DNA of 64,000 nt from Tepidibacter aestuarii (lineage in GTDB: Bacteria > Bacillota > Clostridia > Peptostreptococcales > Peptostreptococcaceae): NCBI RefSeq assembly GCF_934924865.1, contig NZ_OW235315.1, positions 2,852,001 to 2,916,000 of the forward strand. Direction: 5' to 3'. How positions within the stretch are numbered: the stretch's first letter is position 1; each line of letters starts with the position of its first letter. The position numbers and the translations under genes were made by a program. This document shows, piece by piece, positions 1 through 64,000 of this stretch. The notes beneath the pieces were generated by a model. That model saw only the letters and a program-made list of their open reading frames with translations, searched no databases and was not told the DNA's origin.

Positions 1-1109
<1,109 letters not shown>

Positions 1110-1121
1110 TCATCACCTTTC

Positions 1122-1312
1122 ACAAAAAATTCGTCTAGTCGCTACGCACTGACTCATGTCGCCAACGATCCCTACAGGCTCCGTTCTCAAAATTCACGTG
1201 CGTTCATGGCGCCAACAAGTCTCACGACTCTGTTGCTTAAAAATAGTTGCAAGTTTCGTTCTTCAATCAATGTTATCCCTAAGTTGAAAGTCATATAGTT
1301 TCCTTAATCGTA
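1122..1312 (+). repeat. Dispersed intergenic repeat, copy 1 (long, apparently rearranged)
   Basis: First of at least eight related intergenic segments. It starts AAAAAATTCGTCTAG, continues with CTCATGTCGCCAACGATCCC and CTCCGTT, then seems to restart (GCGCCAACAAGTCTCACGACTC) before the common tail with TAGTTGCAAGT and ATATAGTTTCCTTA. The inner restart suggests partial tandem duplication. It lies just upstream of ligA, reading against it. Family unrecognised; see the repeat finding. Confidence 0.75.
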
Positions 1313-1858
1313 AAAACTTATATCATCAACCTCATTCATCATACTGTTAATGATACCCATGAATAGAAATTATATAATTTTATTTAAAATAAATAAAGAA
1401 TTTATTTTTAAAACTTTAAAATTGCTTTTGTGGGTTATCAAAACTATATATGAAAATACCGTGAATACAACACTATTTTGAATACAACTAAGCTTTCATC
1501 TTATTAATAACCCTAAAATTTACGAACTCCCTACGGTTAAACACGTAAATTTTTTAACGGATTATTAAACGCTAAAAACTAAGTTATATTAGTCAAAATA
1601 TCTAAAAGCATTCACTAATATTTTCATATATAGTTTTCTACAATTAATACCTACATTGTAAAATTGACCCTACCTCGATAAAAAGTAAAAGAAAAATTTT
1701 ATTATTAAATCTATTTAAAAATTTAAGAACTACATTTAAAAAACCAATGGGATTAAAATATTTAATGCATGATCGGTATTTTGATCCCATTGATTTTGGA
1801 TTAAGAACATAAATCTGTTCATTTTATGCAATCATGCAATTTAGTTGTCGATAAAAAA
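1313..1858. other. Non-coding stretch with two inverted repeats
   Basis: No convincing gene. Two dyads are visible: AAAATTTACG (1515-1524) with CGTAAATTTT (1544-1553), and AATGGGAT plus AAAATA (1746-1760) with TATTTT plus ATCCCATT (1777-1791). The second could form a hairpin of about 45 bases. Neither has a clear T-run, so they are not obvious terminators; they could be remnants of small mobile elements. Confidence 0.4.
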
Positions 1859-1882
1859 ATATATCCTAAATGAAGGATATAT
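1852..1882 (-). terminator. Rho-independent terminator after the thiamine-binding-type gene
   Basis: Arms ATATATCCT (1859-1867) and AGGATATAT (1874-1882) are followed on the minus strand by a run of seven T. It overlaps the stop codon of the 1882-2184 gene. Confidence 0.8.
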
Positions 1883-2184
1883 TATTTTAATTTACTCTCA
1901 ACAGATTCTATTTTTTGTTTCATAGTTCCAACTTTATCTCTTCTGTCATCTATCTTAATGCTAGTCGAAACTCTCATCGCTCCATTTTCAAATACACTCT
2001 CATGCATTTGTTTTATAGTGTTGAGTATTAAATCTAAATCTCCCTCTATTATTGTGCCCATAGGAGTTAACATATGCTTTAAACCCTTTTCTCTTTCAAG
2101 TACCTTATGTACATCAGCTACATATGAGCTAAGACTCGTACTCTCACTTCCAAGCGGAACTATAGTAACTTCAACAAGTGCCAT
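1882..2184 (-). CDS. MTH1187-family thiamine-binding-type protein (UPF0045/YqgV-like)
   Basis: A 100-residue protein of the MTH1187/YkoF-like fold, in which some members bind thiamine or related pyrimidines. Family hallmarks are the start MALVEVTIVPLG, the TPMGTIIEG segment in the middle and the late RVSTSIKIDDR strand. Its length is normal for the family. The start has an excellent AAGGAGGT site seven bases upstream. It is monocistronic, with hairpins on both sides. Family assignment is good; the true ligand is unknown, and no thiamine gene is nearby. Confidence 0.85.
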   Translation of the reverse strand: MALVEVTIVPLGSESTSLSSYVADVHKVLEREKGLKHMLTPMGTIIEGDLDLILNTIKQMHESVFENGAMRVSTSIKIDDRRDKVGTMKQKIESVESKLK

Positions 2185-2230
2185 AAAAAATACCTCCTTA
2201 TCAAAATTTCACTCTATATTATATCATAAT

Positions 2231-2265
2231 TTAACCCTTAGCATCTAAATAATACTAAGGGTTAA
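2231..2265 (-). terminator. Hairpin terminator after the chemotaxis receptor
   Basis: An 11-bp perfect stem, TTAACCCTTAG (2231-2241) with CTAAGGGTTAA (2255-2265), lies just downstream of the receptor stop. The T-tract is weak, so termination efficiency is uncertain. Confidence 0.65.
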
Positions 2266-2273
2266 TATACTAT

Positions 2274-4268
2274 CTAAATATTGAATTTTGATATTTGACT
2301 ATTTAACTTTAACGAAAGTTCATTAAGATTTTGTGCACTTTTTGCAACCTCTTCAACAGCCATAGACTGTTGTTGAACAGAAGCTGTTACTTCTTCAGAA
2401 CCTGCTGCTGTTTCCTCTGATACTGCAGATATATTTTCTATGGATTCTACAATCAAATCTTTATCATTTGTTATATCATTTATATGCTCACTTACTGCTT
2501 CAATACTAATAGTAATAGCAGCTATAGAATCTGATATATTATCAAATGCATTGTTTACATCTTCAACAGATTGAGTTTGATTAAAAGATACCTCTTTTAC
2601 TTCTTTCATAATATCAACAGTATTAGCACTTTCTTTTTGAATAGCATCTACTATTTCCTTTATCTCACTAGTAGCTTTACCCGATCCTTCTGCAAGCTTC
2701 CTTATTTCATCAGCTACCACTGCAAATCCTCTTCCAGCTTCACCAGCACGAGCAGCTTCAATAGATGCATTAAGAGCTAATAGATTAGTTTGTTCTGCTA
2801 TAGATTTTATAGTAGATAGTATATCCTCTATATCGTTTGATTTATTATTAAGTTGATTTATAGCATATTCTACTTTAGATATCGAATCATTATTTAAATT
2901 GTTACTTTGCTTTAATTCACTTACTGATTTTATACCGAGTTCATTTACATCCGATATTTGAGCAGTAGTTTCCAACATATTCTTGCTATTGTCGTCTAAT
3001 TCTATAAATTTCTGATTAAGTCTTGATATAAGATTAACTCCCTCTTCAGCATCCTGAGCTTGATTAGTAGCTCCATGTGCTATTTCTTCAACAGTTCTTG
3101 ATATTTCCTCTGCAGATGCACTAGTTTCTTCTGATATAGCTGCTAAATTAGTAGATGCATCAGAAACTTCTTTGCTAACTTCACTGGCATCAACTAAAAG
3201 CATCTTAACATTTTCTATCATTTCATTGAAATTTCGTGCCAATATTCCTATCTCATCACTAGATTCCACCTTACTTTTAACTGTAAAATCTCCATTTTTA
3301 ACCTTTTGCATATCTTCAACTATAGTTTTTATAGGATTCGTTATTCTATGTGTGAATGCATATCCTATTATAGATGCTGTTAATATAGCAATAAGTCCAA
3401 TCATAATAGAAAATTTATTTATATCATTAACTTCCTTATCCACTTCATCTAAATATGTAGACGAAACTACATTCCATTCTAAACCAGGTATTTTATTTAA
3501 TACAGATAACTTTTCATATTGTTTCCCATTTTCTTCCCAATTATAATATGCTACATCAGAGTTATTATTTAAAGCATCTTGAATTTCTTTAACTTGTATT
3601 TTCTCTCCTATAAGGTCTTCATTTTTATGTATTATAAACTTACCTTCTGAATCTAGTATGTACGGATATCCTTTTTCCCCTATTTTTATAGAACTTATCT
3701 CATTATTCAACTCTTTTATAGGTAAGTCAACACCTATAACCCCTACAAATTTATTTTCAAGATTATATACAGGAACAGAGTATGTAACTACAAGACCACC
3801 AACAATAACATCTTCATATACCTTTGTCATATTTTCAGATTGTTTTTCTTTTACATCTTTATACCAACCTCTTTCTCTAGGGTCATAACCATCTGACAAC
3901 TCTGTATCTGGATAAATGATCATCTTACCTTCTTCAGTTCCCATAAATAATTGTAATGCTTCTGGATTACTTTCTTTATATGCTTTTAATAAATCTACCA
4001 AATACGGCTCATGACTTGGATCTTCAACAATATCCTTGAAATTGATATTTTGACCTAATAATTTAGCACCTCTTGCAAATTTAGAAAAATAATTTTCAAT
4101 TGAATACTGTATTTGATTATTTAATTCTTTAGTTCTGCTCACAAAACTTTCATCAATTATTTTTTTAGTTTTCATGTTTGTAGTAATTCCCAAAACTAAA
4201 ATAGGTAATATTATAAGTGCCAAAATAAGAGATATCAACTTTGTTTTCATTCCAATTTTCTTTTTCAT
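2274..4268 (-). CDS. Methyl-accepting chemotaxis protein with dCache sensor
   Basis: A 664-residue transmembrane chemoreceptor that would pass extracellular ligand signals to CheA/CheW. Layout: membrane helix at about 11-29, a large dCache_1 extracytoplasmic domain at about 35-280 (with the typical [15 protein letters not shown] segment), second membrane helix at about 284-305, HAMP at about 305-358, then the cytoplasmic coiled-coil signalling domain. The conserved hairpin tip [19 protein letters not shown] lies near residues 492-525. No CheR-binding pentapeptide is seen at the C-terminus. No che genes are nearby, so it is an orphan receptor. Ligand unknown; dCache receptors often bind amino acids. 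Confidence 0.95.
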
Positions 4269-4386
4269 AAGTCCGCCTCCACCTTTTTAAATGTTTTTCA
4301 AAATGAAATTTTATACTTTTTTTCAAATAATTTGTTTATTTATGAAAATTTTATCATTCTAAGTATTTAACTGTCAAATTTTCGCG

Positions 4387-4420
4387 AAAAAGGGAAATCA
4401 AAAATTTAATATCCCTTTTT
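4387..4420 (-). terminator. Terminator overlapping the stop of the 2-hydroxyacid dehydrogenase gene
   Basis: AAAAAGGGA (4387-4395) pairs with TCCCTTTTT (4412-4420). On the minus strand the second arm ends in a T-rich tract. Confidence 0.75.
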
Positions 4421-5347
4421 TAAATTTACTAAATTCATCAGTTCTTCATCATTTTTAAATCTCTTCAAATTTTCATATATTACTTCAAACCTTCTATTAT
4501 TTCTATTTTCTGATATCCAACAATTGTGAGGAGTCAATATAACATTGTCTAAATCCCAAAGAGGACTTTCCTTAGATAAAGGTTCTTGTTCAAATACATC
4601 AAGGGCTACACCTAAAAATTTTCCTTTTTTTATCTCATCTACCAAATCTAATTCGTTTATTATACTTCCTCTTGCTATATTTATAAGAACACAGTTATCC
4701 TTCATCTTATTTATGACTTTTGCATCTATCAAATGATGAGTTTTTTTAGTGTATGGTATAGATACAATAACAACATCACATTTTGATAAAAATTCATCCA
4801 TATCATCAATCGAAAAGCATTTATCAAAATATTCTACATCTCTTCCACTCGTATTAAGTCCTTGGATATTAACACCAAATCCTTGAAGCCTTTTAGCAGC
4901 TTCAATAGCTATTGTTCCAGTTCCTATAAATCCTACATTTTTATTATATAATTCTAACAATTTAGTATTTATCTTCCAAACCTTATTGTCTTGATTCTTA
5001 TAGAAATATAAACTATTCTTATATATTTCAAGTATTTTGAGTATTATCCACTCTCCAATAGGTATGCTATACCCGCCTCTATTATTAGATAATATAATAT
5101 TGTTTCTTTTTATGTAATCAATAGGAGCTTGATCTATTCCTATGCTTGATAACTGAATTAGTTTTAGTTTTGTAAATTGTTCCATATCGATTTTTTCAAA
5201 AGGATTATAGCAAACAAGAGCATCTATATCATTTATGTTTTCATTGTTAAAAATTTCTTTTTCATTCATATATACAATTTCATACCCCAATTCCTTAATC
5301 TTATTCATCTCTTCTTCTCCATAATTATAAGTAAATAATACTTTCAC
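4406..5347 (-). CDS. D-isomer-specific 2-hydroxyacid dehydrogenase family protein
   Basis: NAD-dependent oxidoreductase related to phosphoglycerate and D-lactate dehydrogenases, about 313 residues. Seen: the nucleotide-binding segment NVGFIGTGTIAIEAAKRL, catalytic Arg in NIARGSIINE, catalytic Glu in DVFEQEPL and catalytic His in LTPHNCW. I chose a GTG start at 5345-5347 because AAGGAG sits nine bases before it, whereas the ATG three codons upstream directly abuts that site. It stands alone between a chemoreceptor and a divergent membrane protein, so the substrate cannot be inferred. The ACT domain of classical SerA is absent. Confidence 0.88.
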   Translation of the reverse strand: MKVLFTYNYGEEEMNKIKELGYEIVYMNEKEIFNNENINDIDALVCYNPFEKIDMEQFTKLKLIQLSSIGIDQAPIDYIKRNNIILSNNRGGYSIPIGEWIILKILEIYKNSLYFYKNQDNKVWKINTKLLELYNKNVGFIGTGTIAIEAAKRLQGFGVNIQGLNTSGRDVEYFDKCFSIDDMDEFLSKCDVVIVSIPYTKKTHHLIDAKVINKMKDNCVLINIARGSIINELDLVDEIKKGKFLGVALDVFEQEPLSKESPLWDLDNVILTPHNCWISENRNNRRFEVIYENLKRFKNDEELMNLVNLKKGY

Positions 5348-5529
5348 TTTAATCATCTCCTTATATAAAATTTATATAAATTTAAAAAGATTCTACATTG
5401 AAAATCTTTAAATTAAAAACTTTTTTATTTTTTTTAAAATTAGGTACCCAAATTCTAGTTTGTTACCGTATACTATGTATGTTTTAAAAATTTGTCGAAA
5501 TTTATCTTTAATATCTAGAGGAGGTATTT

Positions 5530-6459
5530 ATGCTTAAGTCAAAACACAACAAACGTACTATCTTATTAATAACTTTTATATTAATAATATCGTCAGTATC
5601 TATCGTCTTTTTTACAAAGTCTAATATTGATATGACATTTAAAAAGATATTATTAATTTATTCAACGTTTCTTATAGGTCTTAATGTATTGTTATTTTCT
5701 ATACTAAAAAGTTCTTTTAAAAGTAAAAAAGATACGAATGAATCTATCGATGATTTAGAGGATACTGATTCAAAAGATATTTCAACTTCTAATTTAAAAG
5801 CGAAATCTATTAACAAGAAAGAAAGCAAGTTAAGTTCTAGCGCAAATATATTAACTCAGTCGAATAAAAACATAAATTCTCTTTATACCAAAATAAAGGA
5901 ATTATCTAAATTCAATAATAATATAAAAACTTATTCTAAAGAGAATTCTATAAAAGTTAACAAACTCCTTGAGTCAGATTATGCCATAAAGCAATCAGTT
6001 AATGCTATTGATGCAAAAACAAAAGAAATAACTTCTATGGTAATTCAACTTGGAGATATTATAAGTGAATTAGATTCTTCAATTGACCATTTAAATAATC
6101 TCATTTATGATATGTCTACTGAAAATAATTCTAACAAAAAAGACGATGATTCTAATAACAAGTTAAAGGAAATTAGAGATGTATCTAATAATATAAAAAA
6201 TTCTTCAAAAGAGCTTATAGACCTTATATACAAAGTTAAATACGAGGTTTATAATTTATCTACAATAAATCAAACAGCTGTTAATGTACTCGATAAAAAG
6301 GATAATGTAAATGAAGAGTACCTCGAATGTTTTGATAGTATACTAGGAGAGGTATCCAATATAATGGCTAACTTATTAGATCTTTATAAAATTGCAGATA
6401 ATAACCTTGATATAAGGAATACCTTATTAAAAAAATCAAATCTTATACCTAATACATAG
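5530..6459 (+). CDS. Hypothetical membrane-anchored coiled-coil protein
   Basis: 309 residues of no family I recognise. Two hydrophobic helices lie at the N-terminus (about 10-29 and 38-60), followed by a Lys/Ser/Asp-rich linker and a long polar helical region, roughly 95-300, rich in Asn, Ile and Lys with heptad-like spacing. This resembles the helical part of chemoreceptors but lacks the conserved signalling tip. A GAGGAGGT site is well placed before the ATG. It is monocistronic, ended by a very strong hairpin. A structural or envelope role is only a guess. Confidence 0.75.
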   Translation: MLKSKHNKRTILLITFILIISSVSIVFFTKSNIDMTFKKILLIYSTFLIGLNVLLFSILKSSFKSKKDTNESIDDLEDTDSKDISTSNLKAKSINKKESKLSSSANILTQSNKNINSLYTKIKELSKFNNNIKTYSKENSIKVNKLLESDYAIKQSVNAIDAKTKEITSMVIQLGDIISELDSSIDHLNNLIYDMSTENNSNKKDDDSNNKLKEIRDVSNNIKNSSKELIDLIYKVKYEVYNLSTINQTAVNVLDKKDNVNEEYLECFDSILGEVSNIMANLLDLYKIADNNLDIRNTLLKKSNLIPNT

Positions 6460-6464
6460 AACTG

Positions 6465-6522
6465 AAAATGAAGCTTATTGAAATATTAACCAAGTAGCGT
6501 TATTTCAATAAGCTTCATTTTT
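6465..6522. terminator. Strong bidirectional terminator
   Basis: A near-perfect stem of about 20 bp: AATGAAGCTTATTGAAAT and its complement around a loop of about 17 bases, with T-runs on both strands. It serves the plus-strand coiled-coil gene and the minus-strand feo operon. Confidence 0.92.
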
Positions 6523-6543
6523 TATCTAAACATCCTAGTTTCT

Positions 6544-7917
6544 TTATAATAAAACACTTATCTGCTTTGTTATGAAGCATACTATTACTGCTATCACCGT
6601 TGGAATAAGCGCAGATATTACCGCCCACTTATGACTTCCACTTTCTTTTTTTATAGTAATTAAAGTTGTTGCACAAGGAAAGTGAAGCAGTGAAAATAGC
6701 ATAACATTAAGTGCAGTAATAAATGTCCATCCATTTTGTATAAATAAATTTTTCATACTGCTTAATGTATCAAGTTCAAGCATAGCACCTTTTGACATGT
6801 ACGCCATTATCAGTATAGGTATTACTATTTCATTAGCTGGAAGTCCTAATATAAATGCCATTAGTATAAATCCATCAAGTCCTATCAATTGTGCAAATGG
6901 ATCTAAAATTTTCGCACCATGGCTTAATATACTTGCATCCCCTATCATTGTATTAGCAAGTATCCATATTACAATACCAGCAGGTGCTGCTACTGCCATT
7001 GCTCTTAATAATACGAATATTGTTCTATCTATTATAGATGTATATATTACTCTAAGTATCTGAGGTCTTCTATAAGGTGGTAATTCTAATGTAAATGAAG
7101 ATGGAACTCCCTTAAGTAAAGTTTTACTAAGTCCCCAAGATACTATTAATGTCATTATTATCCCAACAAGTACTAATGCTGCAATAAAGAATGATGCCAC
7201 TAAGCTTTGGTACCTACTTGCAAAATACCCACCTACAAATATAGATGCTATAGCTATCAGGGTTGGAAACCTTCCATTACATGGCACAAAGTTATTTGTA
7301 ATCATAGCTATTAGTCTTTCTCTTGGAGATTCTATTATTCTACAAGCTATAATCCCAGCTGCGTTACATCCAAATCCCATACTCATTGTAAGTGATTGTT
7401 TTCCATGTGCTCCTGCTTTTTTAAATAATCTATCTAAGTTAAATGCAACTCTAGGCAAGTATCCTAAATCTTCAAGAAGCGTGAAACACGGAAAAAATAT
7501 TGCCATAGGAGGAAGCATAACAGCTACAACCCACGCTACAGTTCTATACATACCAAGAACTAGCATCCCATATAGCCATTTAGGCGCATTGAGTGATATG
7601 AATATATCTGTTAATCTTTCTTCTATTGCAAATAAAAAATTGGCTATAACAGCAGATGGATAATTAGCTCCGACTATAGTCACCCAAAATACCAATCCTA
7701 ACAATAAAAACATTATAGGATATCCAGTAATTTTAGATGTAAGTATATTATCTATTTTTTTATCTATATCTATTTTTGATTGATCTTTATTTACTACTTT
7801 ATCAGATAATTGTTTTGCATTTTCGTATATATTAAAAACCATATGATCTCTTACATTCTGTTTTTCTTCTTCGCTGTATTTATTTATTAATATAGATAAT
7901 TTTTCTATATCCTGCAT
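6544..7917 (-). CDS. FeoB membrane-permease part (separate ORF)
   Basis: 457 residues matching the membrane half of ferrous iron transporter FeoB, including two Gate (nucleoside-recognition) domains: conserved GCNAAGIIACRII near residue 185 and LPANEIVIPILIMAY near 365. The first 60 residues look like the tail of the helical guanine-dissociation-inhibitor region that normally links G domain and membrane part. The ATG is preceded by AGAGGTGG eight bases upstream, inside the end of the GTPase gene, so this is a translated separate subunit, not an obvious frameshift. It is the last gene of the feo operon and imports Fe2+ across the cytoplasmic membrane. Confidence 0.9.
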   Translation of the reverse strand: MQDIEKLSILINKYSEEEKQNVRDHMVFNIYENAKQLSDKVVNKDQSKIDIDKKIDNILTSKITGYPIMFLLLGLVFWVTIVGANYPSAVIANFLFAIEERLTDIFISLNAPKWLYGMLVLGMYRTVAWVVAVMLPPMAIFFPCFTLLEDLGYLPRVAFNLDRLFKKAGAHGKQSLTMSMGFGCNAAGIIACRIIESPRERLIAMITNNFVPCNGRFPTLIAIASIFVGGYFASRYQSLVASFFIAALVLVGIIMTLIVSWGLSKTLLKGVPSSFTLELPPYRRPQILRVIYTSIIDRTIFVLLRAMAVAAPAGIVIWILANTMIGDASILSHGAKILDPFAQLIGLDGFILMAFILGLPANEIVIPILIMAYMSKGAMLELDTLSSMKNLFIQNGWTFITALNVMLFSLLHFPCATTLITIKKESGSHKWAVISALIPTVIAVIVCFITKQISVLL

Positions 7918-7920
7918 GAT

Positions 7921-8691
7921 TTAGTCCACCTCTTTTCCTGTATATATATATTTGTTCAAAGAATTAATTATTGAAGTATCTCCTTCTAATATTCTAAGAG
8001 CAACCCATCTTAAATCAATTTCATTTCCCAATATATTATCTAATTTTGGAATTAAATTTTCTATTTTTTCTTCTATAAAATCTGAGTATTTTATCTTTTT
8101 TGGAGTACATTTTACTTTGTTAAGACTTACATCGTAAACTTTATCAACAAGTTCATTTAATCCTTCTTTTTTTCTTGCACACGTTCCAATTACAGGTATA
8201 CCTAATTCTTCTTCTAATTTTTCAATATCTATATATATACCTTTTCTTTTTGCCTCATCTAATAAATTCAAACATAAAACTGCATTATCAGTAATCTCCA
8301 TAACTTGAAATAAAAGATTTAAATTTCTTTCAAAGCATGTGGCATCAGCAACTACTATTGTTGCATGAGGTTTTCCAAAACATATAAAATCTCTAGCTAC
8401 TTCCTCTTCAACTGAATTTGCTAAAAGTGAATAAGTCCCTGGTAAATCAACTAGTGTAAATGTCTTATCTTTATAAGTATAATCTCCACTAGCATTAGCC
8501 ACAGTCTTTCCAGGCCAATTACCTGTATGTTGCTTAAGTCCAGTTAAAGCATTAAACACTGTGCTTTTCCCTACATTTGGATTTCCTGCAAGAGCTATAA
8601 CAAAGGATTCTTTTGAATCTACTTTTATATCAAAATCCTCTATTTTATTTTTATATTCGCACTTATTGCAATTATCACAGCTGCATCCCAT
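7921..8691 (-). CDS. FeoB small GTPase domain protein (separate ORF) with Cys-rich N-terminus
   Basis: 256 residues carrying the cytosolic G domain of FeoB: G1 GNPNVGKST, switch region KTVANASGDY, G3 DLPGTYSL and G4 NLLDEAKRKG, followed by part of the helical GDI domain. The start is the ATG at 8689-8691 because AAAGGAGGG is correctly spaced; an in-frame start further upstream would overlap feoA. The protein begins MGCSCDNCNKCEYK, a dense cysteine cluster before the G domain that could bind metal. It lies between feoA and the membrane half and should act as one complex with them. Splitting is described for some clostridial FeoB proteins. Confidence 0.9.
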   Translation of the reverse strand: MGCSCDNCNKCEYKNKIEDFDIKVDSKESFVIALAGNPNVGKSTVFNALTGLKQHTGNWPGKTVANASGDYTYKDKTFTLVDLPGTYSLLANSVEEEVARDFICFGKPHATIVVADATCFERNLNLLFQVMEITDNAVLCLNLLDEAKRKGIYIDIEKLEEELGIPVIGTCARKKEGLNELVDKVYDVSLNKVKCTPKKIKYSDFIEEKIENLIPKLDNILGNEIDLRWVALRILEGDTSIINSLNKYIYTGKEVD

Positions 8692-8704
8692 AGAATTCCC
8701 TCCT

Positions 8705-8941
8705 TTACTTTTCAATAATTTTCACTAATATATTAACTGTTTCTTCTTTTCTAAGAGCTATAAGCGCTCCCTTTATTTTATAAAGCTTAGGCTCACCTAG
8801 AGGACTTTTTCGTATAACCTCTATAGATGCTCCAGGTACTATACCTAAATCTAACATTCTTCTTCTAGATATTCCTTGATTTAAAAGCTCTAAAACTATA
8901 CACTTTTTGTCTATATCTAGGTCTTTAAGAGTTGTTTGCAT
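8705..8941 (-). CDS. feoA: FeoA ferrous iron transport accessory protein
   Basis: 78 residues with the SH3-like FeoA fold: the QGISRRRMLDLGIVPGASIEV segment and the PLGEPKLYKIKGALIALRKEE segment are characteristic. FeoA is a small cytosolic protein that associates with FeoB and modulates Fe2+ uptake. First gene of the operon feoA - G domain - membrane part. An AAGGAGGTG site precedes the ATG and overlaps a 14-bp palindrome that may be a metal-regulator operator. Confidence 0.93.
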   Translation of the reverse strand: MQTTLKDLDIDKKCIVLELLNQGISRRRMLDLGIVPGASIEVIRKSPLGEPKLYKIKGALIALRKEETVNILVKIIEK

Positions 8942-8952
8942 ATTGCACCTCC

Positions 8953-8966
8953 TTAGCCATGGCTAA
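8953..8966. promoter_or_regulatory. Palindromic candidate operator upstream of feoA
   Basis: Perfect 14-bp palindrome TTAGCCATGGCTAA directly next to the feoA ribosome site, downstream of AT-rich promoter-like sequence. Its TTAG...CTAA ends recall DtxR/IdeR-type boxes, and a DtxR-family gene lies about 100 bases upstream. Binding is inferred. Confidence 0.55.
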
Positions 8967-8995
8967 TTTCTTATACATAATATAATATGAATGAA

Positions 8996-9040
8996 TATAA
9001 ATTAAGTTACGAGAATTTTATAATACCTTAGTGTATAAAA
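8996..9040 (+). repeat. Dispersed intergenic repeat, tail-only copy
   Basis: TTTTATAATACCTTAGTGTA followed by an A-run matches the last 40 bases of the copy at 29026-29164 almost exactly, ending at a terminator hairpin as in the other copies. The front part is missing. Confidence 0.55.
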
Positions 9041-9067
9041 AAACCGCCCTTTGTAATGGACGGTTCT
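9037..9067 (-). terminator. Terminator of the DtxR-family regulator gene
   Basis: On the minus strand AACCGTCC pairs with GGGCGGTT (one mismatch) around an eight-base loop and is followed by seven T. Confidence 0.85.
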
Positions 9068-9070
9068 GAG

Positions 9071-9493
9071 TTATATATCTAGTACACTATTCATTTGTAA
9101 ATCCTGTATTTTTTTTGCTATATCTTCATTTTCTTTTAAAACAACTATCAATTTTTCTATAGACTTTATGGTTTCTATACTAAAATAATGTTCCATAGCC
9201 TCTGCTTCTTGATCAATATCACATTCAGCTCCTATTATAGTTATAAACTGTTTTAATATAGAATTTCTGTCCACTAAAAATTTGCCTTTTCTCTTTCCCT
9301 TATCTAATAATTTTATCTTTTGATAAGGCTTATATCTTATATATCCAAGCTCATCTAATTTTTTGAGCCCTTTAACTACAGACGGCATTGAAAAATTTAA
9401 ACACCTAGCTATATCTTTTACTCTAATTTCTTCATTATATAAAGAAAGCCTATACGCTTCCTCTAAATAATCCTCAAGACTTGGAGATAACAT
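9071..9493 (-). CDS. DtxR/MntR-family metal-dependent transcriptional regulator
   Basis: 140 residues with the N-terminal winged helix (SLEDYLEEAYRLSLYNEEIRVKDIARCL, then MPSVVKGLKKLDELGYIRYKPY) and a C-terminal dimerisation/metal domain containing AEAMEHYFS, where family members bind Mn2+ or Fe2+ through Glu and His. There is no SH3-like third domain, as in MntR. The start is the ATG at 9491-9493, eight bases after AAGGAG. It sits immediately upstream of feoA in the same direction but behind its own terminator, so it is a likely iron-responsive repressor of feo. Metal specificity cannot be read from sequence. Confidence 0.88.
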   Translation of the reverse strand: MLSPSLEDYLEEAYRLSLYNEEIRVKDIARCLNFSMPSVVKGLKKLDELGYIRYKPYQKIKLLDKGKRKGKFLVDRNSILKQFITIIGAECDIDQEAEAMEHYFSIETIKSIEKLIVVLKENEDIAKKIQDLQMNSVLDI

Positions 9494-9513
9494 CAAGAAA
9501 CTCCTTTCTAAAC

Positions 9514-9654
9514 AAAAATTCGCTTAATGCTAACACATAGCTCATGTCGCCAACAAGTCCTAACGGGCTCCGTTGCTCAAAATAGTTGATACTTTAGTCC
9601 TTTAATCAATGCTATGCTAAGATTAAATATTATATAATTTCCTTGTATATAAAT
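9514..9654 (+). repeat. Dispersed intergenic repeat, copy 2
   Basis: Full-length copy. AAAAATTCGCTTAATGC, CTCATGTCGCCAACAAGTCC, the small hairpin AACGGgctCCGTT, GCTCAAAATAGTTGA and the tail ATATAATTTCCTTGTATA. It ends exactly where the next terminator begins. Confidence 0.85.
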
Positions 9655-9692
9655 AAATCCTTAATTAAATAATATTATTTAATTAAGGATTT
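9655..9692. terminator. Palindromic terminator after the antiporter gene
   Basis: A perfect 38-bp palindrome whose half is AAATCCTTAATTAAATAAT, just downstream of the antiporter stop codon. Confidence 0.85.
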
Positions 9693-9696
9693 ATGA

Positions 9697-11001
9697 TTAA
9701 AATATTAAAGCTCCCACAATTCCAAATATAATAAGAGGAATATTATAGTGTAAAAAAGTAGGAATACAAGTATCCCAAATGTGGTTGTGTTGATTATCTA
9801 CATTAAGACCAGAAGTCGGCCCAAGTGTACTATCCGAAGCAGGTGATCCCGCATCTCCAAGAGCTGCTGCTGTTCCTATAAGTATTATAGTTGCCATGCT
9901 ACTAAATCCAATAGAAGATGCAAGCGGCACATATATAGCTGCTATTATAGGTATAGTTCCAAATGAAGTTCCTATTCCCATAGTTATTATAAGACCTAAT
10001 AAAATCATAGTCGTTGCTGCTATTAACTTACTAGATCCCATAAGAATAGATCCCGACTGAACTAAAGTTTCAACGCCTCCTGTTGCTCTAATAACAGCCC
10101 CATAACCTGATGCTACTAACATAACAAATGCTATAAATCCCATAGTATTTATACCATCACTTACAATATAATCTATATCACTCCATTTTATAGCTCTAAA
10201 TAATACCATTATAATTATACCAACTAAAGCTCCTAAAGGAAGCGATCCTAATGTCAACTGTACTGTTAAAGCTGATAATGCAGCCATCATAGAAACATAG
10301 TGTTTTTTATCCATATTTGTATCCAAAGTACATGCAACTTCATCTATACATATATCTTCAGATGTATATTCCCTAGGTTTTCTATAAGTTATAAATACCG
10401 CTATTAGTAAACCTATAATCATTCCTATTCCCGGTAAAACCATAGCTTTCCATATCATATCAGTTTGTACATTCATTCCATTAGCATTCATCTGATCTCT
10501 TATAATGTTATGGAATATAAGTCCAAATCCAGCGGGTATACACATATACGGCATTTGAAGACCAAATGTCAACGAACAGGCAACAGCTCTTCTATCTATT
10601 TTAAGATTATTCATAATTCCTAGTAACGGTGGAATTAATATAGGTATAAATGCGATATGAACAGGTATAAGATTTTGAGAAAAAATACTTATAATTGCAA
10701 TTAAAATAACTAATATAACAGATTTTCCTTTTATTAATTTAGCAATTTTTCTAGCTAATATATCCGCTAACCCTGTTTTGTGAATAGCACATGCTAAAGC
10801 TCCTAATAAAATATAACTAAGAGCTGTTTCTGTATTCCCACCCATTCCATTTATAAATACATTCATAATTTCATCAATAGAAATTCCTGATAATACTCCT
10901 GCACTAATAGCAGCTATTATCAAAGATAAAATAACATTGAGTCTCATAAGACATAATGCGGTCATTAATATAACAGATATTACAACTGGATTCATCAGCA
11001 T
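9697..11001 (-). CDS. Na+/H+ antiporter family protein (YuiF-like)
   Basis: 434 residues with about 11-12 membrane helices, matching the Na+/H+ antiporter family with an antiporter N-terminal region. Diagnostic stretches are QNLIPVHIAFIPILIPPLLG, FGLQMPYMCIPAGFG and the C-terminal GDAGSPASDSTLGPTSGLN. It probably exchanges Na+ or an organic solute for protons; some relatives are annotated as amino acid carriers, so the substrate is open. The start is the ATG at 10999-11001, ten bases after GAGGGGG. No partner genes adjoin it. Confidence 0.85.
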   Translation of the reverse strand: MLMNPVVISVILMTALCLMRLNVILSLIIAAISAGVLSGISIDEIMNVFINGMGGNTETALSYILLGALACAIHKTGLADILARKIAKLIKGKSVILVILIAIISIFSQNLIPVHIAFIPILIPPLLGIMNNLKIDRRAVACSLTFGLQMPYMCIPAGFGLIFHNIIRDQMNANGMNVQTDMIWKAMVLPGIGMIIGLLIAVFITYRKPREYTSEDICIDEVACTLDTNMDKKHYVSMMAALSALTVQLTLGSLPLGALVGIIIMVLFRAIKWSDIDYIVSDGINTMGFIAFVMLVASGYGAVIRATGGVETLVQSGSILMGSSKLIAATTMILLGLIITMGIGTSFGTIPIIAAIYVPLASSIGFSSMATIILIGTAAALGDAGSPASDSTLGPTSGLNVDNQHNHIWDTCIPTFLHYNIPLIIFGIVGALIF

Positions 11002-11083
11002 AATTCAATTTCCCCCTCTAACTATTTTCATTGCTTCATTTTTTGTCACTTCATTACTTTATCACTTTATCAAAATAAAGTAA

Positions 11084-11131
11084 AGAGTAAAAATTTCTAA
11101 TTTAATAATTTAAATTAGAAATTTTCACTCT
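11084..11131 (-). terminator. Hairpin overlapping the end of the 11102-11737 gene
   Basis: AGAGT plus AAATTTCTAATTT pairs with AAATTAGAAATTT plus ACTCT, forming a stem of about 18 bp that includes the last codons of the gene. The following sequence on minus is T-rich. Confidence 0.65.
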
Positions 11132-11737
11132 TATAAACTGTTCTCTATCCTCATCACTATATAAAAGAGGCTCAACAACCTTATATATATCTAATGATAT
11201 ATCACTTTTTCCTGTATTTCTTCTTATTTTTTTACTTTCATACTTTATATTATATTTTATCTTTTTACCTTTATCATTTAAATCAAGCTTTATATACTCT
11301 TTATTTACATTAGATGTGGGGATAGTATCATTTGGTAAAAATTTTTGTGAAATATTTAATATATTATCTATATTGAGATTATTATTTTTTTTAAATATTA
11401 TTGTTATACAATTTGCTATTTTATCGTCCATATTTAAATTATATTTAATACTAAATATATTGTAATTCCAATTATTCAATTCTTTATCTTTAATTGTATA
11501 TAATAAGTAATCTCTGCCTTGTTCGAATAATACATTATTTTTAAACTTTAATTCATAATAAAGTTTAATGCTTATATCCTTCTCTCCTAACCCATTTCCA
11601 TTTAAACTAATTTCCTTAAATTTGATCAATCTTTTATTTATATCCTCAAGTAATATATTTTTATAATTTACAAACTCATTTTTATATTTTTTAAAATCTA
11701 TTTTAGATATATATTTTTTATATTCTTTATCAAAAAT
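11102..11737 (-). CDS. Hypothetical protein, probably starting at a non-canonical ATT codon
   Basis: Unrecognised 211-residue protein (175 residues if a TTG at 11627-11629 is used), rich in Asn, Lys and Ile, with no signal peptide or membrane helix; predicted cytosolic beta/alpha mix. The frame stays open upstream of the TTG for 36 codons to an ATT at 11735-11737, eight bases after a strong GAGGAGGGG. The TTG itself has only a poor site (GAGGA, 14 bases away). I therefore extend the gene to the ATT, a start codon known from infC. A mutated ATG, making this a pseudogene, is the alternative. Neighbours give no functional hint. Confidence 0.6.
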   Translation of the reverse strand: MFDKEYKKYISKIDFKKYKNEFVNYKNILLEDINKRLIKFKEISLNGNGLGEKDISIKLYYELKFKNNVLFEQGRDYLLYTIKDKELNNWNYNIFSIKYNLNMDDKIANCITIIFKKNNNLNIDNILNISQKFLPNDTIPTSNVNKEYIKLDLNDKGKKIKYNIKYESKKIRRNTGKSDISLDIYKVVEPLLYSDEDREQFIRVKISNLNY

Positions 11738-12164
11738 TATAAACCCCTCCTCTATAATAGACTATATATTAAATTATATAATAAATTTCAAAATAATATA
11801 GGTTATTTTTTTAACAATCTTCTCGCGTTTATAGCGCTTTCTTCTACATTTTTATAGTTTTTTCAAAATTCTATATTCACTTTATTTTTATAATGTTTTA
11901 ATATTTGAAAACACGAAAACAACTGTATCTCGCATTAGATACATCGTTTTCCCGTTGATATTTAGCCATTTATCCATACGATTTTTTTTTATGAAATACT
12001 TGATTTTTTAGTAGACTTAAATCTTAAAATAATATATAATTTAATTTGTTCACAGCACGTTTGATAATTATATAACTATTTGCTTGTAAAAATAGTTATA
12101 TAACGCTTATGAACTAATTTCTATTTATTTCAAAATTATTATATTGTGAAAGGAAGATTTTTAA
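11738..12164. other. Intergenic region with two strong inverted repeats
   Basis: Divergent promoter region of about 430 bases. Dyad one (11915-11951): GAAAAC plus TGTATCT, loop CGCATT, then AGATACA plus GTTTTC. Dyad two (12068-12103): TTATATAACTATTT and its perfect complement around an eight-base loop, about 60 bases before the TSUP permease ATG. Neither has a T-run. They may be regulator sites or an RNA leader; I do not recognise a known riboswitch. Confidence 0.5.
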
Positions 12165-13052
12165 ATGGCAAAAATACTTTTAGGAATTATGATTGCTTCT
12201 GGAATTCCATTTACTTTCATGCTTGTTCAATCTTACATGAAGAGAAAAGCAGAAGGTAGATTAGAAGAAGAAAGTTTTATTAAAATGGGTTTAATAGGAG
12301 CTTTAGCAAACTTTTTTGACACTTTAGGTCTTAGTAGTTTCGCTATAGAAACATCTTTATTTAAAAACTTTAATTTAGTTAGCGATGAAAAATTACCTGG
12401 AACATTAAATGTTGGTGCAACAATCCCAACTTTATTTCAGGCTTGTATATTTATAGCATCTGTTAATGTTGAACCTTTAACTTTATTCTCTATGATAGTT
12501 GCAGCACTTGCAGGTGCAATTGTAGGAGCTGGACTTATATCTAAGCTTCCTAAAAAAACTATACAACTTGCAATGGGAATAGCTTTATTCTCAATGGCAA
12601 TAATATTACTTGCTGGACAATTAAACCTTTTCCCAGTGGGTGGAGATGCTATGGGTCTTCATGGAACTAAGCTTATAATAGCTATAGTTGGTAACTTTAT
12701 ATTTGGAGCTTTAAATACTTTAGGTATAGGACTTTTTGCTCCATGTATGACTTTGGTTTACATGTTAGGTATGTCTCCAATAGCAGCATTCCCTATAATG
12801 ATGGGTTCTTGTGCACTTTTATTACCTTTTGCTGGTATGAAGTTTATAAAGGAAGATACTCACTCTGCTCAAGGTTCTATGGCAGTTAACGTTATGGGTC
12901 CAATCGGAGTTTTAATAGCTGCATTTTTAGTTAAGTCTATGGATGTTTACCTATTAAAATGGTTATTAATATTCGTTGTTGTATACACAACATTCATGAT
13001 GTTCAAATCATATAAAGAAACAACTGCTAAAGAAAACAAAAGAGTAGCTTAG
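12165..13052 (+). CDS. TSUP (TauE/SafE) family permease
   Basis: 295 residues with about eight membrane helices, in the sulfite-exporter TauE/SafE/YfcA family that moves organosulfur or sulfur oxyanions across the cytoplasmic membrane. The repeated helix pattern with GALANFFDTLGLSSFAIE in the first half and FGALNTLGIGLFAPCMTLVYMLGM in the second fits the internal pseudo-repeat of this family. AAAGGAAG precedes the ATG. It is monocistronic with a strong terminator. The direction and substrate of transport are not known. Confidence 0.83.
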   Translation: MAKILLGIMIASGIPFTFMLVQSYMKRKAEGRLEEESFIKMGLIGALANFFDTLGLSSFAIETSLFKNFNLVSDEKLPGTLNVGATIPTLFQACIFIASVNVEPLTLFSMIVAALAGAIVGAGLISKLPKKTIQLAMGIALFSMAIILLAGQLNLFPVGGDAMGLHGTKLIIAIVGNFIFGALNTLGIGLFAPCMTLVYMLGMSPIAAFPIMMGSCALLLPFAGMKFIKEDTHSAQGSMAVNVMGPIGVLIAAFLVKSMDVYLLKWLLIFVVVYTTFMMFKSYKETTAKENKRVA

Positions 13053-13058
13053 TATGAT

Positions 13059-13096
13059 AAAAAAAGCAGGTAGGTTTTTAACCTACCTGCTTTTTT
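13059..13096 (+). terminator. Strong terminator of the TSUP permease gene
   Basis: AAAAAAAGCAGGTAGGTT pairs perfectly with AACCTACCTGCTTTTTT around a two- to four-base loop, ending in a T-run. Confidence 0.93.
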
Positions 13097-13333
13097 AGTT
13101 TCACAGAAAACATTGCTTCCCAAATTCAGAAAATTATAACTGTTACTTTCTTCAATATAATCCTATTTTTTGATATTATCTAGATTTTAATATATATTAG
13201 ATGTATCTATATATACAAACGAATTCCATTTTCTTATCTTTACAATTTTATCCTCACAAACCATTTTTATTCCATTGTATGCGTTTTCTTACAATGATAA
13301 AATTGTTAATGACTTACAAAGGAGGAATTCATA

Positions 13334-14323
13334 ATGAAAAAACTAATATTGAGCTTAATTTTTGCTGCTCTGCTACTAGGTAATTCTACTTCCTATGCAC
13401 AGTCATATCTTATGCATACGGTCCAAACCGGAGATACCTATACTTCTATTGCAAAGGAGTATAATACAAGTATAGATAGTATTCGTTCATTAAATAACAT
13501 ATCAGAATACAATCTTAACTCTGGAAGTTTAATAAAGATCAAGCCTATAAAAGATCAAAAAACTATATCTATCAAAATAGATGGTAAAGTAGTTTATACA
13601 GATCAAAATCCTTATATAGAAAATTCACGTACATTTGTTCCTATAAGATTTATATCAGAAAATCTAGGTGCAGATGTATCATGGGATGAAGATTCACAAG
13701 AAGCTATATTAGAATATGAGGACAAGAATATCAAATTGCCAGTATACTCTAGTACAGCTACTATAAACGAATCTACAGTGTATCTTGATGCCCCTGTGAA
13801 CATATATAATGCAAGAACATTCGTACCCGTTCGCTTTGTAGCCGAGGCATTTAGCTGTTCTGTCAACTGGGATAGCTATAACTATGTAGTGGATATTCAA
13901 ACTAAAGGTTACATACCTTCTCATGAAAATACAGTTAAGCCTAATGTTCCTAGCTATTCTAGCGAAGATTTATATTGGCTATCTAGATTAGTAGAAGCTG
14001 AATCTCAAGGAGAACCCTACGAAGGAAAACTAGCTGTTGCCAATGTTATAATAAATAGAAAAAATAGTGAATTATTCCCTAATAGTATAAAAGGAGTTAT
14101 ATTTGATGATAACTATGGAATTCAATATACTCCAGTTGCTAATGGTAGAATATATAATACCCCTTCAGATGCTAGTATTCAAGCTACAAAACAAGCACTT
14201 GAAGGACATAATAATATATCAACATGTCTTTACTTCTTGAATCCAAGAAAGTCAACTAACAATTGGATAGTATGGCATAGATCTTACTATAAAACCATTC
14301 AAAATCACGATTTCTATTTATAG
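13334..14323 (+). CDS. Secreted LysM - stalk domain - SleB-type cell wall hydrolase
   Basis: 329 residues. Signal peptide at about 1-22 (cleavage near SYAQS), LysM peptidoglycan-binding domain at about 28-71 (HTVQTGDTYTSIAKEYNTS), copper-amine-oxidase-N/stalk domain at about 75-190 with the repeated RTFVPIRFISENLGA and RTFVPVRFVAEAFSC units, then a SleB/CwlJ-type hydrolase domain at about 210-329 (RLVEAESQGEPYEGKLAVANVIINR, where the first Glu is the likely catalytic residue). It probably cleaves cortex or cell wall peptidoglycan. AAAGGAGG precedes the ATG. A single gene with its own terminator; whether it is spore-specific cannot be seen. Confidence 0.92.
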   Translation: MKKLILSLIFAALLLGNSTSYAQSYLMHTVQTGDTYTSIAKEYNTSIDSIRSLNNISEYNLNSGSLIKIKPIKDQKTISIKIDGKVVYTDQNPYIENSRTFVPIRFISENLGADVSWDEDSQEAILEYEDKNIKLPVYSSTATINESTVYLDAPVNIYNARTFVPVRFVAEAFSCSVNWDSYNYVVDIQTKGYIPSHENTVKPNVPSYSSEDLYWLSRLVEAESQGEPYEGKLAVANVIINRKNSELFPNSIKGVIFDDNYGIQYTPVANGRIYNTPSDASIQATKQALEGHNNISTCLYFLNPRKSTNNWIVWHRSYYKTIQNHDFYL

Positions 14324-14328
14324 TTTTT

Positions 14329-14374
14329 AAAGATGTATTAAGATGATTAAAAATCATCTTAATACATCTTTTTT
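14329..14374 (+). terminator. Terminator of the SleB-type hydrolase gene
   Basis: A perfect 20-bp stem beginning AAAGATGTATTAAGATGATT, three-base loop, followed by six T. Confidence 0.93.
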
Positions 14375-14446
14375 ATTTCCCTTTTTTTGGTCACTTCTGT
14401 ATAATTAACTTATATTATTTAATAATACTAAAGAAGAGGTGATTAA

Positions 14447-15679
14447 ATGAATAGTTTTAATGAAAATCTAAAAAAATATGCTTCACTTGCAATTAAAGTC
14501 GGTGTTAATATTCAAAAAGGACAGACACTTATAATAAACTCTCCTATAGAGTGTGCTGAGTTTACGAGAATAGTAGCTAAATGTGCTTATGACAATGGAG
14601 CTAAAAATGTTCATGTAAGATGGGGCGATGAAGATTTAGCTCTTATCAAATATTTGAATGCACCAGATGAAGCATTTGACGAGTTTCCTAAATGGGAAGC
14701 TGACGGTCTTGAAGAGTTAGCTAAAAACGGTGCTGCAGTTATATCTATATCAGCTTCTAATCCAGAACTTTTAAAGGATGTAGATCCAAAGAGAATTGCA
14801 GCTGCTAATAAAGCAAGATCTCTTGCTCTAAAAAATTATAGAGAGTACATAATGAACAGTACTATATCTTGGTGTGTAGTTTCTATTCCAACTAAAGCTT
14901 GGGCTAAAAAAGTATTCTCTGATGTATCAGAAGATGATGCAGTTCAAAAGCTTTGGGATAATATATTTAAAATAGTTAGAGTTGATAAAGATGATCCTAT
15001 AAAAGCTTGGGATATTCATTTAAAAACTTTAAATGACAGGGTTGAGTTTTTAAATAATAAAAACTTTAAATCACTTCACTTTAAGTCAAGTGTAACAGAC
15101 CTTACTATAGAACTTCCAAAAGATCATTTATGGGCTGGTGGCGGAGAGTACAATGCTAAGAAAACATATTTTGTCGCAAATATGCCTACAGAAGAAGTAT
15201 TTACAATGCCTCTTAAAACAGGTATAAATGGAACTGTTAAAAATACAAAACCTTTTAACTACGCAGGTAATTTAATAGATGATTTTACTTTAACATTCAA
15301 AGACGGTAAAGTTGTAGATTTTAAAGCTGAAGTTGGTCATGAAACGTTAAAAAAATTATTAGAAACAGATGAAGGTGCTTCTTATATTGGTGAAGTAGCT
15401 TTAGTTGCTTATGATTCACCTATATCAAACTCAAATATAATATTTTATAATACTTTATTCGATGAAAATGCATCTTGCCATCTAGCATTTGGAATGGCTT
15501 ATCCTACATGTATAAAAAATGGAACTCAGATGAGTTCTGTAGAGCTTCAAAAAGCTGGTGCTAATGATTCATTAATCCACGAAGACTTTATGATAGGTTC
15601 TGATGATATGGATATAGTAGCTGAAACTCATGATAGAGAAAAAGTTCAAATATTCGAAAATGGTAATTGGGTGATATAA
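14447..15679 (+). CDS. M29-family aminopeptidase (AmpS-like)
   Basis: 410-residue metallo-aminopeptidase of the thermophilic aminopeptidase (M29) family; cytosolic, removes N-terminal amino acids from peptides using two metal ions. The family pattern is clear: start FNENLKKYASLAIKVGVNIQKGQ, then the metal-site segments NMPTEEVFT, IGEVALV, FDENASCHLAFGMAYP and the C-terminal NDSLIHEDFMIGSDDMDI. Length is typical. GAAGAGGTG precedes the ATG. Monocistronic with a strong terminator. Confidence 0.95.
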   Translation: MNSFNENLKKYASLAIKVGVNIQKGQTLIINSPIECAEFTRIVAKCAYDNGAKNVHVRWGDEDLALIKYLNAPDEAFDEFPKWEADGLEELAKNGAAVISISASNPELLKDVDPKRIAAANKARSLALKNYREYIMNSTISWCVVSIPTKAWAKKVFSDVSEDDAVQKLWDNIFKIVRVDKDDPIKAWDIHLKTLNDRVEFLNNKNFKSLHFKSSVTDLTIELPKDHLWAGGGEYNAKKTYFVANMPTEEVFTMPLKTGINGTVKNTKPFNYAGNLIDDFTLTFKDGKVVDFKAEVGHETLKKLLETDEGASYIGEVALVAYDSPISNSNIIFYNTLFDENASCHLAFGMAYPTCIKNGTQMSSVELQKAGANDSLIHEDFMIGSDDMDIVAETHDREKVQIFENGNWVI

Positions 15680-15680
15680 C

Positions 15681-15713
15681 AAAAAGTAGCTTGTAAATAC
15701 AAGCTACTTTTTT
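15681..15713. terminator. Bidirectional terminator between the aminopeptidase and DegV genes
   Basis: AAAAAGTAGCTTGT and its complement around a four-base loop, with A- and T-runs at both ends. Confidence 0.93.
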
Positions 15714-16674
15714 AAGAATTCAATTTTGTATTTTTTATTCTTTCCATTATCTCAGCTTTTTTTTCCATTAGCCCATTTACTTCATTTATAAGAAGATTAT
15801 CTTTTTTATGTCCTTTCTCTATATAATACATAGATATAGCTCCAAGTCCTACATGAGTTCCAACTGCTACTCCCATCTGCATAATATATATATCGCCTTT
15901 AAAATCAGTTTCTTTTTTTATCTTATTCTCTAAATTCTGAGCCACACTAATATCAGATGTATATCCTATTATTATAAAATCTGTAGCTTCTTTATCATTT
16001 CTACTTATAAATTCATCTACATAATGCTTTAAAACTCTCTTACGGCCTCTTTCCTTTGCTACTATTGCTCCCTTTCCCTTTTTCATACTCATTATTGGTT
16101 TAATCTTTAATATCTTTCCTATAAAAGCACTTGAATTTGAAAGTCTTCCACTTTTTATTAAGTGATCTAAATCATCAACAGATAAGAAATGCTTAACATT
16201 TATCTTATATGTCTCATTGAATTCTACTATTTCTTCAAAACTCATTCCTTGCTCTTTTAATATAGCACTTTTTAAAACCAACCATCCACTGCCATGGCTC
16301 ATACACTTTGAATCAACTATATGAATATCAACATTAGAGCCTTCATGCTCATCATAAAAATAATCCTTAGCTATAACTGCTGATTGATAAGAACCACTTG
16401 TCCCACTTGACATGGATATACATATTATCTGTGTATATCCATTTACTACAGCTTCATTCATTATCTTCAGATATTCTGTAGGACTTGGCATAGCAGTTGT
16501 TGGCTCTTTCACTAAATTTTCGATTATACTGTAAAATCTATCTGGTTTTATATCTATTCTATCCTTATAAACTTTCCCATCTATATTAATCGTCAACGGA
16601 GCTATCCCAATATCATACTTATCTATTAAATCTTGAGATAAATCACAAGTTGAATCTGCTATAATTTTTATCAT
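15712..16674 (-). CDS. DegV-family fatty-acid-binding protein
   Basis: 320 residues. DegV/FakB-type proteins hold a fatty acid for phosphorylation by FakA. Hallmarks: IIADSTCDLSQDLIDKYDI at the N-terminus, the SSGTSGSYQSA loop near residue 88-98 that contacts the lipid carboxylate, and the late GVAVGTHVGLGAISMYYIE segment. The C-terminal 30 residues are a polar helical extension. GGAGGGT precedes the ATG. No fakA is adjacent. The lipid specificity is unknown. Confidence 0.92.
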   Translation of the reverse strand: MIKIIADSTCDLSQDLIDKYDIGIAPLTINIDGKVYKDRIDIKPDRFYSIIENLVKEPTTAMPSPTEYLKIMNEAVVNGYTQIICISMSSGTSGSYQSAVIAKDYFYDEHEGSNVDIHIVDSKCMSHGSGWLVLKSAILKEQGMSFEEIVEFNETYKINVKHFLSVDDLDHLIKSGRLSNSSAFIGKILKIKPIMSMKKGKGAIVAKERGRKRVLKHYVDEFISRNDKEATDFIIIGYTSDISVAQNLENKIKKETDFKGDIYIMQMGVAVGTHVGLGAISMYYIEKGHKKDNLLINEVNGLMEKKAEIMERIKNTKLNS

Positions 16675-17034
16675 AAATACCCTCCAATAGTTATGTTATT
16701 TTATGTCTATATATTATTTTGCCTCGATAATTGAAATCTACGTCATAAAATTGTTAAGTTTCCTATATGTTATTATACATTCCATGCATTAATTTTGTAA
16801 TATTTTTTAGAAAAATTAATTAATCTGTCCTTAAAGAAATTATCATTTTTGTTATCCATTATTATACTACTTACAATAGCTTATATCCATATAGGCCTTA
16901 ATCTCATCTTTACACCCTTGTATACCATAAATTCTAGTAAGAATAATATACATTTGTTTGTAAACAATAATGTTAATAGTAACCACTTTATAAACAGGAT
17001 TAAAAACTTATATTTTTAAGGAGATGTTCTAAAA
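16675..17034. other. Divergent intergenic region with possible gene remnant and a small dyad
   Basis: About 360 bases. On the minus strand 16773-16859 gives a 28-codon frame (MDNKNDNFFKDRLINFSKKY and so on) with coding-like composition but no ribosome site; just upstream another frame reads IYGIQGCKDEIKAYMDIS before a stop. This looks like a decayed gene of unknown family. TTGTTT-gt-AAACAA at 16954-16967 is a small dyad about 70 bases before the ABC gene and could be a regulator site. Confidence 0.35.
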
Positions 17035-17919
17035 ATGAATGTTATTGAAACCAACAATTTAACTAAAAGTTATGGTAAATCAAGGGGAATTGACGATATA
17101 AGCTTTAGTGTTAAGGAGGGAGAGGTTTTTGGATTTATCGGGCCAAACGGTGCTGGCAAATCAACAACTATTAGAACACTGTTATCTCTGATATATCCAA
17201 CTAGCGGAACTGCTAAGATATTTGGCAAGGATATTGTACAATATGGTCCTGAAATAAAAAAAGAAATTGGTTATTTACCATCTGAAGTTTTTTATTATGA
17301 CAATATGAAGGTTATTGATCTTTTAAAGTATTCAGCTAGTTTTTATGAAAAAGACTGCAGTAAAAGAATAGATTATTTAGCAAATGCAATGAATCTTGAC
17401 TTAAATAAAAAAATCGATGACTTGTCATTTGGAAATAAAAAGAAAGTCGGTATAGTTCAAGGCCTACTTCATGAACCTAAATTAATTATTCTTGATGAAC
17501 CTACCAGTGGGCTAGACCCCCTTATGCAACAGAAATTCTTCGATTTACTTGAAGAAGAAAATAAGAAAGGTGCAACAATTTTGTTTTCCTCCCATATTTT
17601 AAGTGAAGTCCAAAGATTGTGCGATCGTGTAGCTATTATTAAAGAAGGTAAAATAATCAAATTAGAAAAAATGTCTACTCTAAAAGAAAATACCTATAAA
17701 AAATTCAAGATTGAAACTTTATCAAAAACAAATAAAGATTACTTTAATATTGCTGGCGTAAATAAGTTAGAATCAAAGGGAAATATAGTCACCTTCATAT
17801 TTAAGGGTGATGTCAATTCAGTTATAAAAAAGATTTCATCCGTTGAAATATCCAACCTTTGGATAGAAGAACCTGACCTGGAAGAGATCTTTATGCATTA
17901 TTATTCAGAGGAGGAATAA
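17035..17919 (+). CDS. ABC transporter ATP-binding protein (ABC-2 exporter)
   Basis: 294-residue ATPase. Walker A GPNGAGKST, a variant signature loop DLSFGNKKKVGIVQGLLHEP, Walker B KLIILDEPTSGLDP and H-loop SSHIL are all present, plus a C-terminal domain of about 80 residues typical of drug or lantibiotic exporters of the CcmA type. AAGGAG sits upstream. It heads a three-gene operon with two related permeases (gaps of 5 and 29 bases). Probably exports a drug, peptide or lipid; the substrate is unknown. Confidence 0.93.
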   Translation: MNVIETNNLTKSYGKSRGIDDISFSVKEGEVFGFIGPNGAGKSTTIRTLLSLIYPTSGTAKIFGKDIVQYGPEIKKEIGYLPSEVFYYDNMKVIDLLKYSASFYEKDCSKRIDYLANAMNLDLNKKIDDLSFGNKKKVGIVQGLLHEPKLIILDEPTSGLDPLMQQKFFDLLEEENKKGATILFSSHILSEVQRLCDRVAIIKEGKIIKLEKMSTLKENTYKKFKIETLSKTNKDYFNIAGVNKLESKGNIVTFIFKGDVNSVIKKISSVEISNLWIEEPDLEEIFMHYYSEEE

Positions 17920-17924
17920 ATAAA

Positions 17925-18722
17925 ATGAATATATTTTTACATGAACTAAAGGCCTATAGAAAATCCAGTATTATATGGACTTTATCCTTAGTTGTGGTAG
18001 TTATTATATTTTTTTCACTTTTCCCTTCATTCTCACGTGATATTGAGCAAATCAAAAATTTATTGGAAGGCTTCCCTAAATCTATAAGAAACATAATAGG
18101 TATTTCCCTGGAAAGTTTTGATAATATTTTAGGATACTACTCTTTCCCCTTATCATTTATAATTTTAATCGGAGCAATTCAAGCTATGAATTTTGGTGTT
18201 TCAATTGTATCAAAGGAAATACGCCAAAAAACAGCAGATTTTTTGTTAACAAAACCTATTAAACGAACTCAAATTTTAACGTCTAAGATACTGGCAGTAA
18301 CTACATCTTTAATAGCTACAAATATAATTTATATATTAGCCGCAAACATCATTGCATCTATTGTAAAGAATGAAGACTATAGCTTTAAAATATTCTTTAT
18401 GGTCTCTATTACATTGTTATTTGTACAACTAATATTTATGTCATTAGGCGTTATTATCTCAGTTATTTTGCCTAGAATCAAATCAGTTTTACCTATTTCT
18501 CTTGCTACTGTATTTGTTTTCTATTTTATAAGCTTTTTAAGTTCAGCAGATAGTGATGATATTATTAGATATATAACTCCTTTTAAATACTTTGATCCTG
18601 CTTATATTATAAAAAATGGTGCTTATGAAACACCCTTTATCATTATATCCTTATTAGTTATTATTGTTTCTATTATAGCAAGCTATGCTATATATGATAA
18701 AAAGGATATTCATACAGTTTAA
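17925..18722 (+). CDS. ABC-2 type permease (first of a paralogous pair)
   Basis: 265 residues with six predicted membrane helices, ABC-2 permease fold. The conserved central part, GVSIVSKEIRQKTADFLLTKPIKRTQILTSK, marks the coupling region after helix 2. GAGGAGG precedes the ATG. It is clearly related to the next gene, so the pair probably arose by duplication and forms a heterodimeric channel with the upstream ATPase. Confidence 0.9.
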   Translation: MNIFLHELKAYRKSSIIWTLSLVVVVIIFFSLFPSFSRDIEQIKNLLEGFPKSIRNIIGISLESFDNILGYYSFPLSFIILIGAIQAMNFGVSIVSKEIRQKTADFLLTKPIKRTQILTSKILAVTTSLIATNIIYILAANIIASIVKNEDYSFKIFFMVSITLLFVQLIFMSLGVIISVILPRIKSVLPISLATVFVFYFISFLSSADSDDIIRYITPFKYFDPAYIIKNGAYETPFIIISLLVIIVSIIASYAIYDKKDIHTV

Positions 18723-18751
18723 TTAGGTTCAAAATAAAGGAGGTTTAATCA

Positions 18752-19549
18752 ATGAATATATTTACTCGAGAAATGCATGCTAATATAAAATCACTTATCA
18801 TATGGTGTATAGGCATGGTTGCGATGATTGGATCCGGTATGGGAAAATTTGCAGGGTTTACTAAATCAGGGGTGTCTATCAATGATATTATGGATATATA
18901 TCCTAAGCCCTTATTAAATATAATGGGTATAAGTAGCTTTGATTTATCAAAAGCTATTGGATTTTATGGTGTTCTTTTCTTATATCTTATATTAATTGCT
19001 ACGGTTCACGCTGTCATGCTTGGATCAAATATTATAGCAAAAGAAGAAATAGATAAAACCACAGAGTTTTTATTTATAAAACCTGTTTCAAGAAATAAAG
19101 TTATAACAACAAAGCTATTAGCTGCTGTTTTAAATATAATTATTTTAAATATAGTTACATTAATTGCATCATTAGTTGCCGTTAATTATTTTAATGACGG
19201 CGATGCAATATTAGGAGATATAATAACATTAATGTTAGGTATGTTTATTCTGCAAGTTATGTTTATGTGTATAGGTTCATTTTTAGCTTCTTTTAGTAAA
19301 AAAACTAACTCTGCAACTTCTACTGCTACAGGAATACTCCTAGCCACTTTTATTTTATATATGATAACAAATATGTATGATAAACTTGAAAATCTAAAAT
19401 ATTTTACACCCTTTAAATATTTTGAAGCTGAATCTATAATTTTAGGGAATGGCATTGATTTTGTTTTTATAATACTATCTATTGTAATTATTGGAGTATC
19501 ATTAACAGGAACCTATGTATTTTATAAAAAGAGAGATTTAAGTTTATAG
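18752..19549 (+). CDS. ABC-2 type permease (second of a paralogous pair)
   Basis: 265 residues, same length and topology as its upstream neighbour. The matching coupling segment reads SNIIAKEEIDKTTEFLFIKPVSRNKVITTK. AAAGGAGG precedes the ATG. Last gene of the exporter operon, closed by a strong hairpin. Confidence 0.9.
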   Translation: MNIFTREMHANIKSLIIWCIGMVAMIGSGMGKFAGFTKSGVSINDIMDIYPKPLLNIMGISSFDLSKAIGFYGVLFLYLILIATVHAVMLGSNIIAKEEIDKTTEFLFIKPVSRNKVITTKLLAAVLNIIILNIVTLIASLVAVNYFNDGDAILGDIITLMLGMFILQVMFMCIGSFLASFSKKTNSATSTATGILLATFILYMITNMYDKLENLKYFTPFKYFEAESIILGNGIDFVFIILSIVIIGVSLTGTYVFYKKRDLSL

Positions 19550-19558
19550 TATTACAAC

Positions 19559-19616
19559 CATCTAAAGAGTATCCACCATTTTTCTAATTAAAATTGGTGG
19601 ATACTCTCTTTAGATT
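19559..19616. terminator. Terminator after the ABC-2 operon
   Basis: TCTAAAGAGTATCCACCA pairs with TGGTGGATACTCTCTTTAGA across an AT-rich loop of about 16 bases (one bulge). It could act in both directions. Confidence 0.85.
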
Positions 19617-19624
19617 GATTCTTT

Positions 19625-19659
19625 AAAATAAGCTATGCGATAGCATAAAGTGAATTTTT
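19625..19659 (-). repeat. Dispersed intergenic repeat, short inverted copy
   Basis: Read on the minus strand it is AAAAATTCAC plus TTATGCTATCGCATAGCTTA, matching the first 30 bases of the copy at 33080. Only the leading hairpin part is present, in the opposite orientation to the other copies. Confidence 0.6.
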
Positions 19660-20904
19660 CTATTTGCTTATTACCTTAGCTCCCTCCTCAATTTTTTCTG
19701 GATAAGGTGTAATAATAACTTTTGTTTGTTCATCTATATCCTTTCCTAACACAACATTAGATGATGAATCAAATTCTTTATCTATTTTTAATACCTTAGC
19801 TTTTCCGTCATCAATAATCCACATGCCCTCACCCTCCATCCAAGGAAAAATATAATCTTTAGATACGACTTGAGCCTTATCTTTACTGTAAGTTATAAAT
19901 TTCACGTCAACTTCTTCTCCTTGGATTAACTTAACATCCTCTTGCGGTTCAACAAGCACTTTAACCTTTTTCTCTACTAAACCCAAGGGGGAAGTAACTT
20001 CTATAGCATTAGGTGCTATAAATGTAATTTTGCCCTTTATTGTTTCTATTTTACTTTGGTTTTCAACCTCTAAATATGCGGTCATTCCTATCTTAAGTTT
20101 TTTTACTTCTTTTGCTAAAACATAGGATTCTACCTCATAAAGCCCAGCATGAAAGATTTCAAATAACATTTGATTTTCTGATATATAGTCTCCTTTATCT
20201 AATGAAAGATTTGATATTGTTCCGTCTATAGGCGCAATGACTTTCATTTTATCTATTTTTTCTTCAAGTTGTTTAATTTGCAAATCTATTTTTTCTACTT
20301 GTCCTGCATAATATAGATTTTTACCGCTTCCAATCTTTGATCTATCTTTTAAAGTTGTAAATTTAAAATTTTCTATATTTAATTTACCAACTGCTTGCTT
20401 ATATTGATCTTCTATCTGTTCAAAATCCGTCTTGCTTATTGCTCCACTTTCAAAAAGTTTTCTTTTTCTTTCTAAATCTTTCTTCACTGAATCTACTTCA
20501 TATTTTGCAAGTTCTATAGCTTCTTCTTGGAGTTTTAGCTCAGAATTTTTTACAATTTGTTCTTCAGATTTTTGTTCTCCTGCTAAACTATTTTTTTGAG
20601 CATATAAAATATCTAATTGATATTTTAAATCATCATCATCTATACTTAAAATTGCATCTCCTTTTTTTACAGCGCTCCCCGCTTCTATAAATAAATCTAT
20701 AATCTTACCACTTCCATTACTAAATACCTTCATGCGCTTCTTTGGCTCAACACTACCCTCTTCATAGTGATATTCTTCATAATTGATTTTTTCTAATTGG
20801 ACAGTTTTGACCACTAAAGGTTGATTTGATTTATAAATCATAAAACCAACGATGCCAAAAACCACAACTACTAACAATAAACTAACCATCGTCTTTTTTT
20901 TCAT
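19660..20904 (-). CDS. HlyD/MacA-type efflux adaptor (membrane fusion protein)
   Basis: 414 residues. One N-terminal membrane helix (about 6-24), a split lipoyl/biotinyl-like domain (GSGKIIDLFIEAGSAVKKGDAIL and MKVIAPIDGTISNLSLDKGDYIS), a coiled-coil hairpin between them at about 95-215 and a beta-barrel domain after 235. It bridges an ABC permease to the envelope and is the third gene of the operon ATPase - FtsX permease - adaptor. AAAGGAGG precedes the ATG. Substrate unknown. Confidence 0.92.
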   Translation of the reverse strand: MKKKTMVSLLLVVVVFGIVGFMIYKSNQPLVVKTVQLEKINYEEYHYEEGSVEPKKRMKVFSNGSGKIIDLFIEAGSAVKKGDAILSIDDDDLKYQLDILYAQKNSLAGEQKSEEQIVKNSELKLQEEAIELAKYEVDSVKKDLERKRKLFESGAISKTDFEQIEDQYKQAVGKLNIENFKFTTLKDRSKIGSGKNLYYAGQVEKIDLQIKQLEEKIDKMKVIAPIDGTISNLSLDKGDYISENQMLFEIFHAGLYEVESYVLAKEVKKLKIGMTAYLEVENQSKIETIKGKITFIAPNAIEVTSPLGLVEKKVKVLVEPQEDVKLIQGEEVDVKFITYSKDKAQVVSKDYIFPWMEGEGMWIIDDGKAKVLKIDKEFDSSSNVVLGKDIDEQTKVIITPYPEKIEEGAKVISK

Positions 20905-20932
20905 TATATTTTCCTCCTTTTATACAATCCCT

Positions 20933-23290
20933 TTATTCACGTGCATTTAATGCTTCTGTCACAATTATTTTACCTATTTTTCTTCGTCCAAATATTTGTG
21001 GGATGATAATAGATATAGTGGTTAGTACAATACTAAAAAACATGGCCTCTATGGGTACGGTAGATGGCATGATGAAATGTTCTGTACTACTGGTTTCAGC
21101 AAAGATTACAAGCAATAATTTTCCCAATGGAACCCCTAGAGCCATACCAAAAATCGAAATAATAAATTGTTCAATTATCAACACTTGATGTACTTCTCTT
21201 TCACTCATACCTACCACTAACATTGTTGCTAGTTCACGATTTCGTTCTGATAAAGATATAGTGAGGGATACATAAATAACAGCAAAACCTGTAACCAAAC
21301 CGAAAAATACTAAAATGCCAATCATCGCAGTAGTCTGCTGCATAAATTCAGCAAATTGCGCTGCAATTTTTTCACGAAAATCAAAAGTTCCTATCATTTC
21401 TGATTCATCATAGTCATCTTTTAATTTGTCTAAAGATTCCTTTGTTCCATTAACCATTAATGCATTTGCTGCATCTCTTCCATCTAGTAGTTCTTTAACT
21501 AAATCAATATTCATATAGCCGTTTGATCCAATATATTGTGGAATAATTTTAGTAACCTTTATTTTTTTCATTGTTTCATTTCTAAAAAGTGGACTTTCTA
21601 GACTCACATAGTCCCCTTCTTGTATATTAAGGCTTTTAGCCATCCAGTGGGTCAACATCATTCCATCTGCTTGTAATGGCACAGGGTCATCATTTAAGTC
21701 ATATAGGTGATAGAGTTTACTATTAAGAGGTAAACTAATAATTATAATCTCTTCACTCCTCCAATTATTAAAGATTTTAACCGGGAATTGCATCATAGGC
21801 TCCACATCCGTTACACCATCCTTATTCTTCAATTCCCTTACAATAGGTTTACGATCCATGTATTTATTTAGAGAAATTTTCATGTCATAAGTCTCAATCT
21901 TCGTAAATTGATCCATCAACATTTTGTCATACATATTACTCATCGCTACTGGAAAACAAAGTAACGCTGCTGTAATAGAAATACCAAATAAAATAAACAA
22001 ACTACGTCCTTTATTTCTTACAATATTTCTTAACGCCATCTTTATCTTTATATCTAGGTTTTCAATTACCCAATAAAATTTGTCTAGTAGACCCTCTTTC
22101 CCTTCTACACTAACATTAGCTCTCATTGCATCAGCAGGTTCTAGTTTTAAACAGTTTTTTGCTCCTGCATAACCTGAAATAATGGCAAACAATAATGACA
22201 AAATAAAACTATTTACTAAATATCTTTTATATAATCCGGCTGTAACAAAAGGCATATTATAACCGATTCCTAGCATTTCAATTAAACTTGGTACAGAAGA
22301 TATTCCTATATAAAAGCCTATCGCTCCTCCTATTAATCCTATTATTATAGAATAAGAAATATAATGAATAAGTATTCTAAAATCACTAATACCAAAGGCC
22401 TTCAAGACTCCAATTTGGGTACGCTCTTGTTCTATAATCCTTTTTAAAACAATATAAATAATTACTCCTGATATAACTAAAAACATAATAGGTAAAGTTT
22501 TAGTCATACTACGAATTCCATCCATCTCTTGAGTTGTTGTAGCGTGGCTAATCTGATCTTCTCTCGATGTAATTTCTTCAATACCATATTTGTATACAAC
22601 TTCTTTGATTTTTCTCTTTGCAGTTTCAAATTCGTCTTCATTATATAATGAAAAAGCAACATTGTTGATTTGATTTACATTGTCAAACATTTCGCACATG
22701 GATTTATAAGGCATAAAAGTTAAATCAAAAGATGTTGGATCAGAAATAAGCTCATTATCATTCTTTTTTGCATAAACGAATTCAGGAGATCTTCCATAAC
22801 CTACTACCGTTAAATTATAACGCTTCCCATTTACTACTACAGGTAATTTATCTCCTAATTCCATCTTCATAGCATCAAAATAATTATTTCCAATTATAAT
22901 CTCACGTTCATTTTGGTTTGGCATCCTACCTCCAAGCAATTCTATATCATTAAGCCTATTCTCCTTATCAGCATCATAGCTTATAAACTGAAAAATAACT
23001 TCTCTTTCCTTATCCAATAAACGAACACGTTTTTCTAGTCTACCTGTGGCATTTTTTACTTCTTTTATCCTTATAATATCATCTACAACATGATTTGGCA
23101 TACCAACTACCTTTAATGTTCCATCCGCAAAGTGATAATCTTTATAGTACTTATCTAATGAATAGCTAAAACTCTCATAAAGCATAGAAAACATATTGTA
23201 AAGAAGAATGCCCAAAATAACTAAAATCATACTTGCTAAGTATGTTCCTTTCTGATTCCACAGATCCCTCATCATTTTTCTTAGGAGCAT
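20933..23290 (-). CDS. FtsX/MacB-like ABC permease
   Basis: 785 residues. N-terminal helix at about 15-35, large extracytoplasmic domain, FtsX helix bundle at about 262-380, a second MacB-like extracytoplasmic domain after another helix at about 425-445, and a final FtsX bundle at about 655-770. The order helix - periplasmic - FtsX twice is that of long BceB/LolE-type permeases. The ATG overlaps the TAA of the ATPase gene (TAATG) and uses its AAGGAGG, implying translational coupling. Likely exports a drug, peptide or lipid with the adjacent ATPase and adaptor. Confidence 0.92.
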   Translation of the reverse strand: MLLRKMMRDLWNQKGTYLASMILVILGILLYNMFSMLYESFSYSLDKYYKDYHFADGTLKVVGMPNHVVDDIIRIKEVKNATGRLEKRVRLLDKEREVIFQFISYDADKENRLNDIELLGGRMPNQNEREIIIGNNYFDAMKMELGDKLPVVVNGKRYNLTVVGYGRSPEFVYAKKNDNELISDPTSFDLTFMPYKSMCEMFDNVNQINNVAFSLYNEDEFETAKRKIKEVVYKYGIEEITSREDQISHATTTQEMDGIRSMTKTLPIMFLVISGVIIYIVLKRIIEQERTQIGVLKAFGISDFRILIHYISYSIIIGLIGGAIGFYIGISSVPSLIEMLGIGYNMPFVTAGLYKRYLVNSFILSLLFAIISGYAGAKNCLKLEPADAMRANVSVEGKEGLLDKFYWVIENLDIKIKMALRNIVRNKGRSLFILFGISITAALLCFPVAMSNMYDKMLMDQFTKIETYDMKISLNKYMDRKPIVRELKNKDGVTDVEPMMQFPVKIFNNWRSEEIIIISLPLNSKLYHLYDLNDDPVPLQADGMMLTHWMAKSLNIQEGDYVSLESPLFRNETMKKIKVTKIIPQYIGSNGYMNIDLVKELLDGRDAANALMVNGTKESLDKLKDDYDESEMIGTFDFREKIAAQFAEFMQQTTAMIGILVFFGLVTGFAVIYVSLTISLSERNRELATMLVVGMSEREVHQVLIIEQFIISIFGMALGVPLGKLLLVIFAETSSTEHFIMPSTVPIEAMFFSIVLTTISIIIPQIFGRRKIGKIIVTEALNARE

Positions 23291-23982
23291 TAGAATTCCT
23301 CCTTCTCCGTTAAATAACCATCACGGATAAGCAAGCATCTATCAGCAAACTTTAATAGTTCATGATCATGACTAATAACAATGACTGTTTTCTTATATTC
23401 TTTGTTGATTTCTCTTAATAGTTCTAGAATTTGCTGGCTAGTTTGAGAATCTAGGGCACCTGTTGGCTCATCACAGAGTAATATTTCTGGTGATTTAACG
23501 ATTGCCCTTGCAAGTGCAACTCTTTGCTGTTGACCTCCAGAAAGTTGTGATGGAAAGTGCTTTTCTCTCTCCTCTAAACCTACTTTCTGTAGAATCTCTT
23601 TTACTGGTAATGGATGTTTTGATAGTTCTGCTGATAAAGAAACATTTTCAAAACAATTTAGACTTGGAAGCAAGTTGTAAAACTGAAATACAAAGCCAAT
23701 TACATTTCTTCTATATAAAGACATGGCTTTTTTATTAAACTTATGAACAGCTTGATTTTTATAAAAAAGTTCTCCTGACGTTATACTATCCATCCCTCCA
23801 ATAAGGTTCATCAAGGTACTTTTACCCGAACCGCTGGGTCCTAATATTACAATAAAATCTCCTTCATATATTGAAAAATTAACCTCCTTTACAACATGAG
23901 TCTGAATCTCTCCATTTATATATATCTTATTTAGATTTTTGGCAATCAAGATAGGCTCTTTGATATCTTTTTTATTTTCCAT
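23290..23982 (-). CDS. MacB/LolD-type ABC transporter ATP-binding protein
   Basis: 230 residues. Walker A GPSGSGKST, Q-loop VFQFYNLLPSLNCFENV, signature LSGGQQQRVALARA and Walker B ILLCDEPTGALDS. This set, especially the NLLP and TGALD motifs, marks the FtsX-partner ATPase subfamily. GGAGGGT precedes the ATG. First intact gene of the efflux operon; the truncated TetR-like gene lies just upstream in the same direction. Confidence 0.95.
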   Translation of the reverse strand: MENKKDIKEPILIAKNLNKIYINGEIQTHVVKEVNFSIYEGDFIVILGPSGSGKSTLMNLIGGMDSITSGELFYKNQAVHKFNKKAMSLYRRNVIGFVFQFYNLLPSLNCFENVSLSAELSKHPLPVKEILQKVGLEEREKHFPSQLSGGQQQRVALARAIVKSPEILLCDEPTGALDSQTSQQILELLREINKEYKKTVIVISHDHELLKFADRCLLIRDGYLTEKEEF

Positions 23983-24036
23983 ATTACCCTCCTTTTTTCA
24001 ATGATTTTATTAGGTAATATTCCTTTTTAATTATTC

Positions 24037-24336
24037 TTAATTTATTCCATTCTCATAAAATAGTTCTCTAAAATAGTCAAAATACTCCTCTATCTTATCT
24101 ACTATTTCATCTATATCTGCATTTTCTTCTATGATTTGAGTCATAGTTATCTTTTCTAACGTACTGTAGATAACTACCATTGTTTTTTCTATATCGATAC
24201 CCTTTTTAAAATAAGAGTAATCAACACCTTTAAACAAGGTTACTTTTGATTGTTCACTCATTTGATTTTGTTTTTTGATTACAATTTCTTTCATTTCAAG
24301 GTTTGATTCATTATAAATATTTTTGAAAAACTCAAA
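24037..24336 (-). pseudogene. Remnant of a TetR/AcrR-family regulator (C-terminal part only)
   Basis: An 85-codon frame (MSEQSKVTLFKGVDYSYFKKG, then a helical tail) extends upstream without a stop through FEFFKNIYNESNLEMKEIV to about 24336. This resembles the ligand-binding C-terminal domain of TetR regulators found next to clostridial efflux operons. No helix-turn-helix coding sequence is found upstream in any frame I read, and the first ATG has no clear ribosome site. The likely local repressor therefore seems to be lost. It could also be an independent small protein; confidence is moderate. Confidence 0.55.
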
Positions 24337-24502
24337 TCATCTTAATTATATAATGATTGACCAATGTAGTCTATTATTGGAATATAAGAGTGAACATGTA
24401 CCAAATAAATAATTAAAATTATATTATATACTAGATAAGAATTTACTTATCTTAAGTTTTGATAATATAATGATCCAAAAATACAAGAATAGAGGTGATC
24501 TT

Positions 24503-24700
24503 ATGACTAAAAAGAAGATCTATAAATCAATAAAAGATAGAAAAATTTCAGGTGTGTGTGGTGGCATAGCTGAATACTTTGATATAGACTCTACAATTGT
24601 TAGATTACTATGGATACTATTTATACTTCTAGGAGGCAGCGGTATTTTAGCCTACATTGCATGTTCATTAATAATACCTAATGATCCAAATGTTTACTAA
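24503..24700 (+). CDS. PspC-domain small membrane protein
   Basis: 65 residues, nearly all a PspC domain: KIYKSIKDRKISGVCGGIAEYFDIDSTIVRLLWI followed by a hydrophobic helix. The ATG at 24503 is preferred over one 33 bases upstream because AGAGGTGAT is correctly placed before it. PspC proteins are envelope-stress-related membrane proteins; in Firmicutes the role of short versions is unclear. Monocistronic. Confidence 0.9.
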   Translation: MTKKKIYKSIKDRKISGVCGGIAEYFDIDSTIVRLLWILFILLGGSGILAYIACSLIIPNDPNVY

Positions 24701-24711
24701 AAAGTAAATAA

Positions 24712-24755
24712 AAAAATGAGAATTAGATAATCGTATCTAATTCTCATTTTTATTC
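24712..24755. terminator. Bidirectional terminator between pspC-like and CPBP genes
   Basis: AAAAATGAGAATTAGATA pairs perfectly with TATCTAATTCTCATTTTT around a four-base loop. Confidence 0.93.
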
Positions 24756-24761
24756 TCGCAC

Positions 24762-25616
24762 TTAACAACCTGCATCACTTTCACACAAGCGTTCTTCATC
24801 TAATATTATCTCATTCTTTCTAAACCATATAATAATCTTATACATAAATATTAAACCAACAGCAGTAACAGCAGATTGTATAATAACCACATTATGAGAT
24901 AGTTTAATGAACTCTACTAGTATACTAGAAACTATTATACCAATTCCATTGTTTATAAAATGAGCAAACATAGTTATATATATAGATTTTGTTTTTAAAT
25001 ACAGATAACCAAATACAACTCCAAGCAGGAAAGCATTAATTCCTTGATGTAAATTCATATGCATTACTGCAAATAAGAGAGAAGATAATATTACAGCTAT
25101 ATTATCATTGTACTTTCTGCTAAGACCTTTAAGTATTATTCCTCTATAAATTATTTCTTCATATATAGGTGCTACTACACATATAGAAATCATAGCTATG
25201 ACAGGGTATCTAAACAATTCATTAAAAGCTTCTTCAATTGACTCATTTACTGGTACTTGATCGACTAATATCCCTATACTATTATCAAAAACTATTCTCA
25301 ATCCCAAAACTATAAGTATTGTATATATATAATATTTTTTAGAAATGCTTCTACTTTCTTTTTGTCCTACTTCTTCCTTTGTAGAATACCTTTTTAAAAG
25401 CCACTTTATCATTATAATTTTAACTATTAAGCTACCCATGCTTTCAACATAAAAATATATAGAAGATGAATTCAAAGAAAATATTTCTTCAATTATATAA
25501 ACAGGTATCATCAAAAAATCGGAAAGTATATGGAGTATAAATATCCATATAGCTCCTAAAATACCTATCTCTCGTATTTTAATATTTCCAATCTCTAAGT
25601 TTTTAATTAAGTTCAT
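24762..25616 (-). CDS. CPBP-family intramembrane metalloprotease (Abi/CAAX type)
   Basis: 284 residues with about eight membrane helices. The three catalytic motifs of the CAAX-protease/bacteriocin-processing family are visible: EEIIYRG at about residue 153-159, the FAVMHMNL helix with His, and HFINNG. Such enzymes cleave within the membrane; bacterial members are linked to bacteriocin self-immunity or envelope maturation. No bacteriocin precursor is seen nearby. The start ATG at 25614-25616 lacks a textbook ribosome site (AGGGAGGC is close upstream). Confidence 0.88.
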   Translation of the reverse strand: MNLIKNLEIGNIKIREIGILGAIWIFILHILSDFLMIPVYIIEEIFSLNSSSIYFYVESMGSLIVKIIMIKWLLKRYSTKEEVGQKESRSISKKYYIYTILIVLGLRIVFDNSIGILVDQVPVNESIEEAFNELFRYPVIAMISICVVAPIYEEIIYRGIILKGLSRKYNDNIAVILSSLLFAVMHMNLHQGINAFLLGVVFGYLYLKTKSIYITMFAHFINNGIGIIVSSILVEFIKLSHNVVIIQSAVTAVGLIFMYKIIIWFRKNEIILDEERLCESDAGC

Positions 25617-26056
25617 CGGTACTCTGCCTCCCTTTTGTCTACCTAATATTAAGAGTTAATTGTATATTAAAAATCTTAAATGCATCTTAATTTTATAAAT
25701 ATAATTATACATATATAATTATATTATAGTATTGTATTTAAACAAGAATGTTACAACAACGTATCATTCTATTTAAATATTAGGATAGTGAAATAATCAC
25801 TATTCTAGATAATGCATAAAGCTTCTTGCTAATGGTTAATAATTCTAAATAAGTAATAATTAAAGGTATAACTATTTATGTAAAATCTAAGATATTCTCG
25901 CTGATTATTTTTATCAGGCTAAAATGCTGGCGAGGAGGCGATGAAGATGTTACAATATAGAATATGTTTCCTAAATTCTTCATAAATCAATGTTAATTTT
26001 ATTTAACATGGAATTTAGGTTGTACATAGATAATAGAATTTTTAGGAGGAATAAGA
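25617..26056. other. Intergenic region with a two-stem RNA-like structure before the selenoprotein gene
   Basis: About 440 bases without a supported gene. At 25897-25934 CTCGC pairs with GCGAG, enclosing the stem CTGAT/ATCAG, immediately followed by GAGGAGG and a 14-codon frame starting at the ATG at 25941. A further dyad TGTTAA-ttttat-TTAACA lies near 25989-26007. It could be a leader RNA with a short peptide, or the residue of a degraded gene. No known riboswitch is recognised. Confidence 0.4.
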
Positions 26057-26326
26057 ATGAATAAAATTACAGTTTTCGGTAGCAAACTTTGACCAGATTG
26101 TACACCAGTGAAAGAGTTTCTTTCAGAAAATAATATTGAATTTTTATATCTCGATATTACAGATAGTATGTTAAATCTAAAAAGATTTCTGAAATACAGA
26201 GATACAAGACCTGAGTTTGATGAAATCAAAAAATCAGGCAGCATCGGTCTTCCTTGTGTAATGATCAATAAGGGAGAGCATTTTATTTTTGAACAATCTG
26301 AAATAGAAGAGTTTATCAATAATTAG
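26057..26326 (+). CDS. Selenocysteine-containing glutaredoxin-related protein (UPDC motif)
   Basis: An 89-residue thioredoxin-fold protein related to the glutaredoxin-like COG4545 group. The frame from the ATG at 26057 (preceded by TTAGGAGGA) reads MNKITVFGSKL, then TGA at 26090-26092, then PDCTPVKEFLSENN to the stop at 26326. Reading TGA as selenocysteine restores the U-P-D-C redox motif in place of C-x-x-C (Sec12, Cys15). The rest (YLDITDSM, RPEFDEIKKSGSIGLPC) is intact and collinear. A 7-bp stem starting 16 bases after the TGA resembles a bacterial SECIS. It is likely a thiol-disulfide or deglutathionylation-type reductase; its substrate is unknown. Confidence 0.9.
26093..26126 (+). promoter_or_regulatory. 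Candidate bacterial SECIS element
   Basis: Immediately after the UGA, TGAAAGA (26109-26115) and TCTTTCA (26119-26125) form a perfect stem with loop GUU (26116-26118). A guanine at the start of a small apical loop about 16-37 bases after UGA is the known bSECIS pattern recognised by SelB. Confidence 0.75.
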
Positions 26327-26355
26327 TTAAAATAATTTAGAAGTTCTTTTAAAGA

Positions 26356-26394
26356 AAATAATGAGGAGTGCTTAACAAGCACCCCTCATTATTT
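26356..26394. terminator. Bidirectional terminator between the selenoprotein and zinc ABC operon
   Basis: AAATAATGAGG plus GTGCTT pairs with AAGCAC plus CCTCATTATTT (one mismatch). Confidence 0.88.
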
Positions 26395-26417
26395 ATATAA
26401 TTTATTGAATAAAAAAA

Positions 26418-27242
26418 CTATGCCAGCACTTTTTTATGTTTTATATATTTACTTAAAACAATAGCCACAAAATATCCGCTTACAGATAACAATATTATAG
26501 TTGCTCCTGATGGAATATTGTACTGATAAGATATTGTTAGTCCTAAAACATTAAATACTATTCCTAATAATGTAGACAATATCATAATATTTTTGATATC
26601 GTAAGTAAAGAGTTTAGCTATAGCTGGAGGTATAGTTAAAAGTGCCATAGATAGTATTATCCCGACTACTTTTATTAACACTACTATGCTAAGGGCTATT
26701 AATATAAACAAAAAAGACTCTAAAAATAGTGTATTTATACCTAATACCTTAATAAATTCTTCATCAAATAAATAAGCCTTCCAGTAATTAAATATACTAA
26801 ATATAGATATAATTATTATTACACTTAATATTATCATTATTTTTATATAAACAGATGATACCGTTAGTATATCTCCGAATAAATAAGATGTCATATCAGG
26901 TGGGTATCCAGGAGTTAAAGATATGAATAATATTCCAAGAGCCATTCCAACTGACCAAAACATACCTATTAAAACATCTGAATTAGTATTTGTCTTTCTA
27001 TTTATAGTAGATATCCCGAGAGATGCCAATACCGAAAACATAAGCCCTCCTATTATAGGCTCAATACCTAACAAATATCCTAGGCCTATACCCCCAAACG
27101 AAACATGAGCTATACCACCACTCATACTTACAAGTTTTTTTTCAACTATTATTGTACCTATTATTCCGCATACTACACTACTTAATATAGCAGCCATAAA
27201 GGCATTTTTTATAAAATTATAACTAAATAATGTTTCTATCAT
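26418..27242 (-). CDS. znuB: Metal (zinc-type) ABC transporter permease
   Basis: 274 residues with eight or nine membrane helices, family ABC-3 (ZnuB/MntB/TroC). Characteristic segments: GGIAHVSFGGIGLGYLLG, DVLIGMFWSVGMALGI and SMALLTIPPAIAKLF. It overlaps the end of znuC by 20 bases and uses GGAGGAGG within it, so translation is coupled. Third and last gene of the operon; forms the channel for Zn2+ (or Mn2+) uptake. Confidence 0.92.
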   Translation of the reverse strand: MIETLFSYNFIKNAFMAAILSSVVCGIIGTIIVEKKLVSMSGGIAHVSFGGIGLGYLLGIEPIIGGLMFSVLASLGISTINRKTNTNSDVLIGMFWSVGMALGILFISLTPGYPPDMTSYLFGDILTVSSVYIKIMIILSVIIIISIFSIFNYWKAYLFDEEFIKVLGINTLFLESFLFILIALSIVVLIKVVGIILSMALLTIPPAIAKLFTYDIKNIMILSTLLGIVFNVLGLTISYQYNIPSGATIILLSVSGYFVAIVLSKYIKHKKVLA

Positions 27243-27885
27243 GCTCCTCCTCCTTGCAACTAGCTAATCCCTTATCCAAATAAACTACTCTATCAGTATA
27301 CGAAACAACCTCTTCCATATCATGAGTAACTATTATTATAGTCTTTTCTTTTTTTATTTTAGATAGCATCTCATAAATATCTATTTTTGCTTTAAAGTCT
27401 AAACTTGCAGTAGGTTCATCTAATACTAGTATATCTGGGTTTGTCATAAGAGCTCTAGCTATTAATACCTTTTGAAGTTGTCCTCCTGATAATTGTCCAA
27501 TTTGTCTATTTTCAAACTTGAGTATTCCTAGTTTATCCATAATATTTCTTGCCCTGTCTATTTCCTCTTTAGAATATCTTTTAAACAACTTAATTTTATT
27601 AGATAACTTAGCCATAAGTATGACATCTAATACTTTTATAGGAAAGTTTTTATCAAAAGATGTAAATTGTGGAACATATCCTATAGACGTATTGTCTTTT
27701 AATGAAATACTTCCACTTGTAGGCTTTAATATCCCAAGTAAAACCTTTAAAAGAGTACTCTTTCCAGCTCCATTAGGTCCTGTTATTCCTACAAATTCTC
27801 TACTTCCTATTTCTAAATTTATATCTTTTAAGGCGCATACTGATCCATAACTTACGCTCAAATTTTTCATTTCTATATCATTCAT
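27223..27885 (-). CDS. znuC: Metal (zinc-type) ABC transporter ATP-binding protein
   Basis: 220 residues. Walker A GPNGAGKST, Q-loop YVPQFTSFDKNFPIKV, signature LSGGQLQKVLIARAL and Walker B ILVLDEPTASLD, matching ZnuC/MntB-type ATPases. Separated from znuA by 11 bases and overlapping znuB. Drives metal import. Confidence 0.94.
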   Translation of the reverse strand: MNDIEMKNLSVSYGSVCALKDINLEIGSREFVGITGPNGAGKSTLLKVLLGILKPTSGSISLKDNTSIGYVPQFTSFDKNFPIKVLDVILMAKLSNKIKLFKRYSKEEIDRARNIMDKLGILKFENRQIGQLSGGQLQKVLIARALMTNPDILVLDEPTASLDFKAKIDIYEMLSKIKKEKTIIIVTHDMEEVVSYTDRVVYLDKGLASCKEEEHDRNII

Positions 27886-27896
27886 ATAATCCTCTC

Positions 27897-28841
27897 CTAC
27901 TTTAAAACTTCCTCAAATGTATTCGATATATGTTTTAAATTCTTTATATAATCACGACTTAAAGGAGATACCTGTATACTTTCTCCACCTATTTCCTTAG
28001 CTATAGTATCAGCCTGTTTGCTGTCAAATTCTTCTTGATAAAATACAAACTTAATGTTATTTTCTTTAGCAAAATCTATTATATCTTGAAGTCTTTTGAC
28101 TGTAGTTTCCTTACCTTCTTCTTCTATAGCAACCATATTTAGATCATAATCATCTGCAAAATATCCAAAAGACGGGTGGTATATTATAAAAGATTGTTTG
28201 CTAACATTATTAAGGGTATCCTTAATCTCTTTATCTACTTCATCTATCTTAGATATGTAATCCATGGCATTTTTTTCATATATCTGCTTATTATCAGGAT
28301 CCAATTCTATTAACTCATTTTTTATTTCATCAATCATTACTTTAACCCTCTTTGGAGACAACCATATATGAGGATCACGTCCTTCATGATCATGTTCATC
28401 ATGTGTATATTCACCTGAATCATCTTCATGTTCTTCATTAAACATTCTATCTGGATATACATTTCTCACTTTATCGTCTAAATGCACTACTTTTATACTT
28501 TCATTTAAGCCTTCTATCATTGGAATTATATTAGACTCTTCTGTTGGAACTCCTATTGAAAAATAAATTCGTGATTCACTAAGCTTGGACATCTGCTTAG
28601 GCGTAGGTTGATAATTAGCAGGACTATATCCTGGAGGTATCATAACCTCTACATCAAGTAAGTCTCCTCCTACTGCTTTTACAAATGTTTTTTCTGGTAC
28701 AATAGCTACAGAAACTTTTATATTGTCTGTTCCTAAGTCACTACTTTTATTATCATCTGCTTCTTTATTTGAGCATCCACTCATTAAAAATAATCCTATT
28801 ATAATAACTATATAAATTAAAAATCTCTTCAAAATTTTCAC
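27897..28841 (-). CDS. znuA: Zinc ABC transporter substrate-binding lipoprotein
   Basis: 314 residues. Lipoprotein signal with lipobox LMSGC near residue 19-23. Cluster A-I metal-binding protein fold: metal ligands His in IPPGYSPANYQPTP region, DPHIWLSP, YHPSFGYF and the late EE segment. A His/Asp/Glu-rich loop (HEDDSGEYTHDEHDHEGRD) precedes DPHIW, which points to zinc over manganese. Operon znuA-znuC-znuB, with a Fur-family box just before the start, so it should be induced in metal shortage. Captures Zn2+ outside the membrane. Confidence 0.93.
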   Translation of the reverse strand: MKILKRFLIYIVIIIGLFLMSGCSNKEADDNKSSDLGTDNIKVSVAIVPEKTFVKAVGGDLLDVEVMIPPGYSPANYQPTPKQMSKLSESRIYFSIGVPTEESNIIPMIEGLNESIKVVHLDDKVRNVYPDRMFNEEHEDDSGEYTHDEHDHEGRDPHIWLSPKRVKVMIDEIKNELIELDPDNKQIYEKNAMDYISKIDEVDKEIKDTLNNVSKQSFIIYHPSFGYFADDYDLNMVAIEEEGKETTVKRLQDIIDFAKENNIKFVFYQEEFDSKQADTIAKEIGGESIQVSPLSRDYIKNLKHISNTFEEVLK

Positions 28842-28852
28842 TCCTTATTAAT

Positions 28853-28867
28853 TAATAATAATTATCA
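28853..28867. promoter_or_regulatory. Fur/Zur-family box upstream of znuA
   Basis: On the minus strand TGATAAT-T-ATTATTA, a 7-1-7 inverted repeat with one mismatch from the standard TGATAATnATTATCA. It lies 11 bases before the znuA start codon, overlapping the leader. Confidence 0.75.
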
Positions 28868-28926
28868 TTCACTTTTTTCATCATAACATAATGACTTAAT
28901 TTGTCAATATAGTTTCTGTAGAAAAT

Positions 28927-28964
28927 AATAAAGATATATGGTTATTTAACCATATATCTTTATT
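28927..28964. terminator. Perfect hairpin between the repeat and the znu promoter
   Basis: AATAAAGATATATGGTT and its exact complement around ATTT. It does not directly follow a gene; it may insulate znu from upstream read-through. Confidence 0.6.
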
Positions 28965-29025
28965 ATTCTCTTATATTCTTATCTATAAACGTAAATATTT
29001 CTATATTTACTAATTATTATTAAAT

Positions 29026-29164
29026 AAAAAATTCGTCTAGTTGCTACGCACTGGCTCATGACGCCAACAAGTCTCACTCCTCTGTTGCTTAAAATAATTG
29101 CAAGTGTAGTTCTTCTATCAATATTATCCACTGAACGAAAATTTTATAATCCCTTAGTGTATGA
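29026..29164 (+). repeat. Dispersed intergenic repeat, copy 3
   Basis: Full-length copy: AAAAAATTCGTCTAGTTGCT, CTCATGACGCCAACAAGTCT, CTCTGTTGCTTAAAATAATTG, and the tail TTTTATAATCCCTTAGTGTA. Ends at the terminator of the reductase gene. Confidence 0.85.
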
Positions 29165-29196
29165 AAAAACACGCTCCTTAATGAAGAGCGTGTTTT
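29164..29196 (-). terminator. Terminator of the thioredoxin - reductase operon
   Basis: AAAACACGCTC and GAGCGTGTTTT stem, nine-base loop, followed on minus by six T. Confidence 0.92.
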
Positions 29197-29199
29197 AAT

Positions 29200-30051
29200 C
29201 TATTTCTTATCAAGATATGAAACTGCATTAAGTGCTGCAACCTGACCTTCTCCTGCAGCTTTTATATACTGATATGGTTTTCCTATACAATCTCCAGCTG
29301 CAAAACAGCCTTGGATATTAGTCTTCATACCTCTATCTACTTTTATATGATCCTGTTCGATTTCAAGACCTGGAACTAAGTATTTAGGAGATATACTGTT
29401 TCTTATAAAGAATATTCCATCTACATCTAACTCTGAGTTTCTAAGTACAAGTTTATTAGCCTTCATCTCTCCTCTAACCTCAATAGGTACATCCTTTATA
29501 ACTTCTATACTACCATTTAGGTCATACTCGCCTTTGTACATAGGTATATAATAAACCTTAGATGCTATTTCCATTAAGAAATTGGCTTCTTCCTCAGCCT
29601 CTGTATTATAACCTACAATAACTACATTCTTTCCTCTATATAAAGCTGCATCGCAGGTAGCACAATAACCGACTCCCTTGCCTAAATAGTTTTCTTCTCC
29701 TTTTATAGGCTTTGCATACTCTATTCCAGTAGCAAGTATTACCGTAGTAGCTTCATAAGTTTTTTCATTCATCATTAGGGCAAAATATTCTCCCATAGCG
29801 TATACATTATTAATTCTTTCTTCTGTAATCTCAATACCCATCTTATCTATATGAGATTTAAACATATCTTTTAGGTTTTCACCGTTTACACCATGAATAC
29901 CTAAGTAGTTATCTACCTTAGGTGCTTTTATTATCTTATCACTTAAATTGCTGTTACCAAATACTATTATACTTTTATTTCTAACCTTAGCATTTATAGC
30001 AGCTGACAATCCAGCTGGCCCACTTCCTAATATAGCTACATCATATCTCAT
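29200..30051 (-). CDS. Thioredoxin reductase-like flavoprotein, probably not NADPH-dependent
   Basis: 283 residues. FAD-binding GSGPAG near residue 9-14, redox motif CATC (Cys130, Cys133) and C-terminal FAAGDC. The second nucleotide-binding site is altered: where NADPH-dependent enzymes have GGGDSA and an HRR-type arginine pair, this one has VGYNTEAEEE and YYIPMYKGEY. Loss of these motifs is known from clostridial ferredoxin-dependent flavin thioredoxin reductases and related diverged enzymes. Directly upstream lies trxA (12-base gap), so it should reduce that thioredoxin. The electron donor is inferred, not shown. Confidence 0.88.
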   Translation of the reverse strand: MRYDVAILGSGPAGLSAAINAKVRNKSIIVFGNSNLSDKIIKAPKVDNYLGIHGVNGENLKDMFKSHIDKMGIEITEERINNVYAMGEYFALMMNEKTYEATTVILATGIEYAKPIKGEENYLGKGVGYCATCDAALYRGKNVVIVGYNTEAEEEANFLMEIASKVYYIPMYKGEYDLNGSIEVIKDVPIEVRGEMKANKLVLRNSELDVDGIFFIRNSISPKYLVPGLEIEQDHIKVDRGMKTNIQGCFAAGDCIGKPYQYIKAAGEGQVAALNAVSYLDKK

Positions 30052-30063
30052 AAAATCACCATC

Positions 30064-30381
30064 TTATAAGTGTGTTTCTATTTGAGATTTTATCATATCC
30101 TTAGGTCTAAAGCCCATTATAGTATCCACTGGTTTTCCATTTTTAAATACTATCATAGTAGGAACACTTGTTATTTGAAATTTCTCAGCTAAATTTATAT
30201 CTTTATCTATATCAACCTTCATAAACTTAACCTTATCACCAATTTCTTCATCTAAGTTTTGGAATATTGGAGCTAACATTTTACAAGGTCCACACCACTC
30301 TGCAAAAAAATCTACTACAACTACCCCATTATCATTTTCTACTTCTTTGCTAAAATCATTAGTATTTATAACTTTTATCAT
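30064..30381 (-). CDS. trxA: Thioredoxin
   Basis: 105 residues, classical thioredoxin with active site AEWCGPCK (Cys30, Cys33), cis-Pro segment TSVPTMIVFKNGK and length typical of the family. GGGAGGAA precedes the ATG. First gene of a two-gene operon with the reductase. Reduces cytosolic protein disulfides. Confidence 0.96.
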   Translation of the reverse strand: MIKVINTNDFSKEVENDNGVVVVDFFAEWCGPCKMLAPIFQNLDEEIGDKVKFMKVDIDKDINLAEKFQITSVPTMIVFKNGKPVDTIMGFRPKDMIKSQIETHL

Positions 30382-30582
30382 GATTAAATTCCTCCCAATT
30401 CAAATTAATTTTACATTTATTATATCCATACTATACTCTTTTATTATCAATATGTCAATATCGTAATATATAGATATTAAAATCCATTTACTCTTTCCTT
30501 TTATTACTTTACCCAATAAAATATGACTTAATCAACAATATTATTCTATTTTTTATAATTAATTAAACAAGCGTCTTAACTG

Positions 30583-30613
30583 AAAAAACCTCCTACAATT
30601 ATAGAAGGTTTTT
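30583..30613 (-). terminator. Terminator of the Spo0E-MEDS gene
   Basis: AAAAACCTTCTA and TGTAGGAGGTTTTTT form a stem with one mismatch, ending in T. Confidence 0.85.
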
Positions 30614-30615
30614 AT

Positions 30616-31359
30616 CTATCCTCTTAAAAAAAACTTGTCCAAAATGTGAGAATGCGTATTTACTGATTTTTTGATAACCTCTTCATCTATAACTTCCTTA
30701 TTATTTATATAATCACAATAATCATATATGCAAATAAGAGATGCCTTCGTATTCCTTAAACCTTCAGTTAAATTAGCTTCCCAGTCCAAAAAATCCTTTT
30801 TAGAAGTTTGTTCAATAGCATATGTAGGCTGACCTATCCACCGAATACCGCTATATCCTTGTTTAGTTTCTTCTTTTAGTAAAATTTCAATTTTTTCTTT
30901 AAGTTTTTTTACTCCACCATTTTTATTTATATCTATAAGCTGCTTAACAGATTTAAATTTTAAATTTTTTCCAGATATTCCATTATCATTTAAACGTTTT
31001 TTCAGATCTTCATACAATTCAGGTTTCATTGATATATATAGCACTTCATTATTATCTAGTCCAACTTTAATATACTGAACCATATTTGTAAAGAGATGAC
31101 ACTTTCCGTAATAATAAAAAGTAGAATGAGTGCCCATTATATTTTTCAAATTCATTAAGTGAGTATCTTGTATAGACTTAATATACTGAAATCTAACTAT
31201 TAATTCATCTAATTCTTCGCTTAGCTTTATAACCTCTTGATCTAGTAAATTTTCATTTTTTTCTGCTATAATACTATTTAATTTTTGACGAGTCAACTCA
31301 ATCTTATTTTCCAAATCATAATAATCATTTTTTTCTACAGTATCGTATCCTATATTCAT
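30616..31359 (-). CDS. Spo0E-like phosphatase domain fused to a MEDS sensory domain
   Basis: 247 residues. The first 60 form a Spo0E-type helical hairpin: NKIELTRQKLNSII, then VIKLSEELDELIVRFQ, which contains the SxxLD core used to dephosphorylate Spo0A-type response regulators. The rest is a MEDS (DcmR sensory) domain from about residue 75, a RecA-like fold of unknown ligand, starting HSTFYYYGKCHLFTNMV. The start is the ATG at 31357-31359, nine bases after AAAGGGG; an ATG three codons upstream abuts that site. A single gene with its own terminator. May tune sporulation entry to an internal signal (inference). Confidence 0.85.
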   Translation of the reverse strand: MNIGYDTVEKNDYYDLENKIELTRQKLNSIIAEKNENLLDQEVIKLSEELDELIVRFQYIKSIQDTHLMNLKNIMGTHSTFYYYGKCHLFTNMVQYIKVGLDNNEVLYISMKPELYEDLKKRLNDNGISGKNLKFKSVKQLIDINKNGGVKKLKEKIEILLKEETKQGYSGIRWIGQPTYAIEQTSKKDFLDWEANLTEGLRNTKASLICIYDYCDYINNKEVIDEEVIKKSVNTHSHILDKFFLRG

Positions 31360-31447
31360 CACTATCATCCCCTTTCGCTAAAATATTACATTTTTATCTA
31401 TATTATATCATTTTTGGTATATTTTAATATGGGATATTATCTAAATT

Positions 31448-31476
31448 AAAAGTTATTGTATTGTATACAATAAGTT
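31448..31476 (-). terminator. Terminator of the AlkA-type glycosylase gene
   Basis: TTATTGTAT and ATACAATAA stem with three-base loop, followed on minus by CTTTTAATTT. Confidence 0.75.
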
Positions 31477-32091
31477 TTATTTTAAAGATAACTCCCACAA
31501 ATACAAAGATGCTACAGAAGCATACGGCGAATATATTTCCTTATATTCATTAAATAACTTTTTTGATATCTCTTCTAATCCATATAAATTCATAATACCC
31601 CTTCTTATTCCCAAATCATCATAACTTATAACATCTAATCTGTTTAGCGAAAATATAAGTATCATCTGAGCAGTCCATACTCCAACCCCACGAAGACTAG
31701 ATAATTTTTTTATTATTTCTTCATTACTTAGAAGGTGCAGATTATTAAAATCAACAGTTTTAGATAAAGCTGCATCTGCAATTCCCTTTATATAATCCAC
31801 CTTTCGATTACTCATACCACATTTTTTGATACTCTCATTATCTGTGTTTACAATATTTTCAGGTGTTATATCACTGATTAAATTACAAAGTCTCAACCAT
31901 ACAGTCTCAGCAGCCTTTTTTGATACTTGCTGACTTACTATACTAGATATTAAAGCTTCAAAGGGATCTTTTATGATTTTCCTTTGTATAAACCCTATTT
32001 TGTCAATGCTTTCTCCTAAAAGCTTATCCTTTTTCTTCAAATATTCTATTTCTTCTTTACCATATCTAAAATAGTCTATATTCTTAAGCAT
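31477..32091 (-). CDS. DNA-3-methyladenine glycosylase (AlkA-type, HhH-GPD family)
   Basis: 204 residues. Helix-hairpin-helix SSLRGVGVWTAQMILIFSLNR followed by the catalytic Asp region VISYDDLGIRRGI. The first part (FEALISSIVSQQVSKKAAETVW) is typical of AlkA/MAG. Removes alkylated bases from DNA. The start ATG at 32089-32091 has AAGGAGGAG upstream; a longer frame has no such site. Short for AlkA because the N-terminal TBP-like domain is missing, as in many bacterial MAG2-type enzymes. Confidence 0.9.
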   Translation of the reverse strand: MLKNIDYFRYGKEEIEYLKKKDKLLGESIDKIGFIQRKIIKDPFEALISSIVSQQVSKKAAETVWLRLCNLISDITPENIVNTDNESIKKCGMSNRKVDYIKGIADAALSKTVDFNNLHLLSNEEIIKKLSSLRGVGVWTAQMILIFSLNRLDVISYDDLGIRRGIMNLYGLEEISKKLFNEYKEIYSPYASVASLYLWELSLK

Positions 32092-32280
32092 AAAAAATCT
32101 CCTCCTTAATATACTTAAATGTAATTCTATCATACTACTATAAAAATTAACATTATACTACATTCTTAGATTTATACCCATTTCATTGATTATGTAACTT
32201 TAATTTCATTAATTTAAGATAAGTAACGGATATTTTTAAAAATAATATAATAATAATGAATGTATAAAAAATCAAAAAAT

Positions 32281-32339
32281 AAAAAGGTGTATGTGAAAAT
32301 AGATTTAACAAAAACACTATTTTCACATACACCTTTTTA
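32281..32339. terminator. Long perfect hairpin terminator
   Basis: AAAAAGGTGTATGTGAAAAT and its complement around an AT-rich loop of about 14 bases, T-run on both strands. It closes the PqqD-like operon. Confidence 0.92.
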
Positions 32340-32347
32340 TATAAATA

Positions 32348-32692
32348 TTATCTAGCTTTATATACCCTAGAATTATGATCTACCACCTCTACAATAAGTC
32401 CTTTATTCAACATATCTTTTATCAAATTTTTAATAAATAGCCTTGGATCGGTTACTGTTAGTTTATTCTTACTCCAAAACAAAGATGCCTTTGTTCCCTT
32501 AATAAGATTCTCTATATCTTTTACAGTTAGTTTTTCTTTTTTATTAAACTCATTCATTATTTTATTCTCTATTTTTTTATATAATTTATTTAATAATTCC
32601 TCATTCTTTCTTTGTTGTTTAATGTAGCCCCATGATAACAAAAAAGTAAATGTAACAGCAACTAATAATATCTTAAATAAAACATTTATCAT
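32348..32692 (-). CDS. Hypothetical membrane-anchored protein next to PqqD-like gene
   Basis: 114 residues. One N-terminal membrane helix (about 3-22, LFKILLVAVTFTFLLSWGYI) and a charged cytosolic part with two helical segments and a final beta-like VVDHNSRVYKAR that resembles a winged-helix edge. No family recognised. I take the ATG at 32690-32692, one base after the stop of the upstream gene, over a GTG three codons earlier. Coupled to the PqqD-like gene, so the two probably work together. Confidence 0.72.
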   Translation of the reverse strand: MINVLFKILLVAVTFTFLLSWGYIKQQRKNEELLNKLYKKIENKIMNEFNKKEKLTVKDIENLIKGTKASLFWSKNKLTVTDPRLFIKNLIKDMLNKGLIVEVVDHNSRVYKAR

Positions 32693-32693
32693 A

Positions 32694-33053
32694 TTAATCA
32701 CTTACCTTTTCTAATTTTATAAAATCATTGTTTCTCAAAATATTTATATAAGTTCCTAATCTTTCATAAATAGGCTCGGCTTTTTTCCCAAATTCATCTT
32801 TAAGGTTGCTTCCTATATCTTCAATATTGTTTTCACCATCTATTAATTTCCAAACACAACTTCCTTGCTCATCCAAATCTATTTTCATCTCTTTTGGAGT
32901 TTTAAAGAAAAATCTAACGATTTTGTCTAGCCTTCCTTCTCTTGGTATAATAATTTGAACAAAGCCATTTTCATTTATTTTCCATTTATAGCCGCAAGTC
33001 TTTTTAGGAACTAATTCCAAAAAGTTATCATCTTTTTTTATTTTATTACCCAT
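32694..33053 (-). CDS. PqqD-family peptide-chaperone-like protein
   Basis: 119 residues. The segment from about 55 to 119 (DLDEQGSCVWKLIDGENNIEDIGSNL) matches the PqqD/RRE fold that binds ribosomal peptide precursors for radical SAM or other modifying enzymes. No radical SAM enzyme or precursor peptide is adjacent, and the first 50 residues are an unfamiliar basic region. AAAGAGGTGAC precedes the ATG. Many clostridia have such isolated PqqD proteins of unknown role. Confidence 0.78.
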   Translation of the reverse strand: MGNKIKKDDNFLELVPKKTCGYKWKINENGFVQIIIPREGRLDKIVRFFFKTPKEMKIDLDEQGSCVWKLIDGENNIEDIGSNLKDEFGKKAEPIYERLGTYINILRNNDFIKLEKVSD

Positions 33054-33079
33054 TTTGTCACCTCTTTTTTATAGTAGTA

Positions 33080-33136
33080 AAATTCGCTTATGCTATCGCA
33101 TAGCTAATGTCACCAACGAGTCTGAAATTATATATT
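33080..33136 (+). repeat. Dispersed intergenic repeat, short copy 4
   Basis: AAAATTCGCTTATGC-tatc-GCATAGCTAATGTC then CACCAACGAGTCT: front part only, with a perfect hairpin TATGC/GCATA. The tail is missing. Confidence 0.7.
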
Positions 33137-33148
33137 TGATTAGAGATT

Positions 33149-33175
33149 AAAAGAGGATATTAAATATCCTCTTTT
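33149..33175 (-). terminator. Terminator of the OPT transporter gene
   Basis: AAAAGAGGATATT and its complement with a one-base loop, followed on minus by an AT-rich tract. Confidence 0.85.
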
Positions 33176-33186
33176 ATATTATAATA

Positions 33187-35115
33187 TTAATTTTTCTTTA
33201 ATACAGAATACTTCATTAATGAATATACCAATAATGCAAAGAATGCAAGTGATCCAATTTGTCCTAAGTTAACTCCAAGTTCTACATTTAGGCCTGCTAC
33301 TGCAAATACTGCAAGAAGTATTCCAACTAAACCTTCTCCGGCAATTAAACCTGATGCATATAAAATTCCTGATTCAATCTTATCTTTGAATCCTCTTGCT
33401 TCCTCATTTTCATTAACAGCGTCTTCTCCGCCTACTTTATTTAACTTCTTATCTAATACTCCTCTTATTAATCCACCTACCATAATAGGTGTACTTAAGT
33501 GAATTGGTAAATATAAACCTATTGCTATAGGAAGAACAGGTAATCCTAATAATTCAATAGCTACTCCTATTCCAACTCCTGTAAATACTAAAGCCCATGG
33601 TAAGCTTCCACCCATAACACCTTCTATAACAAGCTTCATAAGAGTTGCTTGAGGTGCTGGCAATTCAGCAGATCCAAATCCCCATGCTTGGTTTAATAAT
33701 GTTAAAACAGAACCTATTGCAACAGCTGCAGCTAATGATCCAATTAACTCTCCATATTGTTGCTTCTTAGGAGTAGCTCCTACTAAAAATCCAGTTTTTA
33801 AGTCTTGAGATGTATCCCCTGCCATAGCAGCTATAATACATATTATAGCACCTACTGTTAATGTAGCTATCATTCCTGTTTGTCCATCATTTCCAGTTGA
33901 TTTAAATACTATAGCTGTAATAATTAATGTAGCAATAGTCATACCAGAAACTGGGTTTGACGAACTTCCTACAAGACCAACTATTCTTGATGATACAGTT
34001 GCAAAGAAGAAACCTAATACAGCAATCATTAAAGCTCCACCAAGTCCTACAGGTATTATTGGAAGCATCATCATAGATAATACAATTACTAATACCCCTA
34101 TTAGAACAAGTTTCATAGGCATATCTTGCTCTGTTCTCTTTAATGAACCACCACCTGCTCCTCCAGCAGAATAATCCTTCATAGCATCTTTAAATGTTTG
34201 CACTATTAATGGTAAAGACTTTATTAAGCTGAAAACACCACCAAAAGCAACTGCTCCAGCACCAATATATCTTATATAATAATTCCATATTCCCCAGTAT
34301 CCTAATTCACTTATAGGAACAGATGCAGGATACATTATAACTTCTCCCATACCACCAATATTCGAGATTAATGGTATTAGTCCAAACCATCCAATAACAG
34401 CACCAGCTAACATATAAGCAGAAATAGTAGGTCCTATAATAAATCCAACCCCTAAAAGTGCTGGTAAAACGTCTGCTCCAATAGCAGCGTCCTTGTATCC
34501 TTTAATAGTTGTTTCAATTTCACTTGGAAATAATTTCATTCCATCAGCTATAAACTTGTATAATGCTCCAATTCCAAGACCTGTAAAACAAGCCTTAGCC
34601 TTGTCTCCTCCTTCTTCTCCAGCAAGAAGAACCTCAGCACAAGCTGTCCCCTCTGGATAAGGTAAAATACCATGTTCTTTAACTATTAAAGCTTTTCTTA
34701 AAGGAACCATGAATAATACTCCTAAAACTCCACCACATAAAGCTATAGTTGTTATAGTTAATAAGCTTGGAGTTCCCATATTCCACTCTTCCAGCCAAAT
34801 ATAAAGAGCTGGTAATGTAAATATAGCTCCTGCTGCTAATGATTCTCCAGCAGAACCAATAGTTTGTACCATATTATTTTCTAAAATAGATTCTTTCTTT
34901 AAAACCCCTCTTATAAGTCCCATAGAAATAACTGCCGCAGGAATAGATGCACTTATTGTCATTCCCACTTTTAATCCTAGATATGCATTAGCAGCACCAA
35001 ATACAACGGCTAATAAAATACCTAATACTATCGAAGTCATTGTAAACTCTGGTAAAATTTTGTCTGCAGATATAAAAGGTTTAAACTCTTCTTTTACATT
35101 ACTTTCGTTTGCCAT
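33187..35115 (-). CDS. OPT-family oligopeptide transporter
   Basis: 642 residues with about 16 membrane helices. Conserved OPT segments: VFGAANAYLGLKVGMTISASIPAAVISM at the start, LPYPEGTACAEVL near 155-167, and GDTSQDLKTGFLVGATPKKQQYGELIG near 440. Bacterial OPT proteins import small peptides or their derivatives with cations. AAGGAGGTT precedes the ATG. It lies next to a two-component operon with a peptide-binding protein, which may control or feed it (inference). Confidence 0.93.
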   Translation of the reverse strand: MANESNVKEEFKPFISADKILPEFTMTSIVLGILLAVVFGAANAYLGLKVGMTISASIPAAVISMGLIRGVLKKESILENNMVQTIGSAGESLAAGAIFTLPALYIWLEEWNMGTPSLLTITTIALCGGVLGVLFMVPLRKALIVKEHGILPYPEGTACAEVLLAGEEGGDKAKACFTGLGIGALYKFIADGMKLFPSEIETTIKGYKDAAIGADVLPALLGVGFIIGPTISAYMLAGAVIGWFGLIPLISNIGGMGEVIMYPASVPISELGYWGIWNYYIRYIGAGAVAFGGVFSLIKSLPLIVQTFKDAMKDYSAGGAGGGSLKRTEQDMPMKLVLIGVLVIVLSMMMLPIIPVGLGGALMIAVLGFFFATVSSRIVGLVGSSSNPVSGMTIATLIITAIVFKSTGNDGQTGMIATLTVGAIICIIAAMAGDTSQDLKTGFLVGATPKKQQYGELIGSLAAAVAIGSVLTLLNQAWGFGSAELPAPQATLMKLVIEGVMGGSLPWALVFTGVGIGVAIELLGLPVLPIAIGLYLPIHLSTPIMVGGLIRGVLDKKLNKVGGEDAVNENEEARGFKDKIESGILYASGLIAGEGLVGILLAVFAVAGLNVELGVNLGQIGSLAFFALLVYSLMKYSVLKKN

Positions 35116-35235
35116 GTTAGAACCTCCTTATAAATTTTTTTAAAAATATATAACTTTATATAATATTATATATTTTCAAAAAATTTATTGTAATTTTATC
35201 ACTTTTTTCTCTGAATAAAATTTCTGAATAATAGA

Positions 35236-35366
35236 AAAAATTCGTCTAGTTGCTACGCACTGACTCATGTCGCCAACGATCCCTACGGTCTCCGTTGCTC
35301 AAAAATAGTTGAAAGTGTAGGTATTTCATAAATGTTATATATAACTTAAGAATTATATAATTTTAT
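35236..35366 (+). repeat. Dispersed intergenic repeat, copy 5
   Basis: Full-length copy: AAAAAATTCGTCTAGTTGCT, CTCATGTCGCCAACGATCCC, the hairpin ACGGtctCCGT, GCTCAAAAATAGTTGAAAGT and the tail ATATAATTTTATATAAAG. Most similar to copies 1 and 3. Confidence 0.85.
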
Positions 35367-35374
35367 ATAAAGTA

Positions 35375-35400
35375 AAAAAGTGTCTATTTAGACACTTTTT
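35375..35400 (-). terminator. Terminator overlapping the response regulator stop
   Basis: AAAAAGTGTC and GACACTTTTT around six bases. Confidence 0.88.
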
Positions 35401-36037
35401 CATCTATAACCCTATATTTATTCTTAGGTCTTCCAATCTGACCGTATACTGGAATGAGTTCTAACTTTTCATGTTCAATAAGATATTGAACATATCTATG
35501 TATAGTTTGATAAGCTAAATTCATACCATTAGCAATTTCTTCTATCGTTATATCCTCATCTTGATTTAAAAGAAAATCCCATATTAGATTTAAAGTAGCA
35601 GGGCTAATACCCTTATCTACAAATGCATTAGCTCTATCTTCAATGTTCTTTTTAGTAACTTCATGAATTTTTAAATTAACCTTTATTCTAGATATTAAAT
35701 CTGGTGCTTTAATAGGTTTAATTGCGAAATCTGTAGCGCCAACCTCAATAAATTTATCTGAAATTTCCTGTCTCTCATCAACAGTTAAAACTAGAATAGA
35801 TACAGCCTGATTAATAGATCTAATTTTCTTAACAGTGTTTATTCCATCCCAATCAGGCATATGATAATCTACAATAACAAGCTGTGGTTTATGTTTTTTA
35901 CAAAGCTCATATCCTTTTCTTCCGCTAGTCGCCGTTAATACATCGTATCCTCCAAATGTACATATTTCTTTTATAGTATATAAAATATCTTCTTCATCAT
36001 CTATTACTACGACTCTTATTCTATCTTTGTTATTCAC
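35384..36037 (-). CDS. Response regulator with winged-helix output (DcuR/CitB-like)
   Basis: 217 residues. Receiver domain with DDEED acidic pocket, phosphorylated Asp57 in VIVDYHMPDWDG and conserved Lys in FAIKPIKAPDL; then a linker and a C-terminal helix-turn-helix (ITIEEIANGMNLAYQTIHRYVQYLIEHEKLEL). The domain arrangement is that of CitB/DcuR regulators. The start is the GTG at 36035-36037, eight bases after AAAGGAG; it overlaps the kinase stop by eight bases, so the pair is translationally coupled. Last gene of the operon. Likely target: its own operon or the adjacent OPT gene (inference). Confidence 0.9.
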   Translation of the reverse strand: MNNKDRIRVVVIDDEEDILYTIKEICTFGGYDVLTATSGRKGYELCKKHKPQLVIVDYHMPDWDGINTVKKIRSINQAVSILVLTVDERQEISDKFIEVGATDFAIKPIKAPDLISRIKVNLKIHEVTKKNIEDRANAFVDKGISPATLNLIWDFLLNQDEDITIEEIANGMNLAYQTIHRYVQYLIEHEKLELIPVYGQIGRPKNKYRVIDEKVSK

Positions 36038-37409
36038 CACAATCACTCCTTTTATTTTGAATATCATTAGCTGATGGCAAATATACTGTTACAAGTGTTC
36101 CTTTCTCTGGTTTGCTTTCAATTTTTATGCTCCCATTATGATCCTTTACAATCTGTTTTGCAAAAGGTAGTCCAAGTCCAGATGTTTTAGAAGTAGAATA
36201 CCCTATTTCCCATATATTTTCAAGCTCTGATGGTTGTATTCCTATACCATTATCCGATATAGATATATTGACCCCGCCTTCTACATGACTTACCTTAATT
36301 ATTATATGTTTAAATTTATGAATACATGGAACTACAATTGCATTTTCAACTATATTTATGAGCGCTCTAACAACTCTTACCTTATTTACATAAAGCAAAG
36401 GTAATTCACTTTCCAAATCAATATAAACATTTAAAGATTCATCTTCAATAGGTATTTGAGCCTGAATATATTGAATCAAATCCTCAACTTTGAGCTTTTG
36501 ACGTGAACTTGCATATAAAAAACTTGAAATCATCTCACTCATTTTAGTGATAGCCCCTTCTATACGTTCACTATAATCTATTAATTTATCTGTATCATTA
36601 CACAGTGGAATCAATGAATTTAGACCTCTAACGGTAACCAAAGGCGTTTTTAAGTCGTGAGCTAAAGAGTTTATTTCTTGATATATTCTATTCTCCATCT
36701 CCTTCGATTTTATTACTTGGATATCTCTCTCTTTTTTATAGTTTTCCTCAAGAATAATTATATTATGAGCATAACTCATAAACAAAGATGCTGTAATAGA
36801 TGCTGAGAATGTAAATGGCAAAAAGAAAGAAAACCCTATAAAACTCAGTACAGATTCTGATTTAAGATATTCTCCTGCAATTTTAATACTTATAGATATA
36901 TCGCTTTGCCCTACCTGTAAAAACGAAAAAATAGGCATTATATTTAGCCATTGAAATGCAAAAAATACTTGAATAGCTATTATAATAGTCTGTATAAATG
37001 GAAATGTCGAATAATTTTGTTTATCTAATAAAATCATAGTGGCAAATAAACCTATAAACATAGTTATAGGCTCCCAAGGAACAACAAACAATACAACTGC
37101 AATTTTATTTAAAATAAAGAATACTACAATAATAAATGCATACACACCAGTAGATGAAATTTGATATTTCTTAATTATTATAGAAAATAAACTTATAGTT
37201 CCCAAAAAAAACAATGTGCTTTGAATAGAAAAAAGAATACTACTGTAAGCTGACGCTAGAATAAGATGTGCGCTGTCTCCAGTATATATAGACTCTCTAA
37301 TTTTTACGATAACATTAAACCAAAATGGACTTGTAAAAAACGAAAATAAAAAACCCAGAATAATAAAACTAAAAGTTCTTATATAAATTATATTATATTT
37401 ATTTTTCAT
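36030..37409 (-). CDS. Membrane-bound sensor histidine kinase
   Basis: 459 residues. About six N-terminal membrane helices (residues 10-230) with little extracytoplasmic sequence, then HisKA around NSLAHDLKTPLVTVRGL (phosphorylated His near 252) and an ATPase domain with N-box RALINIVENAIV, G1 SDNGIG, and G2 TSGLGLPFAKQI. The multi-helix sensor suggests it reads a membrane or protein-bound signal. The start is the ATG at 37407-37409, preceded by GGGGGAG. Partner of the downstream response regulator; upstream lie a DUF6305-like lipoprotein-size protein and a peptide-binding protein. Confidence 0.92.
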   Translation of the reverse strand: MKNKYNIIYIRTFSFIILGFLFSFFTSPFWFNVIVKIRESIYTGDSAHLILASAYSSILFSIQSTLFFLGTISLFSIIIKKYQISSTGVYAFIIVVFFILNKIAVVLFVVPWEPITMFIGLFATMILLDKQNYSTFPFIQTIIIAIQVFFAFQWLNIMPIFSFLQVGQSDISISIKIAGEYLKSESVLSFIGFSFFLPFTFSASITASLFMSYAHNIIILEENYKKERDIQVIKSKEMENRIYQEINSLAHDLKTPLVTVRGLNSLIPLCNDTDKLIDYSERIEGAITKMSEMISSFLYASSRQKLKVEDLIQYIQAQIPIEDESLNVYIDLESELPLLYVNKVRVVRALINIVENAIVVPCIHKFKHIIIKVSHVEGGVNISISDNGIGIQPSELENIWEIGYSTSKTSGLGLPFAKQIVKDHNGSIKIESKPEKGTLVTVYLPSANDIQNKRSDCGE

Positions 37410-37419
37410 ACTCTCCCCC

Positions 37420-38019
37420 CTACCTAAATGCCGATGCAAAAGGCTCTGATAAACCCGTTACATCCTCAACTATTGTAAGAGGAAAATTATACTTTTTTGC
37501 AAGCTCTACCAAAGACCTGTTATTGTTATTATTTTGAGTACCTATTACATAGTCAGCATATTTGCACGTTAAGTCCAAAAATTCATCGGTTTCTTTATTT
37601 TTATTCTCCCTATCACCAATAAACATGGTTATTATAGTTATATCCCTATATTTAAGCTTTTGAATTAAATCCTCTATACGTTTTTTCTCTTCTTCATAGC
37701 TTAGATCATGTAGATTTTCACCAATAGCACTATACCCTACTACAAATACAACGGTATTTATACCTTCAAGATCTAAATTTTCTGCCTGAGGCATAAAAAA
37801 ATTATGGATCATAAGCTTATTTGCAATATCCTTTACAATATAAGTATCCGTACTTTGACCAGCAGAAGTTATTAATACCTTGTCCTTTGCTATAGGTCTT
37901 GGAAGAGAAGGTAAAACGTATTTATCATCATTTACTTGAATTCTTGAAGTGTTTGAAAGTATAGCAAGTATTATTAAAATACATATAAAAACTATAAATT
38001 TTAATATATTAGATTTCAT
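37420..38019 (-). CDS. DUF6305-like secreted or membrane-anchored protein
   Basis: 199 residues. One N-terminal hydrophobic segment (signal or anchor, about 4-22), then an alpha/beta domain with PIAKDKVLITSAGQSTDTYIV and DITIITMFIGDR, closing with NFPLTIVEDVTGLSEPFASAFR. This agrees with my memory of the DUF6305 family; no biochemical function is known to me. The start ATG at 38017-38019 has TGGAGGA five bases upstream. Located between the binding protein and the kinase, so a sensory accessory role is plausible. Confidence 0.72.
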   Translation of the reverse strand: MKSNILKFIVFICILIILAILSNTSRIQVNDDKYVLPSLPRPIAKDKVLITSAGQSTDTYIVKDIANKLMIHNFFMPQAENLDLEGINTVVFVVGYSAIGENLHDLSYEEEKKRIEDLIQKLKYRDITIITMFIGDRENKNKETDEFLDLTCKYADYVIGTQNNNNNRSLVELAKKYNFPLTIVEDVTGLSEPFASAFR

Positions 38020-38035
38020 AATTTCCTCCAAAGTA

Positions 38036-39652
38036 TTAATTAGATATTAAATAAACATCTTCCAATCTTTCTTCACCTGTAAGATGAGGAGTGTAGCCTT
38101 TTACCTTTTTAGATGCACCCATTATAGGCATAGTATGTACAAGCGGTATAGCGGGAGTATCCTCATTAATAATCTTTTGTAATTTTCTGTAAATATTCTT
38201 TCTAAACTCTCTATCTGTAGCCTGACGAGCTTGTTTTAATAATTTATCAACGTCTTTATTTTTATAAAAAGAATAATTACTAGTAAGCTCAGTTTTTCTA
38301 TTATCAGACGCAAAGAAAGTATATAAAAAACTGTCTGGATCAATATGGTCTCCAGTCCACCCTATAAGAGCCAAACTATGTTCTCCCTCTTTGATTTTTT
38401 CAATATACTCATCCCATGAATAAGTAATAACTTCAACCTTAATATTTGCTTTTAAAAGGCTCTCTTTTATAAACATTGCTAAACCCATTGTATCTGGGAA
38501 ATATGCTCTAGGAGCCTCCATAACCCAAAGAGTTGTATCAAACCCATTTGGATATCCTGCTTGTTTAAGCAATTGTTTTGCTTTGTCTACGCTGTAATCT
38601 AGAGATTTAATATCCTCATTATATGCCCAAATTATAGGAGGGATAAATGAGTTTGCAGGTCTTGCCAAATCATTAAATACCTCTTTAACCATTTTATCCT
38701 TATCTATTAAGTGTCCTACGGCCTCTCTTACCTTTTCATTATCAAAAGGCTTCTTTTGATTATTCATAGCCAAATACCCTATATTAAAAAAAGGCTTTAA
38801 ATATAAATCTAAATCTTCATTTTTATTTATTCTATCAACTTCATTAGGTGTTAAATTATCTGCAATATCTATCTTTCCTTCTTCAAGTAATTCCAGTCTC
38901 TTTTTACTCGAATGAACGACACTAAATACCACTTCATCTAACTTGATAATATTGCCCCAATAATTATAATTCTTCTTCAATACAATCTCATTTCCTTTAT
39001 CCCAATATTTAAACTCAAAAGGACCTGTTCCAACAGGATGTTCTCTAAAACTTTCATTATACTTCATTATAGAGTCAGGACTTGCAATCCCAAATGCAGG
39101 CATTGTAAGAGTGCTTAAAAAAGGAGAATACGGCTCATTTAACACTATTTCAAGGGAATAATCAGAAAGTGCAGTTACACTCTTTATTAATCCAGGAAAC
39201 TGACCAAAGTTATAGCTCCAATAGCTGAAAGAACCTATGTGATACGGGTTGTCCACATTCATCCATCTTTCAAAATTAAACTGAACAGCATGAGCATTAA
39301 AGTCTGAACCATCATGAAATCTAATATTTTTTCTCAGCTTAAATACCCAAGTCAGACCATCTTCACTTGTTTTCCAGCTTTCAGAGAGGGATGGAACTAT
39401 CTCATCACCATTTTTTTCGTATTTAACCAATGTATCATATATATTTACACAAACCTTAAAAGATTCCATATCCGTTGTTATCGCAGGATCTAAACTAATA
39501 GAGTCACTAGACCTTGCTATAATAAGATTTTTACTTTTTTGAGAATTTAAAATTTCTCCTCCTGATAGTTTATTTTCAAAATTAAAGCTTACGATTAAAG
39601 CTACAATCACTATTATTCCAATAATTACACTATGACTCTTAATCTTTATCAT
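38036..39652 (-). CDS. Family 5 extracellular solute-binding protein (peptide type, orphan)
   Basis: 538 residues. N-terminal hydrophobic segment at about 8-26 without a lipobox Cys, so possibly a membrane anchor. Typical peptide/nickel-binding family 5 features: LDPAITTDMESFKVCVNIYDTLV, WTFKLRKNIRFHDGSDFNAHAV, NNQKKPFDNEKVREAVGHLID and the C-terminal NEDTPAIPLVHTMPI. The start is the ATG at 39650-39652, after AAGGAGG. No ABC permease or ATPase genes follow; instead a DUF6305-like protein, a kinase and a regulator do. It may deliver a ligand signal to the kinase (inference). Confidence 0.9.
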   Translation of the reverse strand: MIKIKSHSVIIGIIVIVALIVSFNFENKLSGGEILNSQKSKNLIIARSSDSISLDPAITTDMESFKVCVNIYDTLVKYEKNGDEIVPSLSESWKTSEDGLTWVFKLRKNIRFHDGSDFNAHAVQFNFERWMNVDNPYHIGSFSYWSYNFGQFPGLIKSVTALSDYSLEIVLNEPYSPFLSTLTMPAFGIASPDSIMKYNESFREHPVGTGPFEFKYWDKGNEIVLKKNYNYWGNIIKLDEVVFSVVHSSKKRLELLEEGKIDIADNLTPNEVDRINKNEDLDLYLKPFFNIGYLAMNNQKKPFDNEKVREAVGHLIDKDKMVKEVFNDLARPANSFIPPIIWAYNEDIKSLDYSVDKAKQLLKQAGYPNGFDTTLWVMEAPRAYFPDTMGLAMFIKESLLKANIKVEVITYSWDEYIEKIKEGEHSLALIGWTGDHIDPDSFLYTFFASDNRKTELTSNYSFYKNKDVDKLLKQARQATDREFRKNIYRKLQKIINEDTPAIPLVHTMPIMGASKKVKGYTPHLTGEERLEDVYLISN

Positions 39653-39900
39653 ACTTTTCCTCCTTGTCAATACTCTATATACATTAGTTTATCATATTTT
39701 TGTATTTATAATATACAAATATATATCCTTTTCTCTATACATCTCCCTATAGCTGTTTATCTTATTACTCATATTGTATATCTATATCTTTATAATTTTT
39801 TTAATATTATAAATATCATTTGATTAGGATAAACTATATTTAAGTAATGTATTTTATTTTGCACATTTTTAAGATTATTAATAATAAAGGGAGTAAACTA

Positions 39901-41004
39901 ATGCAAAAAGAAATTATTTCTGATAAACAAGGTATTTCTCTTATAGTTTTATTTATTGTAGGTTCATCCTCTGTTTTTATAATGGGCATGAAAGCTAAAC
40001 AAGATCTATGGTTAGCTATTATTTTAGCAATACTTATGGCTCTGCCCATGGCACTTATATACGCTAGATTACATTCTCTTTTTTCGGATAAAGATCTATA
40101 TGATATTATTGAAATTTGCTTTGGTAAATTTATCGGCAAAATAATTATACTAATATTAACTTGTTTTTTCTTTTATTGGGCTTCAGATGTTACTGTTAAT
40201 TATGGAGATTTCATATGGTCAATTTCTCTTGATAAAACACCTATCATTGTACCAATGATAGTATTTTTAGTTATTTGCGGTTGGGGAGCAAAACAAGGAA
40301 TTGAGGTTCTAGGGAGATGGAGTGATCTTTTTGTAATCGTTCCTATTGTTGCTTTATTTATTTCATTGACTTCATCAATCCCAAAGATGAATATAGGCAA
40401 TATTTATCCTATTTTCGGTAGTGGGTTTAAAGCAATTTTAAGAGGTTCACTTAATTCATTTTCATTTCCTTTTAGTCAAATACTAGCTTTTTCTATTGTT
40501 TTTTCAAGTTTTAATAAAAAACAATCTCCTTACAATATATATATTAAAGGATTAACTATAGGAGGAGTAATATTATTTTTCTTATCTTTAATCAGCCTTC
40601 TAGTACTCGGAGTAGATACCGCAGGCAAAAGATATTACGCTTCATATACAGCTGCGTCCTTGATAAATATTGGAGCTACACTTACGAGTATAGAAATATA
40701 TATATCTACAACATTTTTATTAGGTGGTTTTATTAAAATAGGAGTATTGTTGTTATGTGTTTGTAAAGGAATTATGAAATTATTCGATTGCTCAGATTAT
40801 AGATTTATTATAACACCTATTACATTACTAGCAATGAATCTAACTTTCTTTCAATATGAAAGTGTGATGCATTATTACGAATTTCAAACAGATGTATGGT
40901 TTTATTTCGTTTTCCCGTTTCAAGTGTTTTTCCCTATCATCCTTTGGATTACTGCAGAGATAAGAAATAAAAATTCTAAACATGAATCTAGTAGAATGTT
41001 ATAA
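39901..41004 (+). CDS. GerAB-type spore germination permease (stand-alone)
   Basis: 367 residues with ten membrane helices of the endospore germination permease family (APC superfamily). Typical features: start ISDKQGISLIVLFIVGSSSVF, central WGAKQGIEVLGRWSDLFVIV and FSFPFSQILAFSIVFSSF. The start is the ATG at 39901 after AAAGGGAG; an earlier in-frame ATG at 39847 has no ribosome site. GerAB subunits sense germinants in the spore inner membrane, usually with GerAA and GerAC; those genes are not seen here. A single gene with its own terminator. Confidence 0.9.
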   Translation: MQKEIISDKQGISLIVLFIVGSSSVFIMGMKAKQDLWLAIILAILMALPMALIYARLHSLFSDKDLYDIIEICFGKFIGKIIILILTCFFFYWASDVTVNYGDFIWSISLDKTPIIVPMIVFLVICGWGAKQGIEVLGRWSDLFVIVPIVALFISLTSSIPKMNIGNIYPIFGSGFKAILRGSLNSFSFPFSQILAFSIVFSSFNKKQSPYNIYIKGLTIGGVILFFLSLISLLVLGVDTAGKRYYASYTAASLINIGATLTSIEIYISTTFLLGGFIKIGVLLLCVCKGIMKLFDCSDYRFIITPITLLAMNLTFFQYESVMHYYEFQTDVWFYFVFPFQVFFPIILWITAEIRNKNSKHESSRML

Positions 41005-41007
41005 CTT

Positions 41008-41053
41008 AAGGAGTATATTAAAATGATTTTTTTCATTTTAATATACTCCTTTT
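41008..41053 (+). terminator. Terminator of the gerAB-like gene
   Basis: AAGGAGTATATTAAAATGA and its complement around six T, ending in CTTTTC. Confidence 0.85.
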
Positions 41054-41157
41054 CTATTTAAATCAAGTATTTAATCTTAAAATATACCCCAAATTTCTAG
41101 CCTTTAATCGACTTTTCTTAATAATTGAATTTTATTATCAAATGATACTTTTTACTA

Positions 41158-41188
41158 TTGACTAATCCCGACTAATATAGTAGGATAT
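41158..41188 (+). promoter_or_regulatory. suf promoter with IscR-like operator
   Basis: -35 TTGACT at 41158-41163, a 17-base spacer, and -10-like TAGGAT at 41181. Across the spacer lies CCCGACTAATATAGTAGGAT, which fits the published IscR type-1 pattern (YYGACT, six AT bases, AGTCRR) with one mismatch. Binding by an IscR/Rrf2 repressor is inferred; no iscR is in the window. Confidence 0.7.
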
Positions 41189-41238
41189 AGCCATAATTTA
41201 ATATATTATTAAATAATCTTTTTAAGGAGTTGAAATAT

Positions 41239-41985
41239 ATGAAAGATTTGCTTTTAGAAATAAATAATTTAGAAACAAAAATAGATGAAAAAAGTATTTT
41301 AAAGGGTATTAACCTAAAGATAAACAAAGGTGAAATACATGTACTTATGGGACCTAATGGTGCTGGAAAATCTACTTTATCAAATGTTTTAATGGGTCAT
41401 CCTAGACATACTATAACAAATGGGGATATCTTATTTGAAAATGAACTCATTAATGATTTAAAGGTAGATGAAAGAGCTAAAAAAGGTATATTTTTATCTT
41501 TTCAATATCCAGAAGAAATTCCTGGTATCACGGTTGAAAACTTTTTAAGAACTGCAAAGTCGTCTATAACAGGCAAAAATTATAAGATTATGGAATTTAG
41601 AAAAATTATAAAAGAAAAAATGAAAATGCTTGATATGAAAGAAGAATATCTAACTAGATATTTAAACGAAGGCTTTTCAGGTGGTGAAAAGAAAAAAAAT
41701 GAAATACTTCAAATGGCTATTTTACAACCAAAATTAGCTATATTAGATGAAACAGATTCAGGTCTTGATATTGATGCAATAAAAACAGTATCTAACGGTG
41801 TAAAATCTTTAGCAAATGAAGATAACTCTATATTAATCATAACTCACTACAACAAGATATTAGATTATTTAAAGCCTGATTTTGTACACGTTTTAATGGA
41901 TGGAAAAATAATAAAAACCGGAGATATTAGTTTAGCTGAGGAAATTGAGAAAAATGGTTATGAAAACCTAAGAAAAATAGTTTAG
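41239..41985 (+). CDS. sufC: SufC, iron-sulfur cluster scaffold ATPase
   Basis: 248 residues. ABC-type ATPase: Walker A GPNGAGKST, signature FSGGEKKKNEILQMA and Walker B AILDETDSGLDIDA, the last two being the SufC-specific forms. ATG at 41239 is chosen as start because AAGGAG lies nine bases upstream; a TTG nine bases earlier touches that site. First gene of sufCBDSU. Forms the SufBC2D scaffold complex that assembles Fe-S clusters. Confidence 0.97.
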   Translation: MKDLLLEINNLETKIDEKSILKGINLKINKGEIHVLMGPNGAGKSTLSNVLMGHPRHTITNGDILFENELINDLKVDERAKKGIFLSFQYPEEIPGITVENFLRTAKSSITGKNYKIMEFRKIIKEKMKMLDMKEEYLTRYLNEGFSGGEKKKNEILQMAILQPKLAILDETDSGLDIDAIKTVSNGVKSLANEDNSILIITHYNKILDYLKPDFVHVLMDGKIIKTGDISLAEEIEKNGYENLRKIV

Positions 41986-42002
41986 TTAAAAGAGGTGAAA
42001 TT

Positions 42003-43409
42003 ATGGAAAGGAAAAAGACCAATATAGCCGATATAGATCGAGGTATTTACGATATTAAAAACAAATTTAGCTACAGCTACAAAACAGATAAGGGTCTAAC
42101 CCCTGAAATTATAAAAAAAATCTCAGATCAAAAAAATGAGCCTACATGGATGAGAGATTTCAGATTGAAATCTTTAGAAATATATAATCAAAAGCCTATA
42201 CCAACTTGGGGTGCTGACTTATCTGACCTAGATATAAATAATATAACAGCATATATAAAACCAGAAACAAATATGAAACACGACTGGAAAGATGTTCCCA
42301 ATGATATAAAAGAAACATTCGATACTCTTGGTATCCCAAAAGCTGAACAAGAGTCACTTGCAGGGGTTGGTGCCCAATATGACTCTGAGGTTGTATACCA
42401 TAATTTAAAGAAAGAACTAGTAGAACAAGGTGTAATATATACAGATATGGAAACTGCTCTTAGAGATTATGAAGATATTGTAAAAGAGTACTTTATGAAG
42501 CTCGTTCCTGCAAATGACCATAAATTTGCAGCTCTTCACGGAGCGGTTTGGTCTGGTGGTTCTTTTGTATATGTTCCTAAAGGAGTTCATGTTGATATTC
42601 CTCTACAATCTTACTTTAGATTAAATGCTCCTGGTGCAGGTCAGTTTGAACACACTTTGATTATTGTAGAAGAAGGTGCAAGTCTTCATTTTATAGAGGG
42701 TTGTTCTGCACCTAAATATTCTGTAACAAACTTACATGCTGGATGCGTTGAATTATTCGTAAAAGAAAATGCTAGATTAAGATATAGTACTATAGAAAAT
42801 TGGTCAAGAAATATGTACAACTTAAATACCAAAAGAGCTGTTGTTGAAAAGAATGGATTAATAGAATGGGTATCTGGATCATTTGGTTCAAAAGTTTCTA
42901 TGCTCTACCCTATGAGCATTTTAAAAGGAGAAAGAGCTAGGGCCGAATTTACCGGTATAACATTTGCAAGTTCAGGTCAATATCTTGACACTGGTGCAAA
43001 AGTTGTTCATGCAGCTCCTTATACTACATCTAATATTAATTCAAAATCTATTTCACGAGACGGTGGATACGCATTTTATAGAGGCCTTTTAAAAGTATCT
43101 AAAAATGCTCATCATTCAAAATCTACAGTATCATGCGAATCATTAATGCTAGATAATAAATCTAAATCAGATACACTACCTATTATAGAGCTTAGAAATG
43201 ATGATATAGATATAGGTCATGAGGCAAAAATCGGAAGAATTAGCGATGAAGCTATTTACTACCTTATGAGTAGAGGTATTTCTGAAGAAGAGGCTAAAGC
43301 TATGATTGTTAGAGGGTTTGTTGAACCTATAGCTAAAGAGCTTCCTTTAGAGTATGCCGTTGAATTGAACAATTTAATTAATATTGAACTAGAAGGTACT
43401 ATAGGATAG
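42003..43409 (+). CDS. sufB: SufB, iron-sulfur scaffold protein
   Basis: 468 residues, full-length SufB. Conserved: AALHGAVWSGGSFVYVPKGVHVDIPLQSYFR, the scaffold core ENWSRNMYNLNTKRA, then ISRDGGYAFYRGLLKV and STVSCESLMLDNKSKSDTLP with the conserved Cys near the C-terminal helical domain. 17 bases after sufC; AAGAGGTG site. Binds nascent cluster with SufC and SufD. Confidence 0.97.
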   Translation: MERKKTNIADIDRGIYDIKNKFSYSYKTDKGLTPEIIKKISDQKNEPTWMRDFRLKSLEIYNQKPIPTWGADLSDLDINNITAYIKPETNMKHDWKDVPNDIKETFDTLGIPKAEQESLAGVGAQYDSEVVYHNLKKELVEQGVIYTDMETALRDYEDIVKEYFMKLVPANDHKFAALHGAVWSGGSFVYVPKGVHVDIPLQSYFRLNAPGAGQFEHTLIIVEEGASLHFIEGCSAPKYSVTNLHAGCVELFVKENARLRYSTIENWSRNMYNLNTKRAVVEKNGLIEWVSGSFGSKVSMLYPMSILKGERARAEFTGITFASSGQYLDTGAKVVHAAPYTTSNINSKSISRDGGYAFYRGLLKVSKNAHHSKSTVSCESLMLDNKSKSDTLPIIELRNDDIDIGHEAKIGRISDEAIYYLMSRGISEEEAKAMIVRGFVEPIAKELPLEYAVELNNLINIELEGTIG

Positions 43410-43420
43410 GAGGTGTATTT

Positions 43421-44491
43421 ATGATTAAGTGGAAAAGACTCGGAATAGACAGTTTATCAATACCTGATTTTAAAGATTACACTAAAGATTTTATTGATTT
43501 TAAAGACTTTGATTCAAATATAATTTTTAAAAATATATCCACTGATTTTGAGAATATAGATGAATTTGCAGATTATATTAATTTAGATGAAAAGTTTGGA
43601 GTTGATAGTAAACTTGTTACACTAGCACAAACTTTTTATAACTCAGGAGCTTTAATATATGCTCATAAAAATACTAAATCTAAGAAACCTATATATTTAA
43701 ATTATTCTCTAGATAAATCAAATTCAATACTTATGGATCATAATGTTATTGTTGCAGATGAAAACAGCGAAATATCTGTAATTATGGACTATAATACAGA
43801 AGATGAATCTAGTGCATTTCACAATGGGGTTACTAAGATATTTGTAAAAGATAATGCAAAAGTAAATATAGTTAAAATTCAACGCTTGAACCATAGCTCT
43901 TCTAACTTTGACTCAAATATTGCTATAGTCAAAAACAGAGGAAGTATAGACTGGATTACAGTCGAACTAGGATCAGAACTTTCAGCTTCAAGCCTTGTAA
44001 CTAACCTAAATGGAGATAATAGTAATGCAAACTTAAGCTCTATATATTTTGGTGATGAAAATAGAAAGCTTGATTTAAGCTATACAATGAACCACTTTGG
44101 TATAAGAAGTAACAGTGATATAGATTCAAGGGGAGCTTTAAAAGATAAAGCTCAAAAAGTATTTAGAGGAAACTTAGATTTTAAAGAAGGATCAACTAAA
44201 TCTAAGGGAAGCGAGAAAGAGTATGTTACTTTGCTCGATTCTAGTGTAAAATCAGATTCTATTCCTATTTTATTTTGTCAAGAGGATGATGTTGAAGGAG
44301 AGCATTCAGCAAGTGCAGGTCAATTAAGTGAGGAGAAGTTAATGTATATTATGAGTAGAGGTCTTAGTGAAAAAGAAGCAAAAAAACTTATTGTAAGTGC
44401 ATCATTTAATCCTATAATAGACAAAATTGATGATGACAATATTAAGAATATAATAGATGATTATCTAGTTAAGAGGCTTTCAAATGAATAG
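43421..44491 (+). CDS. sufD: SufD, iron-sulfur scaffold subunit
   Basis: 356 residues, SufB paralogue. The C-terminal half has KVFRGNLDFKEGSTKSKGSEKEY, LLDSSVKSDSIPILFCQEDDVEGEHSASAG and YIMSRGLSEKEAKKLIV, the SufBD core. N-terminal part is divergent as usual. Overlaps sufS by eight bases, indicating coupling. Confidence 0.95.
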   Translation: MIKWKRLGIDSLSIPDFKDYTKDFIDFKDFDSNIIFKNISTDFENIDEFADYINLDEKFGVDSKLVTLAQTFYNSGALIYAHKNTKSKKPIYLNYSLDKSNSILMDHNVIVADENSEISVIMDYNTEDESSAFHNGVTKIFVKDNAKVNIVKIQRLNHSSSNFDSNIAIVKNRGSIDWITVELGSELSASSLVTNLNGDNSNANLSSIYFGDENRKLDLSYTMNHFGIRSNSDIDSRGALKDKAQKVFRGNLDFKEGSTKSKGSEKEYVTLLDSSVKSDSIPILFCQEDDVEGEHSASAGQLSEEKLMYIMSRGLSEKEAKKLIVSASFNPIIDKIDDDNIKNIIDDYLVKRLSNE

Positions 44492-45722
44492 TTTAAATGT
44501 AAATAAGATAAGAGAAGACTTTCATATATTAAAAGAAAGAGTTAATGATAGACAATTAATTTATTTCGATAATGCTGCAACTACTCATAAACCAGACTGT
44601 GTTATTAATTCAATAAAAAACTACTATGAAAAAAACAACTCAAATCCTCATAGAGGTTCTCATACTTTAAGCGTGAGAGCTACTCAATATTATGAATCTG
44701 CACGTGAAAAAGTTAAAAATTTTATAAATGCTAATAGTCCTAACGAAATCATCTTTACTAGAAATGCTACAGAGGCCTTAAACCTTTTAGCTTATTCATA
44801 TGCTATGAAATACGTTGGTAAAGATGATGAAATAGTTATTTGTATAAGTGAGCATCATAGTAATATACTTCCATGGCAAAACATAGCAAAGACCAAAGGT
44901 GCAAAATTAAAATACATGTATTTAAATAGTGATTTCAAACTCACAACTGAAGAAATACAAGATAAAATAACAGAAAAAACTAAAATAGTTAGCATAGCTC
45001 ATATGAGCAACGTATTGGGAACTATATACCCTATAAAGGAAATTGTAGAATACGCACATAAAAAAGGCTCTATAGTAATAGTAGATGGAGCTCAAAGTAC
45101 TCCTCACATAAAAATAGATGTTCAAGACTTAGATGCAGACTTTTTCTGTTTCTCAGGTCATAAAATGTTGGGTCCAATGGGTATTGGTGTTTTATATGGA
45201 AAAAAAGAATTACTAGAGATCACTCCTCCATTCTTATTTGGAGGAAGCATGATTGAATATGTAGATAAATTTGAATCAACATTTGCACCTATTCCCCAAA
45301 AATTTGAAGCTGGCACTCAAAACGTAGGTGAAGCAATTGGACTTTCAAAAGCTATAGACTATATATCTCAAATTGGAATTGATAAAATACATGATCATGA
45401 AATAAGTCTCGTTTCTTATGCATTAGAAAAAATGCTTTCTATACCATACGTAGATGTATATGGATCAAAGGATATCAAAAACCGTGGAGGACTTATATCC
45501 TTTAACATTAAAGATGTACACGCACACGATTGTGCAAGTATATTAGATTCATATGGTATAGCTGTAAGATCTGGTCATCATTGTGCACAACCATTTATGA
45601 AGTATTTAAACCTTCCAGCAACATGTAGAGCTAGCTTTTATCTTTACAATACAAAAGATGAGATAGACAACTTTATAGACAACCTTAAGAATGTAAGGAG
45701 GTGGTTAGGCTATGGATCTTAG
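44484..45722 (+). CDS. sufS: SufS, type II cysteine desulfurase
   Basis: 412 residues. PLP lysine Lys227 in CFSGHKMLGPMG, catalytic Cys in AVRSGHHCAQP near residue 368, and the N-terminal IYFDNAATTHKP. Transfers sulfur from cysteine to SufU for cluster assembly. Overlaps sufD at its start and sufU at its end. Could in principle also act as a selenocysteine lyase, which matters as the window encodes a selenoprotein (inference). Confidence 0.97.
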   Translation: MNSLNVNKIREDFHILKERVNDRQLIYFDNAATTHKPDCVINSIKNYYEKNNSNPHRGSHTLSVRATQYYESAREKVKNFINANSPNEIIFTRNATEALNLLAYSYAMKYVGKDDEIVICISEHHSNILPWQNIAKTKGAKLKYMYLNSDFKLTTEEIQDKITEKTKIVSIAHMSNVLGTIYPIKEIVEYAHKKGSIVIVDGAQSTPHIKIDVQDLDADFFCFSGHKMLGPMGIGVLYGKKELLEITPPFLFGGSMIEYVDKFESTFAPIPQKFEAGTQNVGEAIGLSKAIDYISQIGIDKIHDHEISLVSYALEKMLSIPYVDVYGSKDIKNRGGLISFNIKDVHAHDCASILDSYGIAVRSGHHCAQPFMKYLNLPATCRASFYLYNTKDEIDNFIDNLKNVRRWLGYGS

Positions 45723-46146
45723 CGCAATTTATACAGAGTTAATCATGGAACACAATAACAATAATATAAACAAAAGATTTTTAGACAATCCAGATATTAG
45801 AGAAAGAGGACATAATCCAAACTGTGGAGATGATATAACGCTTGAAATAATGCTTAACAAAGACGTAATTAAAGACGCAGCTTACACAGGAAGTGGATGT
45901 GCTATATCTCAAGCCTCATCATCTATAATGATAGATTTAATAAAAGGTAAAACTATAAAAGAAGCTTTAAATTTAATCGAAACCTTCATCGGTATGATAA
46001 AAAAAGAAGTTACAAATGAAGAAGAACTTGAAAAACTTGAGGATGCCATAGCATTAAAAAACATTTCAAATATGCCTGCAAGAGTAAAATGTGCAGTACT
46101 TGCATGGCATTCTTTAAAAGAAGCTTTAAATAAGGTAGAAGATTAA
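45712..46146 (+). CDS. sufU: SufU, zinc-dependent sulfur-transfer protein
   Basis: 144 residues. Conserved Cys38, Asp40, Cys63 and Cys127 (NPNCGDD, GSGCAISQASSS, RVKCAVLAWH) match the Zn-binding SufU of Gram-positive bacteria; it also has the 18-20 residue insertion typical of SufU over IscU. Last gene of the operon, overlapping sufS by 11 bases. Accepts persulfide sulfur from SufS. Confidence 0.96.
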   Translation: MDLSAIYTELIMEHNNNNINKRFLDNPDIRERGHNPNCGDDITLEIMLNKDVIKDAAYTGSGCAISQASSSIMIDLIKGKTIKEALNLIETFIGMIKKEVTNEEELEKLEDAIALKNISNMPARVKCAVLAWHSLKEALNKVED

Positions 46147-46151
46147 TAACA

Positions 46152-46198
46152 AAAAAATATGTCTATGAAATGCATTTGCATTTCATAGACATATTTTT
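46152..46198. terminator. Bidirectional terminator between suf and rib operons
   Basis: AAAAATATGTCTATGAAATG and its complement around six bases, with T-runs on both strands. Confidence 0.93.
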
Positions 46199-46209
46199 AG
46201 TTTATTAAT

Positions 46210-46863
46210 CTATAAAATTTTCATCAAATCAGTTATATCGGATATTTCATAATCGGCACTACTAAGTTCATCCTCGCTACCATAACCATAATTACATGCA
46301 ATCGTGTTCATGTTATTTTTTATTCCAGCTTCAATATCCTGAATCCGATCACCTATAATAACCATTTCAGATGGATATTTGTTTTTTATTTTTTTTACAA
46401 TTTCATACTTAGGAATATAATCATATTCCTCGGAACATACAATTTCTTCAAAGTAATTATCTAAATCAAATAATTTTTTAGCCATATCTCTGTAATATAT
46501 TCCACAATTACTGACAAATACAAGTTTATATTTTTTCTGTTTTAAATACTGCAACACTTCTATTGATCCATCATATAACTCAGCTTTACCATCAGATAGT
46601 TGATTAAGCATTTCTTTACCTATAATCTGGCTTGCTTTATTCCTTATATCCTCGTCTAGATCTGGCATAAATTCTTTCCACATATCTTTGCTACTAAAGC
46701 CTAACCAATATGAAATTTCCTGATCAGTCCACTTTCTATCTTTTGCAAATTCATTATCAACTAAATACTGATATGCCTTTCTAAATGCTGGAGCATATAT
46801 TTTTATACTTTTGTGTAATGTTCCATCATAATCAAAGAAAATAGTTTTTATGTTTTCAAACAT
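46210..46863 (-). CDS. HAD-family phosphatase, last gene of the riboflavin operon
   Basis: 217 residues, class-I HAD hydrolase: nucleophile motif FFDYDGTLHK (Asp10, Asp12), motif II VFVSNCG, Lys in YIPKYEIVKKI and motif IV VIIGDRIQDIEAG, with a helical cap between 20 and 90. Only nine bases after ribH and before the operon terminator, so transcribed from the FMN-riboswitch promoter. Riboflavin synthesis needs dephosphorylation of the ribityl-aminouracil phosphate, a step done by HAD enzymes; position makes this protein a candidate (inference). Otherwise a phosphoglycolate-phosphatase-like enzyme. Confidence 0.85.
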   Translation of the reverse strand: MFENIKTIFFDYDGTLHKSIKIYAPAFRKAYQYLVDNEFAKDRKWTDQEISYWLGFSSKDMWKEFMPDLDEDIRNKASQIIGKEMLNQLSDGKAELYDGSIEVLQYLKQKKYKLVFVSNCGIYYRDMAKKLFDLDNYFEEIVCSEEYDYIPKYEIVKKIKNKYPSEMVIIGDRIQDIEAGIKNNMNTIACNYGYGSEDELSSADYEISDITDLMKIL

Positions 46864-46872
46864 ATAAAATAT

Positions 46873-47340
46873 CTACCCTTCTAAGTCTGATAATAAGTTT
46901 GCCATTTCAATTGCAGTTACAGCAGCTTCATACCCTTTATTACCTGCCTTTGTTCCAGCTCTTTCAATTGCTTGCTCAATCGTATCTGTTGTAAGAACAC
47001 CAAATACTACTGGTATTTCTGTATCTAGTGAAACACTTGCAACCCCTTTAGTTACTTCATTTGAAACATAGTCAAAATGCGGAGTTGCTCCTCTAATAAC
47101 TGCTCCTAAACATATAACTCCATCATACTTTTTCGAATTAGCCATCTTTTTAGCAACAAGTGGTATTTCAAAAGCACCTGGAACCCATGCTATTTCAATA
47201 TTTTCTTCATCAACTCCATGTCTTTTTAGCCCGTCTAGCGCACCTGATAATAACTTGCCTCCAATAAATTCATTGAATCTCCCAACAATTATTCCAAATT
47301 TCTGCTCTCCTGCTACTAACTTTCCTTCATAAATTCTCAT
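46873..47340 (-). CDS. ribH: 6,7-dimethyl-8-ribityllumazine synthase RibH
   Basis: 155 residues. [59 protein letters not shown] and [27 protein letters not shown] are all diagnostic, the last holding catalytic residues. Joins the ribityl-pyrimidine with dihydroxybutanone phosphate. Starts one base after ribBA, using AAGGAGGAG inside the end of that gene. Confidence 0.98.
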
Positions 47341-47341
47341 A

Positions 47342-48550
47342 TTATTTCTCCTCCTTAAAATTTAACATATGGCCCATTTTATCTTTTTTTGTTTTTAAAT
47401 AAAATTCATTTTTCTCATTGTGGTTCATTTGTATCGGAACTCTTTCAACAATCTCTATACCATATCCTGAAAGACTTGATATCTTTTTAGGGTTATTAGT
47501 CATAAGCTTTACTTCTTCAATACCTAAATCACAAAGTATCTGAGCACCTATTCCATAATCTCTAAGATCCTCTGGGAATCCTAATGATAGATTAGCTTCT
47601 ACAGTATCCATTCCTTCGTCTTGTAAGGCATAAGCCTTAATCTTATTTATCAACCCAATACCACGTCCTTCTTGACGCATGTATAGTAAAACTCCTCTTC
47701 CTTCTTCTTCAATTTTTTTCATTGCTTCTGCATATTGTTCTCCACAATCACATCTTAAAGATCCAAAAGCATCTCCAGTAAGACATTCAGAGTGGACTCT
47801 AACAAGTACTGGTTTCCCATCACTAACATTTCCTTTTACTAGTGCAACATGATGCTCACCATTCATTTTATTGATATATCCAATCATTTCAAAGTTTCCA
47901 TACTTTGTAGGTAAATGAGCTTTAGTCACTCTTTCTACTAAAAGTTCATTTTTTCTTCTGTATGCAATTAAATCTGCTATTGTTATTAACTTTAGATTAT
48001 GTTTTTTCGTGTATTCAACTAATTCCGGAACTCTTGCCATTGTTCCATCTTCATTCATAATTTCACAAATTACTCCTGCTGGATATAGACCTGCAAGTTT
48101 AGCTATATCTACTGCTGCTTCAGTATGACCCGCTCTTTTAAGTACTCCACCTTTTTTAGCTACTAATGGAAATATGTGTCCTGGTCTTGTAAAATCTTTT
48201 GAACTAGCTTTATTATCGACTAATTTTTGAATTGTCATTGCCCTCTCTTGAGCAGATATTCCTGTCGTTGTACTAGTTGCATCTACTGAAACTGTAAACG
48301 CAGTTTCTTTTGGGTCAGTATTATTAGATACCATAGAATGAATATCTAGTTCATTTAATCTTTCTTTAGACATAGGAGCACAAATAAGCCCTCTCCCGAA
48401 CTTTGCCATAAAGTTGATTGCTTCAGGTGTAGCTTTCTCTGCTGCCATTAAAAGATCTCCTTCATTCTCACGATCCTCATCATCAACAACAACAATCATC
48501 TTTCCATTTTTAATATCTTCTATTGCCTCTTCTATAGTGTTAAATTTCAT
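47342..48550 (-). CDS. ribBA: RibBA, bifunctional DHBP synthase / GTP cyclohydrolase II
   Basis: 402 residues. DHBP synthase in the first half ([38 protein letters not shown]) and GTP cyclohydrolase II in the second ([20 protein letters not shown] with the zinc cysteines; [10 protein letters not shown]). Supplies both precursors of riboflavin. GGGGTGAG precedes the ATG; gap to ribE 29 bases. Confidence 0.98.
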
Positions 48551-48579
48551 TTATAACTCACCCCTATTTTTAAGTTTCA

Positions 48580-49230
48580 TTATATGAATCCATTTCTTGT
48601 TAAAAAATCTAAATCTATATTACTCTTACTTTTTTTATCTTCTTTAAATTCTAAAAGCCTTTCAATATACTTACCCATCATGTCACACTCTAGATTGACT
48701 TCATCACCAACTTTTTTGCCAAGTAAAGTAGTCTCTTCTTTTGTTAGTGGTATTATTGAAACTTTAAAAATGTCTGATCCAGCATAGGCTACAGTTAAGC
48801 TCGTACCATCAATAGCTATAGATCCTTTTTCAATAACATATTTCAAAATATTTGCCGGAGCCTGAATAGACACCCAAGTAGCATTATCTTCTTCTTCTAT
48901 TTTCTTTATCTTACCTACACCATCTATATGACCCGAAACAATATGCCCACCTAATCTATCATTAACTTTCAAAGCTCGTTCTAAATTCACTAAACTTCCA
49001 TGTTTCAAATCTTTTAGATTGCTTCTTCTCATAGTCTCAGGCATAACATCAACAGTAAATGAATTTTTTGTAAACTCGATGACAGTTAGACAAACACCAT
49101 TTGTACTAATACTATCCCCTAATTTAACGTCATTCATTATTTTACTTGCACTTATTGTAATCTGGGCTGACTTTAATCCTTTTCTTATAGTATGTACAGT
49201 TCCTATTTCTTCGATTAATCCAGTAAACAT
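48580..49230 (-). CDS. ribE: Riboflavin synthase alpha chain RibE
   Basis: 216 residues, two tandem lumazine-binding repeats: [33 protein letters not shown] in the first and [13 protein letters not shown] with late [12 protein letters not shown] in the second. Dismutates two lumazines to riboflavin. Three-base gap after ribD. Confidence 0.97.
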
Positions 49231-49233
49231 ACA

Positions 49234-50334
49234 TTATTCTTCCTTTCTTAAGTAGCCTTCAATCATAATATCTTGTTCAAACATTTTTAATTTAATATTT
49301 TCTAACTCTATAGCATTCTTAACGTACTCTATTCCTATACCACCTACTGGAGTTTTTGCATTATCCCCACCTATAATCTTTGGTGCAATAAATGAAATCA
49401 CCTTATCTACACACCCTTCCTTTAAAATACTATAATTCAAAGTAGAACCACCTTCTATTAAAATGCTATCAATCTCCATTTCTCCAAGCTTTTTAATAAG
49501 ATATCCTAAGTCTACTTGATTATTCTTTAGTGGAGTAATAATTATTTCCGCTCCTTTTTCTTTGATTAATTCAAGTTTATTTTTATCAGCCTTTTTAGTT
49601 GTAGCAATAATAGTTTTTTCCTTTGAGTTAATATTTAAAACCTTTGCATCTAAAGGTATTCTACATTTTGTATCTACTATAATTCTAATAGGATCAATAC
49701 CTTCTTCATCTACTAATCTAGTCGTTAATGAAGGATCATCTGCTAAAACAGTCCCTATACCAACCATTATTCCCGAAACTTGATGTCTTATTTCATGAAC
49801 ATATTCTCGTGATTTTTTATTAGTAATCCATTTTGAATCACCTATATTAGTTGCAATTTTTCCATCTAGTGTCATAGCTGTTTTTAATATACAAAATGGT
49901 AATTTTGTTGATATGTATTTAATAAATATTTCATTAAGCTCTTTTACTTCTTGTTCCAAAACACCTACTGTAACCTCTATATCATTATCTCTTAAAAGTT
50001 TTATTCCTCTACCTGCTACTATTGGATTAGGATCCATCATTCCTATAATAACTTTCTTGATTTTTTTATCTATAAGCAGTTGTGCACATGGAGGTGTTTT
50101 TCCAAAGTGAGAACACGGCTCTAATGTAACGTACATTGTCGCTCCTTGGACATTCTCAAAAGCACTATTAATAGCATTTACCTCTGCATGTGCTCCACCG
50201 TAGTATTCATGATATCCTTCTCCAATAATTCTGCCTTTGTTTACAATAACAGCACCTACTAAAGGATTAGGGCTAGTGTATCCTTTACCTTTAAGAGCTA
50301 ATTCAATCGCTCTTTTCATATACTTACTGTCCAC
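49234..50334 (-). CDS. ribD: RibD, bifunctional pyrimidine deaminase / reductase
   Basis: 366 residues. Deaminase domain with zinc motif HAEVNAI and PCSHFGKTPPCAQL (residues about 49-85), reductase domain from about 145 (KTAMTLDGKIATNIGDSKWIT, LIEGGSTLN). The start is a GTG at 50332-50334 after TGAGGTGAT; the ATG at codon 6 lacks a good site. First gene of the rib operon, just downstream of the FMN riboswitch. Confidence 0.97.
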   Translation of the reverse strand: MDSKYMKRAIELALKGKGYTSPNPLVGAVIVNKGRIIGEGYHEYYGGAHAEVNAINSAFENVQGATMYVTLEPCSHFGKTPPCAQLLIDKKIKKVIIGMMDPNPIVAGRGIKLLRDNDIEVTVGVLEQEVKELNEIFIKYISTKLPFCILKTAMTLDGKIATNIGDSKWITNKKSREYVHEIRHQVSGIMVGIGTVLADDPSLTTRLVDEEGIDPIRIIVDTKCRIPLDAKVLNINSKEKTIIATTKKADKNKLELIKEKGAEIIITPLKNNQVDLGYLIKKLGEMEIDSILIEGGSTLNYSILKEGCVDKVISFIAPKIIGGDNAKTPVGGIGIEYVKNAIELENIKLKMFEQDIMIEGYLRKEE

Positions 50335-50439
50335 ATAATCACCTCATATTATCCTTAGAATTTGCATAATACTAATACATATGATTCCCTATATTTACTA
50401 TAGTTATCTAAATATCTAAAATTTAAACTTTATTATATT

Positions 50440-50475
50440 AAAAAAGCTCTGAAGATATTTATCTTCAGAGCTTAC
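50440..50475 (-). terminator. Attenuator terminator of the FMN riboswitch
   Basis: On minus AAGCTCTGAAGATA pairs with its complement and is followed by six T. The stem shares ATCTTCAG with the 5' side of the riboswitch P1 helix, allowing mutually exclusive folds. Confidence 0.9.
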
Positions 50476-50541
50476 AATCTAATTAATACTATAAACAACA
50501 ACTACAAAACTAATCATAGTATCATGTTATTTTATTAATTT

Positions 50542-50650
50542 ATCTTCTCCCATCCAGACTTTACTGTCGGTCTTGGAATTTCACCAAGTCAACCACATTG
50601 TGGTTCGTGGACTTTACCACCGGTCGGGAATTTCACCCTGCCCTGAAGAT
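50542..50650 (-). ncRNA. FMN riboswitch (RFN element)
   Basis: On minus the RFN core is clear: CAGGGCAGGGTGAAATTCCC, GACCGGTGGTAAAGTCCACG, GACTTGGTGAAATTCCAAGA, CCGACAGTAAAGTCTGGATG and GGAGAAGATA. It controls ribDEBAH and the HAD gene by FMN-dependent termination. Confidence 0.98.
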
Positions 50651-50818
50651 TTATTTACTTTTTTTTAATTTAACATAAAAAATTAGTTCTGTCAATTCAA
50701 AGCTAATTTTTATATATTTTTGTTCGTTTAATAAATTTTTAATTTATAAATGGTTATAATTTAAATATGAGAAAGTTTTTTATTAAATTTTTAATCTAGA
50801 AAGATTAGGAGGAATACT

Positions 50819-51097
50819 ATGTTTACTGATATAAAAGAAATGAGAAAAAAAAGAGAAAATGGAATATATGATTTAACTCTTGAGATTTCAGAAAGAGAAT
50901 ATTTCAAGGTATATAATGAGGTAGATGATAAAATTGCAGATGATTTAGTTCAGCAGTATTTAGTTGATGTGCAGGATGACGGTAGATTTGAAAATGTTAA
51001 AATCAAACATAATAAAGATAGACATACAATAAGATTAACTAGTGAACTTCACTATCATGATAATGATCATACTGATTATAATATCGATAAAAGATAA
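50819..51097 (+). CDS. Hypothetical small acidic protein
   Basis: 92 residues, no family recognised. No membrane helix or signal peptide. Start TDIKEMRKKRENGIYDLTLE, central IADDLVQQYLVDVQDDGRFE, His/Asp-rich C-terminus HYHDNDHTDYNIDKR that could bind metal. TAGGAGGAA precedes the ATG. Monocistronic. Function unknown. Confidence 0.75.
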   Translation: MFTDIKEMRKKRENGIYDLTLEISEREYFKVYNEVDDKIADDLVQQYLVDVQDDGRFENVKIKHNKDRHTIRLTSELHYHDNDHTDYNIDKR

Positions 51098-51175
51098 AAT
51101 TTGCTTCATACTAACTTATGTATCTAATAAGAGGCTATTGACTATATGTAGGTGCAAGTATAAAGGTTTAAGAAT

Positions 51176-51203
51176 AAAACCCCCTAATTTTAGGGGGTCT
51201 ATT
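51176..51203. terminator. Bidirectional terminator between the small gene and lplA
   Basis: ACCCCCTAA and TTAGGGGGT form a perfect GC-rich stem; T-rich sequence on both sides. Confidence 0.88.
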
Positions 51204-52214
51204 TTATCCAATTTTACTTTTTAGCCATTCTTCTATTTCAAAAATCATATTTTTTTCATCAGTTTTACAATTAATATTATCTAACTTTTTACAAATAGAA
51301 CCCATCTTAAATGGTGTTTTTAATAATTGATTCTCTATATCCTTAATTAGAATACTATTCATTGCATCTGAATAAATAACTAAAGAGTCAATTAAACCAT
51401 TCTTTAAATTTATATTTAGATCTATTTCTCCCCACTTAAATCTATTAACAAAGTTTATATCGAACTTAGGAGTTTCTCCATATTTCCATTCCCAAGAAGA
51501 ATATTTTTCATATAAATCTTGTATATCATGTTCATCTTTTATATACTCTACATTTGATTCACCTTCATAAATCTGAAAGAAACTACTTATAAGATTATCT
51601 TTTAAGTTCTCAATTGTTATATCATCTTTAATAGTTTTTAGATTTACTACTCTAGAACTAACTGATTCAATTCCTTTAGAAGCAATCTTTTCTTTTGATA
51701 CTTTTAAATATTTGCTTAATTTCTTCATATTTGCATCAACAAGTATAGTTCCATGATGATATGATGAATTCGCTTTTTCATAAAATGCATTTCCCGAGAA
51801 TTTTCTTTCCCCTACTAATATATCATTTCTTCCCGAAAATTTAGCATCAATTCCTAAATTGTTAACAGCTTTAAGGATTACACTTAACTGTTTTTCTAAA
51901 TCATATAATTTTTTATCCATAATAAAAGTAAAGTTTAGATTTCCAATATCATGAAAAACAGCTCCTCCACCAGATAATCTACGAGCTATCTTTCCACCAT
52001 CGGCTTCAAAATCTTTACACTTACATTCTTTCCATGGATTTTGATTTCTTCCTACTACAATAGTATTATCATTTTGCCATAGATATAATATCATTTCATT
52101 TTCTTTAACTTTTTTCAGAAGATACTCTTCAACAGCTAGATTGTGCCATGGGTTATATGATGTTGAACATATTATTCTAGTTGAAATATTATTACGCAAA
52201 GTGTATAGCACCAC
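51204..52214 (-). CDS. lplA: Lipoate-protein ligase
   Basis: 336 residues. The lipoate/biotin ligase core is plain: NPWHNLAVEEYLL, LWQNDNTIVVGRNQNPW, ARRLSGGGAVFHDIGNLNFTF and the late KFSGNAFYEKANSSYHHGTILVD. A C-terminal accessory domain follows. Attaches lipoate to lipoyl domains. The start is a GTG pair at 52209-52214, overlapping the end of the lpd gene by over 20 bases; a downstream TTG is also possible. Coupling to a lipoyl-domain dehydrogenase suggests that protein as substrate. Confidence 0.94.
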   Translation of the reverse strand: MVLYTLRNNISTRIICSTSYNPWHNLAVEEYLLKKVKENEMILYLWQNDNTIVVGRNQNPWKECKCKDFEADGGKIARRLSGGGAVFHDIGNLNFTFIMDKKLYDLEKQLSVILKAVNNLGIDAKFSGRNDILVGERKFSGNAFYEKANSSYHHGTILVDANMKKLSKYLKVSKEKIASKGIESVSSRVVNLKTIKDDITIENLKDNLISSFFQIYEGESNVEYIKDEHDIQDLYEKYSSWEWKYGETPKFDINFVNRFKWGEIDLNINLKNGLIDSLVIYSDAMNSILIKDIENQLLKTPFKMGSICKKLDNINCKTDEKNMIFEIEEWLKSKIG

Positions 52215-53895
52215 CCTCTACATTTAATGCTGCTTCATGTATTGATTCAGCAGTTGTTGGATGTGCGAATATCGTTTCTGTTATTTGCTCCGTAGTAAGT
52301 CCATTATTTATACATAATGTTACAGAAGCTAGTAAATCTGTTGCGTGTGCTCCTATTATCGTACTACCTATTATTTTTCCTGTTGATTTTTCTTTTATTA
52401 TTTTAACAAATCCTTTAGCCTCACCTAATGTCAATGCTTTACCATTAGCGGACATAGGGAACTTCCCTATTTCTATCTCTATGCCTTTTTCATTTGCTAT
52501 TTTTTCAGTAATTCCTACAACCGCTATTTCAGGTTCAGTGAAAATAGCACTTGGAACTGTTGAGTAATCAATAGTTTTATTTTTACCTAATATATTATCA
52601 ACAGCAATAATACCTTGGTGAGAAGCCACATGTGCTAATTGTATTATATTTGTAACATCACCTATAGCATAAATATTTGATATATTTGTCTGCATTTTTT
52701 CATTAACTTTAATACCTTTTTTCTTATCATTCATTTCAATTTCTAATTTTTCAATACCTAAGCCTTCAAAATATGGTTGTCTTCCAACTGAAGCTAATAC
52801 TTTATCACATGAAATATATTTACTTTCACCATCTTGACTAAATGAAACCACACATTCACCATTTTCCGTTTCATCAATTGCTTCAACTTTTGAGCTAGTA
52901 TATAATTTAATTCCATTTTCTTTTGCGATTTCACTTATTTCATCACATACATCATTATCTAAAGAAGCTAATACTTGATTTGCATATTCAACCACGAAAA
53001 CTTCCACTCCAAAGCTTGCATAAATAAAAGCAAACTCCATTCCTATAACTCCTCCACCAACTACTACTAATTTCTTTGGCAAATTCTTCATTTGTAAAGC
53101 TTCTTTACTTGTTAACACATTCTTAGACTCTATTCCTTTAATAGGTACCATTGAAGGTTCTGATCCAGTAGCAATTATTATGTCTTTAGTATTTATAGTT
53201 GTTTCTGTTCTATTTGCTTTTACAAATACAGTATTTGCATCTATAATTTCACCGTTTCCATCAAGCTTTTGTATATTATGTTTTTGTAATAAATATTCTA
53301 TTCCATTTTTAAGTTGATTTTTAATCTCATCTTTTCTATTAATAACTTTTTCCATATTAACAGAAACATTATCAGCGAAAAGACCAAAACTATCAGCCTC
53401 TTTCATATTTCTATAGACTTCTGATGAACGTACAAGTGCTTTTGTAGGTATACATCCGTGATTTAAACAAGTTCCTCCTACATGTTCTTTTTCAATTACA
53501 ATAACTTTTTTACCTTGTTTAGCTGCATAAATTGCTGCAACATATCCTCCTGGACCCGCTCCTATTACAGTTATATCTGCCTCTATTTCTTCTTTTTGAG
53601 GTTGCATTAAATTATTAAAATAATTAAATCCACCTGTTTTTGAGGTTCCATCTTCAGTTTTTACTCCATCTATTTTAAACAAAACATCCCCTATATTAAT
53701 AGTATCTCCTTCGTCTATTACAATTTCTTCAATAATACCATTAGCATTAGATTTTACAGAAACATTTCCTTTTTGAGATTCAACCTGAAGCAGTTCATCT
53801 CCCTCTTTTATTTCATCACCTATTTTCACATTGATTTTTCCTACTTTTCCACTCTTACTCTCACCAGATAATTGTTCAAGTTTTATTTCAATCAT
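52192..53895 (-). CDS. lpdA: Dihydrolipoyl dehydrogenase with N-terminal lipoyl domain
   Basis: 567 residues. Lipoyl domain at about 1-75 with the lipoylated Lys42 in VESQKGNVSV, linker, then the FAD disulfide oxidoreductase: GAGPGGYVAAIYAAKQG, redox GGTCLNHGCIPTKAL, NAD site VVGGGVIGMEFAFIYA and C-terminal HPTTAESIHEA with the catalytic His-Glu. The start ATG at 53893-53895 is eight bases after TGGAGG. No dehydrogenase complex E1/E2 genes are adjacent; instead ahpD and a MarR gene are. It could feed electrons from NADH to AhpD (inference). Confidence 0.95.
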   Translation of the reverse strand: MIEIKLEQLSGESKSGKVGKINVKIGDEIKEGDELLQVESQKGNVSVKSNANGIIEEIVIDEGDTINIGDVLFKIDGVKTEDGTSKTGGFNYFNNLMQPQKEEIEADITVIGAGPGGYVAAIYAAKQGKKVIVIEKEHVGGTCLNHGCIPTKALVRSSEVYRNMKEADSFGLFADNVSVNMEKVINRKDEIKNQLKNGIEYLLQKHNIQKLDGNGEIIDANTVFVKANRTETTINTKDIIIATGSEPSMVPIKGIESKNVLTSKEALQMKNLPKKLVVVGGGVIGMEFAFIYASFGVEVFVVEYANQVLASLDNDVCDEISEIAKENGIKLYTSSKVEAIDETENGECVVSFSQDGESKYISCDKVLASVGRQPYFEGLGIEKLEIEMNDKKKGIKVNEKMQTNISNIYAIGDVTNIIQLAHVASHQGIIAVDNILGKNKTIDYSTVPSAIFTEPEIAVVGITEKIANEKGIEIEIGKFPMSANGKALTLGEAKGFVKIIKEKSTGKIIGSTIIGAHATDLLASVTLCINNGLTTEQITETIFAHPTTAESIHEAALNVEGGAIHFA

Positions 53896-53912
53896 TATTG
53901 CTACCTCCATTC

Positions 53913-53999
53913 GAAATTCGCCTTATGCTTGCGCATAACTCATGTTGAGCCATCAGTATTATATATAAGTTTAAAATTCTACAATTCCTTTACATGTAA
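53913..53999 (+). repeat. Dispersed intergenic repeat, diverged copy 6
   Basis: GAAATTCGCCTTATGC-ttgc-GCATAACTCATGT then a shortened middle and the tail AAAATTCTACAATTCCTTTAC. The first hairpin is perfect but its sequence differs from copies 1-5. Confidence 0.65.
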
Positions 54000-54031
54000 A
54001 AAAGGCAGTTTAAGTATCTTCTGCCTTTTTT
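53998..54031 (-). terminator. Terminator of ahpD copy A
   Basis: AAAAAAGGCAG and CTGCCTTTTTT stem with a 12-base loop. Confidence 0.88.
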
Positions 54032-54045
54032 GTAATGCTTAAATA

Positions 54046-54399
54046 TTATTTAAAATCTTTTTCGAATTCATCTATTGAATCTTTTAATAGTGTTGCACTG
54101 TAGGCCATGGCAGGTCCTCCACCAAAAGCTACTGATACCATTGCAGCTTCCATAATTTCTTCACGAGTAGCTCCTGCTTCTAAAGCTTTATATGCATGGA
54201 ATACTATGCAATATTCACAACGATTGTAAACTCCAATAGCTACACTTATTAACTCTTTAACTTTTGTATCAAGTTGTCCTGGCTTATAAGCTGCTCCTAA
54301 TAAATTCATGAAAGCGTTTACCTGTTCTCCGTTAGTTTGACCTACATCTTGTAGTCCTCCCATAAATGCATTTAATAGTTCTCTTGGATCTTTTTTCAT
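54046..54399 (-). CDS. AhpD-type (carboxymuconolactone decarboxylase family) peroxidase-like protein, copy A
   Basis: 117 residues, single CMD/AhpD domain. Redox motif CEYCIVFH: Cys61, Cys64 and His68, as in AhpD proteins, where the cysteines react with peroxide or a partner and are reduced by lipoyl proteins. Differs from copy B (59625-59978) at only eight positions. AAAGGAGG precedes the ATG. The promoter contains TTGATT - 17 bases - TATAAT with a 27-bp dyad just downstream, shared with copy B. Between a MarR gene and lpdA in the same direction. Confidence 0.92.
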   Translation of the reverse strand: MKKDPRELLNAFMGGLQDVGQTNGEQVNAFMNLLGAAYKPGQLDTKVKELISVAIGVYNRCEYCIVFHAYKALEAGATREEIMEAAMVSVAFGGGPAMAYSATLLKDSIDEFEKDFK

Positions 54400-54455
54400 T
54401 TTTATTCCTCCTTTATTTTATTGATGCTACAATAGTTTTATTTATCCAACAATCA

Positions 54456-54525
54456 TTGCATTGCTAATCGTTAGCATAGCAACTATATTTGTCTAAATTA
54501 TAACATCAAGTATTTGATAAATCAA
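54456..54525 (-). promoter_or_regulatory. Promoter and MarR-type operator of ahpD copy A
   Basis: -35 TTGATT (54520-54525), 17-base spacer, -10 TATAAT (54497-54502). A dyad centred at 54469 spans 54456-54482: inner TGCTAA-tcg-TTAGCA, outer TTGC and GCAA. It would cover the transcription start. Same centre and arms as the site before copy B. Confidence 0.8.
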
Positions 54526-54570
54526 TACTTTTATTTATAATTTTACAACCGTATATATTGAGTACCCTAC

Positions 54571-55002
54571 TTATTCTATAAGTTTAGCATTTTCAACCAG
54601 TTTATTGAGTACTTTTTTAAATATTTTTAGGTCCTCATCAGAGATATCTTTGACAATTAAATTGCTAAACTCTTCACCAAAAGGAAGTAATTCTTCTCTG
54701 CGATTCTTACCCAATTCAGTTAAGCATATATATGTGATTCTTCTATCCTTTATATCTTTTTTACGTCGTACATATCCGTCTTTTTCCATTCTATCAATTA
54801 ACCTTACAACTGTAGATTTTTTTATATCCATTTTCTCAGCTAACTCACTTTGATTTATATACTCACACTTACCTAAAAAATATAAAGCTATCCACTGAAC
54901 TCTGGTAACTTCATAATTACTTAACTTTTCATTAAAAACATCTGAAATTTTTTTAGAAACTTTGTTTGTTATAAATCCAACACAATCATCAAGCTTAAAC
55001 AT
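54571..55002 (-). CDS. MarR-family regulator with N-terminal cysteine (OhrR-like)
   Basis: 143 residues. Winged-helix MarR domain: INQSELAEKMDIKKSTVVRLIDRMEKDGYVRRKKDIKDRR is the recognition helix and wing. Cys7 lies in the first helix (FKLDDCVGF), the position where OhrR senses organic peroxides; a second cysteine, Cys46, occurs in the FLGKCEY segment. TAGGAGGC precedes the ATG. Situated directly upstream of ahpD copy A. Probably represses both ahpD promoters (inference from shared dyads). Confidence 0.88.
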   Translation of the reverse strand: MFKLDDCVGFITNKVSKKISDVFNEKLSNYEVTRVQWIALYFLGKCEYINQSELAEKMDIKKSTVVRLIDRMEKDGYVRRKKDIKDRRITYICLTELGKNRREELLPFGEEFSNLIVKDISDEDLKIFKKVLNKLVENAKLIE

Positions 55003-55250
55003 TCTACTGCCTCCTAATAATATTTTTCTTTATAGTGTCTGACATTAAGTTTTATTTTATAATAACATATTTTTATTTTCAATACATTCCCATCTTTCTA
55101 TCAAAAGTTTTTATTATTAGATATACCTTACTTATTAATCCATTTTTTACCTAGATTATATACTTCCAATTTTCTCTTAAAAATGTTATTATATAAATTG
55201 TATTAATATAAAATTGAAATGGATTATAATTTTCTATTCATTATAAATTA

Positions 55251-55290
55251 AGACAGTTCGTAACCATCCTGTCTATAAACAAAACTAGGA
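55251..55290 (+). ncRNA. preQ1-I riboswitch
   Basis: GACAG-TTCGTAACCATC-CTGTC hairpin followed by the A-rich TATAAACAAAACTAGGA tail. Pattern matches preQ1 class I: P1 stem, loop with C-rich strand, and an A-rich pseudoknot tail. Controls the downstream queuosine-precursor operon. Confidence 0.88.
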
Positions 55291-55292
55291 CC

Positions 55293-55345
55293 AAATTACC
55301 GTTTAGGTAGTTTTTTTGTTTATGGGGCAGTTATGCCCTTTTTTT
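55293..55345 (+). terminator. Two tandem hairpins with T-runs after the preQ1 aptamer
   Basis: First: AATTACC-gttta-GGTAGTT then seven T (55293-55317). Second: GGGCA-gtta-TGCCC then seven T (55324-55345). The first can compete with the aptamer tail; the second may reinforce attenuation. Confidence 0.75.
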
Positions 55346-55378
55346 GTGTCCTTTTTTATTTTAAGGAGGCTTGACATA

Positions 55379-56377
55379 ATGAAAAAAATAGGTTTAACAA
55401 CTACAGTTCCTGTTGAGATACTTTTAGCAGCAGGATATGCACCAATAGATTTAAATAATCTCTTTATAACTTCTAATGACTATTCCAATTATATTGATAT
55501 AGCAGAAAGAGACGGATTTCCTAAAAGCATGTGTGCATGGATAAAAGGAATCTACGGAGCTTGTATAGAGAATGATATAAAAGAAATAGTTGGAGTTATG
55601 GAAGGGGATTGTTCTAATACTAAAGCTCTTATAGAGGTCTTAGAGTTAAGAGGAATTAAAGTCTACCCTTTTTCATTTCCACACAATCATCAAAAAGAAG
55701 ATGTAAAAAAAGAACTAGATAAGTTTATGGATATTTTTAATGTAAATCTGCAAGAAGTTGAAAAAGTAAGAACTAGATTAAATAAAGTAAGAAAACTAGC
55801 TAAGGAAATTGATAAATTAACATATATAGATAGTAAAGCAAATGGTTTTGAAAATCACCTCTATCAGATAAGTTTAAGTGATTTAAATGGAGATATTGAC
55901 AATTTTGAATCTGAACTTGAAGATGTTATTTCTAATATAGAAAAAAGAACCTCTATAAATAAAAAACTTAGATTAGGATACATTGGTGTTCCTCCTATGA
56001 CTGGTGATATATATGAATTTGTTGAAAACTTTAATGCATCTTTTGTATATAACGAAGTTCAAAGAGAATTTGCTTTTCCAAGAGCAGATAAAGCTTCAAA
56101 TATATATGATCAATATTATGATTACACATATCCATACGATACTGAGTTTAGAATTATAGAATTGAAGAATCAAATTAACGAGAGAAAATTAGATGGAATA
56201 ATTCACTATACGCAGGCTTTTTGTTATAGAGCAGTTGAAGATATTGTATTAAAACAAAAGCTTGATATTCCTATTCTTAATATTGAAGGAGATAAGTTAA
56301 ATACTTTAGATGCTAGAACAAAACTTAGAATCGAAGCTTTTCTTGATATGCTATTGGATTTAAAGGAGGAAAAGTAA
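55379..56377 (+). CDS. 2-hydroxyacyl-CoA dehydratase (HgdB/DCCP)-like iron-sulfur protein in a preQ1 operon
   Basis: 332 residues of the 2-hydroxyacyl-CoA dehydratase D-component superfamily, which includes HgdA/B and double-cubane reductases. Start KKIGLTTTVPVEILLAAGYAPIDLN is diagnostic. Candidate cluster ligands: Cys52, Cys78 and Cys282, with Cys62 extra; their spacing is like that of dehydratase subunits. There is only one subunit, so a homodimer is likely. AAGGAGGC precedes the ATG. It is the first gene after a preQ1 riboswitch, followed without gap by its activator and then queD, queE, folE and queC. A role in deazaguanine reduction is inferred from position alone. Confidence 0.85.
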   Translation: MKKIGLTTTVPVEILLAAGYAPIDLNNLFITSNDYSNYIDIAERDGFPKSMCAWIKGIYGACIENDIKEIVGVMEGDCSNTKALIEVLELRGIKVYPFSFPHNHQKEDVKKELDKFMDIFNVNLQEVEKVRTRLNKVRKLAKEIDKLTYIDSKANGFENHLYQISLSDLNGDIDNFESELEDVISNIEKRTSINKKLRLGYIGVPPMTGDIYEFVENFNASFVYNEVQREFAFPRADKASNIYDQYYDYTYPYDTEFRIIELKNQINERKLDGIIHYTQAFCYRAVEDIVLKQKLDIPILNIEGDKLNTLDARTKLRIEAFLDMLLDLKEEK

Positions 56378-57145
56378 ATGAGAGTTTTAGGTATAGACCT
56401 TGGAAGCCGAGAAGTTAAAATTGCAGTAATGCAAGACAATAACATAATAAAAAAGCTAAAAGTTAGTACAATGTCTTTTTATAGAGACTACTGCAGTTAT
56501 AATGGTAAAGTTATAGTAGATTTAGATAAATTAAATATAGATGATATTGATATAGCTGTGTCTACTGGATACGGTAGAAACAATACTGATTTAAACAAAT
56601 TCACTCCTATAAATGAGATAAAAGCGCATGTTTATGGTGGCTTCTATCAGACAGACTTGAAAGATTTTATACTTTTAGATATAGGTGGTCAAGATGTTAA
56701 AGTTGTCAAAGTTGAAAAAGGAATTACAACAGATTTAGAGCTTAATGAAAAATGTGCTGCTTCATGCGGTAGATATTTAGAGAACATGGCAAATGTACTT
56801 GAAATACCTGTTGATGATATGAGTAAAGAATATGAAAATCCAATAGAACTAAATTCAACATGTGCAGTATTTTCTGAATCTGAGTTAATAGGAAAAATAG
56901 CTGAGGGCGTTAGCATAGAAAGTCTATGTGCAGGAGTTAATTATTCGTTATATAAGAGATTAAATCCCCTTTTGACAAAGTTTAAAGGAAGAAAATTAGT
57001 TTTAACTGGTGGAGTTGCTAATAACGTTGCTATAAAGGAATATTTAAAAAAAGATTATGACGAAATTATATCCGTTAAAGACCCTCAATTTAATGGAGCA
57101 ATCGGGTGCTGTTATTATGGAAGCAAGTTTATCAAAGGAAATTAG
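56378..57145 (+). CDS. Acyl-CoA dehydratase activase-like ATPase (HgdC/BadF family)
   Basis: 255 residues, ASKHA-fold ATPase with phosphate loop GIDLGSREVKIAV, LLDIGGQDVKVV and LTGGVANN. Cys126 (NEKCAASCGRYLE) and Cys162 (NSTCAVFSESEL) match the cysteines that hold one [4Fe-4S] cluster between two monomers in such activators. It hydrolyses ATP to push an electron to very low potential for the partner protein. The ATG directly follows the stop of the dehydratase-like gene. Part of the preQ1-controlled operon. Confidence 0.92.
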   Translation: MRVLGIDLGSREVKIAVMQDNNIIKKLKVSTMSFYRDYCSYNGKVIVDLDKLNIDDIDIAVSTGYGRNNTDLNKFTPINEIKAHVYGGFYQTDLKDFILLDIGGQDVKVVKVEKGITTDLELNEKCAASCGRYLENMANVLEIPVDDMSKEYENPIELNSTCAVFSESELIGKIAEGVSIESLCAGVNYSLYKRLNPLLTKFKGRKLVLTGGVANNVAIKEYLKKDYDEIISVKDPQFNGAIGCCYYGSKFIKGN

Positions 57146-57158
57146 GAGGACGACATTA

Positions 57159-57590
57159 ATGTATATTTTAAAAGCAGAACACAGTTTTGATAGCGCTCAT
57201 TTTCTTGCAAATTACGAAGGAAAATGTAGCAATATTCATGGTCATAGATGGAGAGTAGAAATAGAGGTACAATCAGAGTCATTAATTAATGGTGGACAGT
57301 TAGATGGTATGGTAATAGATTTTGGAGATTTAAAAAAAGATGTTAAAGAAATAGTAGATTACTATGACCATGCCTTAATCATACAAGAAGGTACTATGAG
57401 AAAAGAAACTTTACAATGTCTATCAGAAGACGGATTTAGGATACTAGAAGTTAAATTTAGACCAACAGCAGAAAACTTCTCATTCTTTTTCTTTAATTAT
57501 ATGCAAGAAAAAGGATACAACGTAAAAAGAGCTACTGTTTATGAAACTCCTACTAATAGTGCTACGTATGAAAAATGTGAGGTGAAATAG
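57159..57590 (+). CDS. queD: QueD, 6-carboxytetrahydropterin synthase
   Basis: 143 residues. Zinc-binding His residues in AEHSFDSAHFL and IHGHRWRVE, catalytic Cys in GKCSNIHGH, Asp-His in YYDHALI, and PTAENFSFFFFNYM near the end. Makes CPH4 from dihydroneopterin triphosphate. Start ATG at 57159 after TAGGAGGA; a longer frame overlaps the activator gene and lacks a site. Confidence 0.97.
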   Translation: MYILKAEHSFDSAHFLANYEGKCSNIHGHRWRVEIEVQSESLINGGQLDGMVIDFGDLKKDVKEIVDYYDHALIIQEGTMRKETLQCLSEDGFRILEVKFRPTAENFSFFFFNYMQEKGYNVKRATVYETPTNSATYEKCEVK

Positions 57591-57591
57591 T

Positions 57592-58257
57592 ATGGATTTT
57601 AAAGTGGTTGAAAAATTCGTAAGTATAAATGGAGAAGGTCGTTTATCTGGACAATTAGCAATCTTTATAAGATTTGCAGGATGTAATTTAGACTGCAGCT
57701 ACTGTGATACAAGATGGGCCAACGAAGAAAATGTTGAATACCAATTAATGAATGAACAAGAAATATATGAATATATAAAATCTACTAAGGTTAAAAACGT
57801 TACATTAACAGGCGGTGAACCATTACTTCAAAATGGTCTTATAGGATTATTAGATATACTATCAAAAGATGATGATCTTTCAGTTGAAATAGAAACAAAT
57901 GGTAGTGTGTCTTTAAAAGAATTTATAAATATAAAGAATCCACCTAAATTCACAATGGATTATAAATTACCTTTAAGTAATATGGAACAGAAAATGTTAG
58001 TTGATAATTTTAAATATATAACTAAGAATGATACAGTTAAATTTGTAGCAGGTAGCACCAACGATTTAGAAAAAGCCAAATATATAATTGATAAATATGA
58101 TTTAGTAAATAAAACCAATGTATATATAAGTCCAATATTTAGTAATATTCATATGGCTGATATTGTTGAATTCATGCAAAAGCACACTATGAACGGAGTT
58201 ACTCTACAAGTACAACTTCACAAAATAATATGGGATCCTAATGAAAGAGGTGTATAA
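57592..58257 (+). CDS. queE: QueE, 7-carboxy-7-deazaguanine synthase (radical SAM)
   Basis: 221 residues. Radical SAM cluster motif [10 protein letters not shown], with [20 protein letters not shown] before it and [10 protein letters not shown] after it. Forms the deazapurine ring from CPH4. Starts one base after queD, GTGAGGTG site. Confidence 0.97.
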
Positions 58258-58262
58258 ATCCA

Positions 58263-58850
58263 ATGGACATCAACTTAAAAGAAATCGAAAAACATATACG
58301 AGGAATCTTAATAGCTTTAGGTGAAAATCCAGATAGAGAAGGTCTAAAAGATACTCCTAAACGAGTTGCCAAGATGTACGAAGAGGTATTCAAAGGACAA
58401 GCTTATACAAACCAAGAAATTGCCGAGATGTTTGGTAAAACATTTGAAGATGATTTGAGTATAGATCAAGATAATAAAGATATGGTTTTTATGAAGAATA
58501 TTGAAATTTTCAGTCATTGCGAACATCATTTAGCTTTAATGTACAATATGAAAGTAGCAGTTGCATATATTCCAAAAGATAAAGTTATTGGACTTAGTAA
58601 AATTGCTAGAATTGCAGATCTTGTTGGACGAAGATTACAGCTCCAGGAAAGAATTGGAACGGATATAGCTGAGATCATACAAATCATAACTGACTCTGAT
58701 GATGTAGCAGTTATAATTGAAGGTGAACATGGATGTATGACAACTAGAGGTATAAAGAAAACTAATGCACAAACAGTTACAACTACATTAAGAGGAAAAT
58801 TTAAAACTGATCCAACTTTACAAAACACTCTAATGATGATGTATAAATAG
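58263..58850 (+). CDS. folE: GTP cyclohydrolase I FolE
   Basis: 195 residues. Zinc and catalytic residues in [32 protein letters not shown] and [11 protein letters not shown]. First step towards both folate and queuosine; its place in this operon dedicates it to queuosine. Ends five bases after the usual GTPCH length. Confidence 0.97.
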
Positions 58851-58875
58851 TATAAAGAAAGGTAAGGTATTTTAT

Positions 58876-59544
58876 ATGAATATAGAAGTAAATAAAGACA
58901 GAGCTGTAGTAGTATTTAGTGGTGGTCAAGATAGTACTACTTGCTTATTCTGGGCAAAGAAGAAATTTAAAGAAGTTATTGCAGTATCATTTGATTATGG
59001 TCAAAAACATAAATTAGAGTTAGAATGTGCCAGAGATATCTGTAAAAAATATAATGTAGAACATCATTGTTTAGATTTAAATTTATTAAATCAATTAGCT
59101 CCAAATTCTTTAACAAGAACAGATATAGAGGTAGATAAAGATTCTCCTACAGAGGGTACTCCCAATTCATTTGTAGATGGAAGAAATTTATTATTTTTAT
59201 CTTTCGTTGCAATATTTGCAAAGCAAAAAGGAGCAAATCATATTATAACTGGTGTATCTCAAAGTGATTTTAGTGGATATCCTGACTGTAGAGATGTATT
59301 TATAAAATCTTTAAACGTTACATTGAATCTATCTATGGATTTTCAATTTGTAATTCATACTCCATTAATGTGGATTGATAAAGCTGAGACTTGGAAAATG
59401 GCAGATGATTTAGGTATACTTGATATAGTTAAAAACGAAACTTTAACGTGCTACAATGGAATTAAAGGAAATGGATGCGGAGATTGTCCTGCATGTAAAT
59501 TAAGAAAAAATGGGTATTTAGAGTTTAAAAAATTATATAAATAA
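58876..59544 (+). CDS. queC: QueC, 7-cyano-7-deazaguanine (preQ0) synthase
   Basis: 222 residues. PP-loop SGGQDSTT, then [13 protein letters not shown], and the zinc knuckle [14 protein letters not shown]. Converts CDG to preQ0 with ATP and ammonia. Last gene of the operon. Its 3' 138 bases are duplicated at 60893-61030 with seven mismatches. Confidence 0.97.
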
Positions 59545-59558
59545 TAAACTTCTAATTT

Positions 59559-59618
59559 ACAATTAAATACTCCATCTTATATAAGCACGGGGTATTTAAT
59601 TGTTAGATATTTTTTTAA
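59559..59618. terminator. Terminator of the que operon, shared with ahpD copy B
   Basis: ACAATTAAATAC and GTATTTAATTGT, loop of about 20 bases; T-run at 59609 on plus. Confidence 0.85.
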
Positions 59619-59624
59619 AGAATA

Positions 59625-59978
59625 TTATTTGAAATCTTTTTCAAATTCATCTATTGAATCTTTTAATAGTGTTGCACTGTATGCCATTGTAGGTCCCCCA
59701 CCAAAAGCTACTGATACCATTGCAGCTTCCATAATTTCTTCACGATTAGCTCCTGCTTCTAAAGCTTTATATGCATGGAACACTATGCAGTATTCACAAC
59801 GATTATAGACTCCAATAGCTACACTTATTAACTCTTTAGTTTTTGTATCAAGTTTTCCTGGTTTATAAGCTGCTCCTAATAAGCTCATAAAAGAGTTTAC
59901 TTGTTCTCCATTAGTTTGACTTACATCTTGTAATCCTCCCATAAATGCATTTAACATTTCTCTTGGATCTTTTTTCAT
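59625..59978 (-). CDS. AhpD-type peroxidase-like protein, copy B
   Basis: 117 residues, 109 identical to copy A; motif CEYCIVFH (Cys61, Cys64, His68) intact. Differences are mostly conservative (such as G20S, Q42K, T78N). Same promoter architecture and operator dyad as copy A. Divergent from the lipoprotein OsmC gene, with which it may share induction. The two copies suggest a recent duplication with promoter included. Confidence 0.92.
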   Translation of the reverse strand: MKKDPREMLNAFMGGLQDVSQTNGEQVNSFMSLLGAAYKPGKLDTKTKELISVAIGVYNRCEYCIVFHAYKALEAGANREEIMEAAMVSVAFGGGPTMAYSATLLKDSIDEFEKDFK

Positions 59979-60014
59979 TTTTATTCCCCCTTTAATTTGT
60001 TGCTATACATATTG

Positions 60015-60083
60015 TTGTTATGCTAATCGTGCGCATAGCAACTTTTTTGTTTAAATTATAACACCAAAATTCTAATAAATCAA
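60015..60083 (-). promoter_or_regulatory. Promoter and MarR-type operator of ahpD copy B
   Basis: -35 TTGATT (60078-60083), 17-base spacer, -10 TATAAT (60055-60060). Dyad at 60015-60041 centred on 60028: TTGTTATGC and GCATAGCAA. The centre and spacing to -10 match the site of copy A. Confidence 0.8.
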
Positions 60084-60132
60084 TACTTTTATTCAATATT
60101 TTAACTTTGTAAATTTGCTTATAAATAACCTA

Positions 60133-60161
60133 TTGACCAAAAATAACGTTCATGTTAATAT
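60133..60161 (+). promoter_or_regulatory. Promoter of the OsmC lipoprotein gene
   Basis: -35 TTGACC (60133-60138), 17-base spacer, -10 TAATAT (60156-60161). The spacer contains the small dyad TAAC-gttcat-GTTA. Confidence 0.6.
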
Positions 60162-60214
60162 GTGGTCGTGGTAATTTTTGTCACATAATACATGATAAGG
60201 AAGGTGTTATTGTT

Positions 60215-60805
60215 ATGAAAATAACAAAATATTTATTAATTGGGTTTCTAGTTATATCTTTAGGATTAGTAGGTTGCAGCCAAGCAGAATCATCACAAGA
60301 TACAAATAAGGATCAAATGACTACAGAAGCAACAGAAACAACTGAAAAACAGGATGATAATGCTGAGTTGACAACATTGAAAGCTGTTGTTAGATCAAAG
60401 GGTGGACTTAAAGTAGAAGCTGAATCTAGAGGTTTTAAAATAGTAATGGATGAACCTACAGAAGAGGGCGGAACAAATCAAGGTATGAACCCATGTGAAG
60501 CTGTACTTAGTGCTTTTGGAGGATGTCAAACTATTGTAGCTGTTGCCTATGCAGAGGAAATGGGAATAGATCTACAAGATTATTGGGTTGAATTAGAAGG
60601 CGATTTTGATATGAGAGGATTCGGAGGAGTAGAAGGAGTTTTCCCTGGATATACTGAAGTTAGATACAAGATACATATTAAAAGTGATTCACCTCAAGAA
60701 AAAATCAATGAATTTATTAGTTATGTAGAAAAAGTTTGTCCTGTAGGCAATACTATTGCTAGTCCAGTAAAAATGGTTAGATCTGATATAGTTGTGGAAA
60801 AGTAG
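60215..60805 (+). CDS. OsmC/Ohr-family peroxiredoxin-like protein with lipoprotein signal
   Basis: 196 residues. Signal with lipobox LVGC (Cys21), a Thr/Glu/Asp-rich linker at about 22-52, then an OsmC domain: [32 protein letters not shown] with catalytic Cys104, and the second catalytic cysteine Cys175 in VEKVCPVGN. An extra Cys94 is present. The ATG at 60215 has AAGGTG upstream; the frame is open 63 bases further but without a site. OsmC proteins reduce organic peroxides in the cytosol; a membrane-anchored outside version is unusual. Confidence 0.92.
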
Positions 60806-60827
60806 AATAAATTTTAAAATTCACCAA

Positions 60828-60867
60828 GAGCTAATGTGGTATATCGCATTAGCTCCTCATTTTTTTG
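60828..60867 (+). terminator. Terminator of the OsmC lipoprotein gene
   Basis: GAGCTAATG and CATTAGCTC, ten-base loop, then a T-run. Confidence 0.9.
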
Positions 60868-60892
60868 TTCTTATTAACGGAATTTCTGAATT

Positions 60893-61030
60893 AGATAATT
60901 TAGGGATACTTGATATAGTTAAAAACAAAACTTTAACGTGCTACAATGGAATTAAAGGAAATGGATGTGGAGATTGCCCTGCATGTAAATTAATAAAAAA
61001 TGGGTATTTAGAGTTAAAAAAATTATATAA
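60893..61030 (+). pseudogene. Duplicated 3' end of queC
   Basis: 138 bases match 59403-59540 at 131 positions and would encode [20 protein letters not shown] and the zinc knuckle [12 protein letters not shown]. No start codon or ribosome site; it follows a terminator, so it is silent. Together the two copies flank ahpD copy B and osmC as direct repeats. Confidence 0.9.
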
Positions 61031-61050
61031 TCTCTTAGTATATAAAAAAT

Positions 61051-61090
61051 AAAATAGTCCCTACCTATAATTAGGAACTATTTTGTTTTT
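61051..61090. terminator. Hairpin terminator after the spore protein genes
   Basis: AAAATAGT plus CCTA pairs with TAGG plus ACTATTTT, one bulge; T-rich on the plus side and A-rich on the other. Confidence 0.8.
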
Positions 61091-61104
61091 AGTTTTTCAT
61101 AATT

Positions 61105-61317
61105 TTACTTCTTATTTATTAATTGTTTCTCAGCCATTTCAACTAGTTTTTTTGTCATTTGTCCACCAACATAGCCTCCAAAAAATGCATTTTTGCCAGC
61201 TGATAAGGTACCTTTATTATTAGAAAGTTCATCGGTTATTCCTAATTCATTTGCAATTTCATATTTCATTTGATTTAATGCTTTCATTGCATTTTGATCT
61301 ACGGGTCCTTTAACCAT
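61105..61317 (-). CDS. Alpha/beta-type small acid-soluble spore protein
   Basis: 70 residues. The two conserved helices are present: NQMKYEIANELGI, and FGGYVGGQMTKKLVEMAEKQ with the DNA-binding and packing residues. The Glu-Ile/Glu-Leu site of the germination protease lies in YEIANELG. Coats and protects spore DNA. AGAGGTGAA precedes the ATG; 23 bases after the next spore protein gene. Confidence 0.93.
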   Translation of the reverse strand: MVKGPVDQNAMKALNQMKYEIANELGITDELSNNKGTLSAGKNAFFGGYVGGQMTKKLVEMAEKQLINKK

Positions 61318-61340
61318 ATTTACTTCACCTCTTTTTTAGA

Positions 61341-61532
61341 TTATTTTTCTTTGTATTCATTATTGATAGACATTTCTCCATTTAAGCTATTCTTATTGTT
61401 ATAACTAAATAACCTAGATGGTAGTTTACCTTTATCAATAATTTTATCATTTATTCCCAATTCACTTCCTAACTCTTCCTTCATTTGATTAAGAGCTTCT
61501 CTTGCTTTAGGATTTATAGGTATTTTATTCAT
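61341..61532 (-). CDS. Diverged small acid-soluble spore protein
   Basis: 63 residues. The first helix REALNQMKEELGSELGIND is conserved, including the germination-protease site, but the second DNA-binding helix is replaced by a divergent tail (SYNNKNSLNGEMSINNEYKEK) that lacks the VGG...MTKKLVE pattern. Could be a specialised or decaying spore protein. CGAGGTGAA site before the ATG; same operon as the following gene. Confidence 0.82.
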   Translation of the reverse strand: MNKIPINPKAREALNQMKEELGSELGINDKIIDKGKLPSRLFSYNNKNSLNGEMSINNEYKEK

Positions 61533-61692
61533 ATTAGATTCACCTCGTATTTTAAAATATTTGTTTTTTTAATATTCTTTGTAATTTACTATTTTGAATA
61601 CAAGGTAATTTAAGGTTAAGTTATTATTTTATTAAATAAACTTATTCGCGATATTTTCATAAATAGCTTTGATAAAGTACATAAAACCAGAA

Positions 61693-61736
61693 AGTAGATA
61701 CGTGGATTTCGTTTGTACGAAACCTAAGTATCTACT
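61693..61736. other. Strong hairpin downstream of the NtrC-type gene
   Basis: AGTAGATAC pairs with GTATCTACT and inner TTTCGT with ACGAAA, but no T-run follows on either strand. It could be a weak terminator, an RNA-processing site or a protein-binding dyad. Confidence 0.45.
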
Positions 61737-61784
61737 AATAAAAAAATTCATCTTAATTTTTGATTTTCTAAATCCTTATATTTT

Positions 61785-63140
61785 TTATTTTATATTTATA
61801 TCATATTCATTCAACTTATTATAAAGTTGTCTACTGCTTATATCTAAGATTTTTGAACACTTGTCTATTTTATAATTATTATTTTCCAAAACTTTTATAA
61901 TATGATTCTTCTCACTTGATTGTCTAATCGCTTTTAAGGTTATACAGTTATCTTGAATATCTGGTTTAGAAAATATATCATAATATTGTACGTCATCTAA
62001 GGTTATAGTATTTCCTTCTGTAAAAACCACAAGTCTTTCAATTATATTTTTTAGCTCTCTAACATTTCCTGGATAATCATAATTTATTAAAAGATTTAAA
62101 AGCTTTTCATCTATTTTCTCAACCCTTTTTTTTGTCTCTAGTTGAGTCTTATGTAAGAAATAATCAATTAAAATCGGTAAATCTTCTTTTCGTTTTCTAA
62201 GTGGAGGTATTTCAATAATAACCGTACTTATTCTATAATATAGGTCTTCCCTAAAATTTTTATCTGCTATGGCTTCATTAAGATTTTTGTTCGTTGCAGA
62301 AATAAGCCTAAAGTCAGTTTTTATAACTTTATTACTTCCTATTCTTTCTATCTCTTTCCTATCAATATTTCTAAGTATTTTTATCTGAGTACTAAGAGGT
62401 ATATCTCCTATCTCATCCAGAAACAATGTTCCATTATGAGATGCTTCAAACCTTCCTACCCTCATTGAGTTTGAACCTGTAAATGAACCTTTTTCATGAC
62501 CATATAATTCTGATTCTAATAGTGAATCTGAAAATGAATAACAATTAACAGGCATGAAAATTTCATTCTTTCGTCTACTACACATATGAATGTACCTAGC
62601 AATAACCTCTTTGCCTACCCCTGATTCTCCTAATATCAACACATTTAAATCTGTCTGAGCTGCTTTTTCAGCAAGCTTAATTGTTTTTTTGAGTAACGGA
62701 CTTTTAGATGTAAGTATGAATTCAGACTTTTTAAATTCTTTTTTTAATACACTATTTTCTTTGCTTAATAACTTTATTTTCTTGACCTTTTCAATATCAA
62801 AAATAAGCTCTTGTGGATTATTACTTTTTATAAAATAAGAAAAAGCACCATTTTTCATAGCATCTACTGCATTTTCAACACTACCAAATCCAGTTATGAT
62901 TATACATTCAATTCCACAGTCTAAGGATTTTACATGCTCAAGTACCTTTATCCCACTAATTCCATCCATTATCATATCCGTAAGTACAACATCATACTCA
63001 TTTTTATTTATCATATTAATTCCCATTTCTCCACTATGGGCTATATCAACAATATATCCTTTTTTCTCAAGAATTATTTTAAGAAGTTCTCTAAAATCTG
63101 CCTCATCATCAATCACCAGTAACTTAAGTGCTATTTCCAT
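61785..63140 (-). CDS. NtrC-family sigma-54-dependent response regulator
   Basis: 451 residues. Receiver domain (phosphorylated Asp55 in VVLTDMIMDG, then conserved Thr and Lys), central AAA+ domain with Walker A GESGVGKE near 170 and Walker B LFLDEIGD, and a Fis-type helix-turn-helix at about 415-451. The sigma-54 contact loop reads GSFTGS, not GAFTGA, with both alanines replaced by serine. Start ATG at 63138-63140 after AAAGGGG; it overlaps the kinase end by 17 bases. No sigma-54 (-24/-12) promoter is found in this window, so the target is elsewhere. Confidence 0.93.
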   Translation of the reverse strand: MEIALKLLVIDDEADFRELLKIILEKKGYIVDIAHSGEMGINMINKNEYDVVLTDMIMDGISGIKVLEHVKSLDCGIECIIITGFGSVENAVDAMKNGAFSYFIKSNNPQELIFDIEKVKKIKLLSKENSVLKKEFKKSEFILTSKSPLLKKTIKLAEKAAQTDLNVLILGESGVGKEVIARYIHMCSRRKNEIFMPVNCYSFSDSLLESELYGHEKGSFTGSNSMRVGRFEASHNGTLFLDEIGDIPLSTQIKILRNIDRKEIERIGSNKVIKTDFRLISATNKNLNEAIADKNFREDLYYRISTVIIEIPPLRKRKEDLPILIDYFLHKTQLETKKRVEKIDEKLLNLLINYDYPGNVRELKNIIERLVVFTEGNTITLDDVQYYDIFSKPDIQDNCITLKAIRQSSEKNHIIKVLENNNYKIDKCSKILDISSRQLYNKLNEYDINIK

Positions 63141-64000
63141 ACTCAACACCCCTTTTCAAAATCATTATAGTAAACATTGTTCCTTTTCCTTCTACGCTCT
63201 CTACTTTTATATCCCCCTTGATTTTTAGTAGTTCTGAATAAACAATATATAGTCCTAAACCAGTTCCTTTTCCAGTAGGTTTAGTTGTAAAAAAAGGATC
63301 AAAAACTTTCTCTTTTAACTCTTCTGAAATTCCTACACCTTCATCTTTAATAATAATCTTTACGTGTTCTTCTAATGTATAATCACAAAATATCTCTATA
63401 TTTCCACCACTCGGCATAGCATCTATAGCATTTGAAATTAAATTTATTAATATATGCTTAATGGATTCAGGATTTGAAATTAAATTTATATCATTAGAAC
63501 ATTTTAATATTACTTCAATATTATTTTCCTTAAATTTTTTATTAAAATATTGAAGTATCTCAAAAATTATATCTCTAAGATTAACTAATTCTTCAACATC
63601 ATTAGTTAGTCTTGAAAATTTCAATAAATTATCAATGATTTTACTTGAACGGTTAACAGCACTATCAATTGCATTGAGTGCTTTTAGTTTATTAGGATCA
63701 AGATCATTATACTCATCTTCTAGTATAAATGTAGAATTCCTTATAACTCCGAGGGGATTCCTTAGTTCATGAGCAATACCAGAAGCCAATCTACCAATAG
63801 CCTCCATTCTATTTGAGTGTACAATTTTTTGTTCTTTAATTCTATCCATAGTAACATCTACAATCATTATGAGTTTTTGATCAATAATAACAAGTTCAGA
63901 TTTAAGAGGATAGATACTTACTTCATAAAGTCTATTCTTATATTTATATTCTTTTTTCTCTAAGATTTTATTTTTACTATTTATATCCATACTCAATATT
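63124..64000 (-). CDS. PAS-containing sensor histidine kinase (partial, N-terminus outside the window)
   Basis: The frame stays open to the window edge; about 292 C-terminal residues are seen. The end of a PAS-like domain (YRNRLYEVSIYPLK-type strand) precedes HisKA with IAHELRNPLG holding the phosphorylated His, then an ATPase domain: N-box HILINLISNAIDAM, G1 DEGVGI, FDPFFTTKPTGKGTGLGLYIV. NtrB/AtoS-like. Coupled to the NtrC-type regulator by a 17-base overlap. Confidence 0.93.
   Translation of the reverse strand, partial: ILSMDINSKNKILEKKEYKYKNRLYEVSIYPLKSELVIIDQKLIMIVDVTMDRIKEQKIVHSNRMEAIGRLASGIAHELRNPLGVIRNSTFILEDEYNDLDPNKLKALNAIDSAVNRSSKIIDNLLKFSRLTNDVEELVNLRDIIFEILQYFNKKFKENNIEVILKCSNDINLISNPESIKHILINLISNAIDAMPSGGNIEIFCDYTLEEHVKIIIKDEGVGISEELKEKVFDPFFTTKPTGKGTGLGLYIVYSELLKIKGDIKVESVEGKGTMFTIMILKRGVEYGNST

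Follow-up and report, generated by a model that had tools for sequence, protein, structure and literature searches.

Which enzyme reduces preQ0 to preQ1 in a bacterium that carries a queuosine operon and no QueF? The question arises in Tepidibacter aestuarii, where the stretch of DNA analysed here (64,000 nucleotides; hereafter the window) holds a six-gene operon behind a predicted preQ1-I riboswitch aptamer. Its first two genes encode an HGD-D-fold protein and an activator ATPase, together referred to as the pair, and queD, queE, folE and queC follow in that order (Table 1). An earlier note on this DNA had given the same gene order with gaps of 0-26 bases. All six genes gave profile matches over cut-off, and the intergenic gaps from HGD-D through queC measured 0, 13, 1, 5 and 25 bases.

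Table 1. Features of the operon and its leader, with positions counted from the first letter of the window.
Feature	Position	Strand	Details
Promoter-like site TTAATA-16-TATAAT	55203..55230	+	Consensus scan 10/12, weak; before leader
preQ1-I riboswitch aptamer	55248..55295	+	Stem GACAG/CTGTC, loop, A-rich tail; AAAACTAGG
Intrinsic terminator of leader (expression platform)	55324..55346	+	1 terminator-like site vs 0.1 expected
Reductase of the HGD-D fold (proposed subunit of a preQ0 nitrile reductase)	55379..56377	+	332 aa; PF06050 134 bits, cut-off 28.4
HGD-D Cys52, proposed cluster ligand	55532-55534	+	
HGD-D Cys78, proposed cluster ligand	55610-55612	+	
HGD-D Cys282, proposed cluster ligand	56222-56224	+	
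Activator ATPase (HgdC/HadI type)	56378..57145	+	255 aa; TIGR00241 164.5 bits, cut-off 125.4
Activator Cys126, proposed [4Fe-4S] ligand	56753-56755	+	
Activator Cys162, proposed [4Fe-4S] ligand	56861-56863	+	
queD, 6-carboxytetrahydropterin synthase	57159..57590	+	TIGR03367 97.9, cut-off 89.25
queE, 7-carboxy-7-deazaguanine synthase	57592..58257	+	TIGR03963 347, cut-off 260
folE, GTP cyclohydrolase I	58263..58850	+	TIGR00063 194, cut-off 181.6
queC, 7-cyano-7-deazaguanine (preQ0) synthase	58876..59544	+	TIGR00364 275, cut-off 150

One queuosine step lacks an assigned enzyme

The operon had been described as lacking queF, and a profile search found no QueF anywhere in the T. aestuarii genome either (G000; scored 100% complete). 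As a control for this search, QueF was found in 8 of 14 control genomes, including those of B. subtilis and E. coli. QueA, TGT and QueG are all present in T. aestuarii and QueF is absent, so that the conversion of preQ0 to preQ1 is the only queuosine step without an assigned enzyme. Domain profiles did not find a QueF domain (PF14489) in either protein of the pair, nor was a QueG or QueH domain reported in either.

The pair and QueF are mutually exclusive

We compared the distribution of the pair with that of QueF in 293 Clostridia genomes (the class sample), in 178 Clostridiaceae genomes and at 80 named pair loci. QueC scored over cut-off in 46 genomes of the class sample, 21 with the pair and 25 with QueF; none had both and none had neither (P = 1.4e-13 if genomes are independent, relatedness being ignored). 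One further genome, with a sub-threshold QueC-like match (G277; 90.6 bits), has neither QueF nor the pair. Across all 293 genomes the overlap of zero compares with 2.8 expected, a result that is weak alone (P = 0.043). Among the Clostridiaceae, 49 genomes carry the pair, 49 carry QueF and none carries both, against 13.5 expected (P = 5.5e-9, relatedness ignored), and both states occur within each of five genera (g46, g63, g130, g187 and g200). The anti-correlation with queF that the earlier note had suggested looking for among clostridia shows in both genome samples as zero overlap.

QueF has a tunnelling fold that it shares with FolE. The QueF profile matched 55 class-sample genomes, 19 of them only weakly (20-32 bits), and five of these lay over the curated cut-off. 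Eight of the weak matches were examined individually. Two came from named genomes and six from the class sample, the five over cut-off among them. Each best matched FolE, at 38-48% identity, and was rejected as QueF, in agreement with the common QueF/FolE fold. The other 14 genomes gave weaker matches only. With the two weak matches in named genomes assigned to FolE, a search of 50 of the 80 named pair genomes found no real QueF.

Earlier pathway enzymes can be absent where the pair remains, as in QueF genomes. R. hungatei (G253) has no QueC over cut-off and still keeps a riboswitch-pair-queT arrangement; 11 QueF genomes are without QueC, and a riboswitch-queT-queF arrangement was seen in three of them (G002, G094 and G275).

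The pair is linked to a predicted preQ1 riboswitch and to queuosine genes

The preQ1-I riboswitch that the earlier note placed before the pair scores only 26.0 bits against RF00522 and is missed at the gathering threshold (39), yet this match, at 55248-55294, is the sole one at E<=0.1 in the whole 3.67-Mb genome. We therefore also report a purpose-built covariance model (R2), trained partly on pair loci, with which the window aptamer scores 70.5 bits, its own sequence being in the training set. By this model, built partly from such loci, 75 of the 80 named loci have the aptamer core ahead of the pair, and the neighbourhood and riboswitch co-occurrence that the earlier note had proposed to survey are conserved elsewhere. 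A strict text motif finds the aptamer within 300 bases in 53 of the 80. Stem, loop and A-rich tail are alike in 21 of 22 aligned leaders. R2 did not find the aptamer at L073 and L103 (both cut short at a contig end), L106, L126 or L130. In the class sample, no preQ1-I aptamer was found at 9 of the 23 loci (L037-L045, families f24 and f51), one of which, L040, has less than 200 bases upstream. The window leader folds with a z of -4.15 (55248-55345), and we infer that it is a transcriptional OFF switch. The promoter consensus occurs at 4 sites over the two strands, where shuffled sequence predicts 2.7.

The pair, found in Clostridia, Halobacteroidaceae and Fusobacteriota, occupies several settings. 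It stands in front of queD-E-folE-C in the window and in relatives, and queF stands at the end of the same cluster in G128, G225, G146 and G214. At L079, L081 and L101 the pair and queD-E-folE-C each have a switch of their own. The three f24 genomes of the class sample (G019, G049 and G118) have the pair away from que genes. At 16 named loci no que neighbour was seen, L131 being one of them, with a contig that stops right behind the pair; the aptamer is upstream in 15 of these 16. For the earlier note, QueF together with QueG or QueH and no conserved neighbourhood would have spoken against its reading; what we find is QueG, no QueF and a conserved neighbourhood.

A transporter gene of the QueT or YhhQ family lies 3' of the pair in 8 of the 16 loci without que neighbours, and at L111 and L113 a YhhQ/QPTR-family gene (PF02592) follows. 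These pair-transporter loci resemble the riboswitch-queT-queF units. Given that QueT-type transporters can carry preQ1 (PMC11130926), transporter linkage alone is no proof that preQ0 is the substrate. Members of the QueT and YhhQ families carry several precursors (PMC11130926), and their genes adjoining the pair at some loci would also suit an enzyme whose substrate is another deazaguanine, an option named in the earlier note, or a salvage compound, with preQ1 reached without reduction of preQ0. We consider this unlikely, as QueC is over cut-off in 21 of the 23 class-sample pair genomes, so that preQ0 should be made, and the presence of QueF or the pair in 46 of 46 QueC genomes points to the product of QueC.

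Fold and conserved cysteines of the two proteins

HGD-D belongs to the 2-hydroxyacyl-CoA dehydratase superfamily by its PF06050 match over the gathering score and by a predicted three-domain, catalytic-subunit fold. Its only invariant cysteines are C52, C78 and C282, which align with cysteines of HadC and of DCCP, the double-cubane cluster protein whose reductase is DCCP-R. The activator matches HadI (4eht) and HgdC (1hux) and adjoins HGD-D in all 80 named loci. Its Cys126 and Cys162 are likewise invariant, so that the five cysteines singled out by the earlier note are all present and conserved (19 orthologues aligned of the 23 in the class sample). Because only three cysteines are invariant, the sequence suggests that HGD-D carries one [4Fe-4S] cluster, that is, one cubane. 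The earlier assignment to the dehydratase/double-cubane family accordingly holds for the likeness of fold and probably not for the double cubane, which the three-cysteine pattern and a score of 56.6 bits with NF040772, against a cut-off of 350, led us to reject. In the HGD-D alignment the additional DCCP cysteines have no cysteine opposite them, only a gap or a different residue. In BzdN, by comparison, the double cubane has six-thiolate ligation (PMC11971306).

A tblastn search with HGD-D from the window gave a single HGD-D match at every one of the 80 loci, each up to 15 kb long; a very divergent second subunit would escape this search. A single HGD-D gene differs from (R)-2-hydroxyisocaproyl-CoA dehydratase HadBC, a heterodimer with activator HadI that acts on an acyl-CoA (PMC11971306), and from the class I benzoyl-CoA reductases BzdNO and MbdON, which have two different subunits and an aromatic acyl-CoA substrate (PMC11971306). 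The window gene is, moreover, tied to queuosine genes. The presence of one HGD-D gene, against two different subunits in HadBC and BzdNO, could mean that preQ0 is reduced by some unrecognised enzyme from another locus, which the pair only activates or supplies with low-potential electrons, and activators of the TIGR00241 type do drive electrons into partner proteins. This is very unlikely in our judgement: the que-linked, transporter-linked and lone loci examined showed no third gene in common, and HGD-D itself has the predicted fold of a catalytic subunit.

The earlier note had also raised epoxyqueuosine as a substrate, in which case the pair would catalyse the last step in place of QueG or QueH. 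A queuosine operon and a reductase superfamily are what such an enzyme would come from. All 23 class-sample pair genomes, however, have QueA and TGT; 14 of them have QueG over cut-off and the remaining 9 have QueH, no genome having both or lacking both, and this role would leave the exclusion with QueF unexplained; the chance that the pair reduces epoxyqueuosine is accordingly slight. That it is an ordinary 2-hydroxyacyl-CoA dehydratase, in the operon by chance, agrees with the family names and fold and is scarcely credible given the riboswitch linked to 75 of 80 loci, lone pairs included, the two different que operon types that adjoin the pair, the exclusion with QueF and the single HGD-D subunit in place of two different ones.

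Discussion

These data allow us to propose that HGD-D and its activator are a putative non-homologous replacement of QueF, acting as an ATP-driven preQ0 nitrile reductase. We hold this to be highly probable from the gene content, the mutual exclusion of QueF and the pair, the riboswitches and transporter genes that accompany the pair, the predicted fold and the conserved cysteines. The earlier note had offered the same activity as one possibility, and the absence of QueF, the zero overlap and the conserved neighbourhood with its riboswitch lend it support.

In the mechanism that we envisage, the nitrile of preQ0 (7-cyano-7-deazaguanine) would be reduced to the aminomethyl group of preQ1, with four electrons and four protons. 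The activator dimer would bridge one [4Fe-4S] cluster, take electrons from a low-potential donor and pass them to HGD-D one at a time in an ATP-driven transfer. HGD-D is probably a homodimer, in which Cys52, Cys78 and Cys282 would hold a [4Fe-4S] cluster with one iron left open. PreQ0 may dock beside or on this iron, its C-N triple bond being reduced stepwise via an imine. The preQ1 produced would serve as substrate for TGT and would also turn the operon off through the preQ1 riboswitch.

The pair shares with QueF (PF14489) the same proposed step and the same settings, namely the preQ1 riboswitch, the que operon and QueT, and the two never occur together in any genome of the two samples. QueF uses a catalytic cysteine and NADPH (PMC5372742), whereas the pair has another fold and would rely on Fe-S clusters and ATP; ATP-driven reduction looks expensive where QueF uses NADPH. 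In this superfamily reductions are driven by ATP and proceed one electron at a time, and acetylene, hydrazine and azide are all substrates of its double-cubane member (PMC11971306). DCCP, this relative that reduces small multiple bonds, has a double cubane, and HGD-D seems to be without one. Nitrile reduction by the superfamily goes unmentioned in the excerpted text of PMC11971306.

Among the literature matches listed, we found no paper joining the pair, or a 2-hydroxyacyl-CoA dehydratase, with queuosine or preQ1; mention in work on preQ1 riboswitch diversity or double-cubane proteins is possible. To our knowledge, QueF is the only nitrile reductase known in primary metabolism. The pair would probably be a second, unrelated solution for turning a nitrile into a primary amine. 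It would act as an ATP-driven radical reductase of two components with [4Fe-4S] clusters, converting preQ0 to preQ1 in Clostridia, Halobacteroidaceae and Fusobacteriota, and would be, as far as we know, the first enzyme of the 2-hydroxyacyl-CoA dehydratase/benzoyl-CoA reductase fold with a nucleobase substrate in tRNA-modification metabolism.

If this is true, the pair represents a novel type of nitrile reductase in biology and might serve as a biocatalyst for nitriles. It would also bring a new reaction to the 2-hydroxyacyl-CoA dehydratase/benzoyl-CoA reductase/double-cubane superfamily, where it is still unclear how far the reactions of the double-cubane protein matter physiologically (PMC11971306). 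The rule used in queuosine reconstruction requires QueF for de novo synthesis (Table 1 of PMC6593275); since it counts QueF and not the pair, bacteria that depend on the pair could be classed as incapable of preQ1 synthesis. QueF is missing from many clostridia and related bacteria that carry the pair under a predicted preQ1 switch, and in these bacteria the pair most likely carries out the predicted reduction of the preQ0 nitrile to an amine.

Queuosine synthesis in genomes carrying the pair

A search that recovered QueF in 8 of 14 control genomes found no QueF in the window genome; the absence of queF noted for the operon in an earlier note holds genome-wide. QueG and TGT, which the note had proposed checking, are both present above their cut-offs, as is QueA. 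Because these three are accompanied by queD, queE, folE and queC, reduction of preQ0 to preQ1 is the only step from GTP to queuosine-tRNA without an assigned gene. The remaining steps are likewise intact across genomes with the pair (the HGD-D-fold protein and its activator ATPase). QueA occurs in 59/59 genomes having the pair or QueF, and TGT in all 23 pair genomes of the Clostridia class sample, to which its search was confined. QueG was above cut-off in 14 of these 23, and the other nine have QueH.

The pair and QueF exclude one another

The class sample comprised 293 Clostridia genomes, one per species, with completeness of at least 90 requested. The HGD-D protein was found in 23 at E<=1e-30, in single copy each, and QueF in 36 at E<1e-30. 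QueC was above cut-off in 46 genomes, which divide into 21 with the pair and 25 with QueF, none having both or neither (P 1.4e-13, on the inaccurate assumption that genomes are independent). In the full sample of 293, 2.8 genomes with both would be expected and none was seen, a result that is weak alone (P 0.043, relatedness ignored). Two pair genomes (G049, G253) and 11 QueF genomes had no QueC above cut-off; G277 has a sub-cut-off QueC-like match and neither QueF nor the pair. In a second sample of 178 Clostridiaceae (completeness of at least 95 requested), partly shared with the first, 49 genomes have the pair, 49 have QueF and none has both, against 13.5 expected (P 5.5e-9, relatedness ignored). 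The anti-correlation with queF that the earlier note had proposed to look for appears as zero overlap in two samples. Five genera (g46, g63, g130, g187, g200) contain both pair species and QueF species, and exchange of one for the other therefore seems to have happened repeatedly.

Named genomes with the pair number 80, from the best 80 of 518 stretches encoding relatives (545 scanned in the genome collection); we also searched 50 of them, and real QueF was found in none. Two weak QueF matches in named pair genomes were identified as FolE. The HGD-D match in G051 falls in two pieces; this protein (L046, 8001-9188, - strand) carries an in-frame insertion of ~38 residues.

The window operon and its surroundings

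The preQ1-riboswitch-led operon of HGD-D protein, activator ATPase, queD, queE, folE and queC described from the window was borne out, as were its short intergenic gaps (0-25 bases). The four que-cluster genes follow the activator ATPase in that order on the + strand, and the operon ends at 59544. The observation itself, a pair within a preQ1-riboswitch queuosine operon without queF, is correct. The genome (3,666,533 bases, two contigs) was scored as 100% complete and 4.73% contaminated.

Features of the window operon and its flanks
Feature	Position	Strand	Remarks
FMN riboswitch	50538-50654	-	123.7 bits
Carboxymuconolactone-decarboxylase-family genes	54042-54341, 59621-59920		near-identical, 93% over 300 nt
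Shorter repeat	54488-54545, 60046-60103		83% over 58 nt
preQ1-I aptamer in leader	55248-55295	+	RF00522 26.0 bits (gathering score 39)
Terminator-like site in leader	55324	+
HGD-D-fold protein	55379-56377	+
Activator ATPase	56378-57145	+
Copy of queC 3' end	60893-61030		138 nt, 95%

The repeats on both sides of the operon lie ~5.57 kb apart, and the region looks as if it had been duplicated or recombined. The queC copy, downstream of an OsmC-like gene, is a queC remnant. The FMN riboswitch is the only Rfam match in the window above its gathering score.

Gene neighbourhoods resemble those of queF

Among the named loci (best 80 of 518), the activator adjoins the HGD-D gene in 80/80, and 64 have que genes after the pair in the same orientation. 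Two cluster types are joined to the pair: queD-E-(folE)-C, with QueC 67-97% identical to window QueC, and queC-D-E, with QueC 32-39% identical. At L114 (Propionigenium maris) a VanZ-like gene (8754-9281) lies between the pair and queD. In 8 of the 16 lone named loci, where no adjoining que gene was seen, a precursor-transporter-family gene is next forward of the pair. This is QueT (PF06177) at L109, L112, L123, L124, L132 and L134, and a PF02592 gene at L111 and L113; PMC11130926 equates PF02592 with the YhhQ/QPTR family. Ruminiclostridium hungatei (G253, L134) keeps riboswitch-pair-QueT without QueC above cut-off. For its part, queF closes a queD-E-folE-C operon lacking the pair in G128, G225, G146 and G214, and four QueF loci without adjoining que genes (L049, L050, L051, L053) read riboswitch-QueT-queF. 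The pair, as queF, is thus found beside preQ0-making genes or beside a transporter, and in this it behaves like queF.

preQ1-I aptamers upstream of the pair

The window aptamer scores below the RF00522 gathering score and was not recovered by an Rfam search at that threshold; it is the sole RF00522 match at E<=0.1 genome-wide. Stem, loop and A-rich tail are common to 21 of 22 aligned leaders from pair and queF units, the stem of L051 deviating from the others. R2, our covariance model built from these 22 leaders, placed an aptamer on the same strand and at most ~400 bases upstream of the pair at 75/80 named loci (best 80 of 518), in keeping with the co-occurrence that the earlier note had proposed to survey. 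It also found aptamers at 14/23 class-sample pair loci and 9/11 QueF loci examined; these scores are not independent, because some of the scored loci were used in training. RF00522, which is independent of R2, gave an aptamer immediately ahead of the pair in 8/23 pair genomes under strict filters and E<=0.1. Lone named pairs (best 80 of 518) have an aptamer in 15/16 cases, including L131, where the contig stops just past the pair. At L079, L081 and L101 the operon is in two halves, pair and queD-E-folE-C, each with its own preQ1 aptamer.

Distribution of the HGD-D protein

A protein search at E<=1e-20 returned 4761 relatives, and those among the 120 matches listed are 77-92% identical. The named row nearest to the window protein in the tree is from Tepidibacter mesophilus (89% identity). 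The best 80 of 518 loci are mostly from Clostridia, with five from Halobacteroidaceae and three from Fusobacteriota; the Fusobacteriota rows are intermixed with Clostridia rows, which suggests, short of proof, transfer. The L077 contig bears the name Lutibacter sp. B2 (Bacteroidota); its HGD-D protein is 81% identical to the window protein and nests within Tepidibacter, Oceanirhabdus and Clostridium sequences, and the contig is probably clostridial and its label wrong. At 48-52% identity, a deeper branch (L036-L045) includes que-linked pairs in families f4 (L036, aptamer present) and f51 (no aptamer found by R2). At the f24 loci L038, L040 and L045 the pair lies away from que genes and no preQ1-I aptamer was found; the L038 pair adjoins histidine kinase, response regulator and aminopeptidase genes.

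A proposed route to preQ1

In the proposed mechanism, the activator would pass single electrons, driven by ATP, to the HGD-D cluster, preQ0 would sit at its open iron, and preQ1 would form once four electrons had been delivered. A double-cubane protein of the same superfamily reduces acetylene, hydrazine and azide (PMC11971306), which puts small multiple bonds within the scope of superfamily chemistry; by analogy, that chemistry may extend to preQ0. The de novo rule of PMC6593275 includes QueF. Our literature search, which covered few subscription papers, found, among the papers listed, none linking the pair with queuosine, and no paper having both 'queuosine' and '2-hydroxyacyl-CoA dehydratase'. 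Together, the QueF-free genomes, the exclusion with QueF and the queF-like gene context argue that the first reading in the earlier note is very probably right: the pair would replace QueF as a preQ0 reductase and represent a biochemically new type.
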